The notes under the pieces: model-generated | The model's input: only the letters and a program-made list of their open reading frames with translations | Told to the model about the DNA's origin: nothing | The model's database searches: none | Translations under genes and position numbers: made by a program | Assembly (NCBI GenBank): GCA_963402885.1 | Contig: OY727103.1 | Location: 16,146,085-16,210,084, forward strand | Length of the DNA stretch: 64,000 nucleotides | Source of the DNA: Antedon bifida | Lineage: Eukaryota; Echinodermata; Crinoidea; Comatulida; Antedonidae | Direction of reading: 5' to 3' | Shown here: positions 1 to 64,000 of the stretch, one piece after another | Layout: each line of letters opens with the position of its first letter | Position numbering within the stretch: the first letter of the stretch is position 1

Positions 1-25
1 AATTTATGTTCTTTAACTCTAACAG

Positions 26-3000
26 AAGGAGATTGTTTTGCCAAATCATTTGAAGAAAAAGACGTTTTAATATCCGATAACGGTCCTCAGCAAGTGGGAT
101 GCGCAGTGTGCACGTGCGACGCACCTTCTCAACCAATAGTCTTACCTTTTTTTTCAGCAACATTATTAGACCTACTTCCACCACTACCGAAAAGGTAACA
201 TGTATAGTGTTTACATTATTCGAAAGTAAATAATTTAAAAGATTACAGATACGAAGATATACTGAAGCTTAAATTCTTCAATTACTACCACCAGTGGCCT
301 GTGTAGAGTCTTCTCTTATGAATTATTTAGATAAGTTATAGATTCCAAATTAATATTGATTTTTGGTGCTCTATTTTTGTTCTCAGAAAAGCGACGTGTG
401 ATTACTCTCGGTGTGCTTGTAACGGATTTGATGAAGCACTTATATATGACACAATTGCTGATATACCAGAATGCACATTTGGTTGTTTCTGTATCCGGTC
501 TGAAGACCAAACCTTATGTATAGACCCTGCTCCTTGTCTTGTTAGTAATATATGCCAGCATCCAGAAGATGGTGCCTGTGGGTGTCCAGTCTGTGAAGGT
601 ATTTTTCTAATTTTATTTCCAATAATAATTCGTTTTTAATTGTTTTAATAAAACAAAACTTTACATTAAGGTAAGAATGCTAAAATTATCTTGATATAGA
701 TGGAGATTGTTTTGCTGAAACGTATGAAGGAGAAGAAGTTTTGATATCAGATAACGGCCCCCAACAACTTGATTGCGCAGTGTGCACGTGCGAGGCGGCT
801 TCTGCACCAATAGACTTACCGATCTTTATAACGGGAATAGCAATTCCAGCAGTACCACCAAGGTAATAATTATATATTACGTCTTTATTTTTCTAATCTA
901 TTATATTATTTACAGAATATACCATACTGTACTTAGAACCGAATTGAGAATTCGGTGTTTAAACACCTTAGAAGTACTGATGTTTAATAATTGCTTTATT
1001 GTTGCTGTATTTTTTGTTTGCAGAACAGCCACATGTGACTATTCTCGATGTGTCTGCCAAGGATTTGATGAAGAACTAGTGTATGACACAATTGATGATA
1101 TCCCAGAATGCACATTCGGTTGTTTCTGCATCCGATCTGAAGATAAAACGTTATGTATATACTCTCGTCCTTGTATTGTGAGTAATATATGTCAACGCCC
1201 AGAAAAGAACGTCTGTGGATGTCCAGTCTGTGAAGGTACTTTGCCTTAAGTTTTTCTTTTTCGCCATTTTTTACTTCAATATTTCTTTTACTTTAATATT
1301 TATTTTCCAATAAAATAGGTTACATTGTTTTAATTAAACACTGATATTTCATTCAATTGAATATATCTTAGTGTAACTAAAGTGACTGGAAACATTTTGT
1401 AAACGTGTGTAAGGTCTATTCACAAGAAGTTTAAATAAACTCCAATCGAATCATGTAAGTAAAATATCAAGATTGAACAAATTGTTTATACGATTGTTCA
1501 CTTATCTTGATATAGATGGAGATTGTTTTGCTGAAACGTACGAAGGAAACGAAGTGCTCATATCTGATAACGGCCCTCAGCAACTTGGTTGCGCAGTGTG
1601 CACATGCCTAGCGGCTTCTCCGCCATCAGTCTTTGCGTTATATACACCGGAAACAGTTTTTCCACAAGCTCCACCAAGGTATGCTATGTCCTCCTAACAT
1701 TATTTACCAGATTTAACCGAATCAAAACAAATGTTACTAAACATCTTCGCATATAATCAAAAGGACATCCAATATTCACTCAAATTTTGGAGAACATCTA
1801 AGACTTAGTATTGACCGAGCATACTGCAGGTCTTTATCAAGATATACCCATCAGACCATTAACGTTCACTATACGTTCTTAGTTAAATAGAGGACATTTT
1901 GGTCTATTAAAAGACTTTGGTACATTAAGATAATCCTGGAATGTTTTCTGTTAACATGAAGTCCATTATAATAGCATCTGTCGCGATTGTACAGTTTTGG
2001 TAAATCCAAATGATCTTAGATAACTCCAAATACACCTGTTGAATTACCTAATAAGTGCTTTATTGTATTTCTACAGAAAATCGGTATGTGACTACTCTCA
2101 GTGTGGCTGCCAAGGAGTTGATGACGAACTAGTATATGACACAATTTCTGATATACCAGAATGCACATTTGGATGTTTCTGCATCCAGTCTGAAGGTAAA
2201 ACTTTATGTATAGACGGATCTCCATGTGCTGTAAGTAACAAGTGTCAGGACCCAGAACCAAGCTTCTGTGGATGCCCATACTGTGAAGGTAGGTTTCACA
2301 CACTTTCTTTTTTCAATTTTGCTTCAATATTTTAACTATGTAATTATGTAACTTTATTCTGTACCGTTTGTTTATTTGGTCACAGAGGGCGATTGTGTTG
2401 CCCACTTAGAAAACGGAGAAGAGGTTTTGATATCGGATGATGGTCCTCAACATGTAGGGTGCGCTGTATGCACGTGCCAAGAGCCTGTTGAACCAATTTT
2501 CTTGGGCCTACCTCCTTACAATATACCACAACTGCCAAAGAGGTAAGTTTGGATTTTCTAAATATTAGTTTTTTGTTGTTTTATTGGTTTCTCCACATTA
2601 GAACGTGTTGCTAAATAAGAATGTTCTGTCATCGAATTGTTTTGTGTCGAACTGATTATGTCGTATTTCTGTTTGTCAGAGAGGCAACGTGTGACTTTTC
2701 GCAATGTGCGTGCCATGGCTACGATGAGTCTGGAGTATACGATACTGGCGCTGATATCCCATCGTGTACGTTCGGTTGTTTCTGCATTCGATCTGCGAAT
2801 GCTGTGTTGTGTGTTGACCCAGCTCCATGCGAAATAAGTAACAAGTGCCTTCAACCTACACAAGTCTGTGGGTGTCCATTCTGTGAAGGAGGTAAATATC
2901 TTTGTTTAGATCATATTGTACCATACAGGCTCATAAAAGTATGTGGAATATTTAAGGAAAAGCGTTGAAAGCAAGGAAGACGATGAGACCGTGAGCAAGA

Positions 3001-5648
3001 AGAAAAAGGCTATTCAGATCTTACTACTGGACCATAGATATTATTTTCATAATTATTGTACGTGACTTTCGACTCCACGAGCAAAGAAAGGAATTTCTAG
3101 TTGAAGGGACAGTATTAGTTGTCTCAATGTTGATAGAGAATAAAATAATCTAAATGTTACCTTTTATAAGTTGCTTGCTGTAACATGCCAATGTGCATAG
3201 TAGGCTATAACGTTTCTTTCTGTTTTCCTAATTAAGATGGAGACTGTTTAGCCAAATCATTTGAAAATGAAGAAGTTGTAATATCCGCCGATGGACCACA
3301 AGATGTCGGATGTGCTGTGTGCACATGTGACCGTCATTCAGTACCATTTATTCCTTTTGGTGGTGGCTCCGTACCTCCAAGGTAGTAAAACAAATTGTTT
3401 ACAGTATTAAAACAATTACATATTCACACATATTCCGTTTTACGGATTTGAATTTTGATCTCAAAACTGTTGTTTGCAAACTCCGATTTTCCCACTGTTT
3501 GGAGAGGTTATTTAATACTACAATCTCTTTGTTTACACTACAGGATAACATGACTAAAATACTGTGATTCGATCCGCTGAGTTCACAAACTCCAGAAAAA
3601 TATTGTTTGTCAATTAAAAAGGTTGCACTGCCTAACCTTTGCAAACTATTTTTCTGCAGTTTGCTGAAGTTTGTCAACTGGTGTACACACTAGAAAACTT
3701 TTTAAAGTTTACTACTGTAGACTATGGTTTGTTTTCTAGTGTAGACTTCTGCAAACTTGTTTTTTGCGTTTGCCGAAGTTTGTCAACTGGTCTACGCTAG
3801 CAAACTTTGGAAAACTCGGGAGTTTGATCGAGCTAACCAGTGTCGACTAGTGAAATTTACAATACTGTTTTATTCCACAGGACATCAACCTGTGACTATT
3901 CCAACTGTCCCTGTTATGGTTATGAAGAGTCCAGAGTATTGGCTACTAGTAGTGATTTTCCAGAATGCACATTTGGTTGCTTCTGTATTCAAGATCATAA
4001 CTATGAACTGTGCATCAACTTTCCACCATGTGAGCTCTCCAACGTGTGTCACAGCCCAGTCACTGAATGTGGATGTCCGTCCTGTCAAAATCAAGGTATG
4101 TCTTTAAAAACCCAGAAACATATTATTGTGAATCACCCATACCGTTTATTTGTGACTTTTAATGTACGAAATATGTAACTATAGACCCATGGTTAATTGA
4201 TGAGAATTGGTTACGTAATACATAACGGAATAACATACACGGAACGGAAGACGTGTTGTTGAATAATAGAAAATCATTTACAGAATTTAATAGTGTCATC
4301 TTCCGTGTGAATGTAGCTTAAACGTGTTGTCATTACTTGGTATATATTGTACGTCTGAACGGCATAATAATATTTCCTTTTCTAATATCCTCTAGTTGGT
4401 GATTGCTACGCTATAAATTATGAAGATGAAGAAGTGTTAATACCAGATGACGGTCCCCAGGATGTTGGATGCGCAGTGTGTACATGCGAATCTCATGTTA
4501 CACAAATTACATATGACGACAGTCGCCCTGAACTTCCCAAACGGTAGGAGTGTTGATGCGACTACCTTCATGTACTCTCGAAGTATAGTACTAGTGTAGT
4601 AGGATTAGTATCAGTGGCAGATCCACGATTTTGTGCTATACCTAAACTCCAGCTGTTTGTTTATGTAGTGGCGTCCTGGCCGGGTTCCTCCTCTTCCATC
4701 CACCAATAAAAAACCCCAAGGAATACTGAAGTAACTGCAGTTACCACACCTATTTTAAAGGCCACCTACAGGACCCGCCAAGGTGTCCCCTGAAAAGGTG
4801 TAGGCCTTAGTATTAAAACATAGGGGTACTACTGTTGTTCCAATCAGAGCCATACAGTTGGATCTGGTTCCAATATTATTCAGATAACTAAGAGACTTTT
4901 AACCGTTATGCCGAATTTCTAGAACTTTTACCGTAAATTATCACTAATTTACTTCGGCAGAAAAGCAACATGCGACTACTCTAACTGCGTGTGCCAGGGG
5001 TTTGAAGAAGAACAAATCGTAGAAACTTATGATGATCTCCCAGAATGCGCCAACGATTGCTTCTGTATCCGCTCTGAAAATGAAAGAGTGTGCATCAAGC
5101 AACCCGATTGTTTCGTGAACAACGAATGCGTTGAACCATTGTATTTCGATTTCTGTAGATGTCCAATTTGTGAAGGTACGTAAATTGCTATTATAAATAA
5201 TAATTTTATTTGTATATGTATGTCTGGTTTATAACTCCAGGTATATTCATTGAATTTTATCAAGATTCGTAATTGCTTACAGTCATGTTATTTCAATTCA
5301 GAATGTGCATGAGATGTATAGTATTATGCTTTTTTTGACAGTTGGTAATTGCTACGCAAGATCGTTCAAATCCAAAGAAGTGTTAATTTCTGATGACGGT
5401 GTTCAAATAGTCGGCGGATGTGCATTTTGTACTTGTGATCCTCCATCTGAGCCGGTATCATATCCCTTCTATCTCCCAGGGATAGAGAAAGCGGAATTTC
5501 CAAAAAGGTAAGTTGATTCCGATAGAAAAATACGCTAACTTGTATACATTATTTTCTTGATATTCGTCATATCTTCATGTTTTCAAATATTAATATTTTC
5601 AGGGGTTCCCATTGTGACTATAGTGCCTGTTTCCCTGAGCCTATATAG
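26..5648 (+). CDS. Tandem VWC-like cysteine-rich repeat protein, 3' portion (5' end outside window)
   Basis: Fourteen exons join in frame to 810 residues plus stop: 26-194, 387-598, 700-862, 1024-1235, 1516-1678, 2077-2288, 2386-2542, 2680-2891, 3237-3381, 3881-4095, 4396-4543, 4961-5175, 5342-5507, 5603-5648. They alternate between B exons (145-169 nt) and A exons (212-215 nt). Exon A encodes about 71 residues with 12 Cys: a CDYSxCxC start, then CTFGCFCI, then CGCPxCEG. This resembles the C-x-x-C-x-C and closing CPxC pattern of von Willebrand factor C domains. Exon B has GDCxA, then VLISDxGPQ, then GCAVCTC, followed by a Pro-rich linker ending in PKR or PPR. A exons run from phase 2 to phase 1 and B exons from phase 1 to phase 2, so an A+B pair is symmetric and can duplicate. 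The last exon is a stub (GSHCDYSACFPEPI, then stop). No transmembrane segment is seen in this part. Secretion is inferred from cysteine content; the signal peptide would lie upstream. No specific family name is justified. Confidence 0.85.
3640..3835. repeat. Intronic direct/inverted repeat cluster, MITE-like
   Basis: In the intron 3382-3880 the words GCAAACT, TGAAGTTTGTCAACTGGT and TAGAAAACTTT recur in direct and inverted orientation. For example, TTTGTCAACTGGTGTACAC near 3670 is repeated near 3780 as TTTGTCAACTGGTCTACGC, and AGAAAACTTT is mirrored by TTTGTTTTCTAGTGTAGAC near 3730. The pattern fits a decayed short terminal-inverted-repeat element or two nested copies. Ends and target duplication are not clear. 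Confidence 0.45.
4613..4640. mobile_element. Remnant terminus resembling CAGTGGCGGATCCAGG-type MITE end
   Basis: The sequence CAGTGGCAGATCCACGATTT in the intron before the last full A exon resembles one terminus of the CAGTGGCG family seen elsewhere in this window (52364, 54026 and, reversed, near 48965). No matching opposite end is obvious, so this is a single-end remnant. Confidence 0.35.
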
Positions 5649-5727
5649 ACACCAGATCCGGGTTCAATCCAGTAAGTTTTCTTTTTCTTGTAAACATCTC
5701 TAAATCGCCATAGTTTGTTTATCCTTA

Positions 5728-5733
5728 AATAAA
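5728..5733 (+). terminator. Candidate poly(A) signal of the VWC-like gene
   Basis: AATAAA lies 80 nt after the stop codon at 5646-5648. A good donor (CCA/GTAAGT at 5669) and an acceptor (TTATTGCAG near 5779) also occur downstream, so a 3'UTR intron is an alternative. Confidence 0.45.
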
Positions 5734-7640
5734 CATATTTTTTGTATAAACTTTCTATGTTTTTTTGTATTATTGCAGGAATGGAAACTGTTTTTATTTA
5801 TTTTATTAATCATAACCTAACATTTATTATTTATCATGTCAACGAATAGAATATTCATTTGCTGGTGTTGTTGACTGTGAGCTTTCGGCGCATGGGGTCA
5901 GACGAAATGGTTACAATTAGGCCAGTTACGTTGTATATGGCTAGAAATTATGATGGAATCAATATCAGTTATTTATAAAGCACCTTTTCAAAGAAAGGTC
6001 AAAGCACTCTACAAAACAGCACTCTACAATAATTCGGCTTACATATTATAAGATATGCATTTTAAAAAGCACTACTGTTTCTTAAAGTAATACACATACA
6101 GAAGAGCCTGGTCAAATATTCTATTCGTAGTTTAGAACGTAACGTCTCCTTTTTAGTGACAGGGGCGGCAAGAAGATTGTCTGTAGATTATAAAACCAGT
6201 AATATGACAAGGCTCGTGCATTCATAATAAGGGACACAATTGAATAGATTTACTTTATCAGTATTTTTCGACGGCATTTTTTATTTCTCAGCCACCGTAG
6301 AAGAGTACGTCAATTGTCTGAGGTTTTGCATACCAACTACCACATACATGTTGTCGGCCGGCCATATTTGAAGTATGACTATTATCCATAGATAAGAAAC
6401 TCTCCCATCGCATAGGCCTATACATTAAAACATTACAATCATTTTAACGACTCCACAGCCAATTCTTTAACAAATAATTTGTTGACTTTTTATTGAATAA
6501 ATACACAATATCTGTTTGTATTTTTTTCTGTTTAAATCTTTGTGGTAAAAGGTTTCTTTATTTAATAATCTGGGCCCAGACTGATTCGGTTTAGCCTAAT
6601 ATTTTGCTTTTATAGTTCAAAGGAAGGTGCGAAAATTGTAACAACCTTGTTGCCGCAAAACAACTTAAAATGTTATGTCAATGTCGATATGACGAAATGA
6701 GTGCTTATTGAATATTTTTGCCACTATGGCCCCTCTTATGATGCGCCCTCTATTTGTTTGGTCGTCAAAAACGAGGGCGGTGTCGGAACTGAGCTGAAAA
6801 AAGACGAAAAATTACGGGGAAGAAGTACCGGCGGACTAAAGACATCGCCGCGGCGTTACACAACAAAGCAGCAATACACGCGAATGGAAGCTGGGCCTAG
6901 CTACCAAGTAGGCCTAGGAACTTTTTTATTATACATATATAAAAGTTAGTACTTATTAACATCATCTTAGAAGTTGAATAGGCTAGGCATGAATAGTAGA
7001 TAGCTTAGCTAGGCTAACCTTTTTTAAGTTTTTGTTTGTCAATGTCAATTGGTGTTGGGAGGGGCTTTTCACAGGTCACTGACTGTAGGCCTAGTGTCAC
7101 TGACAGTGACACTCTGTACCCCACTTTCCACGACACCAACAGTCGGAGAGCCGCGTTGGGAAATATGACCGTTATCGCTGAATTTTCGACTTCGCATGAC
7201 GTCATAAATTTTAGAAGCCCTCTCTCGGCACAGAAGCATCAACGTTTCGCGCGAAAACATTAGCATAAAGTATACGTCATTTAATAGCTGTTTAATAAAC
7301 ATTAGTAGGCGAAAAATTAACCATATATGGGAAGATCAGTTCCTTATATGTTTAAGATGTCGCAGGTCACCTAATTTTCTGAAAAATTTGTTGGATTTGT
7401 TGTCAGCGACAATTTCTTTCCAAAGTTCGTGTGCGTCCGTCAAAACTGAAGTTTTCTAACAGGTGTTTGTTTACAAATTTTCCATTAGTGGGATTTGCAT
7501 CCCATACAGTGAATTACCAAAAAACCGACGTATATGGATAGAGTAAGTATCAATAGTCTGTTTTACGTTAAAATTGGCTTGAAACCCTATTTAAGCTTCC
7601 TATAGCGAACATTTTAAAAAAGGTCCTCATGTCATATATT
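5734..7640. other. Intergenic DNA, no gene recognised
   Basis: No coding exon is recognised. Near 5970-6020 there is a SINE/LINE-tail-like stretch (TTTATAAAGCACCTTTTC followed by AAAGGTCAAAGCACTC). A CpG-containing block at 7130-7260 could be promoter. The one sizeable ORF (6701-6949) has no domain-like composition. Confidence 0.6.
7197..7204 (+). promoter_or_regulatory. Perfect CRE-type palindrome in a CpG-containing block
   Basis: TGACGTCA is the consensus CREB/ATF site. It sits inside a locally GC-richer block (about 7130-7260, with CGCGTTGGG and TTTCGCGCGAAAA), about 0.45 kb upstream of a candidate first exon ending at 7705. Function is inferred only from motif and context. Confidence 0.35.
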
Positions 7641-7705
7641 GTTACGTCTCGCGGCACTAGTTCCGTCGTGTGTGGTGCATGGTGTGTTGATTGTGGTTGT
7701 TGTAG
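7640..7705 (+). other. Candidate non-coding first exon of the CARD-Death gene
   Basis: A GC-richer stretch (TTACGTCTCGCGGCACTAG) ends in a strong donor, TTGTAG/GTGAGT at 7706. The acceptor TTTTTACAG at 10231-10239 stands 23 nt before the start codon of the CARD-Death gene, so that gene must have an upstream 5'UTR exon, and this is one candidate. The left boundary is arbitrary. Confidence 0.3.
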
Positions 7706-10230
7706 GTGAGTATATGCACGACCTGGTGGATCGTTGTCGTATTATATCGGCCTAGGCCTAGTAACATGTTCTGTTAATAATTTAAATACTTTAGTTACAA
7801 TTTAGTATTATTAAAGTATCGTTACAATCCTACTCTATATTGAAGATGCATTGGGAAGTTTTAAAAAGATAATTAAGCAAATCGCAGCCTGATACAGGTA
7901 TAGGCCTACCTATTCTATAGTTAAATATTTATTTATAGTAAAATTATTGACAACTGAGGGGTACAATTTATTTATAATATTAATAATTATTACAATAAAC
8001 AGACATAAGGAAATTTTGTATTTGCTGCTTTTTCATGGTAGGCCTATATCTGAAAATGTTTTCAGGTTGTTGAATAATTATACTGTATAACGATGCAATG
8101 TTTTGTTCATATCATAGTGACAATTATTTAAATAGTTTCATTCATTACATTTCAGCTATTCATTTTCATTTTAGGTTTTTTGTTGGTATCAAGACTCGAC
8201 GATTTTCTGTCTCGTTCTTCAATATGAGGTTGGACGGTGGAAGCTGTAATGGTTTTCTCGATTTCAATATCATTGCTGCAGCTGATAGTTTTTCATTTTA
8301 TTCGCTAATAATAATATAACATATACATTCATACGCATTCAAGTTTTAGAAGCGTTTCAGATCAGTCAATGATAAGATATAAATTAAGTTGCAATTGATT
8401 GATTGATTTACTTTATTAACCAGAGTCACACAGATACATACAATATAAACATATAAAACAATCATAAAATCAGTACAACCGTAAGACTCGCGTAAGTTAA
8501 CATGATATAGGCCTAGCTAGTTTGTTATGTTTGATGAACAAGGTGCTATTTAAATAAAAGCAAGTTTTTATATACAGTAGTAGTATTTACTATTTATATC
8601 AGTATTGTTTGAAAGATATTTGTATTAAAAACTGCTTTTTCACATTCTGTATACGTAAAAAAAAAATTGGTTGCTTGTGTGAAATGCAAGTTGTATCTAA
8701 TAAAGTAATATTTATATACAAGTGTGACATTTACTGCCAGATACTGAAATACTGAGTACCAACCAATCACTGTAACAATACTCAAGTAAATGATGGACTT
8801 ATATTTGTATATCTTGGTTTCAGCTGGGCCCATAATTATCTTTTTTAAAAACATGACCATATAAAAATACACGTTTGAGTCTCTGAAACAAACATGCCCG
8901 ATTTTATAAAACATTCCCCATATATAAATTGAAAATGGGTTATTTTTTTTTGTTTTTCCATTTATTGTTTTTTTAACAGTTTTTTATTTGTTCTGGGCCT
9001 AGTTTCTCCTTCAGGCTTCTTCTTGCTTGGTATGAGCAGAGCTGGGATAGACCTACCACCAGCCTAGACTATAGAATACCCAGCTACTATTATTAACACT
9101 CACTAGGGTAGGCCTACCTATCTAATATAATAGTATTATATCAGAATTACTCAGCCTAGCTAGGCCTAGAAAATACTATTTTTAGGCCTAGCTAGGCTAG
9201 AAATCAAGTAAGTAATTATAGTAGGTAGCCTTTCCTAGCTCAGAAACCAAATAGAACAATAATCGGGGAGCAAATTGAAATCTTAGGCCTATGACGTAAT
9301 ACGCCTGCATGAAAACCGTATTGAACACAGACACGATTCGGTCCGGGACGATTCGTACCAGCTTCGTAAAACGTAAACAAAGTTTCAAAATGGCGATTTT
9401 TCGATCGAAACAGAACAGAAATGTAGTAGGTTTGGTTTGATTAGTGGGAGTTGCATCCCAAGAAAGCTTAAAATTAGATTTTTATTTTAATAGATAGCTT
9501 AATAGTTTATCTTGAAAGGATTTTAAATTCGCTTTGAAACCTTATCTAGAAAATATGAAATTTAATGATTTTTTACCATCATTTAAAAAAAAATTAAAGT
9601 AAAAAAGTTTATACATAAAATAATGATATTTCTTGAAACAAAAAATCTGTGGAATTTAGATCACAGTTTTTATCATTATTTACGCTTGTAGTTCAACTAT
9701 TGAAATACGTTTATTGATTTCATTTAATATCAAAATTATACCATTTTCTAAGTGTACTAAAATAGCAAAAATTCCAACATTTTCCACGAAGCGCGCCCTC
9801 ACAATGAATGAAATCAGTGATGCGTTACCAACGCGGCTTTCCGACTGCAAGGCCTACCTACTAGGCCTAGCCTTTTAAATTTGTTTTAGCATAGCTAGGC
9901 CACCTAAATAATAAGAAACCACAGTTATAGCGCCGCTACAAAGCAGGGCTAGGTAGGCCCCTCTCTTACGAGTTTTAATCACTAAATAAACTATAATATA
10001 GTATAACGTAAAAAGGCAGTGGAGTGCTTCTGGTCTGAGTGAAATTGTACAAATCGAATATTCTATTTTAAAAAAATGTAAGCCCTAAATCTGGTAGGTA
10101 GTATCGTATTAGTAGTACTAGCTAGCCCTAGCTAAATAAATCTAGCAAGTATAATAATATTAACTGATGAACTTTTACTAATACTATACTCAATCTAGGC
10201 TAGTATTAGCAAGAGTTTTCTTTTTAAATT
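7706..10230. other. Candidate 5'UTR intron/intergenic DNA with LINE tail and promoter-like block
   Basis: No coding exon is seen. It contains a LINE 3' tail (8395-8475), many TAGGCCTA words (for example 9109-9190 and 9851-9870), and a second GC-richer block at 9290-9420 with TGACGTAAT and AAAATGGCG. The 21-bp word at 9440-9460 nearly repeats one at 7484-7504. Confidence 0.5.
8395..8475 (-). mobile_element. LINE 3' tail fragment with TTGA/CAAT repeat end
   Basis: Read on the + strand it starts TTGATTGATTGATTTACTTT and continues with CAGAGTCACACAGATACATA. Tandem TTGA followed by TTTACTTTATT is the reversed 3' end of a CR1/L2-type LINE. A similar CAAT-repeat tail ends the better preserved LINE at 56071. 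No coding part remains here. Confidence 0.5.
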
Positions 10231-10262
10231 GTTTTTACAGATTTCAAAAAAATATTCTCATA

Positions 10263-11772
10263 ATGGACGAGCAGCACAAATATCTTCTACTTAGTAACAG
10301 AGTGCGGTTAGTGTCAGATTTACCAACAGATATGTTGATACACTACATGATACAGGATAGTGTAATGACAACTGAAGATTCTGAGATCATAGACTCCAAA
10401 CCAACAAAAATGAAAAAGAATGAGTATTTTCTCGACACTTTGCCGACAAGAGGGCCAAAAGCATTTCCAAGTTTTCTACAAGCGCTGAAAGAAATGGAAG
10501 ACCCGCTCTATCATTTTGTAAATGAAAAACTTCAGAATCCACAACCAATAAATTATCCAAATCAAGGTATTTTATACAGTTTGTCGATTATCTAAATAAG
10601 AACCACCCCCCACCCCCACACTTCCATTTCCTGCTATATTTGGAAATAATAATTTATTATTTAGGTCAATTAATACAGGAAAGGATCACCTATTAAGGGG
10701 ACATCTTTGAGACTCAAGAACTGATTCCCTTCTTAGGGAAGTCGTCTTAGAAGAGGGAGCCCTAACAGAGGAGTTCAACTAACTTTCACCACAAAGCGCT
10801 TGTATAAGATTATTAATTTGCATTATACCCAACAACAAAGTAAACAAGTTGTTTACCAGACTAAATAAATGGTTCTTAGTAATTCCACATGGTGTTACAT
10901 TTTTCAAACACCAAAGTCATACATTCAAGCTATACAAACCATCTATGAAAAAAGGTTCTTAAGTAATTCAAAATGGTTAGATTTTTCAAACATTAAGGTC
11001 ATAATATAAGCTATAAAACTATGAAAAAAGGTCTCGGAATCCCGGAAAAATTTGTTCACCTATCGAGTCATAAACTACTGGAATAAACTACCAGCAGATG
11101 TTGATGATGCGATTTTTACCAGGGTATTTGAAAAGCTACGAGATAATCACTGGCCGAAAAAGGATGTCAACACCATTTTGGGCAATACAGCTTGACTGTG
11201 GGTCTCAAGAGACTGAATAGCCTATACATTTATACCCACATCCAATAAGTTGTAAGCTAAAGAAACTCAGAGGAGATCAGAATGTTACAGTTATGTTACA
11301 ATTTTCAGCTCTTTTTAAAATTTAATATAAACTTTTATTTGTTTTATTTGTAGTGTCGAGTCAAGATAATACAGATTCACCAACACCAATGAATAGAGAT
11401 TTACCTTACTCCACTTCAGTTCAAGATAGAAATTCACCATTTGCTCAAAACATGGATCATTCTGGCTTCACACAATCGGGCAGCTCTGAGTTACACCGAT
11501 TTTCTGATGAACGAGTTTCCGAATTGCAGCTGAACACGTTTGCCGGGAATATTGGTGCAGATTGGAGAAGCTTTATTAGGAGTCTTGGATTGAAAGAAAA
11601 CGAGATCTTTCATGCGAGTGGCAATGCTAATACAGCAAGGGACCAGATATTTAGTTGTTTGGTAAAATGGAGAAATCGTGAATCTCACAATGCAACTGTT
11701 CGAGTACTTGTTAAAAAAGCTAGGCAACATGGACTTGATATAGAAACTTATGCGTTTCTGGCGAAACAGTGA
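10263..11772 (+). CDS. CRADD: CARD + Death-domain adaptor, CRADD/RAIDD-like
   Basis: Two coding exons (10263-10566 and 11354-11772, joined in phase 1) give 240 aa. Exon 1 is a CARD (residues ~1-95) carrying the motif LDTLPTRGPKAFPSFLQAL, which matches the LDILPSRGPKAF stretch of vertebrate CRADD. Exon 2 starts with a Ser/Asn-rich linker (~102-148) and ends in a Death domain (~150-238) with DWRSFIRSLGLKENEI and VKWRNRE, the usual helix 2-3 and helix 5 signatures. Human CRADD has the same order and similar length (199 aa), with the extra length here in the linker. In vertebrates the CARD recruits caspase-2 and the Death domain binds PIDD1. Whether this copy does so is inference, because echinoderm-type genomes often carry several CARD-Death proteins. 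ATG 10263 is the first in frame and lies 23 nt after a splice acceptor. Confidence 0.8.
11055..11195 (+). mobile_element. LINE reverse-transcriptase C-terminal fragment inside the CARD-Death intron
   Basis: One open frame reads FTYRVINYWNKLPADVDDA, then VFEKLRDNHWPKKDV, ending in TGA at 11193-11195. The pattern F-x-x-R-V-x-N-x-W-N-x-L-P is the typical C-terminal tail of CR1/L2-like LINE reverse transcriptases. The rest of the element is absent, as in 5'-truncated insertions. Confidence 0.7.
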
Positions 11773-11985
11773 TGTGTACATTTTTTCTGTAGTATTATGA
11801 TGATATCTTTGCGAATACTATTTTATAATGCGACTTATGTGTAATAGTGATCTACCACCTACGCAGTTGTCGAGTAAAATTATGCACATACCCTGCGTAG
11901 TGGCGTGGCGTCATGATAAACGACATCTCTCTAGCTTTATTTAAAAACTATTATATATCTTGTCCTGCAGCTTTTATTTTATTGC

Positions 11986-11991
11986 AATAAA
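11986..11991 (+). terminator. Poly(A) signal of the CARD-Death gene
   Basis: AATAAA occurs 214 nt after the stop codon in AT-rich sequence. Further AT-rich, gene-free DNA follows up to 12474. Confidence 0.6.
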
Positions 11992-12474
11992 AATGTGTTA
12001 CTTAATTGAATGACTCGTGTATATAAGTCAGAGTATAGGACACCCTCTACCATATTGTTTAAGTAAATCATTGTGTGTCAAGATATATTCTGGTGCACTT
12101 TTGTGTGATCATTTTTGTTCTATTAAATGATATAATATAATCATGTTCTTACTAAATAGTAACTAAGTACTAATATCCCACAAAAAATAATAATTAGCAT
12201 GATAAAATAACATTTCATCTTTTTTATTGGACCATTATTGTCTATCGTTTAAGTATTTTGAATTTGAAAATAATAATGATGCATATCTGATTTGTTTATA
12301 CAAGGAGTAGGACTAATAATATGCTTGCTGTTTAGATTAGCGATAGTTTTAATATGTAGTAGCAAATAAAACCTCAGTAACATTGTCTATTGCTTATTCA
12401 TTTTGTGTTAAAATGTGGCCAATATACATACAGTTTGACTTTTTAAATCTTGATTTTATCGAACCAAAGGCACT

Positions 12475-12673
12475 TTTGGCGTTTCATATATGTTATGGGC
12501 AATAAACGAATTTGCGTAAATACACTTTTATAAATATGTAAATGTAAGTAATCAACAAAAAAGCAAAATTGTATTTTTCAAACTTCGCAAATCTTTGCTT
12601 GCGCAATTTCACATCTCACAAAAAATATTTGCGCAATTATAGCATTGCGCATAACATAGTATGAAACGCCAAA
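12475..12673. mobile_element. ~200-bp MITE just upstream of ACAD9
   Basis: The left end reads TTTGGCGTTTCATATATGTT and the right end, reversed, TTTGGCGTTTCATACTATGT. The inverted repeats therefore match over about 27 bp, continuing through GTTATG. The interior is AT-rich with several TTGCGCAA-like words. It ends 89 bp before the ACAD9 start codon, so it overlaps or abuts that gene's promoter or 5'UTR. A target duplication was not found. Confidence 0.7.
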
Positions 12674-12762
12674 TGGGTTATTCATACTTCCATGTTGCTC
12701 AAAACAAGAATCGAGTGAGACCGTTTTGTTTTAGCTTAGTGTTTTTTTAGACATATTAAAAC

Positions 12763-15700
12763 ATGTTTTCAAGAAATGTTAGTGCAATAAAAGGCGTGCG
12801 TAAGACAATAGAGCATGTAGGTTGTAGAAATGCGTTAAAAAATGGCGAAATATTAATATGTTCGTCTAATCAACGCCAACATGTGGGTAGGCCTCGGCAG
12901 TTTCATTGGACGCCGGTAAACTCAGGGGCGTTCGCGAAGAATCTCTTCATGGGCCGGTTGATAAAGGTAGGTACACAGGAGCCTAGGCCTAATAATAGTA
13001 AAATCAATACTGATACATACAGTAGGCCTAGGCCCTACTACTTTATTTTTATATTGAAGACTTTTTCATTTAGTATTTGAAATGTTGCAATATTCTGAAT
13101 GTTTTAAGGCCGCATAGGCCTATTAGTATATGTATTATAAAAAAAAAATACACATTTATTATTCGCCGTGGTTAGGATTCCGGCACCGGAACTCAACTGC
13201 CCAGCGTTAGGGAATCTGACACACTATTGCGCAATGCCCAGAGCGAAGTAATCGGCGACTCTATACTCTATCATCTACAGACTAACAGCAAAGATACTAC
13301 ACTATCTTTGCTAACAGCGATGGATCAATAATAGCTGCGCCACGGCGAACTAGCCTAACCCATTTCATATATAAACTTCATATAATTATGAATTATAATT
13401 ACATGACTAGTTTTATGATTTTCAAGTACAAAATAAAAGATTTCATATAACGCATTATTATACTCTGTAATAACAATGCACTCGTATACAAGTTGATTTG
13501 TTGACGGCAGCCGCCGCCCGGATATGATGTGAAAAAAATCCCTATAATAACAACGTCCGACTCTCGGGTGGTGTGGTGCGCGGTCTGTGGCACTATAGAG
13601 TAGTGAAAGGTACAATTACTTCGCTCTGGGCATGCGCAATAGCGTGTCGGTGGGCAGTTGAATTCCGGTGCTGGAATCCTAACCAAGGCGTTTATTATTT
13701 GGGGATATGGTTGCATTGCCATTAGGGTTGGGGAATCCTTTTTCGTCTGTTAAAAAAAATGATATGTCTTTGATATGATATTTGTAAGTGATTTTTTTTT
13801 TTTTTTTTCATTTTCATTCTTTTTCATTCATGTGATTTTTGTCATAAATTTAAAAACAAGGGAGTTGGCTTTAATCAAGTATTTAGTATGTATTTTATGT
13901 AGGCATAGGTCATTTTAAATGTTTTTTTAATATTATATTATTTTGTATTTTTATATTTATTAAGAAAGACAATTTTTAGTTGGAATTGGTTGACTTTCTT
14001 TCCAAAAATGTATTTTATTCATTCATTTTAAGCTGCCTCAATTGATATGCAATGTTAGAAGCATGCCAATGTATTCTCAAATGACATGCAAATTAAATTA
14101 CAAAGTACACTTTAGTCTGGTACTTGATAATTAGAAGCAAAATCAAATGTAAACATAATTTTAGCAAATAACAAGATTTTAGGATTCTAGGAACACCACA
14201 TTATAAATGGTGCAAACAAGTATTAATTAAGTGCTGAAGTAATAAAAAAATAAATGTTTGGTTATTTTAAACTATGTTATGATAGTAATTAAACACAGAA
14301 ATTTCTATGTATATTTTATATGCAAATGACAACAAATGAAAATAATTTACTGATGAATGAATGAAAATACAGTATACCTACTATAGTGATTGTTTGACTT
14401 TGACAATGACTTTGAGAAGTCACATGCCCATGACCAGGCTGTGACTTTTAAGGAAAGTGTGACTCACATGGCCACTGTTTACATTCAGGGCAAAGTCTAG
14501 TAGTAATATTGATGGAATGTACTCATTTTCAGTGTTTTATTATTATTAACTTCATTCTACTCCAAAAAATAAAGATGAATAAAATTAAACTTTGAACTGG
14601 TCATTTTGTAGTTTCAATAAAGTCATATTCTAAAATATTCCAAAATATTTTGCATACAAATATATAAAAGATAGACAACTTCCGGTTGAATTTCTTCCTT
14701 TAAATTATAGTTTTTATCGTACTGTAAATATTTTTTAAATACAAATTTTGGTCAAAGTGAATAACTTTTTTTTTTTACTCTTTTAACTGCTGCAGATGCA
14801 TGGCAATTAAAAGCATTATATGTTTATTATTTTAGGAAGATGTTTTCCCCTATCCAGAAGTGTCCGTGGAAAAATATCAAGAAATTACTGAACTGTGTGC
14901 ACCAATTGAAAAGTTTTTCAAAGAAGAAGGTAGGTGCATGTCAGTTAAAAATACCCACAGTGTTATTGTTATTGTTCACAATATGTCCAGTGTCATTTAA
15001 GCTCTGTCTACACTATCAAACTAGTTTGACAAGAAATAATGTGATGTGCCCAACTATGGTAGTGATATGACATCGTGTTCATATATGGACACATAACATT
15101 TTTTTTGTCACATAAAGTTTCATAGTGTAGACAGAGCTTTAGATTATCATCAACATTGTTGCTGTTAGAAACTTTTTTTTAGAAAGTTTTTTTAATGTGT
15201 TTTTTTTTTATGTGTTTTAAATGTGTTTTTTCCTCTAGTGCCTTCAAAAGAAATAGATTTGGCAGCAAAAATTGATGACAAAACAATGCAAAAAGTGAAA
15301 GATATGGGTTTGTTTGGACAACAGATTCCTCTTGAATATGGTAAGTAGGCCTAATATTACTATTACGTCAACGATACATGATTTAAAAGATGGTGCATTT
15401 TTGCATTAGACTGTATACTAAAAAACAATAAAACATACATCCACCCACGTATCTTGCGCTCTGTCTACGCTATCACTAACTAGTTTGACAAAAAAAAGTG
15501 TGATGTGCCAAAATATATATCATTGTCTCCATATATGGGCACATCACATTTGTTGTCACATTAAGTTTGATAGTGTAGACTAAACATAAATACACCCTTT
15601 TTTATGCAAATAAACACAACTGTACATATGCATTGTAATTTGTAATGTATGTTATAAAATACCTTTTCTCATATACTAATATTAAGTATAACTTGCTCCT

Positions 15701-18700
15701 TGTTTACAGGTGGCTTAGCCCTCTCCAATGTTGAGTATGCCAAGATACAAGAATACACATCATACGATGGTGCTATTGCAGTTACGCTCGCAGCTCATCA
15801 AGCTATAGGCTTAAAGGTAACCTTTAAAGCTCTGTCTAGACTATATGGACACAATGATGTCATATCGCTACCATATTTGGGCACATCACATTTTATATAG
15901 TTATAGATAGTTGTAGATAGAGCTTAAGAGTACAGTACTAACAAATAGTTCTGATGAGGAAAAAAGAAATGATCTAAAGATAAATTATTGCTTTGGACAC
16001 CAGTTTTGGGTCATTAGTGCAAAAAACATAATTAAGGAACGAATTATACAGTCAACACGCTCCAATACCACCAGAACAGTGAAATCTCTGAAAACCAGAT
16101 TTTCTTGAGGTTAAAACAATTCATTTTACCAATATAAATTGATTCTAGTTTGAGAATGTCTGTACAAACCAGATATAGACTAGCCCAAGGATAGGAGAGT
16201 ACTGACTGTACTTATTAATATCCAACGTTTTAAACGTGGTTATTATGTTGTTTTTTCTACACTCATAGGGAATTATTATGTCGGGAACTGAGGAACAAAA
16301 ACGCAAATACCTACCCAAGCTTGCGACGGGGGAACATGTAGCTGCCTTCTGCCTCACAGAACCATCAAGGTAAGGAATCTTGGATTTAATATTTTAATAT
16401 TTGGCAATAATATTAGTATACAATATGAAACAATTTTTACAATGATGCTAAGATTGAGTTTTGAATAATTTGAACACCCCATCACATTCTCAATATTTAT
16501 TTATTACTACAGCGGTAGTGATGCAGGATCATTAAGAACAAGAGCAACATTAAGTCCGGATGGCAAGACTTATCTACTGAATGGAAGCAAGGTAAAAATA
16601 ACCTTCAGTAGAGGGCACTATTAGTGTGCATTTCTCCGCCTGCTGGATAATTTCTCTACCAAAAACATCGCTCTTTTTAAAAAAAAACTGTACTGTGTGT
16701 GATTACACTTAATTGCACTAAAAACTAGGAAATATAAATGTGGTGTTAATAGGTCTGCATTCACCTTTCAATGGTGGAGTCCCAGGTTCAAGTCCTATTT
16801 TCGGTGAAAAAAAAGATATGTTGTTGTTTGTGCCGTAAAATTTGACTCTAAATCTTGTACCCCTAACCTTTCAAAAAAAGGGATTTTTTTTTTATTTTTA
16901 GCCTTACTAAGGTATTTAGGTTTAGGTATGTACTGTATGTAGCTTTCTATTTCTAAGACCATATATCAATTCCAGATTTGGATTTCTAATGGCGGCATAG
17001 CTGATGTGTTCACTGTATTTGCAAGAGAAGAAGTAGCGGATAATAAGGTATATAAAACATAATCATAATGTAAATAAATCATAAAAATATTCATAAACCT
17101 ATTATTTATTTATATCTTCCATATTGTAGTTTATCATTTATTGTTTTCAATAATTAAAATGATGGTTAATTATTTATTTAGGGTGGAAAGAAAGACAAAA
17201 TATCGGCCTTTATAGTTGAAAGAAAGTTTGGCGGAGTAACAAGTGGGAAACCTGAAGACAAACTGGGTATTCGAGGATCCAATAGTAAGTGAAGTCTTGT
17301 AGTTAAAACTGCTACTAACAAAACATAGAGCTCCCAGGGAGATCAAACCATAGAGGGCACTATTAAAACAATCTTGGGTATCAGCATCTATTAAAAACAG
17401 GTATGCCGCATGCTTTATAAGTGTGTCATATTGGGAGAAATTACCATGTAACAGGAGATGGAAAATCACATGAAATCTGTGGAACTCTTGTGTTGGGAGG
17501 TCTGATTTTCATTTATGTTATTCTTTATTTCAAGCCAACAGTGTTAAACACCAATAACAGGTTGAAAATAAAATAACTAAACTATAAGATAAAAGCCAAT
17601 ATAAATATATACAAAAAGATTATTTAAATAATTTCGTTAATAATACATTTAAATTGAGAGAAATTACAGTTAAAGATATCTAAAGAATTATTTTTTAAAA
17701 GACAAGAATTGTACAATGACGAGAGTCTACAGAAAATACCATTTTTACAAACATTGACACGAGAATATTTAACATGAAGAAAGGGTTTACTACAAAGATT
17801 ACGAACAGGAACATTAAAATAAAACAACGAAACAAGATTACAATCAAACTTAGAAGTAAGAAATTTATACAGGAAGTGCAAATCCTGTCTTGCTCTCCTA
17901 GATGTCGGGGAAACATATTTTATTTATACTTGCTATTTTCAGCATGTGAGGTTCATTTTGAAAATTGTCCCGTCCCAGTTGAGAACATGATTGGAGAGCC
18001 TGGCAGTGGCTTTAAGTTAGCGTTGAACATTTTGAATAATGGCCGCTTCAGCATGGGAGCGTCTGGTGGCGGTATTATAAGGACACTGATTGGTAAGTAA
18101 TGTACATGTGACACAATACTATTGAGATATGCTTCACTAGCTGTAATGCTATCCATATGATACTGTTTTAAAAATATATATGATTTTTCAAATGTGATTT
18201 GTACCAAACGCTATCAATTTCTAGACCTAGTTAATTTGCATACAGGTGAAGTTACATGCTATAACTTATAAATACTTTTCTCTATCCAACTGATTTTTAT
18301 CATGATTTCTTCATGTGGTTTATTTGCATACAGGTGAAGTTGTAGAGCATGCTGTGACACGTAAACAGTTTGAGACCAAACTGAAAGATTTTGGAATGAT
18401 TAAGGATAAAATAGCACGCATGGCCATATCAGCATATGTGATGGAGAGTACAGCATTTTTAACGGCCTCCATGATGGACCAGCCTGGTGAAAAAGACTGT
18501 TCTATAGAAGCTGCCATTGTTAAGGTACAAATAATGCACAAGTTGGAGTGCGTTAGCGGCCTAGTGCGATCGGTATTCTGCCATACGGGTTACATACAGA
18601 GTGCTGTTATGATGTGCACTTTTGCATGAGTGTGAAAAAATAAAGAGCGCACATGTGACTTATTTCAGTGTGTCTGATTTGCTACATCATTGAACCCATG

Positions 18701-21700
18701 TCATAACGTATCATAAAACATAGATACTTTTAATGCCAGCTTATGTTATGCTATGTGTGTATGAATAAAAAAAATCCTATAATCACAATGCAATTACATC
18801 TAGTATTACAGTAATAAATCACAGTGGCAACGACATGGTCAACAATACGTAAAATCTTTTAAATTTTCTTTTGCCACTGTTAACCAGGGCAATACTGTAG
18901 CTGCATCATGCTTAATTACCCACAATATATTTTTTGCTGAATATACAGAGACTTTTTGTTTCAAGGAAAGCACCACTGATTATGATTATATGATAAAATG
19001 TGCACTATATAAGTATGTTAAGTACGTAGTAATAATGTGTAAAGTTCTTTTGATATTACTGTAACTTAAACTCGTTGACAGATCTACAGTTCTGAAGCAT
19101 GCTGGGAGCATGTGAGTCAGGCACTTCAGATACTTGGAGGTTTAGGCTACATGAAAGACTACCCGTACGAACGCTACCTACGAGACAGTCGGATCATGAT
19201 GATCTTTGAAGGAACCAATGAGATCCTTAGAATGTTCATATCACTGACTGGTCTCCAGTATGCTGGTGGAGAGATGAAAGAATCTCTAAAGTAAGTAGTG
19301 GTGTTTAACACGGTGCTTTACCTTGTTTGACTTGACTCCTTGGTTCAATCTTAGTTTTGTCATAATATCGGGACTGTTCTGAAATAGCTCCTCATAATAT
19401 TATCAGCTCCGGGTTAGTCATACTAGCTGCCTATAAGCCTGTGTGTATAGTAGGCTTAAAATTAGAATAAAATGCCCTTGTTAAATAATAAAAAATATAT
19501 AGGGTCAACAGTCACCACAGAAAGGGGTGTACTGTACCTACTATATATCCCAGCCATAATTGGCATTTGCGCATTCCAATCATAGTTATCGATAAGACGG
19601 GAGGTCTAGTATATGCATCTGTCTCGTATGTGATTTAAAGAAAACAGCACACCGTTCAGAAAGGGTAAGAGGTCACCCCAATGTCCATTTCAGCCCCTGT
19701 CATTAATCACTGACAACCCTACCAGTTAAATCACTTCGTTACAAAAACATACTGTATGTCCCAATGTTAAAGACATTAATATTTAGCGTTCATATTACAT
19801 GCATTTCTGCTGTAGTAAGTTGGAAGCTTAATTCACTCTCGTAACATTTATTTACAGAAAGTTAAAAAGCCCAGGATCCAATCCAGGCTTTATATGGTCT
19901 AGCATGATAGACCGGTTGAAATACAGATTAGGAATGAAGAAAGATATGCTGATACAGCCTGGGGAGTTTGGAATACATCCAACATTTAAGGTATGATTAC
20001 AACTATTCTGTTTTAGTACATTTTAGATGAGTCACATTTAATATTCCCCGATATCAGACTCTTTAAAAATCGTAAACTCTCCCAAATTCAAACATCCAAA
20101 AAGTAACTAATTTGTTAACATTAGATAATGGAATTTCTGGAAAACCAGACAGTAGTAGTATTGAAAGAAGTGACATATACATATATGATATATAATGTGT
20201 GAGTGGATATTCCATGATAAGACCATAGCTGTTTGCTAAATATGTCTATAAAATTATGTTAATATTAAATAAAGTATGTTTGTTATATTTTTGAATGTTG
20301 AATTTTCTAATTATATTTTTAATTGTTTTTTTAGGAACAGAAAGAGCAACTTGAAAGATGCATTGGTACCTTTTATTATGTCAATGAATCTATGCTTAGT
20401 AAATTTCAAAAGGTTGGTGTTTGTTGTTTAGTCTGTTCATACCTTATATAGGACATCCTCAAATTAATAACTGCATAGGTTTTGTCACTAGTGGGAACCA
20501 CTCTTAAACATGAAAATGCAATATTTATAAAATAAAAACAATCTTAACAATTTGTTTTCAGGATATTATAAATCAACAACTTGTACTAAAAAGGATAGCA
20601 GATATTGCCATAGACATTTACGGTATGACTGCAGTGTTGTCAAGAGCAACAAGGGCAAAGGTCAATGGCATTAAAAACAACGATCATGATCATCTGATAG
20701 CTACCGTGTTTTGTAATGAAGCGTATGACAGAGTACTAGAAAATGTTAAACAATTGACCTTAGGTAAGTGTTCATTGACATGGTTCATTGAGGTCAAAAA
20801 TGGGATAGCTAATTGGGTCATTGATGTAAAAAAAGAGATGACTAATTGGTTCAATGAGGTCAAAAAAGAGATAGCTAATTGTGTCATTGAGGTCAAAAAA
20901 AGAGATAGCTAATTGGGTCATTGAGGTCAAAAAAGAGATAGCTGATTGAGTCATTGAGGTCAAAAAAGAGATAGCTAATTGGGTCATTGAGGTCAAATGA
21001 AGGATCTCGCAAGTGGTCTTAGCTTGATTCCTATTAGAGATGAATAGATAAATGATAGCGATTTGACCAATGACAAGCAATGGATTATTCAAACTGTTGC
21101 TTTTCATTGGTCAAATCGGTTATGTTGCACTTACGTCCTTGCGTTGCATCCTACTGGGAACTAAGCTCTACCTGTATGATGTCATCATTTATCGACACGG
21201 TCAACCATTCATCTAATGTCTCGTTTTTTATCATCCGCATTTATTCTATTGCGACAGACAACTAGACGTACTGTACGTACGGTCAACCATGTCAATAGAG
21301 AACTATACATTATACGATGGAGAAAATAAATAAATTATGTTCATGGTGTCCTACAAAGATAGTTTGGAGGCCTAGATTAATATTATTGCTGTACTGTATT
21401 ATGGCATCGGTGCAAGTGGGCACTGTGTGCATTGTTTGTTGTGGTTTATAGTGTTCTAATTAGAATTGAAAAGAGAACTTAAATTTTAGGTTAAGCCCGG
21501 TGCCCACTGTAGCTCGGCTGAACCAACTGGCACGAATAACAGTATGCGAATGCTTTCAAAAAGTCGGATTGGATAATTACTTACTACACTATACAGCGTG
21601 CGGTGACTTATTATAATAAATTAGAATTTACACGCGTAGTGGAATTTTTTGCTGCACACTGAGGAAAATGACGCGACAAAAAATATTAAACATGATGGAT

Positions 21701-22026
21701 ATTTTCCTCATCGGCATACATGGCCGATTCCTCACAAATTATCCGGCGCACACTGTGAGCAAAGTGTTATTAATGTCAGTTAGCTCAGCCGATAGCTATA
21801 GTGTGTGCCAGGCTTTATTAAAAACCCTGCTAGGAGATTTAGTATCTGAAAAACGACTAGGCTGTTGCGTTATTTTTCTTGTAGTAAGAAGTGTCGCTAA
21901 TTAATATATTTGATTCAATTTTCAGCGCCAGATCATAATGGAGACTCAATGATTGAAAGGATCTCGGATGAAATCTGTGAAAACAGAGGATACGTATCAG
22001 CGCATCCACTCACAAAGGAGTATTAA
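12763..22026 (+). CDS. ACAD9: Acyl-CoA dehydrogenase family member 9 (mitochondrial)
   Basis: Fifteen coding exons give 641 aa (human 621): 12763-12966, 14836-14929, 15239-15340, 15710-15816, 16269-16369, 16513-16591, 16976-17047, 17182-17284, 17943-18092, 18334-18524, 19082-19290, 19858-19990, 20335-20412, 20562-20763, 21926-22026. The N-terminus is basic and free of acidic residues at first, as expected of a mitochondrial presequence. [12 protein letters not shown] and [10 protein letters not shown] match ACAD9 better than the paralogue ACADVL. FAD/substrate motifs are conserved: [50 protein letters not shown]. The catalytic glutamate lies in [10 protein letters not shown]. The C-terminal extension ([13 protein letters not shown]) typical of the VLCAD/ACAD9 group is present. 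Known roles are oxidation of long-chain acyl-CoA and assembly of respiratory complex I. It is convergent with RPL18A. Confidence 0.97.
13164..13690. mobile_element. Mutator-like foldback element with 9-bp target duplication
   Basis: The element lies in ACAD9 intron 1. Its left end is CGCCGTGGTTAGGATTCCGG and its right end, reversed, CGCCTTGGTTAGGATTCCAG. The inverted repeats stay alignable for roughly 90 bp, through CAACTGCCCA and GCCCAGAGCGAAGTAAT. It is flanked on both sides by the identical 9-mer TTTATTATT (13155-13163 and 13691-13699). Long inverted repeats plus a 9-bp duplication are characteristic of non-autonomous MULEs. There is no transposase ORF. Confidence 0.8.
15000..15138. mobile_element. 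Harbinger-like MITE, copy 1 (ACAD9 intron 2)
   Basis: The ends AGCTCTGTCTACACTATCAA and, reversed, AGCTCTGTCTACACTATGAA form inverted repeats. The flanking TTA (14997-14999 and 15139-15141) is a 3-bp target duplication. TTA/TAA duplication is typical of PIF/Harbinger elements. The 139-bp interior has no ORF of note. Confidence 0.8.
15458..15582. mobile_element. Harbinger-like MITE, degenerate copy 2 (ACAD9 intron 3)
   Basis: It shares GCTCTGTCTAC, CTAGTTTGACA, GTGATGTGCC and TTGATAGTGTAGAC with the copy at 15000. The right terminus has decayed and no target duplication can be read. Confidence 0.65.
15828..15924. mobile_element. Harbinger-like MITE, internally deleted copy 3 (ACAD9 intron 4)
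   Basis: The left end is AGCTCTGTCTAGACTAT and the right end GATAGAGCT, flanked by TAA on both sides (15825-15827 and 15925-15927). It is 97 bp, shorter than copy 1, and keeps GGGCACATCACATTTT. It begins 11 nt after the splice donor of exon 4. Confidence 0.7.
16745..16806 (+). mobile_element. Possible tRNA-derived SINE head fragment
   Basis: It contains GGTTCAAGTCC, a good RNA polymerase III B-box, about 50 nt after a weak A-box-like TGGTGTTAATAGG. The arms do not fold into a convincing cloverleaf, so it is not called a tRNA gene. Confidence 0.3.
20780..20997 (+). repeat. 33-bp minisatellite in ACAD9 intron 14
   Basis: Six full copies and one partial copy of a unit close to TTGGGTCATTGAGGTCAAAA plus AAGAGATAGCTAA. 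Most copies are 33 bp and one is 34 bp. The array starts within 17 nt of the exon 14 donor at 20764 and is open in the exon's frame for over three repeats (the run W-V-I-D-V-K-K-E). Confidence 0.9.
21021..21167. mobile_element. Palindromic MITE in ACAD9 intron 14
   Basis: The core is a near-perfect inverted repeat: CGATTTGACCAATGACAAGC and, after a short loop, its complement GCTTTTCATTGGTCAAATCG. Outer arms AGCTTGATTCC and GGGAACTAAGCT extend it. The element at 53781-53933 belongs to the same family (GTTGACCAATGACAATCG core). Confidence 0.65.
21494..21814. mobile_element. 321-bp TIR element with TTA target duplication
   Basis: The left end is AGCCCGGTGCCCACTGTAGC and the right end, reversed, AGCCTGGCACACACTATAGC. 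Both are flanked by TTA (21491-21493 and 21815-21817). It sits in ACAD9 intron 14, ending 111 bp before the last exon. It is non-autonomous, and the ORF inside (21668-21904) has no recognisable domain. Confidence 0.7.
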
Positions 22027-22168
22027 AACAATTGATAACGAAGGATAATAAGAATGCAAAACGCAATGCAGACAACTTTACAAATAAGTAACATCCAAAT
22101 CACATTGAATTCGGTTATATTTGGTTGCTATAAATTAAACTTCTGGTATTTTGTATGGAGCACAGTTA

Positions 22169-22329
22169 AGGCTGATTGATACAGACAAGCGGTAACGGTA
22201 ATAAAAATATAGAATCTATGTATGTTATTCCTTATGACCACTTACACATGCAAACAGGCAGTTTCCGCTCAGGATAGATACAGATTCTACATGGTTTTCC
22301 ACTTACCGCGTGTCTGTGTAAATTGGCCT
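22169..22329. mobile_element. 161-bp MITE with TTA duplication, 3' of ACAD9
   Basis: The left end is AGGCTGATTGATACAGACAA and the right end, reversed, AGGCCAATTTACACAGACAC, with TTA on both sides. It starts 142 bp after the ACAD9 stop codon. It carries an AATAAA at 22200-22205, which could serve as that gene's poly(A) signal. A solo end of the same family (GTGTAAATTGGCCTTTA) is at 39925-39942. Confidence 0.75.
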
Positions 22330-23037
22330 TTATGCTTTTGGTCATATTGTTTTTACTCAACATTGTAATTATTGAGTACAAGCCTTGAGGGTTAGTTTGC
22401 TTTATTTTCATTCTTCTTTACTCGGCGTGGTCTAGAGGGGTATGTTCTTTAGCTAGTGGCTTTCCATACAACATACCACACGTTGATTAATAGTGACCAC
22501 GATTAAATTCACAGGTTGTTTAAATTCACAGTCCCAGACTTGTTGAAGCATGATTTCAGAGAGGATTTCTTCCAATTCGGCCTGTTTAGTTTACGCGCTG
22601 TAGGGTGTGTCCAGCCACCCGGTTTTTTCAGTCTTTCTCAACAGCATAGGCAATGCATGGATGTCACTTGGGCATCTCAATAATGTAATAGTTGTAAGAC
22701 TTTTCTAATATTATAATATAATTAAATTATATGAAATTACTGTATAGGCCTATGTCCATCACTGGCCTATGTCCATCACTGAAATAAAAGTATCGGCAAT
22801 GAACGGTCAATGGCAAAACTGTGGCTATCAGGTTTTTTTTCCAGAGAGAGATGCCAAGTTGTAGGCATGAGAAGACTAGGAAGGAGAAGATGACTGCGAT
22901 ACTGTGCATGTCTTTTCTTTGGGTTTACTACTGTACTACACAAAAAAACAAAACCATTTTTTTGTCATTAGTTTTCATTTATTTTTTATAATCAGAGCTG
23001 AATCTGAGAGTTTATTCATATATCCAGTGCCTGAATG
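22330..23037. other. Convergent intergenic stretch between ACAD9 and RPL18A
   Basis: There is no coding signal. It has a short tandem duplication at 22747-22780 (two copies of GGCCTATGTCCATCACT) and a second + strand AATAAA at 22783-22788. The transcripts on the two strands end facing each other here. Confidence 0.5.
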
Positions 23038-23043
23038 TTTATT
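23038..23043 (-). terminator. Poly(A) signal of RPL18A
   Basis: TTTATT on the + strand is AATAAA on the minus strand, 21 nt past the RPL18A stop. A very short 3'UTR is usual for ribosomal protein genes. Confidence 0.6.
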
Positions 23044-23063
23044 TTATAAAGTAGACCATTCCA

Positions 23064-24742
23064 TTAGAAGAATGTGTTTGGTCTCTTGGTAGTGAAAACT
23101 GGTTTGTATGTACGCATGGTACGGTGAGGAAGTGGGAACTTGATCTTGGAGTTCTGAAAGAAATCAAATACAAATTTCAATACAAAAAAATCATTTTCGA
23201 CGAAATGTAGTACTTTCACGTTGAAAGGAAATTAATAGTGTAACTTACATGGAACTGCTTAACATGAGATCTGCGGCATTTGCTGGCAGCGATCTGTTCA
23301 ACTCTCATGATTTGAATTGAGTGAGATCTCGCACGATGACGAGCTCCCATATCACGATCTATGGATTAATAAGATTTCTCATAAATTTTAAATATCTTTA
23401 TGAGCAGTTGATTTTTTTGGCGCTTGCCTGTAAACCATAGCTGTAGTGTAGGTTCATGTCCACTCTAAGCCACTTCTTTTTCACTCCTAGCAAACCCCTG
23501 AACAGATTAGCTAGGGGTGGGGTTTTCCAATGATATTGTACCAGTTTTATTAGTTCACTTCCACAAACTATAGTCAAGTTAGGAAAGGCGACAAAACCGA
23601 TTGCATTTGTTATATGCACATTTTAAAACTTGAACTACTGAAGATGCAAGTACGTCCAAGGGAGTTTATGTGCAGTTTGATAAATACTTTTCTACATAAA
23701 TATATAGATGATAAAACCAATTGTGACATCATTACTTACAGCATTGTGTGACAGCACTTGCAGTGGTCAAGTCACGGTACTCGCGGTACATGTTGTGGGT
23801 TCCACTACGCGAGTCGTAACGCAACCAGATTCCAAAATTCTTGATGGTTCCTGGTCGTTTCTCTGAAATCTGTAAATGAACAAAGTGATTAGTGCTACTC
23901 ATCAACAGCAAGCAAATCCCAAGTAGTTTTCCTTACTTTGTTTGTCTCAGTTTTTTTAGTTCACTTTCCAAGCTACATTTAAGCTAGGAAAGGCGACAAA
24001 ACTGATCATTTATTTGTGCACAATTTTAAACTCAAACTACTGTGATGCTAGGAAGTTCAAGGGAGTTTTGTGCATGTTGTTCTCTTTTTTCAGTGCTTGT
24101 TACACCATATAGTATCCAGTCATCATAATTACCTTTCTGCAACTGCAGACTTCGCCCTGCGACTTCTTTAACTTCTTCAATTTGTTGGTAAAGTACCAAA
24201 AACGAGACTTTGCAATGATAGCATTGGGAGCGAATATCCTCATCTTGTAGAGGGCAGGAGTTGGCTCCTTTTCGGTGGGCAATTTGCGCCCCACCACATG
24301 GAATTCCCGCAACTGAAACAGGGAAAAGAAAGTTCATTTGCTTTTGAATTGGGCTACATTTAGGCTTATCTATTATTTAATTACGTATATAGGCCTAGCC
24401 TAGCCTTAGTACTCCTCGCTTAATACCCAAATCAGGTGCGAAAGTTATCAATCCAATCTAGGCCTATCCACTTACATAGGCCTAGTAATATTGGGATAGG
24501 CCTAGACTAGGCTAGTCTCCTCCATTATTTGCATTCGATCGCACCTTCCATCCAATCAATGTGGATGAACAAATTGCGATATTAAAAAATGGCTTTCACA
24601 ATTTCAAAACCAGAATATTTTTAACTATTTTTCAAGAATAGACATTAGAGGAAATACAGATATGAGTGTTGGCAATCAAGATTTATATTTTTTGATAAAA
24701 TTAAACATTTATTCCCCGACTTACTTGTCCTTTACACGACAT
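23064..24742 (-). CDS. RPL18A: 60S ribosomal protein L18a (eL20)
   Basis: Five minus-strand coding exons (24725-24742, 24133-24312, 23740-23869, 23249-23358, 23064-23153) give 175 aa (human 176). Residues align along the whole family: [33 protein letters not shown], then [68 protein letters not shown], and the C-terminus TTKRPNTFF. It is a structural protein of the large ribosomal subunit. The first exon codes only six residues (MSCKGQ), which fixes the start. A pyrimidine tract just upstream fits a TOP mRNA. Introns 2 and 3 each carry an H/ACA snoRNA. It is divergent from XPOT. Confidence 0.98.
23534..23675 (-). ncRNA. Intronic H/ACA box snoRNA, copy 2 (RPL18A intron 3)
   Basis: On the minus strand a 5' hairpin closes with TGCACAT/ATGTGCA. 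An H box candidate ATAACA follows. The 3' hairpin has GGTTTT...AAAACT at its base, with GTCGCC and GTGAACTA lining the internal pocket. An ACA box (ACAATA) sits 3 nt from the proposed 3' end. It aligns throughout with the copy in intron 2, and the pocket words (GTCGCCTTTCC, GTGAACTAA, CAGTAGTT, ACTCCCTTG) are the best conserved. Both the fold and the sequence are seen directly; the target uridine was not determined. Confidence 0.8.
23940..24075 (-). ncRNA. Intronic H/ACA box snoRNA, copy 1 (RPL18A intron 2)
   Basis: On the minus strand the 5' hairpin base is TGCACAA/TTGTGCA, then H box candidate AAATAA. The 3' hairpin has base TCAGTTTT/AAAACTGA and an apical stem CTTTCCTAGCT/AGCTTGGAAAG. The ACA box ACAAAC ends 3 nt before the RNA's proposed 3' end. 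The human RPL18A gene hosts an H/ACA snoRNA (SNORA68, from memory), so host and RNA class agree; whether this is its orthologue needs alignment. The 3' end lies about 70 nt from the downstream exon, a normal spacing for intronic snoRNAs. Confidence 0.85.
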
Positions 24743-24754
24743 AATGGCGTCCAC

Positions 24755-24766
24755 GAGGAGAAAAGG
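24755..24766 (-). promoter_or_regulatory. 5' TOP pyrimidine tract of RPL18A
   Basis: Minus-strand CCTTTTCTCCTC lies 13-24 nt upstream of the RPL18A start codon, in the position and composition of a terminal oligopyrimidine start site, the element that makes ribosomal protein mRNAs respond to TOR signalling. The start of transcription is inferred. Confidence 0.6.
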
Positions 24767-25644
24767 CCGGATTAATTGAGGGCGCTGTTAAACTTATTTC
24801 AGAAAGTGTCATCACTTATAGAGGGGGTGCTTCATGGAAAGGAAAACACGTTTCGTGTACAGAAAAAAAAGTGTTGTATTTACACCCAAAAGATAATGGT
24901 AAAATCATCAAAATTAGCACAGTAAACTCTTTAAATTGCAGGTAGAAAACTAACTAATTGTCAGGATAATTTTGAAGCAAATTAGATCATTATTAAAATA
25001 GATTATGAACGTTAAAATCAGAAGCATACAGCTAGGCCTAGCTAGTAGTAGGCTAGACATGCATGATGATGGATGGGATGGGTGGTGGTAGGCGCATCAT
25101 TGACTGTTCGTCCTTTACGGCCGGTTAGCATTCAATAGGCCTAGAATATTAGATCGCTAAATATCTATGGAAAATTGAATTTGTAAGCTTTTATATCTAT
25201 ATTCTAGGAAAATATTAATACTAATAGTGGTTCACGTGACTCGGTCCCAGTGAACATAATAATAATTAATATAATACTAATATTATAGGCCTAGGGCCTA
25301 TTATTATATTTTTTTAATTAAAAATATTTTTTAGGCTAGCTAACTAGAGGGCCTCTAGTTTAGCTAGAGTACTACTAGCATAATCAAATCTTTAATAAGC
25401 CTAGGTAGAAGTAGGCTTATGATTTATTTTAGATGTAGGCCTAGCCTATGCCCTACCTGGAGTCTAGAGGTACAACTACAAGAAGTTATCAAAATGTCAC
25501 ACAAAAGTAGTTGCTAGGCCTAGGCTTACTTTTTTCAATATACTGTTATTGTTGTACATGAATACCTTGACAAATTAATAATAGACTTACTCTAATACAG
25601 TACTGTGTTTATTTATATTTACTTAGAATTCATAAAAAGATGAA
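24767..25644. promoter_or_regulatory. Divergent promoter region RPL18A / XPOT
   Basis: About 0.9 kb separates the two start codons, which point away from each other. The XPOT coding start is preceded by an acceptor (TATTTACTTAG at 25615-25625), so XPOT has a non-coding first exon in this stretch, its position not fixed. TAGGCCTA words are frequent (25031, 25137, 25286, 25437, 25517). No TATA box is evident. Confidence 0.5.
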
Positions 25645-28600
25645 ATGGAAAGCAATATGGATTCTCGACTAATACAGGGTATTGGTCTTTATACTGATCC
25701 ACACCAACAGGCACAGGTAAGGACATTGAAACAAAAGTTTAATAATTTTGCAATTTACAAACAAAAATATTAACAACATCAATCTTTAGTTTTATCTAAT
25801 ACTTAAAATCCTTGAGCATTTTGATTAAAATTTAGCAAGAAATACCTTGCACAATTTCAAACTGTTTAATTTACACACATTAAACAATGTTTTCCACTTA
25901 TAATTTGGGAAATAGATAATAATAATGAAAGCACTCAGAAACTGAGTGAAGTACTTGGCAAAATATATATCAGAGAAAACAATATTTGGAAAGAGCGGGA
26001 TCACTACTTGATATTTTGGATAGGATAGTAGAATATTAATTATTAATTTAATAGCGGTAACCAATATCAATTTCCTGAAAATCAATAGGCATGTTCTGTA
26101 AGTATACATATTAACATCCAAAAATTCAGGATGGTAACTTTGTGGACGCTCTCATGCTAACAAACAAAGCAAGTACTAAGCATTCCAAGTGCTTTGGGCC
26201 ATTCCTTCCCATTCATCTACCAACAACATAGCTTTAAAGATATACATACTTATGTAAATAATTTTAATTGATAAAAATCTTTTTTAAAGGTTCTTGATTA
26301 CTTTGAACAACTGAAGTTGTCACCAGATGGATGGAAGCATTGTGGAGAAACCTTGCTGAAGGGAACAGCTGATGAAAATGTCTCTTTCTTCTGCTTTCAG
26401 GTCTTGGAACATTTCATTAGCAACAGGTGAGTTTAATGTGCAGAATTTACAGATGGCTTAATCTCATCATGAGGTCAGAAAACAAGGTCAATGACCTTAT
26501 TCACCCCTCATCCATAGAGGTGTAAAATTCTAATGGTACATCTTCTATTCTTTAAAGTCAGAGATTTGCCAATGTCCAAACACAAGATCTAATGACTTTC
26601 CCTCTAAAAAAATCAAAATCATAGTTATACCTGGTTGTTCACCAGTTCATTCCCCATCCAGAGATTTAGTGTCCTAATGATACTGTACATCTTCTATTCT
26701 TCCAAAATCTGCCACACATTATTATCCATGTCACAATATAATGTAGGTGTCTGATAATAAATTCTATTTTATTCCTTGTTTTAGATTTAGAGAAAGTACC
26801 CCAGAAGACCAACAGCACCTGCGACAGGTGTTGTTGAGCTGGCTACAATTAAAGGTCAGTGAACATTTTTAGTGGAATTATTTTTTAATAGATAGTTGAC
26901 TGAATATGTTCATCATTTCATAACTTTTCATAATTAAATGTAAATGTGGTGGAATAATGTACTGGGCTGAATTGCGCACAGGTGTGGACAACATGTGCGA
27001 CAACTTTCTGATCTCCTAAAGGTCTGTGTTGTACAGCTGCCAACAGACCGCACTTATTTGTCTGTCCACAACGGCCAGGTCTAGACAGACCAGTACACAT
27101 GAGTAACTCCCTACTCTTCTGAAAGAAGAAGAAAGATGTACTTGCTCTACCACAGGAGAGCCTTGACCCCATGCTGTTTGCATGGCTATTAGTTTGCGGT
27201 GCCCTTGTCTTAACCACTTGATTCGACATCTGTGTATTGTTAAAATATCTGTTAGAACATTCCTTCTCAATCCAATCTTTTCAATGAATTTTACCACTTT
27301 CTTGGTGAACAATTTCCTCTCTTTCAGGTTACAACAGAAGGCCAGGAGAAGAATTTTATCAAGAACAAAGTAGCCCAGCTTTTTTCTTTAGTGTTTATCT
27401 TTGACTTTCCCGCTGGATGGCCCACGTTCTTCTCCACTCTGTTACAAATGTTGCAGTTGGGCAACAAATCTGTAGATATGTATCTACGCATTTTACTAGC
27501 CATTGATTCCGAGGTGGTGGACCGTGAAATTGTTCACACACCTGAGGTAATGGAATGTTACATATTCATGTTTATGTGTTTTATTATGCCATCTGATTTG
27601 AGATGGTACTATAGAATATTTTATTATATAGTTTTTTCCCTACATATTTTACATTCATGCAAAATCAGTTGGTTACATACATGTGATATGTACAAGAGCA
27701 CCCTCACATTTGATTAAATATATTTTGCATTTGCTATTATAGTTTATGATTATTCTAATGATTGTTTTGCTGTACTTTGTAGGTTGTTATTAGTTAATGC
27801 TTTACATCCTGTAGAAAAAAAAGTTCAGATAATTAAACAGATATTATTATTTCATCAAATTTCAATTAAATAGTTGAGTTAATTTTAATGTAAATCCTTG
27901 TAATTATTTAGTGTATTCAAACCTCTAATGTCACAGTCTGGTAGAGACATTCCTGCATTCATTCTTTATAACTATTATCGGGTGCCTAAAATTTATATGA
28001 ATTCTCTGCATTGTATTCATTGATTGTAGTGATGTAAGTGATGGATTTTAATTAAAAATGTTATTTTTCAATAGGAAGCGCAAAGAAATACACTTCTTAA
28101 GGATGAGATGCGTGTACGCTGCGTGAATGACCTCGTAGAATCCTGGTACCAGATCCTTGAAACCTATGAGAGCACGCACCCCGAATTAGCCTGTGATTGT
28201 ATTGAGGTCATAGGACTTTACGTGTCGTGGATTGACATTGGTCTAATTGCAAATGATCGTTTTGTCGGCAAACTATTAAACTATTTAGGAATTGACGTTT
28301 TACGTGAATCCGCATGTGACTGTCTTCATGATATTATCAATAAAGGGATGGACCCGATTATGAAAACTGAACTGATTGAATCGTTGATGAAAGTACTCGA
28401 GGAAATTGGTGTAATCCCCCCAAAACAAGTAAGTACAGTTTTCCTCCATTTAAAGACACCTTTGGGCCTGAATTTTGATTGGTAACCGTATTTTGTTAAA
28501 TCCGTTATAGAGACTTCTCAGTATTACAAGTCACTTTCCCACTAAGGGACAGTTTCTCCCGATTGTTTTTTACTATAAATGCATGCCCAGCATTGTTTTA

Positions 28601-31600
28601 GTAGCAACCTCTAATGTTTTATGTAATTTTTTTAGCAACCTCTCTTGTTTGGCTAGATGCTTTCTCCCAATATTTCTCTTTTCCAAGTTGGAGATCTCTG
28701 AATATACAGTCTTCCCCAAATATCCTGGCTGCAGTAAAACATATATGCTGCACCCAGTATTATGATTGTAGCAGTTCAATGGCACAATACAAATATCTAG
28801 TAATGCTACAAACTATTTGACTTTGTACTAATATCATGTTTTTTGCTCCTTTTCCGTTTCATAACATTTTTGGCAATCTCTTCATTTGTTATAGTTAATA
28901 TTAAACTTTATCAGATAAAAAGCCATTGTTATTGGCACTCAAATGATAGCGTGACTATTGCTCATTGCGAAATATGGAAACAAATAATCATTAATGCCAA
29001 ATGTCTTTTAAGCTTATGGCTATCATGTGATATTTTTTACTGTAAATATTTTTCAAAAACAATTAGATATTGCACAATGTGACTATAGCATTAGCAGCTG
29101 TCTGGTAATTGATTGAAATATTGAATTCATTGTCTTTCCGTTAATAATACATCAAATATATTGCAACATATGCTGAACCCTTTCAAATTCTAGGCCATTC
29201 AACAGATTCTTAAGAAATTTAGATTCTACTATGTAGACCATTATATAATTAATTATCGATAACTCTACTTAGATTGAAATGAAATTAGAGCCAAAATAAA
29301 GTATATATGTACTGTTACATTTAGATATGATACCGTATTAATAATAAATAATATGGAAATCTTATATTGCGCTGGTTTCCATAAAAAAAGGATATGCTCA
29401 CGGCGCATTGACACAACAATGCAATGAATGAAATCATGTAGTCAAAGTTGGAGCTGATAATAAAGGTCTTCAGCTTTGATTTAAAGAAATTCAATGAATT
29501 TGCAGATTTAACATGTTCGGGAAGTTGGTTCCAAATAAATGGAGCAGAAAAAGTAAAACAACGGTTACCCCATGATTTTAAAGTTTGCAATAATAATAAT
29601 AGAATAGAATAGACATCTGTTTGACAATGACTGGTTATTTGTTGTTGGTTGCTATGGTGTTACGTATCACCATCTACAGTAGTCTGGATTGAAATTATAT
29701 ATAGATATAGATCAAACACTGACCTTTCCAACTCCCCCCCCCCCCCCCATTTATACTTATCCCAGTTTCTCTTTCAATGAGAATAGCACCTAAGTCTGTA
29801 TTTGACATAAAATCTTCATTCAATTCTGTATTATTCTGAAAAATATATTGTTTTTGTATTTTTAAAACAGGATGAAGATGTTGATTTTCTAGCAAAACTT
29901 GCTCGACTTGTAAACGGAATGGGTTGTAATCTCATAATCAGTTGGCAAAAGTAAGATTAAAATGTGTGTTGTCAATTATTATGGGATTAGTTCAGAAAGT
30001 ATCTGCATAATTTGTTTTGTGGCTGGAGTGTGTGCCAAATTTGTCCAATTTAATTTATGTTTACAGGAACAATAACAGGCCTGCACAATAACTACACATA
30101 TATATTTAATTTATACTTTTGTATATAATTTTAACATTTCGGCCAATCCAAGTGTGTTCATTCGAAAAAGTATATTGTATTAATTACCTTAAAACCCAAA
30201 CTAAATTCACACGATAGTATGTTTACTGTTTTAAGTTACCTAATTTTTTACACATAATATATTCTAATTAATTCACCAAACATCTCAGAATTATGATTTT
30301 CTCAATAAACATTCAAATCATTATATTAATAATTTTAAAAAATTTTATTTTCAGACAAGTGAAGATTAAAGATCATATAAGTGCAGCTCGAACTCTGTCG
30401 GCAGTAGAGTCAAAGATACCGTTAATGTTCCAGTTTCTTGGTCATGAAGATGATGACATATCATTGGCTGTGGCGGACTTTGCTAAAGATTACATAACAG
30501 TTTTAAAACAGGTTAGAATGAAAATCATATTTTTATCATTTATTTATTTTCAGAAAAATAATTTGTTTGTGAAAACACTATTTTCATAGAAATCAAAGAA
30601 CTTTTATTATGTGGTAGAACTAATAATGAACAGCATGTGATATAAAATTAACCAATGAAATGGTAAATTTAATACAACATTTAAACAAACACCTGTAGCT
30701 AGGCCTACTGCATTTATATATGGCACTGATGAAGGGCTAGTGTTGCCCAAAAGCTCTGCTTTCTGGCTGTTTTACTTTATCATTTTGATTTAGCTTTTTG
30801 CTTATTTTATTTGTATCCCCACTGAGATCCAGTCACTGATACTCACAGCATTGTCATTTTTTCAGTAATTTGCCTTTGGATTAATATTTGTTATTATTTA
30901 TATTTTCAGATTATCCACACAAATGCTGCTCAGAAGGAGTTTCTAAAACAAATGCTTTATATAATTCTAAAGAAGTTTGAATTTGACGAATCATACGATT
31001 TTGATCCGCAAGGTGAGGACGAAGCCATGTTTCAGGATTATCGTAAGCAGATTAAGGTGATCTTTGATAATCTAGCCCAACTGGATCAACAACTTGTGTT
31101 TTCTGCCGTGCATCAATATGTTACTACAACATTAAGGTTAGTCATTGGTCAATAAGTTTCATCAATTATTAAAGTCAATGTTTTCCATTCATAGAGTTCT
31201 CAAAGTCAAATTCTTTATTCAAAGTTCAAAAACTGAATAATCAAAGTACTGTAATAATAATCACCTCATTAAACACATCTTAAAATCTACGGTATTCCCT
31301 AATTTATAATTACTAGTAGGCTAGTATTGTTAAGTTATTTTATTTTAAACAGTCTAATAAAGAAAAATTTTGTTGTTTTGTTCCATGCCATCTCTCTACC
31401 TTTCAATCTAATTATATTTTTTTTCTCCATCATATCTTTCCTTGTCATTTTCTGCCATCCAATTGTTCCATTCCATTATACCATATCTTCACTTATTCAT
31501 ATCTTACCCATCAATTATATTTCTTTCTCCACCTTATCTTTACTTGTCTTTTTCTGCCGTCCAATTGTTCCATGCCGTGCAGTAGCTCACATGACGGAGA

Positions 31601-34600
31601 CTCAACTGGGTAACCATCAGTAGTTGACACGAAGGAGACTCATCCGGGTAACCATCAGTAGCTGACACAAAGGAGACTCAGCCAGGTAACCATCAGTAGC
31701 TGACACGACAGAGACTCAACAGGGTAACCATCAGTAGCTGACACGAAGGAGACTCAGCTAGGTAACCATCAGTAACTGACACGACAGAGACTCAGCTGGG
31801 TAACCATCAGTACAGCCAGGTAACCATCAGTAGCTGACACGACAGAGACTCAGCTGGGTAACCATCAGTAGCTGACACGAAAGAGACTCAGCCAGGTAAC
31901 CATCAGTAGCTCATACGACAAAGACTCGACCGGGTAACCATCAGTAGCTGACACGAAGGAGACTCAGCCAGGTAACAATCAGTAGCGGACACGAAGGAGA
32001 CTCAGCCGGGTAACCATCAGCAGCTGACACGAAGGAGACTTAGCCAGGTAACCATCAGTAGCGGACACGAATGAGACTCAGCCGGGTAACCATCAGCAGC
32101 TGACATGACAGAGACTCAGCCAGGTAACCATCAGTAGCTGACAGGAAGAAGACTCAGCCAGGTAACCATCAGTAGCTGACACAAAGGAGACTCAGCCAGG
32201 TAACCATCAGTAGCTGACACGACGGAGACTCAGCCGGGTAACCATCAGTAGCTGACACGACGGAGACTCAACAGGTTAACCATCAGTACCTGACACGACA
32301 AAGACTCGGCCGGGTAACCATCAGTAGCTGACACGACAGAGACTCAGCCGGGTAACCATCAGTAGCTGACACGAAGGAAACTCAGCCGGGTAACCATCAG
32401 TAGTGGACACGAAGGAGACTCAACTGGGTAACCATCAGCAGCTGACACGAAGGAGACTCTGCTGGGTAACCATCAGTAGTGGACACGAAGGAGACTCAGC
32501 CGGGTAACTATCAGTAGCTAACACAATAGAGACTCAACTGGGTAACCATCGGTAGTTGACACGAAGGAGACTCAGCCGGGTAACCATCGGTAGTTGACAC
32601 GAAGGAGACTCAGCCGGGTAACCATCAGTAGCTGACACGACGGAGACTCAACAGGGTAACCATCAGTACCTGACACGACAAAGACTCGGCCGGGTAACCA
32701 TCAGTAGCTGACACGACAGAGACTCAGCCGGGTAACCATCAGTAGCTGACACGAAGGAAACTCAGCCGGGTAACCATCAGTAGTGGACACGAAGGAGACT
32801 CAACAGGGTAACCATCAGTACCTGACACGACAAAGACTCGGCCGGGTAACCATCAGTAGCTGACACGACAGAGACTCAGCCGGGTAACCATCAGTAGCTG
32901 ACACGAAGGAAACTCAGCCGGGTAACCATCAGTAGTGGACACGAAGGAGACTCAACTGGGTAACCATCAGTAGTGGACACGAAGGAGACTCAGCCGGGTA
33001 ACTATCAGTAGCTGACACAATGGAGACTCAACTGGGTAACCATTGGTAGTTGACACGAAGGAGACTCAGCCGGGTAACCATCGGTAGTTGACACGAAGGA
33101 GACTCAGCCGGGTAACCATCGGTAGTTGACACGAAGGAGACTCTGCCGGGTAACCATCAGTAGTGGACACGAAGGAGACTCAACTGGGTAACCATCAGTA
33201 GTGGACACGAAGGAGACTCAGCCGGGTAACTATCAGTAGCTGACACAATGGAGACTCAACTGGGTAACCATTGGTAGTTGACACGAAGGAGACTCAGCCG
33301 GGTAACCATCGGTAGTTGACACGAAGGAGACTCAGCCGGGTAACCATCGGTAGTTGACACGAAGGAGACTCTGCCGGGTAACCATCAGTAGCTGACACGA
33401 TCATTTGACTATACTGCTGTTGTAGACCTTGCTATACACTATTTGATTTAATGGTTTCTTTTTGCTGTCTCTCTTAAATGTGTCTTTCATCTGTGGGTCA
33501 TTCTCTTACTGTACTATCTTTACTTAATTCCTCAGGACTGGCGGTCCCCTTGGCCGCTCACTGGAAATAATCTGCTATTTCCTTCTTTCCATGGCACAGT
33601 CTTCCGCTTGCTAAATGTCCGATCTTGTATCCTTTGGGGTCTGGTCTTTCCATCTAGCTTGAGGCCGGACGGGTCGGGACTGGTTGTCCCCTTGACCGCT
33701 CACTGGAGATAATCCGTCATTCCCTTATTTCCATGACACAGTCTTCTGCTTGCTGGAAATCCAAGCTTGGTTCAGTGTCATCTATTCTTAAAACATGTCT
33801 TGACCATCTCCATTGTTCCCTCACACCTTGACATTCCCTGAGCTCCTTGCTTCATTCTTTCTACAAACTTTTAATTGCCATGCCTTTAAAAATATTTCTT
33901 CTTGAGTTTTCAGTAACAACCGTTTTCACTGCATTTCTTCTCATTTTTCAGTTCCTGGAAGACAGTAAATTTTACACAAGTTGAGTTATCTATTCGGATT
34001 CTATTCATGATGGGAGAGGCTATCCCTGCAAACAGTGGCAATCATTTTTCGGGGGAAGGACAACGAGTTGCGGCCATGAAGAGCATGATGGAAAAGGTGA
34101 GACAAGGTTTTGAAAGTTAAGATACAATAAAACGGCATGATAGGAAAAATAAGACAGATCTTTGAAACATCTTTTTTTAAGAATAATCAATCTGAAGCAC
34201 ATTCTGTCAAATGCAAATGATGTTTAGAACCAATTAATAAATGAATGAAATATTGGATTAAAAAATTAATCAAAGAGATTTAAAAACATTTAGAACCAAA
34301 TATTTATTTACTTTGTAGGACAATTCACCATTAGAATGGTGGCACTCAACAAAAACTTTGGTGCAGTCAAATAAAAGTACCGTAGTTCCTCGGGTATAAT
34401 CCCACCTCGGGTATAATCCCACCCCCGACTTTACGATTACCTTCACATGCAAGCATATTCCCGGGCAAAGTCCCAGTGTATAATTTAACATTAGGCCAGA
34501 GGTGGGCCTAGGCCTACTGTAGCTAGCTAGGCCGACGTCAATTTCTCACCAAAAAAATAGAGTATTTTCTCTGAATTTGGGTGACTTAAAACTCATCAAA

Positions 34601-37600
34601 CATTGTTAAGTTGAATACAACCTTAGGCTAGCATGCCCCGATCGTCACGTTCTGTACATCCTTTCGCCGTCGTGTACATTCTTTCTTGTTGTTTACACTA
34701 CTGTGCATGCTTGATTACCGTAAAAAAAACACCGCCCTCTATACCGACCGGCTTCAGTAGAGTTTGTGTCACATGCAACAACAACATGCGATTTACACAG
34801 AGAGCTCGAGCGTGTGGGTGAACATTCTTTAGGGTATTTTTTAAGTAGAAATCTCGGGGAAAATCTATACGGTAGGCATAGCACAGGTAAGACCAATTAG
34901 GCCGCCTAGGCCTGGATGGCCTGGCCGTCTAATTGCTAGGCCTACATCGGAATATAGCTTTTAGATAGCCTAAATCGTAGCTAGAAGAAATATCGTCATT
35001 TTCAGTTCATGCAGCGGGAAATCCCCGGGTATAGTCCCACCTCCCAAATTCGGGCAAATTTCACGTACAAGGGGGGTGGGATTATACCCGGGGAACTACG
35101 GTATATATAAAAATAAAAGTTAAAAAAGTAGGGAAAAAAACTTAAAAACAACAAAGTACCATATTTACAAAGCAACAACACAAGAGAGAAAAATTAAATG
35201 AGTAAAAATATTTTAGCTTTGATCATTTCTTCCAATCAGCTCCTAAGTAATGTTTGCCAAAATGATCTAAATTTGGTGAGATTTCTCATTAATTACATAC
35301 TGCTATGATAAAGCTGTTTTAAATCTTTTTCTTGGAAATAATTAAAAATTTTTACACTTCTTGGAAAGATTTTTGTTGATACTCTTATCATATTTCTGAG
35401 AAATTCTATTTGTACACTTGTTTATGCATAACTTATTCTTTGTTTGTTGTAATATAATTTAATGTTTATTTTTATCATTCTCGGAAAAATGTAGATATAA
35501 TAGTTCTAATAATATAAAAGGCTAGTCACCTAAACACTTTGTCAGCCACTAGTCTGGCTACGCTATATCTATTTCCTTCAAGAATAATTTATTATTTAAC
35601 AAAAATGCTTCTTTTTCCTCTGGTGGTAAAACATCATTAATTAATTATTAATTTGGTAAATCGCACGTTCTAGAATGTTTATTCGATGGTATAGAAAGTT
35701 GGTTCATACTTTCGGTACTGATTTTAACCACCTGTTTACTAATTAAATTGAGTTAGATAATTAGTTATTGACAATTAAAACAAAAACGATGTGCCCAAAA
35801 TAGGGGTGTTTTCCGATCTTGGTAAACACTGTCTATTGGATGTCCATCTTGAAAAATACCCGCACACAATAATACGAGGATGCTTCGCATTTACCTATCT
35901 CCTTTTACAATAACTGTTTTTAATAGCTGAAAACCGATTGAACAGCTCGAGTGCAGCATCATAATGTTGAAGACAGGCCGATTTTCTTTAAAAATACTAT
36001 TTTGATAGATTTAATGTACCTTTTGTTTGTCAATGATTTTGTCAATTTGTTATTTGCTTGTTCATTGTTACGCCCATATAACCCATAATAGACTCCTTTG
36101 TTTTCTAGTGTACCCTTTTTCTATATGTATTCGTCTTTTACCAATATTCTATCAATACCTGATGATGACCTATGGTCGAAAGTACTCGTATAATCAATAT
36201 TTTATTTTGAGGCAGAAACAAGAAATTTGTCTGTTTTAGCTTTAATGTATACGCTTATACGTATGTATATATTGATTTGCGATGAATGGAACATTCCAAT
36301 ATCTCAGTCTCAGTATAATTATTTGGTTTAACACAAGTGGATAAATTTATGGGTCCTTGGGGATAAGCTTAAAACCTTTAGACATAGTATTGCAATGACA
36401 ATACTGTAAATATTAACCATTTTTGGTCGCCATTTTAATCTCAAATTTCTTACTGTAAGTGTGGGTACTGTTAGATGCCATCTAGTCTTGCATAATTATG
36501 CTTTCTTAGTTTGGACCCATATTTTTTTATGAAGTCATATTGTAACTATTTACCAAATGATATAAAATAAAAAGTGATTAAAACTGTTGAATAGAGATCA
36601 TTGCTCTGGTATACAATCCTAATTTATGTTTTTGCTTTCTTTATTTAGCTAATAACATGTGACGTCGTTTCTCATCCTCATTGGATAGTTGGTTTACAGG
36701 TAAGTTATTTTAATATTTTGACACTAAAGCCCTTTTGTCAGAGAACTGTGTTCCGTGAGTATGCTATTACCATGCTGGTATATCAGGATGAGACATGTAA
36801 GCACCATGCCAGCATCAACTAGACCTATTAGCATTACTAGGAATGTTTCCTGCCATGAACGTCATGCCTACTGTAACATTTTGTCCAGTAAATTGTATCA
36901 ATGTCTCCACCGCAACTATAATAATGATAATATAATGGATTTATAATGCCTAATGTTGTGAAACCTCTAAGCGCTTATTACCCCGGTCATTTTTTGATCA
37001 AACACATATGGAAACATACTCCCATAATGCAGTTAGTAATCAGCGCAAAGTTGTGTCGTGACCTTACCAGGTACCCATTTGTACATCTGGGTGGAGAGAG
37101 GCAACCGTAAGTAAGTGTCTTGCCCAACAAGCAATGCGATGGGCATTGGATTCGAACAATCGTGCGCACACACTGCGCCACACACCCTTTTCAAATAACG
37201 TTATTTTTAGTTATAGTTTATAGTTATTTAATTGTCAATACATTATCTACATGTGCAATTGTACATATGTATTGCATAACAGACAATTTAAAAAGACTAT
37301 AATTTTAGAATTTAATTCACCGTCATTTTGCCAGAAAATAAAATATATACACTATAAAGTGTGCCCTCAATAAATTCCTTAAAGTACGATACGATTGGCC
37401 AAAATATACTTTAGACTCATTGTGCTTAAAGTTTTTTAGGTCACAAGGACTTCTTTATCTACTAAAGATCAAAGTCATAAACAAGATTTATTATTTAATT
37501 ATGGATTATTTATAGTTATTTGTGGTTAAATTTGATATGCAATGCAGATCTAAAAATATCCAGGGTATTATATAATTATTCCTGTCATTGTTTCTGGACA

Positions 37601-40600
37601 TTGTTTATTAACCTTGACCTTTGATTTTCAATAATATTAACTTTGACAATGCTTACTTTATTTGCACTTTATATAGAAGCAACAAAACTTCAACCTGATA
37701 AAGATTTTATGAGTTTATAACAAATGTAAAATTGACCTAGATAGATCTACAGTAGGTCCTTATTTTTTATAAATAGTATTTTCGAACAGACATACTGTAC
37801 ACCAGTAGTTTTAAAAAGTTGGTTGGGTATCAGTTCGCTGTTAACTAGTTAAGCTTATTTAACCTCTTTGGCCAGAACAGATGTGGAGATCATTCAATGA
37901 GTAATGTATTATTCATGAGGGCTTTCAAAACCAAAAATCACTTCCTATGTCGCATCTTGAATTACTCAATCGTCCAGCCTGTGGGATGCATTATTATACA
38001 TTATGTTGTTTGCAACTCTACCCATAAATAGTTCACTATATTTATGCTCTACCACGCAAGTGATGATAATATTGCTGGAAAAAACCTACATAACCGATAT
38101 GTATTATTGCATCAGTATCACAGAGGGAAAATGAATTAAAATCGATGTGTTGAATAATGTGTGGAGTAATTCAATTTCCACTTTCAATGGAAAAACCCAA
38201 GGTAATTGATTGTGTACGTGGTACCAAACACGCCTGTGAATTTCATCTAAACAGACATGTTTGAACAGACAGACAGACATAAATATAACACTAAAGCGAC
38301 ATCAAATTGAATATTTTCGATACTGAAGTTTAATTATATTAATGTCTCCTGCAAACTTTGATAGCACTTTTTTATGCTTTTGTTTTCATTGGCACGAGGT
38401 ACTACAAAAAATTGATATGTTGCCCTGATATTCAGCTGACATAATAAATCTAGAGTTGGCTTTTTCACATCTAAAAATATCAACTTTAATTATCTGCAAA
38501 TTAGCATAGAAAGGTCGGAAATTAATTGTTTTTATTAATTTAGATACATCAGTGATTTTTCAAATTGAGAAAATAAGCACTGTGTTTGTAATGCTGTATG
38601 TATTTGAGTATAGTCACATGAGTACAACATTTGGTGAAAATTAGTGGGTGGTAAAAGTATACTCAAATTGCATTAACAATGGATTTACCAAAATCTTGTG
38701 TGGAAAGTTGGAAATTCCAGATAATTAACTTATGGAATGAATACATCTCATATGTAATTGCATAGTTCAAAATAAATCAGGCGCCTTCTTCTTTCCTTAA
38801 TGAATGTTATTGATAAAATTAAAGAAACAAGTGATGAATGGATAGAGATTTCTTGTTCTCTAATAATAGTATATTGTATCAAAGAAAAATATATTACAGT
38901 ACAATACTTCCTCTGTACTACAGTACAGTAAGAGGTTTGTTTCATAAAATGCACAGACTAGATAACAAATTTTGTTGACAAGCATTGTCATAATGCAAGT
39001 GAAACAGTGAGGTAGTGTGTTTATGTCATCGTTTGGTTTCTGTTTCCGTCAATGTTTTCTATCATAAATCACATTTTCTGTTTCATCTGATCATTATCTT
39101 TAGACAGATATGAGAATTATATCTAATATTTCGCTACATATATCATTAAGACAAAAGCCCTGTTCGCAATAGATTAAATTTATGGGAGATTTTAGCAAGA
39201 TCACGGTAAAATTAAAAAATTGGTTAAAACTTCTTTTGTTCCCAAACCTTGTCTATATTTCCCTATAAGAAGAACTTATATTTTGTGCAGCCTTAGGTCT
39301 TTATCTGGGTACCTTAGTATATAACAAACTAAAATATTATAAGTATTTGTGAGTATTTCATAAAGCAGAATAAATGATATCTCGGAATATAAAATAAGAA
39401 AATCATTTGCTTAATTTTCAGTATATGGAAACTGTAGCACGCTATGAGAAGTATTTCCTTCTGCAACAAGAACACATTCCAAAGGTGTTAGTTGCGTTTC
39501 TGGACAACCGTGGTTTACGCCATAAACACCCGACTGTACGAAGTCGCTGTTCTTATTTATTCCTACGTTTTGTCAAAACGTTGCGGGTGAATTTACAACC
39601 ATATACGGAGCTAATACTGCAACGTTTACAGGACTTGTTACAAATTGAAAATTCAAACGGAACTCATATGATGTTGACAAACGACGACAAATTGTTTATT
39701 TATGAGGCAGCTGGAATTGTGATTATAATGAGCAATCTAAAACCTGAGGTAATGAGACCAGAATAAACAATTTTTTGTGTATTTTCCAAATATTCAATTT
39801 ACACAAACGAACAGTTATAGCCCATGTTTGTCTCTTGTAGGATCTATCCGGTCATAAGAAATAACATATATTATATTATTATTTTTTTTTCTGCTTACGG
39901 CTTACCGTTACTGCTCGTCATCGTGTAAATTGGCCTTTAAACAGCAAACAAAATCTTTGAAAAAACTGCTTAGATGTCCTGTTGTCAAGATCACTAACAA
40001 TTTTAAGACAAAGAGCTGTTTTTTTTTTTATTAACCTATACCATTTTATTCTGTTTAGGAAAAACTTCTACTTATGAAAAGTCTGCTATCCCCAACAATT
40101 GAAAAATTTACAACAACATTTGAGAAACTGTGTCGTGAAAAAGACCCGAACGTTCAAGAAAAGTATGCTGAAGTTATTAGTTACGCAATTTCTCTTGCAA
40201 GGTAAGAGGTGTGTTTTGTTTGTCTGTCTGTCCCTATTCCTTGTTATGGTAGCTATGGCTGTTCTTGTGGGTGTGGAGTACATAGAATTTTTAGGGGTTT
40301 CTTGCCTAGGATAGTTGGTGTATTACCTCAAAAGTGACAACCCTTTTCATACAACATATGCACAAGATGCTCTACATAAACAAAGTCTAATCACCAGTCT
40401 TTGAGAGTGAAGTTGTTTTTTTGTCATGAGAAAAAATATAACATCTGACAGGATTTGAACCCAGGATCCTGAGATCGGTTGGTAGATGATTAACCACCAA
40501 GATGCAACTCTTCTCCATTAGGACTTAAATTTTCTTTTGTTTATTGTAGCCGCAGCTCGAAAGCCTTTCACACACAAGCTACAATGAAACAACATGGTTG

Positions 40601-43600
40601 CGAAGGCTGCTACACCGAGGCGTTGGAAATCTTTCTTCAGGCGTTAAACACTCCCTATCAGCATCAGGTGTTACATTCGGCAGTTAGACAATATCTACAC
40701 CGAATGATTGTCTGTCTTGGAGAGAGCGTGCTACCTTACATACCGATTGCGGTGCAACATCTATTGAAACAATGTGAAGCGCGAGATATTCAGGAATTTA
40801 TTCCTTTAATAAATCAGCTAATTTCGAAATTTAAGGTATGTTTGTTTATATATTACACTCTGTTGCTTTGTTAACAAAGCTAGTCTTTAATAATCGGTAA
40901 GCTGTTCTATAGCATTACAAATGGTTTCATTTTGCTTTACTTATAAACATATTTATTTATAAACATTTGTGAATGAATGAATGATAGTATTAAGGCGATA
41001 ACAATAAAGATTGTTTACATTGTTGCTTCTTGTTTCACTTCATGATACTGAAAGAGCATTTTATATGATACCACAATGTAAACACAATTTCAAACAAAAC
41101 TCTAAATTTATATTTTTACAAATTATTCCATACTTAATTTTTTATCCCTTTTTTTTTCATCCCTTTCTTGTGTATGCAATCTATTTGCTGTGGAAAAAAT
41201 TTCAAAAAAACCCACCATGATCTAAAAATAATTGGTACAATTTTTCCTTCCTTTCAGAGGGTCATTGCACCGTTTCTACAAGAGGTATTTATGCCCATAG
41301 TAACCACCATATTCAATGTACTGGCTCAGCCTTCTGACCAAATGGACATGCAAGCTAATAGGGATAAGCGCAGCCTACAGAAGGGATATTTTAATTTTCT
41401 ACAGGTCCTAGTTATAAATGAACTAGCAGAAGTCATGTCAAACCAAGGTCAGTTAAATAAAGTAATAAAAGATACTAGAAAATACTGTAATTTTACTCAG
41501 TGGTTTACTCAAATATTGTAACAGAATATAAATAATATCAATGCACAAAAGTGGACCGATTGTAATATTTATATTTCTACTTATATAAGACAGGAAAATA
41601 ATGTTCAGAAATTTTGTGCCAAGAATTATCTATAAGTTTGTTTTCCACTCCATTTTCCTCACAGTGTGCACTGGGCGTGAACAATTTGCTAACTAAGAAT
41701 TTCACTAAACATAAATCTTCTATGCCCACTTAATATCAAATTCTTAAATAAAACCTCTTATAATACTTTGTACTGTAGTACTGTAATATTAACTGCTCAT
41801 TGTAAATGAGTCACCTCCTTTACATGTTGACCTTTAGAAGAGTACACTCATTTGGAAATTTCTGATGAGCTGTTTGCTATTCATACCAGCTGATTCAGCT
41901 CTTTTGTGGCAGGATGCGGATAAAAAAATCACTGTGGTACTATTAACATTACCTCAATATCCTCCTACATAAACCACATTAGTAGTATATTAACCTTCAG
42001 TTCAAGATGTTTAATAAATTCTGTAATTTATGATTTAAAAAAAAGGACATATTTTTCTGCCAACAAAAGAAAAGCATTTCTGTAATAATTAATATTTGAG
42101 TCATTGTATAAAACACATTAATAATGTGTTTTCACAATACCCACATTTACTTGAGCAAAGATTGTAAAATGTTATGGTAAACCAAAGTTGAATGTTTATG
42201 TCAGTTTCTACCACGTAATTTCCCAGTTCCTATGTATACAATATTAAAGGCCAGGTGCGGGCAAAAAATTTCTATTGATCATACATTCCAATAATTATCG
42301 ATCTATAGTTTCCCCTATGTTTCATAATTTTTGGGATTTTATTTGTGTTACACAAGCTTGTTAAAAATAAGAACTTTCTTATCAGTGGGGGGATACTTCA
42401 AATTACACAGTAAAATCTCTATTCTTTTGTACACAAATTTTGTAAATAGAGAGGCATTTTAAAAAACTATGAAAAAAAAACGGTGTGGTAAAAATTGTTA
42501 TCAGATGACTAAATATAGGTGATATAACTTGAATTTTACATTTCTGGTATTTTTATTCAACTTCAGATTTTTATTTTCATGCTATAGCAAAAATTATCCA
42601 CCGTATATCCACCATCTTTTTTCACCTTCTAGGGAGTCACCAGACATGTTATTACATTAGGTTAAACTACCTAACTACTGAAAAAAAGTCTTCCTGGTTT
42701 TTATGGCAGAATTTTGCAAAATTTTGTATTTGACCATATTAAGTGAAATTCATGTTTTTTCATCTTGATTTCTGTTCCAAATATTTGATTTATGTACAAT
42801 TAACCAGATATTATATTTAAAATACATGCCTGTACCTGAGCTTTAAAGGAAGTACTGTTCATGGTAACATTCTATTGGTAATTCATACCCACTCACCTGG
42901 AAATACAATCTTTTCTTTGTACTTTTAAATTAAATTACTTTTAAGCAGGAAATTATTCTGGATACTGATAGCCTAAACTGGTACTGATACTGCACTGTAT
43001 AATGTGTAACATAATGTATTGGTTTTTTGTTGTTAAAGAATGATTATTTGACTTTCAACATTTGAACTCTTTGTCTCTCTATATATGGTGTTGATAGATA
43101 AAATCTATAAAAAAATTCAATAAAGTCTTTGGGACCTTGTAAAGTTTTCATTGGCTTACATATCCACTTGTTTACACAGAGTTGTTATCTCTGCTTTTAG
43201 ATTTTGGACCATGCACGTATGGATTAAACAAAACTCAGTTGATAAACAAATAGCATAGGATGGTAAATAATATACTGTATTGGCATACAAAATGGCGTGT
43301 TTAAAGGCCAAAGTATTAGAATAGAACCCTATAATTTGAAAATAATGTATTACAGATACAGATAACTTTTATTGTCCAAATAAACTGGAAATTGCATTGC
43401 TCACTTATCACAAAGACAGATATAAAAATATAATATAAATGTAATACAAAAATATTATCGGACAACAACGATTAATATAATACAATCTTCAAATTACGGT
43501 TCATAAATATTACAAATAAAAAATGAAGTTGTCATCATGACCTACCAAAATGCCACTAGCCATTGTCAAAGTAGTTCTTGTGCAGATATTTTTGTAATAC

Positions 43601-46600
43601 TAATAGTATTATTTCTATACTTACACCCTTTGTACATAAATAGTCTGATGCCTGTTAGATCCACTGTCAAAATAGGTCATGCATATTGATAGACTGAAGA
43701 TAAACTTCTGACCTTAATTGTGATTTCATGGTGCATTATATGTACTTCAGTAAAATGTAAACAATGCAACTTGATTTTTCCGTTATAAATAATATTTATA
43801 ATAGATAGTTACTTTATTTTTTCAGAGCAGCAACATTTTCATCAAATCTTAATGACGATTGTTGAAGGAGCTGTTGACCCAGATCAAGATCCAGTGGTAA
43901 GTTCCTTCTTAACATTTATTTAGATAATAATGAAACAAAAGAAAAGAAAAGAATGCATGATTATTATAGATGGATACTTGTCTCACTTGGATACAGGGTA
44001 AACAGTTATTTTCATGTGTAGCAATTTGTTCATATTAATATTCATTATTATGCAAATTGATATGTGGTACTGCTAACTATAAAAGTAAGATGCTTTTACC
44101 GTTATACCTCAGTTGTAGGCCTACTGTCATACAGTCATGCTCTAGGTGCTGTGTACTAATTCAAGTGTACTACATTTTATTTTTGTGTTTATATTACTTT
44201 GCTTTATTGCATTCACTGGATTTCAGTAAGCAGAGATCATCAAACATTTTGTGTCTTTATTGTGCAACTTGGAGATATGATACTGATCAATAATATAGTT
44301 CCTCGGGTTTTTGCAACTTTTTGGAAATGTGATCCTTATCAATAGCTCGTCTTGTTTTTGTTTGGTTTTCAATGCACAGAGGATTCTACATAAAAGTGCA
44401 TTCCACTTTTGACTGATCGAGGATGAGAAATTAAGTATGAATGATTATTAAAAGAAAGTTTTTAAATTAATTGGTATTCATATTAAACTTTTTTTTTTAA
44501 TATTGATTGTTTTCTCTTTTTTTAGGCTCAAAAAACTTGTTTTAATCTTATGAAAAGACTAGGTGATGTCTGGGGAAGCAAAGGAGTTGCTTCTAAACCG
44601 TTCTTTCACAACTTTCTGTATGAGTACATTATCCCAGCTGTGTTCCGTGCTCCTTTCAACTTCCAGGATGCTCAATCAATGTTGGTATGTTTAATTTGTT
44701 TATTTACACATAAAGTACTTCTAAAATAATAATTATATTAATAAGTTGATATATATAGGAACATAATTAGCATGTTCCTCTCCTAAGGGTCAGGTCATGT
44801 CAAATAATGCTGCCAAGTACAGGCACTATTTCATCTATCCCTGGCAAGAATGTGTTGGTATTTCTAGTTAGTAATACAAGATCTATGGTTATATTCCAGC
44901 CATGAACTCATGACATTAACGTGACTAGGGTTACAGTGCCCTGCTTTACCTATTTGTTATGTTACTGACAGTAATTGTTAGTTGACCTTTACTATGTAGG
45001 ATGTCTTTATTGATGGAAATATAAAGTAGTTCATTTTTATAGTCCTGTTTGTTTGAGGTTTCTGCAGCCTTCAATTGAAGATCCTGTTAATACTTGTGAT
45101 TCAATGTGTATTCACTACTATACCAAGAAACACAAACAAAAAATACATGGACCCTGACATATAAATTGAACAGGATATAGGATACAGAATTTAATATCGT
45201 AATATATTATATTCACTATGATTATGTGAATAGGATTTCTTTTATTGGAATTCTGACATTTGTTTTTCTCTGTGATAAATAAGGAAAATTGTTCTATAAT
45301 AAAGGGTATTTCCCTGTTTTGTTTTCAAGGAACTTATATAGACATAAAGTAAATCAACAGGGATATTTGATTGCCAGATCATAAGCTAATTACAGTTAAA
45401 GTTTTTTTTAATATACTACTACTATATCAAGTAGTATTTAAAAGTGCTGTTGCATAGTTTCCTCTTGCTATTTATAGAATTCCAAAACATTATTCAACCA
45501 ATAGGAAAGAAGAAGAAAGGTATTTTACAAAGTATGGTATGGTATACCATACTTGGTCATGTGAATTTAATGTTTCCTTGTATAGTAAAGTTATATAAAA
45601 TGATTAATAATGGAACGATCCATTTAAATGTCCACGAGTCTTTTAATAGCAAAATAAAACTAGAAAACTCATGATCTCTGAGTTTTCTAGACATCTGTAG
45701 GTCATAGGTTGTGGCAAATTGAAAGCTTCCTACACAAAGGATGATTGAAAAAAAAAAAAACAATGAAATCTTCGACAGTATGTAGACATTAAAGAAGTGA
45801 AAGTCTACATTCAAAATAAAACAATGGGCAAGTTTAAGATTGTTTATTTTCCTTTAAAGATGAAAGTGCTATTGTTTCTTCATATTACCATTATGTATAC
45901 AATATGACAAACACTTCATTTAAATCATCGCTGATTCACTAATGTTCTTTTGTTTGATGCTGTGCGTGCGTGCGTGCGTGCATGTGTGTATTGAATGACA
46001 TGGCCATGTGGGTTTCTTTATTGATGATACATGATGACTGATATTTTTTCATTCATAAATTATTGTACAAAAGTTAACTTTGTTACACCCACTTTGTAAT
46101 TACTATTATTGTTATTATTATTCCTACGTGTTTCAATTTAATATAGGCGGTGTTGTTATTTCAATCGATATTGTCAACAAACCCATTCACTGAATGTGTA
46201 TATACTATGAATAATTTTTTTACATATTGGTTGTCATAATATATTGCAAATTATGAAAACACAGAATTTCACAGTATAAAACTGACTCTAAATATTGAGA
46301 GGAAAGCCATGATTATTTGTTCAAATAAAGAAAAGACATATAGAAATTTTATAGAAAGTTGTGTGTGTCTCAGAAATAGTCTAAAATATTCATGTAAAAA
46401 CAGACTTTCATCGTTTCTAAACAAGAACTAAATTACTTATTGTAGGCATTAAATGAAGCAGCGTCTTTATTGACTGCGTTGAAAATATCAGAAGAAGAAA
46501 GTTTGTTGACCTTTTTACAGCAAAAATATTTAACTGCACATTTACCACAGGAAAAAGTTTTAGTAAGTGTTTATTTTTCTTTGTAAAAGACTAAGTGGAG

Positions 46601-46944
46601 TATGTATGTTATGTTTTGAATTTTTAAAATTGCTGTTGTAGTATTTTATAAGTTAAATGGTATAAAACTTTTTTTAATAAGTCAGTCTACTGTATTTATA
46701 AAAGAATTTGTTCTTCTGTTTCAGGAATTTATTAATGCACTTAAAACATTAGACCCAAAGCAATTTAAGACATTTTTTAAGGTAATATTATTTTTGGGGT
46801 GTTTTTTTTTATGTCAATGTCAAATTTCAATTAATATTCTAGTTTTAGTATCATTTACTGTTGTCATTAATGCTTACTATTGATTCTGTACAAATATGTT
46901 TTTTTTTCTTTTTTCAGAATTTCTTCCAACAACTGAGAACGTGA
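25645..46944 (+). CDS. XPOT: Exportin-T, nuclear tRNA export receptor
   Basis: Nineteen coding exons, all joined in phase, give 962 aa, the length of human exportin-T: 25645-25716, 26290-26426, 26785-26854, 27328-27546, 28075-28428, 29871-29950, 30355-30511, 30910-31136, 33952-34096, 36649-36699, 39422-39748, 40059-40201, 40550-40835, 41258-41447, 43826-43896, 44526-44684, 46446-46562, 46725-46781, 46918-46944. Diagnostic stretches are RLIQGIGLYTDPHQQAQVL, YLRILLAIDSEVVDREIVHT, SWIDIGLIANDRF, EDVDFLAKLARLVNGMG, ARYEKYFLLQQEHIP, FLDNRGLRHKHPTVRSR and DIQEFIPLINQLISKFK. The protein is a HEAT-repeat karyopherin that carries mature tRNA out of the nucleus with RanGTP. ATG 25645 was chosen over an out-of-frame ATG just upstream at 25640. 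Confidence 0.98.
26490..26745 (+). repeat. Imperfect direct repeat in XPOT intron 2
   Basis: Two segments about 150 bp apart share CATCCATAGAGG/CATCCAGAGAT, TCTAATGGTAC/CCTAATGATAC and ACATCTTCTATTCTT. An old local duplication with no further assignment. Confidence 0.5.
29390..29590 (-). mobile_element. LINE reverse-transcriptase C-terminal fragment (XPOT intron 5)
   Basis: The minus strand reads KSWGNRCFTFSAPFIWNQLP, then EHVKSANSLNFFKSKLKTFI. This is the typical C-terminal end of CR1/L2-class reverse transcriptase (G-x-R-x-F-x-x-x-A-P-x-x-W-N-x-L-P). It is 5'-truncated. Confidence 0.75.
29736..29749. repeat. Poly-C/poly-G homopolymer
   Basis: A run of about 14 C in XPOT intron 5. A similar run lies at 48938-48955. 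Length is probably unreliable in assembly. Confidence 0.8.
30726..30761 (+). mobile_element. Hammerhead-ribozyme-like core, probable Penelope-type retroelement remnant
   Basis: CTGATGA is followed by a helix GGGC...GCCC, then AAAA where GAAA would be canonical, then AGC-TCT-GCT as a 3-bp stem III and a T at the cleavage position. Minimal-stem-III hammerheads are known from Penelope-like elements. The G-to-A change should disable this copy. No surrounding coding remnant was identified. Confidence 0.35.
31395..31570 (+). repeat. Two-copy direct repeat flanking the minisatellite
   Basis: TTTTCTGCC followed by a one-base-variable TCCAATTGTTCCAT occurs near 31448 and near 31550. Each copy is preceded by TTTCTCCA and a pyrimidine-rich run. 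The period is about 103 bp, and the second copy abuts the 38-bp array. Confidence 0.6.
31580..33402 (+). repeat. 38-bp minisatellite, about 48 copies, in XPOT intron 8
   Basis: The unit is GGGTAACCATCAGTAGCTGA followed by CACGAAGGAGACTCAGCC, 38 bp, tandem with no spacers. Variant units (CAACAGG, GTACCTGACACGACAAAG, GTAGTGGACACG, GTTGACACG) recur at exact multiples of 38 bp. The variant containing CAGTACCTGACACGACAAAG starts at 32284, 32664 and 32816 (380 and 152 bp apart). GCTGACACAATGGAG occurs at 33011 and 33239 (228 bp apart). This is higher-order structure from block duplication. Each unit carries the palindrome GGTAACC. It is not a multiple of three and lies fully within an intron. Confidence 0.97.
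33537..33757 (+). repeat. Tandem duplication, period ~143 bp, after the minisatellite
   Basis: CTGGCGGTCCCCTTGGCCGC with TCACTGGAAATAATC at 33539 is repeated at 33682 as CTGGTTGTCCCCTTGACCGC with TCACTGGAGATAATC. The match runs on through CCATGGCACAGTCTTCCGCTTGCT. Confidence 0.8.
34380..35101. mobile_element. 722-bp TA-flanked TIR element (XPOT intron 9)
   Basis: The left end is CCGTAGTTCCTCGGGTATAA and the right end, reversed, CCGTAGTTCCCCGGGTATAA. Both continue with TCCCACC and are flanked by TA, the Tc1/mariner-type target. The CTCGGGTATAATCCCACC word is repeated twice at the left end. The interior has only a 62-codon ORF without a recognisable domain, so it is non-autonomous. A lone TAGTTCCTCGGG at 44298 may be another end. 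Confidence 0.75.
36159..36194 (+). mobile_element. Hammerhead-ribozyme-like core, second copy
   Basis: CTGATGA, then a stem GACC-TAT-GGTC, then an intact GAAA, then GTAC-TC-GTAT as a short stem III with one wobble and one mismatch beside the cleavage site. This fits a decayed minimal hammerhead of the kind found in Penelope-like retroelements. It lies in XPOT intron 9. Confidence 0.35.
36970..37188 (-). mobile_element. tRNA-derived SINE, copy 1 (XPOT intron 10)
   Basis: On the minus strand it begins GGGTGTGTGGCGCAGTGTGT (A-box region) with a B-box-like GTTCGAATCC, followed by the central word GGCAAGACACTTACTTACGG. The shared body contains TTTGCGCTGATTACTAACTG and ATTATGGGAGTATGTTTCCA. It matches the copy at 60788-61063 over most of its length. 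Confidence 0.75.
39925..39942. mobile_element. Solo end of the 22169-type MITE
   Basis: GTGTAAATTGGCCTTTA, preceded by GGCTTACCGTTACTGCTCGTC-like sequence from about 39900, matches the right end of the element at 22169-22329. The left end could not be placed. Confidence 0.5.
40441..40510 (-). mobile_element. tRNA-like SINE head fragment (XPOT intron 12)
   Basis: The minus strand has GGTTCAAATCCTGTCAG (B-box) preceded by TTGGTGGTTAATCATCTACC. There is no clean acceptor stem, so this is a SINE remnant rather than a tRNA gene. Confidence 0.4.
43355..43470 (-). mobile_element. LINE 3'UTR fragment (XPOT intron 14)
   Basis: The + strand reads ACAGATAACTTTTATTGTCC, then AAATTGCATTGCTCAC, the reversed end of a CR1/L2-like element. 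TTTATTTGGAAATTGCACC at 56086 in the LINE tail is similar. Confidence 0.5.
45962..45990 (+). repeat. GTGC microsatellite
   Basis: Tandem GTGC (GTGCGTGCGTGCGTGCGTGC) running into ATGTGTGT, within XPOT intron 16. Confidence 0.85.
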
Positions 46945-47017
46945 CAGCAGGCTGATGCATCCCCTTCAACTTATCTTGTTCACTGACTGAGTGTGACATT
47001 GATAAATCTGTTTACAT

Positions 47018-47023
47018 ATTAAA
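47018..47023 (+). terminator. Candidate poly(A) signal of XPOT
   Basis: ATTAAA lies 74 nt after the XPOT stop. There is no canonical AATAAA within the first few hundred bases. Confidence 0.4.
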
Positions 47024-50000
47024 CAGTATAGTACCATATGGAGCTATTACACATATAAAGTAGACTCCAGATAAAAAGGTGTTTGCCATCAGTTGTTTGC
47101 CCAATGTCTGAAGAGGAAAAAATATCACATCCGCCTTCAGTAACTTTTAAATGATCAAGCATGTAAAAAGTGTGTATATTATTAAAAGATGTAAAACAGA
47201 TTGTGTTTTTTTTTTGTTTCATCATACAGTGGTTTCGAAACATCAGCCATTACAACATCTTAAAAACATTTATCTTCTGCCTGAAAAAAACTTTGTTTTT
47301 TTCCTTTGGGCCTAATACATTTTGTTTTATTGTTTTAACAATTTTTAATAGGTAATTGAATAGGAATATACTGGATACATACACCTCATTGAATATTCCC
47401 AAATTAACTCACTGCAGCAATGTAAAACGTTACATTTAACTTAATTACAAATATATATTATGATTTACTGTTGAAGAAATCATAAATCTCCTTAAAGATA
47501 TATTGTCCCCCTGAAAATTTGTTGTTGTTGAATATGCCATTTTAATGTCACATAGTTACAGTTTGACCAAAAATTGGATTGAAAAAAAAATTATTAACCC
47601 AAAAAAAAGTGTAATTTAAGCAAAAAATAGTCAAATTGACTGGAAATCAATGGATTTTGGTTCAATTTATTTTGAAAAGTGAAAAGATTATTTTTTTAGT
47701 TTTTTTTTCTTCGGAAGTGATATTTTTAAAACTGCGAAATGAGCTACTTAATACATCTTTAATAATGAATGAGGTAGAAAGTATAGGTTAGAAATTTGGG
47801 ATAACGAAAGATAGTAAAAATAAAAAAAGAAAATGAATTTACTTATATAATTTGATTTGGTGTCCGTCGGCACATCATCGCGTCCGTCGGGAAACAAAGG
47901 TGCCGGGAAAAAAATAAAGTTAGGCATAAAGTTATCATTCACTTCAGATCAACTATTTTTTATTTTCATTACATCTAACCAAACACATAACCAAACACAT
48001 AAAAAAAAAAATATTCAACCTTGTTTTTGCAGTTGAGCCTCTCATGACCTGACATGGGATTTGTATGTCTTCCTACGCTAGTTCCACATGCCATGTGCTT
48101 TTCTCTAAGATATATTTATTATAAGTGCCAAAAACCCGTTTTTTTTCTCCTCGATATGAGGCCTTTATTATTCAAATTTTTAAAAGAAAAGCACACATAC
48201 CATATTCATATAAAATATCCATGTACAGTATTTCATTTTTGGAACAGAATATTCCGTGAAGCTCAACTACAAAACCACCATTTTGTGATATGATGTCATC
48301 GTAAGCCAATCAAAGCTGAGCTTTCTCGTGATTGGCATTGCTCACGGTTGAATGATTTTGGATTCTGGCTGATTTGATTGGTGGATGCGAATCACCCGCA
48401 GCGAATGTTTTCTCTCGCGCGTGTACCATGAATAGAAGTCGATCGTACGGTCTCTCTGATCGTTACTACACAAAGTTAGAGCAATGAATTTGTCCGAATT
48501 CCGTTACTAAGTAAACAACTTTATATACTTTATAAGCATTTAATAACATGTTTTATTGATATTTACAATAGTGATATATAAAATAAATTACTAAAACGTA
48601 ATTATATGTAATTATTTTAACCAAAAATGGCGTAGTTAATAGAATTGTCGACTGAGGCCGCAAATTGTTTTACTTCTTTCGTGGCTAAAAACGATCATTT
48701 TCGGCGATGTTTTAGACCCTATATTTCGAAAACTACAAGTCAGATTTTCGTAATTCTTTCTTTATTGTAATATTAATACAACATATTAACAGATAATGTT
48801 TAATTTGGTTTTAATTTTGCATCGTTATCCCATAAAAGACAATATGACTATGCAATCCTAGAACATATATTGATCAGGTGTATGTACAGGTAATGACACT
48901 AATTTTGTCGGCAAATTGGCAATTCCCGGCGACCAAACCCCCCCCCCCCCCCCCCACTTCCAAATCCTGGATACGCCGCTGATTTTTAATACATTTATTA
49001 TAATGTTATTGTTATTATTTTATAATTTAAATAATATATGTATTCTTATTCTTTAATAAACAATATATTTAGTTTGCTGATTCAATTCCATATTGGACAA
49101 AATTCACCAAAAAAGAAGTGTTTATCGTCCCCTCCCAGCCGATGAAATTGACGCGCCTTGTTTTTAAGAGCTCCCATGACCATACAAAAATACATCGACC
49201 TCGAACAAAAATATAAAAACCTTACCTTACCTTAGGCCTACACATGTCCCATCTGTTATCACACAGTAATGTGTCATAATCACGCACAATCACTGATGAT
49301 ATTATTATAAATAGAATCAGCCATCATCAACATACTCATTCATTGCAATTATCCTTTACATAATGTACCACAGTTTCAACGTTTCAACCTCTTTCCTAAT
49401 TAGTAATTTAATTTTTTTTTAAATTTATATTTATTGTTGTATTGCCACGTCATTGGTTTAAGTTTAGATATGCATAGTTCCGTTTCGAGTAGGCTATGAA
49501 ATCAACCACACCACTATACGTATCTTTACTGGCGGACGGAATTGGATTATGCTTAGTACTTACGGACAATGCAATTCTCTTATTGAGGTAGGCTACGTAA
49601 CATTGTTTTACTTTTATGTTGTTTTCTTAAATAAGCTTTCAGATTAATCCAAACTGCCCGTATACGACTCGTGTATGTGTTCATTTCAGCTTTTAACCCA
49701 AGTGACATTGGACCTGGTTATTTATAATACTGTATTTAGAAAAGAAAATGCGGCCCGCCGAATTGGTATAGCGTTAACCGAAATCTAAAAAAAATGCCTG
49801 GTTTAACAATATATAGTACTATTGTAAAAATGTTACAACATAAACCAAAGAGATATTATATAATTAATATCTGTATGCATAAACCAGCATAATGTCATGT
49901 TAAATTAGTTGTTAGTTAACGCCCCATTCCCCACCACCACCCCTTCCAAAGGTTTGGGAGCGAGCCACGTGAAAGTGACATTTACTAGGCATTTACTGTT

Positions 50001-50501
50001 TTTCAAAAAGCATAATTTGAATATAGAAAAAATCAAGAAAATCAAGAAAATATAATTGTAAAGGATTTATTATTCTGGGCTTACATGGAAATCTAAAACA
50101 TGATTTACTTTAAATACACATTATCAAATATCGGACGTGAAAACTAGACGTCAACGAAAAGAAGAAGTATTTCCTCATTGATCTTTGCTTTAAACACCGC
50201 CCGCTAGGCTCATAACTGTTGCCAAGTAACACTACACAATAGGTTTATGTATTTTCAAATAATAATTGGCAGTTGATGTATATAACTGTGATCATAGGAT
50301 TTAAAATTAAAACATCAATAAAAATTGCATGTAGGCCTAGACAAAATATGATAAAAATACTGAGAATGCTTACTGTTTTTTCGTTGGGTTACAACGACTG
50401 AAGATGCGGTAAGTTTATATGAATGAAAAACTGTTGATAGGCATAGGCTTACTTAATTCTTACGATGTATTTCCGATTACATTTTTAAAATAGAGGCTTA
50501 G

Positions 50502-50654
50502 TGAATTGAAAAATGTTCATAATAAAGTAAACATACACACACACATTAAATACCTTCGAGTCGTCCAAGTAGAACAGGTTAGTTGAAAACTCAAACTAAA
50601 CTTTAGATTTATAAGGTAATTTGTCTTGATAAACTTAAAACAAATTTTGTTTAG
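50502..50654 (+). repeat. 150-bp direct repeat, copy 1
   Basis: It starts GAATTGAAAAATGTTCATAA and includes a short CA tract, then CCTTCGAGTCGTCCAAGTAG and GGTTAGTTGAAAACTCAAAC. It is nearly identical to 51548-51703. It could be a local duplication or the two ends of a small element. Confidence 0.85.
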
Positions 50655-50657
50655 TTT

Positions 50658-50765
50658 AGAAAGATAAATCTATTCAACTAGACTTCTTGTTTAATAAACA
50701 GCGGCATGTTATGCCCTATCCGGGTCGTATCAAACAAGTCTAGTTGAATAGATTAATATCTTTCT
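50658..50765. mobile_element. 108-bp palindromic MITE
   Basis: The left arm AGAAAGATAAATCTATTCAA and the reversed right arm AGAAAGATATTAATCTATTC align with a small gap. Both continue CTAGACTT. Flanking TA suggests a TA target. It abuts the direct repeat at 50502. Confidence 0.7.
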
Positions 50766-51547
50766 AATAACCTCAATACTGTACTACAGTACAGTACTAT
50801 ACCATATCCGTTTATTATTTCATATTAGTTCATTACTGCCCTCTCTCTCTCCCCGCAGATCTGTATCATCAATATTTTGTCGAGTGACTGTAACTCAATA
50901 ATACATGCATGCATTATAGCTAGCATTTTCCATCAAAATATAGGCTTACCTTCAACAAGGGATCAAATTTGGTAAGTTTATTCTATTTAACTCAGCAAAA
51001 TGAGGCTGTGTAAGTATATTGGTGACGATTCTTCTGTATTCTGCACGGAATTCTGCATCCATGCATCACATTATCAAGGACTGTCATGTTTTATTATTTG
51101 CATTACGAATTACGGTAGCTCCGCCTATCTTTATTATTAACGTCACTCAATCGAATTATTGATTATTAAAGCATGGAGGAAAAAATATTATTTCCTCCAT
51201 GATTTTTCCTCCCTGATTAAAGATATATTAAAGTACTCCCAATGATTAATTTATTGTATTGTTGCTTGTAAATACTGTAGTTTCTTGTTAATTTTTTTTT
51301 TTTTGCGTAGTTATAGTTTAGTTATTCATGTCTTTTTATTTTTCTATCATGTTCTGCTTTGTTTGCTGGACCGCACCGCATGTGAGTGCCACTGATTCAA
51401 AGGTGTATATAGTCAACAAATAAATACATAAATAAATAAGTAGAACAATCAGGATGGGTCCTTGTAAATTCTTACGAATAGAAGATTATTAATTATAATA
51501 TATTGTATGCTTTTATTGTGTTTTCAAGGTACGCCGGATAACAAAGG

Positions 51548-51703
51548 GAATTGAAAAATGTCCATAATAAAGTAAACACACACACACACTAGCTTTAAAT
51601 ACCTTCGAGTCGTCCAAGTAGAACAGGTTAGTTGAAAACTCAAACTAAACTTTAGATTTATAAGGTAATTTGTCTTTATAAACTTAAAACAAATTTTGTT
51701 TAA
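51548..51703 (+). repeat. 150-bp direct repeat, copy 2
   Basis: The same sequence as 50502-50654, 1.05 kb away, with a longer CA tract and an added AGCT near it. It differs from copy 1 by only a few substitutions, so the duplication is recent. Confidence 0.85.
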
Positions 51704-52000
51704 TGATTTGAAAGTAATTCACCTTTAATTAAGTACTATGAGGTATTAAAGTAAGTTATCTTTTTATTGTAGGTGAAACAAGCTGTAAATTAGTATAACC
51801 ACGAAGTTGGACTTCTATGCCTTACATTTCCCCAATCGTCAGTATAAATGGCGTAGACCTACAATGATTATTCGTTCTACACAGGAAGTCAACATAATCA
51901 CCAGGTACGGTTCTGAACAATACAATTCTATCAGTTATGGATTTCCATTTATTAAGGATAGTTACCTAATTACTGATTCTTTATATACGCCAAATCTCTT

Positions 52001-53742
52001 GTCTAGACCATGGATTAAAGAATAGAAGGATATGCATCGACGTGAGATCAAGGGTTCCTTGACTCTCGCCGACAGACCGCGGACCGCCCACAATGTTACT
52101 GTTTAATTAACCGCATGGCAACAACGAAACGGTCGCCTGCCTAATATATTGTTTATTGCACATGTGCAACGACATTTAACCTTGCTGGCTACGCTTCTTT
52201 CGCGCGTTCTTTGGTTTCCGGTCCTTCATAGAAACTTTACTGCTATCACATGACATAGCCTACAAATCGTTTGCAGACACAACTGGTGATTGCTCATTTT
52301 CTATCTAGAAAATAGAAAATATTGTTGCACCTAATGTATTCATACATATTTGAACAGTATAATCAGTGGCGTAACGACTATGTGCGCTCACTGGCTAAAC
52401 CCAGGGGCCCTGAAGCTTGGGCCCATGAACAGTGCCTAGAGAAACAGGCATAAAATATGTCGAAAATGCTAAAAACGTTCCAGGCCTCGATCTTTGAAAC
52501 TTGGAGGGCCATTCAGGCCTCTGCCTCACGCCACTGAGTATAATTTTTATTGAAAACAGTTATTAAATTACATTGTATGTTATTGTGAAGACCCTATAGA
52601 GTGTAGGCCTACTTCATCAATATACTAGATAAAAACAATACTATATTGTTATTGGCTTAGAATTGTAGATGCTATAATTGTAATTAGTATAGGTTTCTTG
52701 CGCGATTGATCTTCGCTAATGTTTTTATGACATTAAAGTAGCATTTTATGACCTGTAGTAGCCCTACATCTGAGACAATAACTATTTGTTGTCTCAGCCT
52801 ACATGAAAAATTACAAAATCAGCAAGAATACTAGGCCTGGGCCTTTTAGGCTTACTAGTAAACCATATGATTTGCCGACATTGATACTGCTAATCTTAAG
52901 TGTAGTAGATACAACATTTAATCATTATCTATATACTCACCGTTGTCTTACTTCTTGTGTGAATAATAATAGGTACTTCGTTTGTTCGTGATTAAGTTTG
53001 CCCTGCGTGTACTTTTCAAAACGACCGCTAGGTAACGTATCGCAACTATACATAGCCAGCCAATCCCGGATCAGGGATCGCTGTTTTCATTCAATTAGGC
53101 TCGGTGATTGGATTGGATGTGATGTGGATGACATAACCACTAGCCAATCACCAGGCACTACAATTTAAATATAATCACATCGATAATTAAGGAGATTTAT
53201 GAAGAAACTACTGCTCAGCCATATATTAAAAACACGATTGTTGTATGTGTGAACACCGGCCACGCTAACAACATACATGGTCAAATGCATAATTTAATAT
53301 TCTATAGATTAACGCAATTTTTAATGACAGAAGATGGCAGGCAAATAATGATAATTCAAATATAAAAATTGCATATTTTATTAATATTACCAACTACTTA
53401 AAATTACCAGTCGTAAGAAAGTGAACTTTTCGTAGTCCGATTGTGATGAAACTAAAACAGAATTGTTCAGCAATATATTTTTGTTGTCAATTAATCATCG
53501 ACGCAGACATGTCAATAGAACATTCAGACTGCGCATACGATTTCTACATGGTTACGTTTTGGTCTCAAAAAATGTAACAGTTGATTCGCAGCGTTTTACA
53601 GAGGGCCGCGGTTAGAGACACGGAGTTCAATGAGCGTGTTTGTTTGATTGGCAGCAGTGCTTTAGTATAGGCAAGCGCGTTGTAAAATCGTTTGATGTCA
53701 CCGTCGATGCATATCCTTCTATTCTTTAATCCATGTCTAGAC
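52001..53742. mobile_element. 1.74-kb element with 41-bp inverted repeats
   Basis: 52001-52042 and the reverse of 53702-53742 agree except for one inserted base. They include GGATTAAAGAATAGAAGGAT and ATGCATCGACG. Each outer end is the palindromic octamer GTCTAGAC, so it could be a target duplication or part of the repeat. The interior has no transposase-like ORF and carries a nested hAT-like MITE. Non-autonomous DNA transposon is the best reading; the superfamily is unknown. Confidence 0.6.
52364..52536. mobile_element. 173-bp hAT-like MITE with exact 8-bp target duplication
   Basis: The ends CAGTGGCGT and, reversed, CAGTGGCGTGA are flanked by AGTATAAT on both sides (52356-52363 and 52537-52544). 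An 8-bp duplication plus CAGTGGCG termini fits the hAT superfamily. It is nested in the 52001-53742 element. Confidence 0.85.
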
Positions 53743-53780
53743 GTACTTTATTTTCAAAAGTAATTCCCCCGCTTTCCTTA

Positions 53781-53933
53781 AGTTTTGTTCCCATTATAGA
53801 CTCAAATGACGTAAACGCAACGCAAACGAGTTGACCAATGACAATCGACAGTTCGAATAATCTGCTGTCGCTTGTGATTGATCAAACCACTCACGTTGCG
53901 TTACGTCTTGTGTTGCGTCTCTAATGGAAGCTA
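53781..53933. mobile_element. Palindromic MITE, same family as 21021-21167
   Basis: Inverted arms: TTCCCATTATAGAC plus AACGCAACGCAAACGAG on the left, and TTCCATTAGAGACG plus GTAACGCAACGTGAG when the right end is reversed. The centre contains GTTGACCAATGACAATCGAC. A third, worn copy may lie at 55255-55375. Confidence 0.65.
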
Positions 53934-54025
53934 TATCTATTGTTCCAGTGTGAAGGTTGCCCAGAATTGAGAACCCAGTTATTTTTTTCCATAAAAAAAA
54001 TACAATTAAAATATTTACCTTAACC

Positions 54026-54046
54026 AGTGGCGGATCCAGGATTTTT
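54026..54046. mobile_element. CAGTGGCGGATCCAGG terminus remnant
   Basis: A single terminus of a widespread MITE type. No partner end was found nearby. The mirror word CCTGGATACGCCGCTG at 48967 is a comparable solo end. Confidence 0.4.
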
Positions 54047-54484
54047 AAATAGGTTGAGCCACTGTCTGTCTGTAGGCCTATTCAAGTGTCGATTTTATGC
54101 CTTGGGCGCGCCATCTATTTTTAAAAGTGAGTTTTGTCAGTGGCTCTTGAAGATGTATACGGTACATTCATGGAACCCGTTTTCCAGTATTTTTCCAGTA
54201 TTCTACCACATTTTAATTCTGATGATACAATAGAAGATCAATCAGTGATGTGCCTGAATTGTCATTGCTCGCATTCACATGTATCATTCTTGATGGCCCT
54301 ATGTTGGGAACATTGTAAACCGCATGGAATACTCATAATCATATACTCGACAAAACGTTTAAAGTGCAATCAGAAACGTAACCGAACAGTGTTCGGACGT
54401 TCAAACATTCTAACTACGGAGTTACGGTAAATGAATCAGATCTTCTTTAACTGTAAACTGACGAATTTCGGATTAAGCTCTCCA

Positions 54485-54720
54485 CCCCGAATCAATCAAT
54501 CAATCAATTCCCTCGGCAGCTAACAGTGCAGAGCCTACCAGATAGGCCGGGAGACGATCCCTACTCTTTGCGAATAGTGTACCAAGTTCTTTAACTAGCC
54601 ATGTACTCGGGACCAACATCCCATCCGAAGGTCGAGGCAATGAGAGTAAAGCATCTTGCCTTAGGATGCAGTATGGTACAGATAAATAAGAGAGAGTCAA
54701 CATTTGTACTGTATATTGTG
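54485..54720 (-). mobile_element. SINE/LINE-tail fragment
   Basis: CAATCAATCAATCAATT tail, then ACCAACATCCCATCCGAAGG and AGAGTAAAGCATCTTGCCTT. The last word matches the body word AAGTAAAGTATCTTGCCTAG of the SINE at 60788. Confidence 0.45.
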
Positions 54721-57130
54721 AATCTAGGGACCCGTGGCCTAAAGATGAAATAAAGGCAGGTAGCATTGCCTGGAATGAATAAAAAAAAGAAGATATTCTC
54801 GAACCCATGCTTATCGCATGCTAGTCCGATATAGGCCGTATACAAATATAAATTGAAAATGTATTAAAGGGATTGAAAAAATATTTTATTTTACGTGACT
54901 ACTCTTTTAACGCTAATCCAATGGAAACAAGCGACCAATACAACTGGTAGAAAAAGTAGTAGAGTGTTCACCATCAACTACCTCACGAGACATAGAGAAC
55001 ACCCCAAACCTCCATTAGTTTGGATATGGTTTAAGAGCTGCCCTTTTAACAAAGACGGTCAGATAGCCAGAAGCATGCATGTAGCTGAAAATAACAGTAG
55101 GCCTACCACAGAGTTGACAAAATATGATAACCTACATTCATAGGAGGACCTGGCAGCAAGATATCAAACAAGAATTGATTCATAGTAGAAAGTAGATTCA
55201 TAGGCCTTTCAGTCACAAACAGCAGTTCAAATTAGTATTAGCCTCCACTTCCTGTTTTCCGATTGGTCAAATGTTTCTGAGCATACATAACTCAGATGAT
55301 GATGATTATGACGAAACCTTGCGTCGTATTGGTCACATTGCGCTGTGCTTACGTCGTCCAGAGAAGCACTGAAAAAAAGGAGTGAGTCTATATCTTAATA
55401 AGCTATATTTATGTTAAATTGTAGACCAACTGTTCTAATCGTTCTTAATTTATGCAATAATGTGCACTAGTAATTTCTGTTTTCTCGTTAGTTGAGTAAT
55501 ACTGATAATTCCATAGAGTAAAGAATTAAAGGTACCGTACTAAAACAATATCATATTTGGTATGTTCAAATTGTCATGAAAATAAATGATTAACTCAATG
55601 GGTATATAGTAATAATACTGTAGTTTTAGGCCTACACAGATTAACATTATTTTAATCAATTATTATATTAAAGTTGGATGTTGTTTTTACTTTGTTTTTA
55701 ATTAATTGTTTCTATAGTTTTCTTTCGGCTACATAAATATGCCTGGCATTCGTTTGAATTTATTTTAAGTTCCAACCCAGCAGCAAAAGCAAAGAACTAA
55801 TAATGTTCATTGTTGATTTCCCTTCTCTTTTTTCATGCCCGTTTGGTGAAACCTTTACAAAATCTATCGAAAGCAACTTTCAATATTCATAGAAAGATCA
55901 TACGTTTACCACACAAACTCCGCTTGCCACATGCGGCGCGGCGACGGCGGAAATGAGAACTGCTTCCTCTTGCATGCTAAAAATAGAAGAAACGACTGCT
56001 TATTATGGAACGCCATCGCTGCCTCCGGCATCAAACTTCAATTCTATTCGGCCCTTTTTAAAGAGCCGAATCAATCAATCAATTTATTTGGAAATTGCAC
56101 CTTTACATTGGTGGAAGTGGTACATCCATATTGAACACAATTAACATAAAATGACGGATACGGATACTTAAGCTAATTTACAAAGTTAAAAGATTAAAAA
56201 AAAATTAAAAATTAGTACTATTAAAATATCCCATGCTGTGGTTAACAATTTGTCTCTCCATACAGTATCGAAGGCCTTTCGAAAATCAAGAAAAGCCATA
56301 TATGTATTTTTACCTTCTGCCTGTCTGGTTGAGGCTATACATTTAAGTGTGAAAATATGATCATCACAGCGATGGTCTTTTCTGAATCCACCTTGGATTT
56401 CAGACAATATGTTGTTGCTTTCAAGAAACTTTGAGATATTATTAGATATAATACGTGTGAATACCTTGGACACACATGAGTTGAGAGTTGTACCTCTATA
56501 ATTGTTTAAGTAATTTTTTGGACCTTTCTTGTGAACCGGGATTATTATACATTTGTTCCATTCATCAGGGATAGTTTGAAGTTCTAACAGGCGATTAAAT
56601 AGTTGAGAGATTGGATTAGTTTATCTCCTCCAAATTTGAGAAGTTCATTAGGAATGGTATTGGTGCCAGGTGCTTTGTGATTTTTACATTGGCCTAACGC
56701 CCATTTAATATCTAACATAGAGATATATATATTGCAAAGCTGAAGGGAATTTTCATTTCCGATATTACATTCATCACTTTTATTTCTTAGATTGTTTATT
56801 TCTTCTTTTGTTTGTTTAATTGAATAATCGCGAGTACCTAAGTTACTTTGTCCTAATGTCTTTCAATATTGACATATTGTCTCTTTTATTTTACATTTAT
56901 CTGTTGTTGTCTCATCAGAGTTAGGCAGTTTAATTGAAGTAGTTTTAACTTTTTTTGCGGTTAGAACCTCGTAAGTTTGTCCAAAAATTCTTACTGCTTA
57001 CTCCACCGTTTTCAGAAATTTGTGCGCTTTTATCAATGCGAACTTGCATTATTTTCTTATTGATTGCGTGTTTGACAGCTTTCCTTTTATGTTGGTAATT
57101 TTGCCATAGCTCGTTGCCATGTACTGTGTT

Positions 57131-57173
57131 TTTAGTCGCGTGGACGCGACTCTATAGTTCACTATGTCGGTTG

Positions 57174-57232
<59 letters not shown>

Positions 57233-57286
57233 GGTCCGGTATCACTATGCATTGTAGCACGCGACTTAATGGCTGTTGGCCTTGTT
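57131..57286. mobile_element. Small element with internal TGTC microsatellite, copy A (inside LINE)
   Basis: It starts TTTAGTCGCGTGGACGCGAC, runs TCTATAGTTCACTATGTCGG into a TGTC tract (57169-57233), then CCGGTATCACTATGCA and CACGCGACTTAATGGCTGTT, ending CCTTGTT. The terminal words AGTCGCGTG and CACGCGACT are inverted repeats. It splits the LINE frame between KSNN and VHGNELW. Confidence 0.8.
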
Positions 57287-57887
57287 ATTACTCTTCACCC
57301 AATGTCGGTGTTCTTTACTGGCAGCTTTTCTATCTTTGATCAAATGATCAATGTTTGAGTACCACCATCGTTTGTGTTTACATTTCTTATTTTTTAATCC
57401 TATTGTTTTATTTGCTGCTTGTAATAATTTTGATCGCCATGAGGACCATGGCATATTTGGGCAGTCAAATTCATTGGCGTTCCATTCTTCGAAAGTATCT
57501 TTTAATTCTTCCTGGTAATTGAAACAGTCTTGATCCGGTAAAATATTCCAAATATTTGTGGAGTGTATATTCTTTTCCTTTTTATTTAATTTACCAAAGC
57601 TTTGTTTAAAATTTGTTATTAATGTATTCCGGTGGTCTTCATCCACAATAAATGTTTCTACATAATTATTCTATTAGGTTGTCTGAGGTTAATAGTTGAG
57701 GATTGATTATTTCTCATCCACGTTGTCTTTCCGTGGCATAGTTTTGTACAGTTGAGAACTGTAAGTTCTGAATTTTCACAAAAAATAAGAAAATTTTTGC
57801 CATTGGTGTTAAGAACAGGGTCTCCATATGGGATTGCATTACCAATTCTGGAATTAAAGTCTCCCATAATTAAAATGTGTGCATCTT

Positions 57888-58012
57888 TTTAGTCGCGTGG
57901 ACGCGACTCTATAGTTCACTATGTCGGTCGGTCTGTCGGTCTGTCGGTCGGTCTGTCTGTCGGTCCGGTATCACTATGCAAAACACGCGACTTAATGGCT
58001 GTTGGTCTTGTT
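57888..58012. mobile_element. Small element with internal TGTC microsatellite, copy B (inside the same LINE)
   Basis: The same ends and order as copy A, with a shorter, mixed CGGTCTGT/TGTC tract and a deletion of TTGTAGC near the right end. It interrupts the endonuclease frame between LLSEILQIEN and DAHILIMGDF. Confidence 0.8.
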
Positions 58013-58429
58013 CATTTTCAATTTGTAAAATTTCTGATAGGAGTTGATTATATAATTCATCAGAGAGACAAGCATCAGTTCCTTCGACAGGAAAATAAGC
58101 TACTGCTAGATATATAATATCATATTAAACAATACTATAGTATTGTTTAACTTAACCTTTATCCATAGTCTTTCATAATCATCGTGCGGGTCGAAATAAT
58201 TATCATCCATGATTGTAATCGCCTCCGATATTAGAAAACCGATACCACCCCCATTTTTAGATTTTCTATTTTTGCCAATCCATTTATAGCTGTTAATATC
58301 AATTGTTTTATCATTTTGTAGAAATGTTTCGGCTAAACCTAATATTTGGACACTATTGTCTTTTAAGAATATCTATCTCATAGATCTTAGATTTAAACCT
58401 GTTTACATTATTAAAGCATTCTGCGCTTT

Positions 58430-58590
58430 TCTATTCGGCCCTTTTACCATTACTTTCGGCTCTTTCAGCATTCGGTACATTTCTATTCGGCCCATTTACC
58501 ATTACGTTCGGTTCTTTCAGCAATCGGTTCGGCCCGGCCCATTTACCATTACGTTCGGCTCTTTCAGCATTCGGCGGTTTTTTATTCGGC
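58430..58590 (+). repeat. Tandem CGGCCC/CGGCTCTTTCAGC repeat, ~60 bp units, three copies
   Basis: Units resemble TTCTATTCGGCCCTTTTACC followed by ATTACTTTCGGCTCTTTCAGC. They lie just beyond the 5' end of the LINE. A single TTCTATTCGGCCCTTTTT also lies at the LINE's other end (56041-56058). Confidence 0.8.
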
Positions 58591-59589
58591 ACAATTCTAA
58601 CCTTTGACAAATTGAAGAAAATCAACGGCTGGAAATGATCAATTGATTGACTATATACCTCCATGCCTGGCCTAGTTTATTCTCAGAAAAAATAGACCGA
58701 CTAAAAAGGGGTAGGTTTATGTTGTGAATTATGAGACAAAATATAAATATTTTGAAATAAAATACAAAAATGGGAAAGTCCAGTAGCCTAAGTAAAGTAA
58801 ACTAACTAAGCTACAGTAGCCTAGCTAGGCCTACTACTAGGCCTAGGATGTTTCGCCCGAGACGTTTCGGCACGGGTAATCTTCGGCACACCACGTTTGG
58901 GACATTCCAATTCCATGTTTCAGGCTGGACAACTGGGACATGGAGTTGTTTACAGGAGTTGTAATTTACAACTTTCTGGGCTACTGTATACATACCCCCA
59001 CATTTAGACCGATATTATTGATTAAACTTGAAGAATGCTACTGTAACTGGTAATGTAATTATAGGCCTAAATTAAATGAATTTACCATAGCCCATACCAC
59101 ATAGTAAAATAATTAACACATGAAATTCTTGAACATATGGTAGGCCTATATAGAGTTTAGAAACAATGTATGCCTAATTACAAATGAATAATCTGGAAAC
59201 TAGTAATGTACAGTATACTATTTATAGGAACAGTAATCCAATTTGTTGATGATGTAAGCGAATAATAATCTAGAAAAAAGCCAAGGCACATAAATAGAGA
59301 AGGATTTGATTGTAATGTAACAGTTAAATGGTTTTTACTGGATTCTTATTGAAAGCTGCTTGAAATCATGGAGGAAAAAATGTTGAAATTGGTTTAAGTT
59401 GATTTACAACTTACTTTTTATGGATTGTGTCTTTAATCGCTTGGAAACATAGGAGTTTGTGACAGTACACATACATACTGTAGACTCCAATGTGTCATAT
59501 GTGGTGAGTGAACAGAGAACATTTGCACCTTGAAAAGAAACATGTCACTTTTCAGAACATTTTTAAGAGGAAAGAATATATTACTGCAT

Positions 59590-59985
59590 TACAGGATAAA
59601 GTTGCTGTCAATGGTATTTTTGTGCATCCTAATGTGTAGCAGTTACAATGCCGTGTGGCTCTTGACATGAATAACACCATTTTTGAGTGGTCACTTGGGG
59701 CTACTGTCTCGGGCAACTTACAGGATAAAGTTGCTGTCATTGCTGTTTTAACATTATATACACATATGAGGACAATGTCCAACAACTTTTATCCGTGTGG
59801 CTTTTCACATGATTAAATCCATTTTTTACCCTTCCTATTGGGTGTCCCCAGGGAAAATTTACAGGATATGACCCGGCATCAATATTGATTATTGAATATT
59901 AGCTATATATCTACATAATCCGCCCATCAAACCTTTTGTGGCCTTTTACATGAATAAACTTTCTGGGTGCCCGGTTTCCCGAGGA
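59590..59985 (+). repeat. Diverged ~130-140 bp tandem repeat upstream of TBK1
   Basis: TTACAGGATAAAGTTGCTGT begins at 59589 and again at 59718; TTACAGGATATGACCC begins at 59859. Each copy is followed by a GTGGC-TTTTCACATGA-TAAA-like stretch. Three units, increasingly diverged. Confidence 0.7.
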
Positions 59986-60162
59986 GGGGGGTTCTTCTAA
60001 CCTTCCACTCTAGTTTACTGAGCTAGTCTAGACTTGGAAACATTTTTCACAGTGAAGCATTAAATCAAATGGCCCAGTCCTAATATAATACCGTAAATAA
60101 ATCTGTGATGACTAAAAATAAAATGATGAAATGATGCATTTTTGCTTTAAATTTTTTTACAG

Positions 60163-60270
60163 ATGTCAAGTCGACCAGAACAATTGAAAAGTACCAAGTC
60201 GTACATTTGGTACACTGGACATGTATTGGGCACAGGAGCAACATCTAATGTCTACATTGGTAGACATAAG
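60163..60270 (+). CDS. TBK1: TBK1/IKK-epsilon kinase, first coding exon (gene continues beyond window)
   Basis: A 36-codon exon starting at ATG exactly after a TTTTTTTACAG acceptor, with donor AAG/GTATAA. It encodes SYIWYTGHVLGTGATSNVYI plus GRHK, matching the N-terminus of TBK1 (LW...ILGQGATANVFRGRHKKTG), with the glycine-rich ATP loop G-x-G-A-x-x-x-V. No further TBK1 exon was found before 64000. TBK1 is the kinase that activates IRF3-type transcription factors downstream of STING and related sensors, and also acts in autophagy. Position right after XPOT on the same strand supports the call. IKK-epsilon cannot be separated from TBK1 on this exon alone, and invertebrates often have one gene for both. 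Confidence 0.85.
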
Positions 60271-60787
60271 GTATAAGTTCCTATATCTAAAATGTTTTAA
60301 TAAATTATAAAATGCAAAAAATTGATGTATAGGTTTTGACCAGATAGAAGTAGTTTCAATTGCATAAAATAAAAAATAAAATTGCATAACTGTAGAAACA
60401 TACTAAATAAATGGTTAATATAATATTCTGGTTGATTGTGATGGATGTACTAATGAATCTTTTATGACATGACAATCATACAAAAATTATAATTAGAAAT
60501 AATAGAAAGAAAAAACCTTCTGGAAAACACCATACCTCCACTCCTTCCTTCTTACTGTAACATTTAAATTACAGTTGCTGATAAATATAAAGTGAACATG
60601 TAAATTACAATCATTTAAAAGTGTAAAATTGGATTAGGCAACAACTACTGTACTCTAATAAACGACAGGGGCTGATAGACCAGGTAAACCAAGGTAAGAT
60701 GCACTGGGTTCTTTAAAGTGTACACAAGCCAGATGTGTATATTGGACATCCAGTTTGAAGTCCTTATTATGCAAGAAAACCTTTTCT

Positions 60788-61063
60788 TAATAATAATAAT
60801 ATCCTGGATTTATATAGCACCTGAACATTATTACTCCAGTCCTGATCAAACACCTATGGAAACATACTCCCATAATGCAGCTAGTAATCAGCGCAAAGTT
60901 GTGTCTTGATCTAACCGGGTTCCCATTTACCCCCCATTGGTGGAGAGAGGCAAACGTAAGTAAAGTATCTTGCCTAGGGATCATGCAATGGAGCGAGAGT
61001 TGGAATCGAACCTCGATCTCACGATCAGTAGTCGAACGTCCAACACACTGTGCCACACGCCCT
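60788..61063 (-). mobile_element. tRNA-derived SINE, copy 2 (TBK1 intron)
   Basis: The minus strand starts GGGCGTGTGGCACAGTGTGT (A-box) and has GAGGTTCGATTCC (B-box) 40 nt later. The body has AAGATACTTTACTTACG and TTTGCGCTGATTACTAGCTG. The 3' end is TATAAATCCAGG followed by an ATT repeat (60789-60801). This is a full-length head-body-tail SINE, orientation opposite to TBK1. Confidence 0.85.
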
Positions 61064-62249
61064 TACATTCTTCCACCAGAACAAGGGTCTAGGAGAACCT
61101 GGCCAATTGTATAATCCTACTCTGTCTTATCCGCTCGGCCACTCAACTCGATATGTGTAAAAATTGACAAACACATTGCATCCATAGTGTCGCCAACAGT
61201 AATGGTTAAATTGATAACCCTTTGATGATCAAAATACATTAACTCATTGGCAGTAACTGTATATTGTCTGAGTTAAATACAGAAATATTTGACTTGCAAA
61301 AGAAATTTGTATGAAAAGTAGCTGATTTGTAAGGAAACCCGTTGCCAGTCAGCTCTAATGTCCACATCAAACTTTTGCATTTAATACTGTACAATACCCA
61401 CAAGCTTATTACAGGGCGGTACAAACCTAATTCTAAACAATTCTGTAAAAATTCCTTATAACTTAGACACTTAATAACTTAGATAAATATGCACAAGAAT
61501 AGACTACATCAACACATTGACAAAATCTCAGAACATATTCTGACTTTATTCCATGATGTTCATGCAATCTGTGGTTTCAACCTACTGTATGCACACACTC
61601 TCATCTTCTCCAAACATGCATATCACATCCTCTGTGTCCTCATTTTATTGTTTTCCCGGATTAGAAATCAATCCTTGAATCAAATAAGATTAGAATCACA
61701 AATTAATTTAATTGAATAAATCGTACAAATAGCTAACTTTAAGTTAGCCATTTCTACTGTTACAGTATCTTTTTCCAACTAGCCACTAACACTACCACTT
61801 CCTCACCAATAACCAGTCTTATGTGACCAGCAGCAAACAACCAGTTTTCGAGTACTATGTACTACTGTACCTCCACACTACAGTACCACCATAGGTAATT
61901 CAAAATCAGCATTTCACCAGGATACCATTGTACAAGCACTGCCTCTAGCCCACCAAATAAGATTATACCTTTAGGCTACCAATACCATTTCCATGGCAGA
62001 TCACTATCAGCGGTCTCTACCACTTAACAAAGCAGGCGAATCAACAGTGTTCCACAACCATGGCAAATAAATATCAGGACTCTACCACTTGGCCAACTAG
62101 GAGAATCAAAAGTGTTCCACCAGTCCACATTGTAAAGGAAACCAACTTATAACTTTTTAGAATAAGCCATTATCCGGAAAATGCTGACTGATGAATCAAT
62201 AAAAATCACTATCCACACAGAATGGATTATTGCAATAGTTATCGTATAG

Positions 62250-62690
62250 TAATCAGGAATTAATACAACTCTGCTCAACCAGAACATTCAATATACAGCT
62301 GCTCGACTTATTCTAAAAAAATAAATAAATATGATCCAGTCAGTTCAGATCATGTTTCATTACATTGGATGCCGGTTAAACAACGCATAGAATTCAAGAT
62401 CCTTATGGTCACCTACAAAGCCATCCATAAACAATAACCGCAATATCTTTTATCCCTCATCTCCTTCCAGAACACTTGCAGAAATCTTCGTAATTCATCT
62501 ATATCCTCACCTTGACTATTCCAACCAAGAACATGCAGACAACATACATTTGCTGACTGGTCATTCCCTTGCTCAGCTCCATCCTTATCGAATACTCTTC
62601 CACAATCAATCAAGAATGCCAACATCTATTGAATCAACAATTCAACAGTCTGACAAGTTTTATTTCCGCACTTGCTCCACATACAGTACT
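62250..62690 (+). mobile_element. LINE 3' fragment, reverse transcriptase C-terminus with stops (TBK1 intron)
   Basis: The + strand reads NIQYTAARLILKK, then SSDHVSLHWMPVKQRIEFKI and LMVTYKAIHK. These are the thumb and C-terminal motifs of CR1/L2-type reverse transcriptase (LHWLPVxxRIxFKIL). It carries stop codons and frame changes and is 5'-truncated. Confidence 0.8.
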
Positions 62691-62913
62691 ACAGTAACTA
62701 ATCTCCTAATCTCTAAAATGTAATTGTTCTACAGTACTTTTCTCTACTAGGGCCAACTCTTTACTCGTTATACTGTAAAACCACTAATCTCCGCAGCTTA
62801 TTTATCACAATCTCTTATTGTGCTGCTTGTTTCTTGCTATTGATATCCTTCTTCAATGCTTACTCCTGCCTTATTACCCCCTGCTACACATTCTGTTTTT
62901 GTTGTTTCAACAA

Positions 62914-63113
62914 CAGGGGCGGTCGCAGGACGATTTTAAGGGGGTAAAAATAATATAGTCTTTTCCAACCCTGGATTTCTATAACGTTAACAGTTAATAT
63001 ATAATATGATGAAATGGGATCTAAATTTTAGTTTAGTGGCATAAAAAAACATTTAGTATGAAATTAAGGGTGTTGCCCGGGCAACTGATGCAACACCCCT
63101 GTGTCCGCCCCTG
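62914..63113. mobile_element. 200-bp MITE with CAGGGGCGG termini (TBK1 intron)
   Basis: The left end CAGGGGCGGTCGCAGGACGA is matched by the reversed right end CAGGGGCGGACACAGGGG. An internal inverted word GGTGTTGCCCGGGCAACTGA precedes the right end. A clear target duplication was not seen. Confidence 0.65.
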
Positions 63114-64000
63114 AACATCTATTATACTTCACACCTGCTTCTTTCTTGTTGCACCTTCTCACTCCCCTGCCAACTTCTCACCTCTTCCCAGGGGATTTAT
63201 TTTTCCTGCCCTTGAAAATATGTTTAATGTCACCAGATTCACAAGTGCCATGCATTCATTGCACTATCAAGAGTTATCATCGTTGATTAATTATTATAAT
63301 TTGGGATGCATGAGAAAATAAGCATTTCGAAGTAATTTACTTGAATTAACAAAGGAAGTTTTCTATAGGTTATATAATTATAAATAAATTAGCTTAGTTT
63401 CTGTATAAAAACTATTTCCAACTAACAGACAATCTTTTGAAAAAGGCTTAAATGTATTGAAAGGAAAAGAAATGTTCCTAAACACAAGGAATATAATGTA
63501 TGTACAGTAGACCTACAGTACGTATAACCATTATGAAGAAGACTAATCTCCAGTCCACCTGTGATTTATGATAAACTGCTCTGCTAAACTGGTCTAATTT
63601 GGTCTTGTCTTGTCCTGACTAGTTCATGTGGAAGATCACTCTTGTTGACAGATCAATTTCTGAAAGGCAACTTTTGGTGCTCAACAAAAGCAGCTCTTGT
63701 TCCACTAACTCTCTGACTTCTTAGTTGAGATCTAAATTAACTGGAAGTGGATTGATGCCACAGAATAGAATTGAAAATAACCAATTGAATGAGCAAAACA
63801 TTTTGATGACAAATACTTTATACCAACTGAGACTACTGTATATTGGCAATTTTTGGTCACATATTGGCTTTATTTGATTGTTCTAAAACAATTAAATGTT
63901 AGTATCAACCAGTAAACATGGCCACAATTGTGTATATAGCTAACGTAAACCCATTAATAGGGACTTGTGTAATCATATTGATAGCCGCCAGAGTTGCAGG
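63114..64000 (+). other. TBK1 first coding intron, remaining sequence
   Basis: AT-rich intron without recognisable features. The window ends in GAGTTGCAG followed by one G, an acceptor-like sequence that might begin the next TBK1 exon, but there is no coding sequence to test it. Confidence 0.4.

Follow-up and report, generated by a model that had tools for sequence, protein, structure and literature searches.

Introns 2 and 3 of the RPL18A gene in the analysed stretch of DNA (64,000 nucleotides, hereafter the window) each contain a minus-strand segment (137-143 nt) that is very probably an intron-encoded box H/ACA snoRNA, the two being paralogues of each other and homologues of SNORA68 (U68) with a common target in 28S rRNA. 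This assignment is carried by the anatomy of the segments, the match to the family, the identity of the 3' pockets, the fit of these pockets to the target site and the host gene, all of which are read from the sequence itself. The segments are designated copy A (intron 2) and copy B (intron 3); an earlier interpretation made from the letters alone (the sequence-only reading) had already placed them in these introns and on this strand with correct coordinates.

The complete coding sequence of RPL18A (eL20) is located on the minus strand at window positions 24742-23064 and is divided into five exons. The spliced exons encode 175 amino acids with no frame break, and the product matches eL20/L18a chains over its full length (best E value 3.9e-89), vertebrate eL20 being close to it; a tblastn search with RPL18A against phages gave no match. 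The exons and the two host introns are arranged as follows.

24725-24742, minus strand: RPL18A exon 1 (coding part)
24133-24312, minus strand: RPL18A exon 2
24132-23870, minus strand: RPL18A intron 2, which hosts copy A
23740-23869, minus strand: RPL18A exon 3, which separates the two host introns
23739-23359, minus strand: RPL18A intron 3, which hosts copy B
23249-23358, minus strand: RPL18A exon 4
23064-23153, minus strand: RPL18A exon 5 (coding part and stop codon)

Many short TAGGCCTA-like copies are present in intron 1 (window 24382-24516) and many also upstream of the gene (window 25120-25500).

H/ACA RNAs carry the H box, a sequence of the form ANANNA, in the hinge between their two hairpins, and their pockets are located 14-16 nt before the H or the ACA box. 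On the minus strand, both copies are composed of a hairpin, a hinge with an H box, a second hairpin and an ACA followed by 3 nt, and the folds and hinge sequences thus bear out the order of elements that the sequence-only reading had proposed. The individual elements are listed below, the z values referring to the folding of the given windows relative to shuffled sequences.

23940-24076, minus strand: copy A, SNORA68-like H/ACA snoRNA in RPL18A intron 2 (RNA core 24074-23940)
24017-24074, minus strand: copy A, 5' hairpin with the lower stem TGCACAA/TTGTGCA (by folding; window 24013-24074, z -2.14)
24010-24015, minus strand: copy A, H box AAATAA, which fits ANANNA (by sequence)
23947-24005, minus strand: copy A, 3' hairpin including the guide pocket (by folding; window 23941-24006, z -4.25)
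23993-23997, minus strand: copy A, 5' guide half of the 3' pocket, GTCGC, which pairs with 28S GCGAC
23959-23963, minus strand: copy A, 3' guide half of the 3' pocket, TGAAC, which pairs with 28S GTTCA
23943-23945, minus strand: copy A, ACA box, 3 nt before the proposed 3' end (by sequence)
23534-23676, minus strand: copy B, paralogous SNORA68-like H/ACA snoRNA in RPL18A intron 3 (RNA core 23674-23534)
23615-23674, minus strand: copy B, 5' hairpin with the lower stem TGCACAT/ATGTGCA (by folding; window 23611-23674, z -3.85)
23608-23613, minus strand: copy B, H box ATAACA, which fits ANANNA (by sequence)
23541-23600, minus strand: copy B, 3' hairpin including the guide pocket (by folding; window 23535-23601, z -1.86, 10 of 200 shuffles as good)
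23588-23592, minus strand: copy B, 5' guide half of the 3' pocket, GTCGC, same letters as in copy A
23553-23557, minus strand: copy B, 3' guide half of the 3' pocket, TGAAC, same letters as in copy A
23537-23539, minus strand: copy B, ACA box, 3 nt before the proposed 3' end (by sequence)

The spacing of 3 nt after the ACA is no independent measurement, because the proposed 3' ends are themselves defined by the ACA. By counting, the distance from the 5' pocket to the H box is 15 nt in both copies and that from the 3' pocket to the ACA is 18 nt in both, compared with 16 nt in the Rfam consensus of SNORA68. The minus-strand fold of copy A has an energy of -32.8 kcal/mol (z -3.29), which none of 200 shuffles equalled, and that of copy B an energy of -31.7 kcal/mol (z -2.29, 5 of 200 shuffles as good). 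For copy B the plus strand folds no better than its shuffles (z +0.32, 124 of 200 as good), but the plus strand of copy A also beats them (z -2.38, 2 of 200 as good), so that folding energy gives a clear strand preference for copy B only. Directly downstream of copy B, still within intron 3, the minus strand of window 23486-23522 reads CCCCACCCCTAGC...GGGGTTTGCTAGG, a potential hairpin by sequence.

A comparison with SNORA68, which the sequence-only reading had advised, showed that both copies match the covariance model of this family (RF00263) from end to end. In a scan of 701 bases, each copy aligned in the sense orientation with model positions 1-133, copy A with 41.1 bits (E 3.2e-06) and copy B with 29.4 bits (E 0.002). 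The gathering score of RF00263, i.e. its curation threshold, is 43 bits and was reached by neither, and the copies are therefore named SNORA68 homologues and not formal members of the Rfam family; in line with this, Rfam searched at gathering thresholds gave no match in the 64-kb window and none in L007 or L008. When the whole window was scanned (E ≤ 1), copy A was the first of four matches (E 2.9e-04) and copy B the third (E 0.18). An assembly-wide search (315.6 Mb, 27 contigs, E ≤ 10), in which scoring covered 42 of 17236 first-look candidates, listed copy A as its sole match (E 3.3e-4) and thus did not include copy B among the matches listed. Among 14 control genomes, three had an RF00263 match at E ≤ 10, none of which exceeded the cut-off. 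Taken alone copy B is weak, given its E value in the window and its absence from the genome list, and its identity rests more on its likeness to copy A and on its place in the host gene.

This likeness is pronounced. The copies agree at 106 of 137 aligned positions, and in a BLAST search of the genome with copy A, only copies A and B were found, copy B being 81% identical. The 3' pockets are the same in both, with GUCGC and UGAAC flanking the upper stem on its 5' and 3' sides, respectively, and the 5' pockets are nearly so (AAACUCCC, plus UUUAAAA or UUUUAAAA), which agrees with the near-identity of the pockets that had been noticed from the letters and gives sequence support to the claim of two paralogues with a common guide pocket. 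Despite 12 substituted stem positions, 31 of 33 stem pairs remain standard in copy B; in a simple home-made null model without mutation bias, and with one alignment gap shifted by hand, 12 random substitutions left 24.2 standard pairs on average, and only 1 of 20000 trials reached the observed number. The changes comprise two pairs in which both bases were replaced (A-U to U-A in the basal stem and G-C to A-U in the upper 3' stem), six one-sided changes with pairing kept, and two broken pairs. The compensating change that the sequence-only reading had seen in the basal stems is thus real, but it amounts to one base pair and involves the gap moved by hand.

These data also bear on two other explanations of the segments. 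One of them is that a single working snoRNA is present, probably copy A with its better family match, and that the other copy is a decaying duplicate. The lower RF00263 score of copy B, its two stem pairs broken relative to copy A and the weak folding of its 3' hairpin would fit such a decay; set against this, copy B has retained both boxes, an identical 3' pocket and an almost identical 5' pocket, it has kept nearly all pairs in spite of its stem differences, and its 5' hairpin performs better against shuffles than that of copy A. We therefore consider it unlikely that only one copy works. The other explanation attributes the likeness to chance folding or to a piece of transposon common to the two introns; it draws on the fact that chance can produce H/ACA-like folds and on the Rfam scores below the gathering score. 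Against it stand a genome-wide BLAST result of two copies only, flanks in which, judged by eye, the similarity fades beyond the limits of both RNAs, a family match over the whole length, a host gene shared with human and a pocket that fits the published site of the family; this explanation is disfavoured and appears very improbable. For the two paralogous SNORA68 homologues, the points against a textbook fit are the scores below the gathering threshold, the 18-nt distance between 3' pocket and ACA, and the two broken pairs in copy B.

A third copy was not found in the window with a model built from copies A and B, which gave three other matches at E ≤ 10, the best of them with an E value of 0.1 at 14747-14822. 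The proposal of the sequence-only reading that the duplication was local is supported only insofar as both copies are located in RPL18A and a third was not found.

For the prediction of target sites, rRNA contigs were retrieved by pattern, which yielded six contigs, binned with bacterial genomes, five of which contain eukaryotic LSU rRNA; eukaryotic 28S patterns had no match in viral contigs. The sixth contig (L003) was closest to bacterial LSU and was excluded from the target scans. Nine eukaryotic rRNA pieces, drawn from L001, L002, L004, L005, and L006, were scanned, and the 3' pocket fitted best to GUUCA[U]AGCGAC of LSU rRNA, with five pairs before and six after UN; this site ranked first in the five LSU pieces that contain it, and the next different site was weaker by 5.2 kcal/mol. 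The presence of this site in all LSU pieces is given by construction, because the retrieval pattern contains it, but this does not apply to its first rank in the two complete LSU sequences. In 3 of the 5 LSU pieces the target uridine is located 77 nt before the uridine that follows GGAUUG of the A-loop; in the other two the exact motif used for this measurement was not found. We take U4500 to be the A-loop uridine. By the published positions, the SNORA68 target U4423 belongs to H89 and the SNORA21 targets U4431 and U4500 belong to H89 and H91, and the distance from U4423 to U4500 is likewise 77 nt (PMC12288042). For human, SNORA68 is listed with the host gene RPL18A and the 28S target U4393 (PMC3766210), which agrees with the statement of the sequence-only reading that human RPL18A hosts an H/ACA snoRNA. 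U4393 corresponds to U4423 in the newer numbering and belongs to H89 in the peptidyl-transferase centre. Together with the published positions, the agreement in distance indicates that the 3' pocket is directed to the uridine listed for SNORA68.

Taken by itself the pairing score proves little, since the 3'-pocket score was equalled somewhere by 4 of 300 shuffled pockets and exceeded by the 5' pocket. What lends weight to the target assignment is that the site ranked first for the 3' pocket is the published site of the very family which the covariance model names independently, and that this family has the same host gene in human.

In the 28S rRNA of this species, the predicted target is the uridine of GUUCAUAGCGAC. 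A full 28S sequence was not found in the genome, contig C24 stopping in the first part of 28S, but a 28S fragment from this genome (L012) contains the site intact, and in this fragment, too, the site ranks first for the 3' pocket. In another fragment (L010), which starts after the target uridine, the distance of 77 nt was obtained by position. Truncated 28S pieces are present on three contigs (L010, 1501-2038; L011, 1501-2012; L012, 1480-1634); L010 and L011 share the 3' part of 28S and differ in their start points, and these pieces may be dispersed rDNA fragments.

For the 5' pocket, 25 registers were tried on the rRNA pieces, and among the sites listed (the best 6 per register or the best 12), there was no convincing target that recurred in different rRNAs and for both copies as well as the Rfam consensus pocket. 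The rRNA scan suggested by the sequence-only reading thus delivered a 28S site for the 3' pocket and none that convinces for the 5' pocket. The top 5'-pocket score (-20.53, vs -19.41 for the 3' pocket) was obtained at a site present only in L004, a protist-type LSU, and the second-best site is in the spacer after 18S. It is conceivable, but in our view doubtful, that a second modification, in LSU rRNA or in another RNA, is guided by the 5' pocket and that the members of the pair are double guides. This would be consistent with the near-identity of the 5' pocket in the two copies, its partial likeness to the Rfam consensus (AAACUCCC here for AAACCCAA in the consensus) and its distance from the H box. 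A possible lead is the stretch GGGAGUUUG, which occurs in both complete LSU sequences retrieved and with which, in L002, the 5' half of the pocket pairs over 8 (copy A) or 9 (copy B) bases; on the opposite side of this site, only 3 pairs are formed in L002 and, counted by eye, 2 in L004, and as a target the stretch is unproven. Against a second modification also stand the restriction of the top-scoring site to L004 and the lack of any overlap between the top sites of the two copies and the sites listed for the Rfam consensus pocket.

On the basis of established H/ACA biology, we infer that both RNAs are expressed, processed and bound by protein, and that both direct modification. After splicing, they would be cut out of introns 2 and 3 of RPL18A, and each would assemble with the four H/ACA proteins (dyskerin, NOP10, NHP2, and GAR1), whereupon the 3' pocket shared by both copies would direct dyskerin to pseudouridylation at GUUCA[U]AGCGAC in H89 of 28S rRNA. 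Most likely the pair originated from a copying event inside the host gene, and both copies would then have been kept under selection. The guide mechanism itself is textbook knowledge.

With SNORA68/U68 the pair shares the match over the whole length, the H/ACA anatomy, the 3' pocket GUCGC and UGAA(C), the uridine in 28S H89 and the host RPL18A; it differs in the occurrence of two copies in consecutive introns and in the sub-threshold scores, in addition to the longer 3' spacing and the partly changed 5' pocket described above. In chicken, an H/ACA RNA of 136 nt designated GGoACA1 is located in RPL18A intron 2, and its table row lists it as an orphan without target or human counterpart (PMC2653536). 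By this row it resembles copy A in class, host gene and intron. The same source describes almost all chicken snoRNA paralogues as products of intragenic duplication, many of them into adjacent introns and with guide regions and structure kept, about 90% of the chicken H/ACA snoRNAs being single (PMC2653536). In the fly, 27 ribosomal-protein genes are stated to host snoRNAs (PMC2246290). The cases of adjacent-intron duplicates in the cited source are from vertebrates, whereas the present pair is from an echinoderm; as intragenic duplicates are known from vertebrates, it represents another instance of a known phenomenon with an ordinary mechanism. Among open-licence papers, searched chiefly by title and the start of the abstract, no publication on this snoRNA pair was found, which is a weak absence.

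The common host gene in echinoderm and human suggests that SNORA68 has resided in RPL18A since their common ancestor, although it may also have arrived in this gene independently in the two lineages. A more detailed scenario, to which we assign an even chance, is that from this ancestral SNORA68 a second copy became fixed in the next intron in the echinoderm lineage and that both were kept, giving either two guides for one site or a new target for the 5' pocket. The results extend the SNORA68 family to an echinoderm with the same host gene and bear on how long a snoRNA remains with its host, and the pair offers a natural experiment on why two guides for a single site in the peptidyl-transferase centre are retained. 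They also suggest that the Rfam threshold for SNORA68 misses invertebrate homologues.

Two further observations concern other parts of the window and the genome. Window positions 14999-15139 form an inverted repeat with 24-nt arms that are 96% complementary and 93 nt apart; a weak match to MIR807 (30.8 bits, gathering score 113) falls in the same place, and the repeat resembles the termini of a small transposable element. The mitochondrial contig C27 (15,844 bases) carries COX1 on the minus strand, and its codons, together with an RPL18A close to vertebrate eL20, make an echinoderm likely. In a stretch of 447 codons translated with table 9, which applies to the mitochondria of echinoderms and flatworms, all four AAA codons stand at asparagine of the best-matching chain (7o37_a); at the four AGA/AGG codons this chain has A, G, A, and T and never arginine, and the six TGA codons are read as tryptophan.
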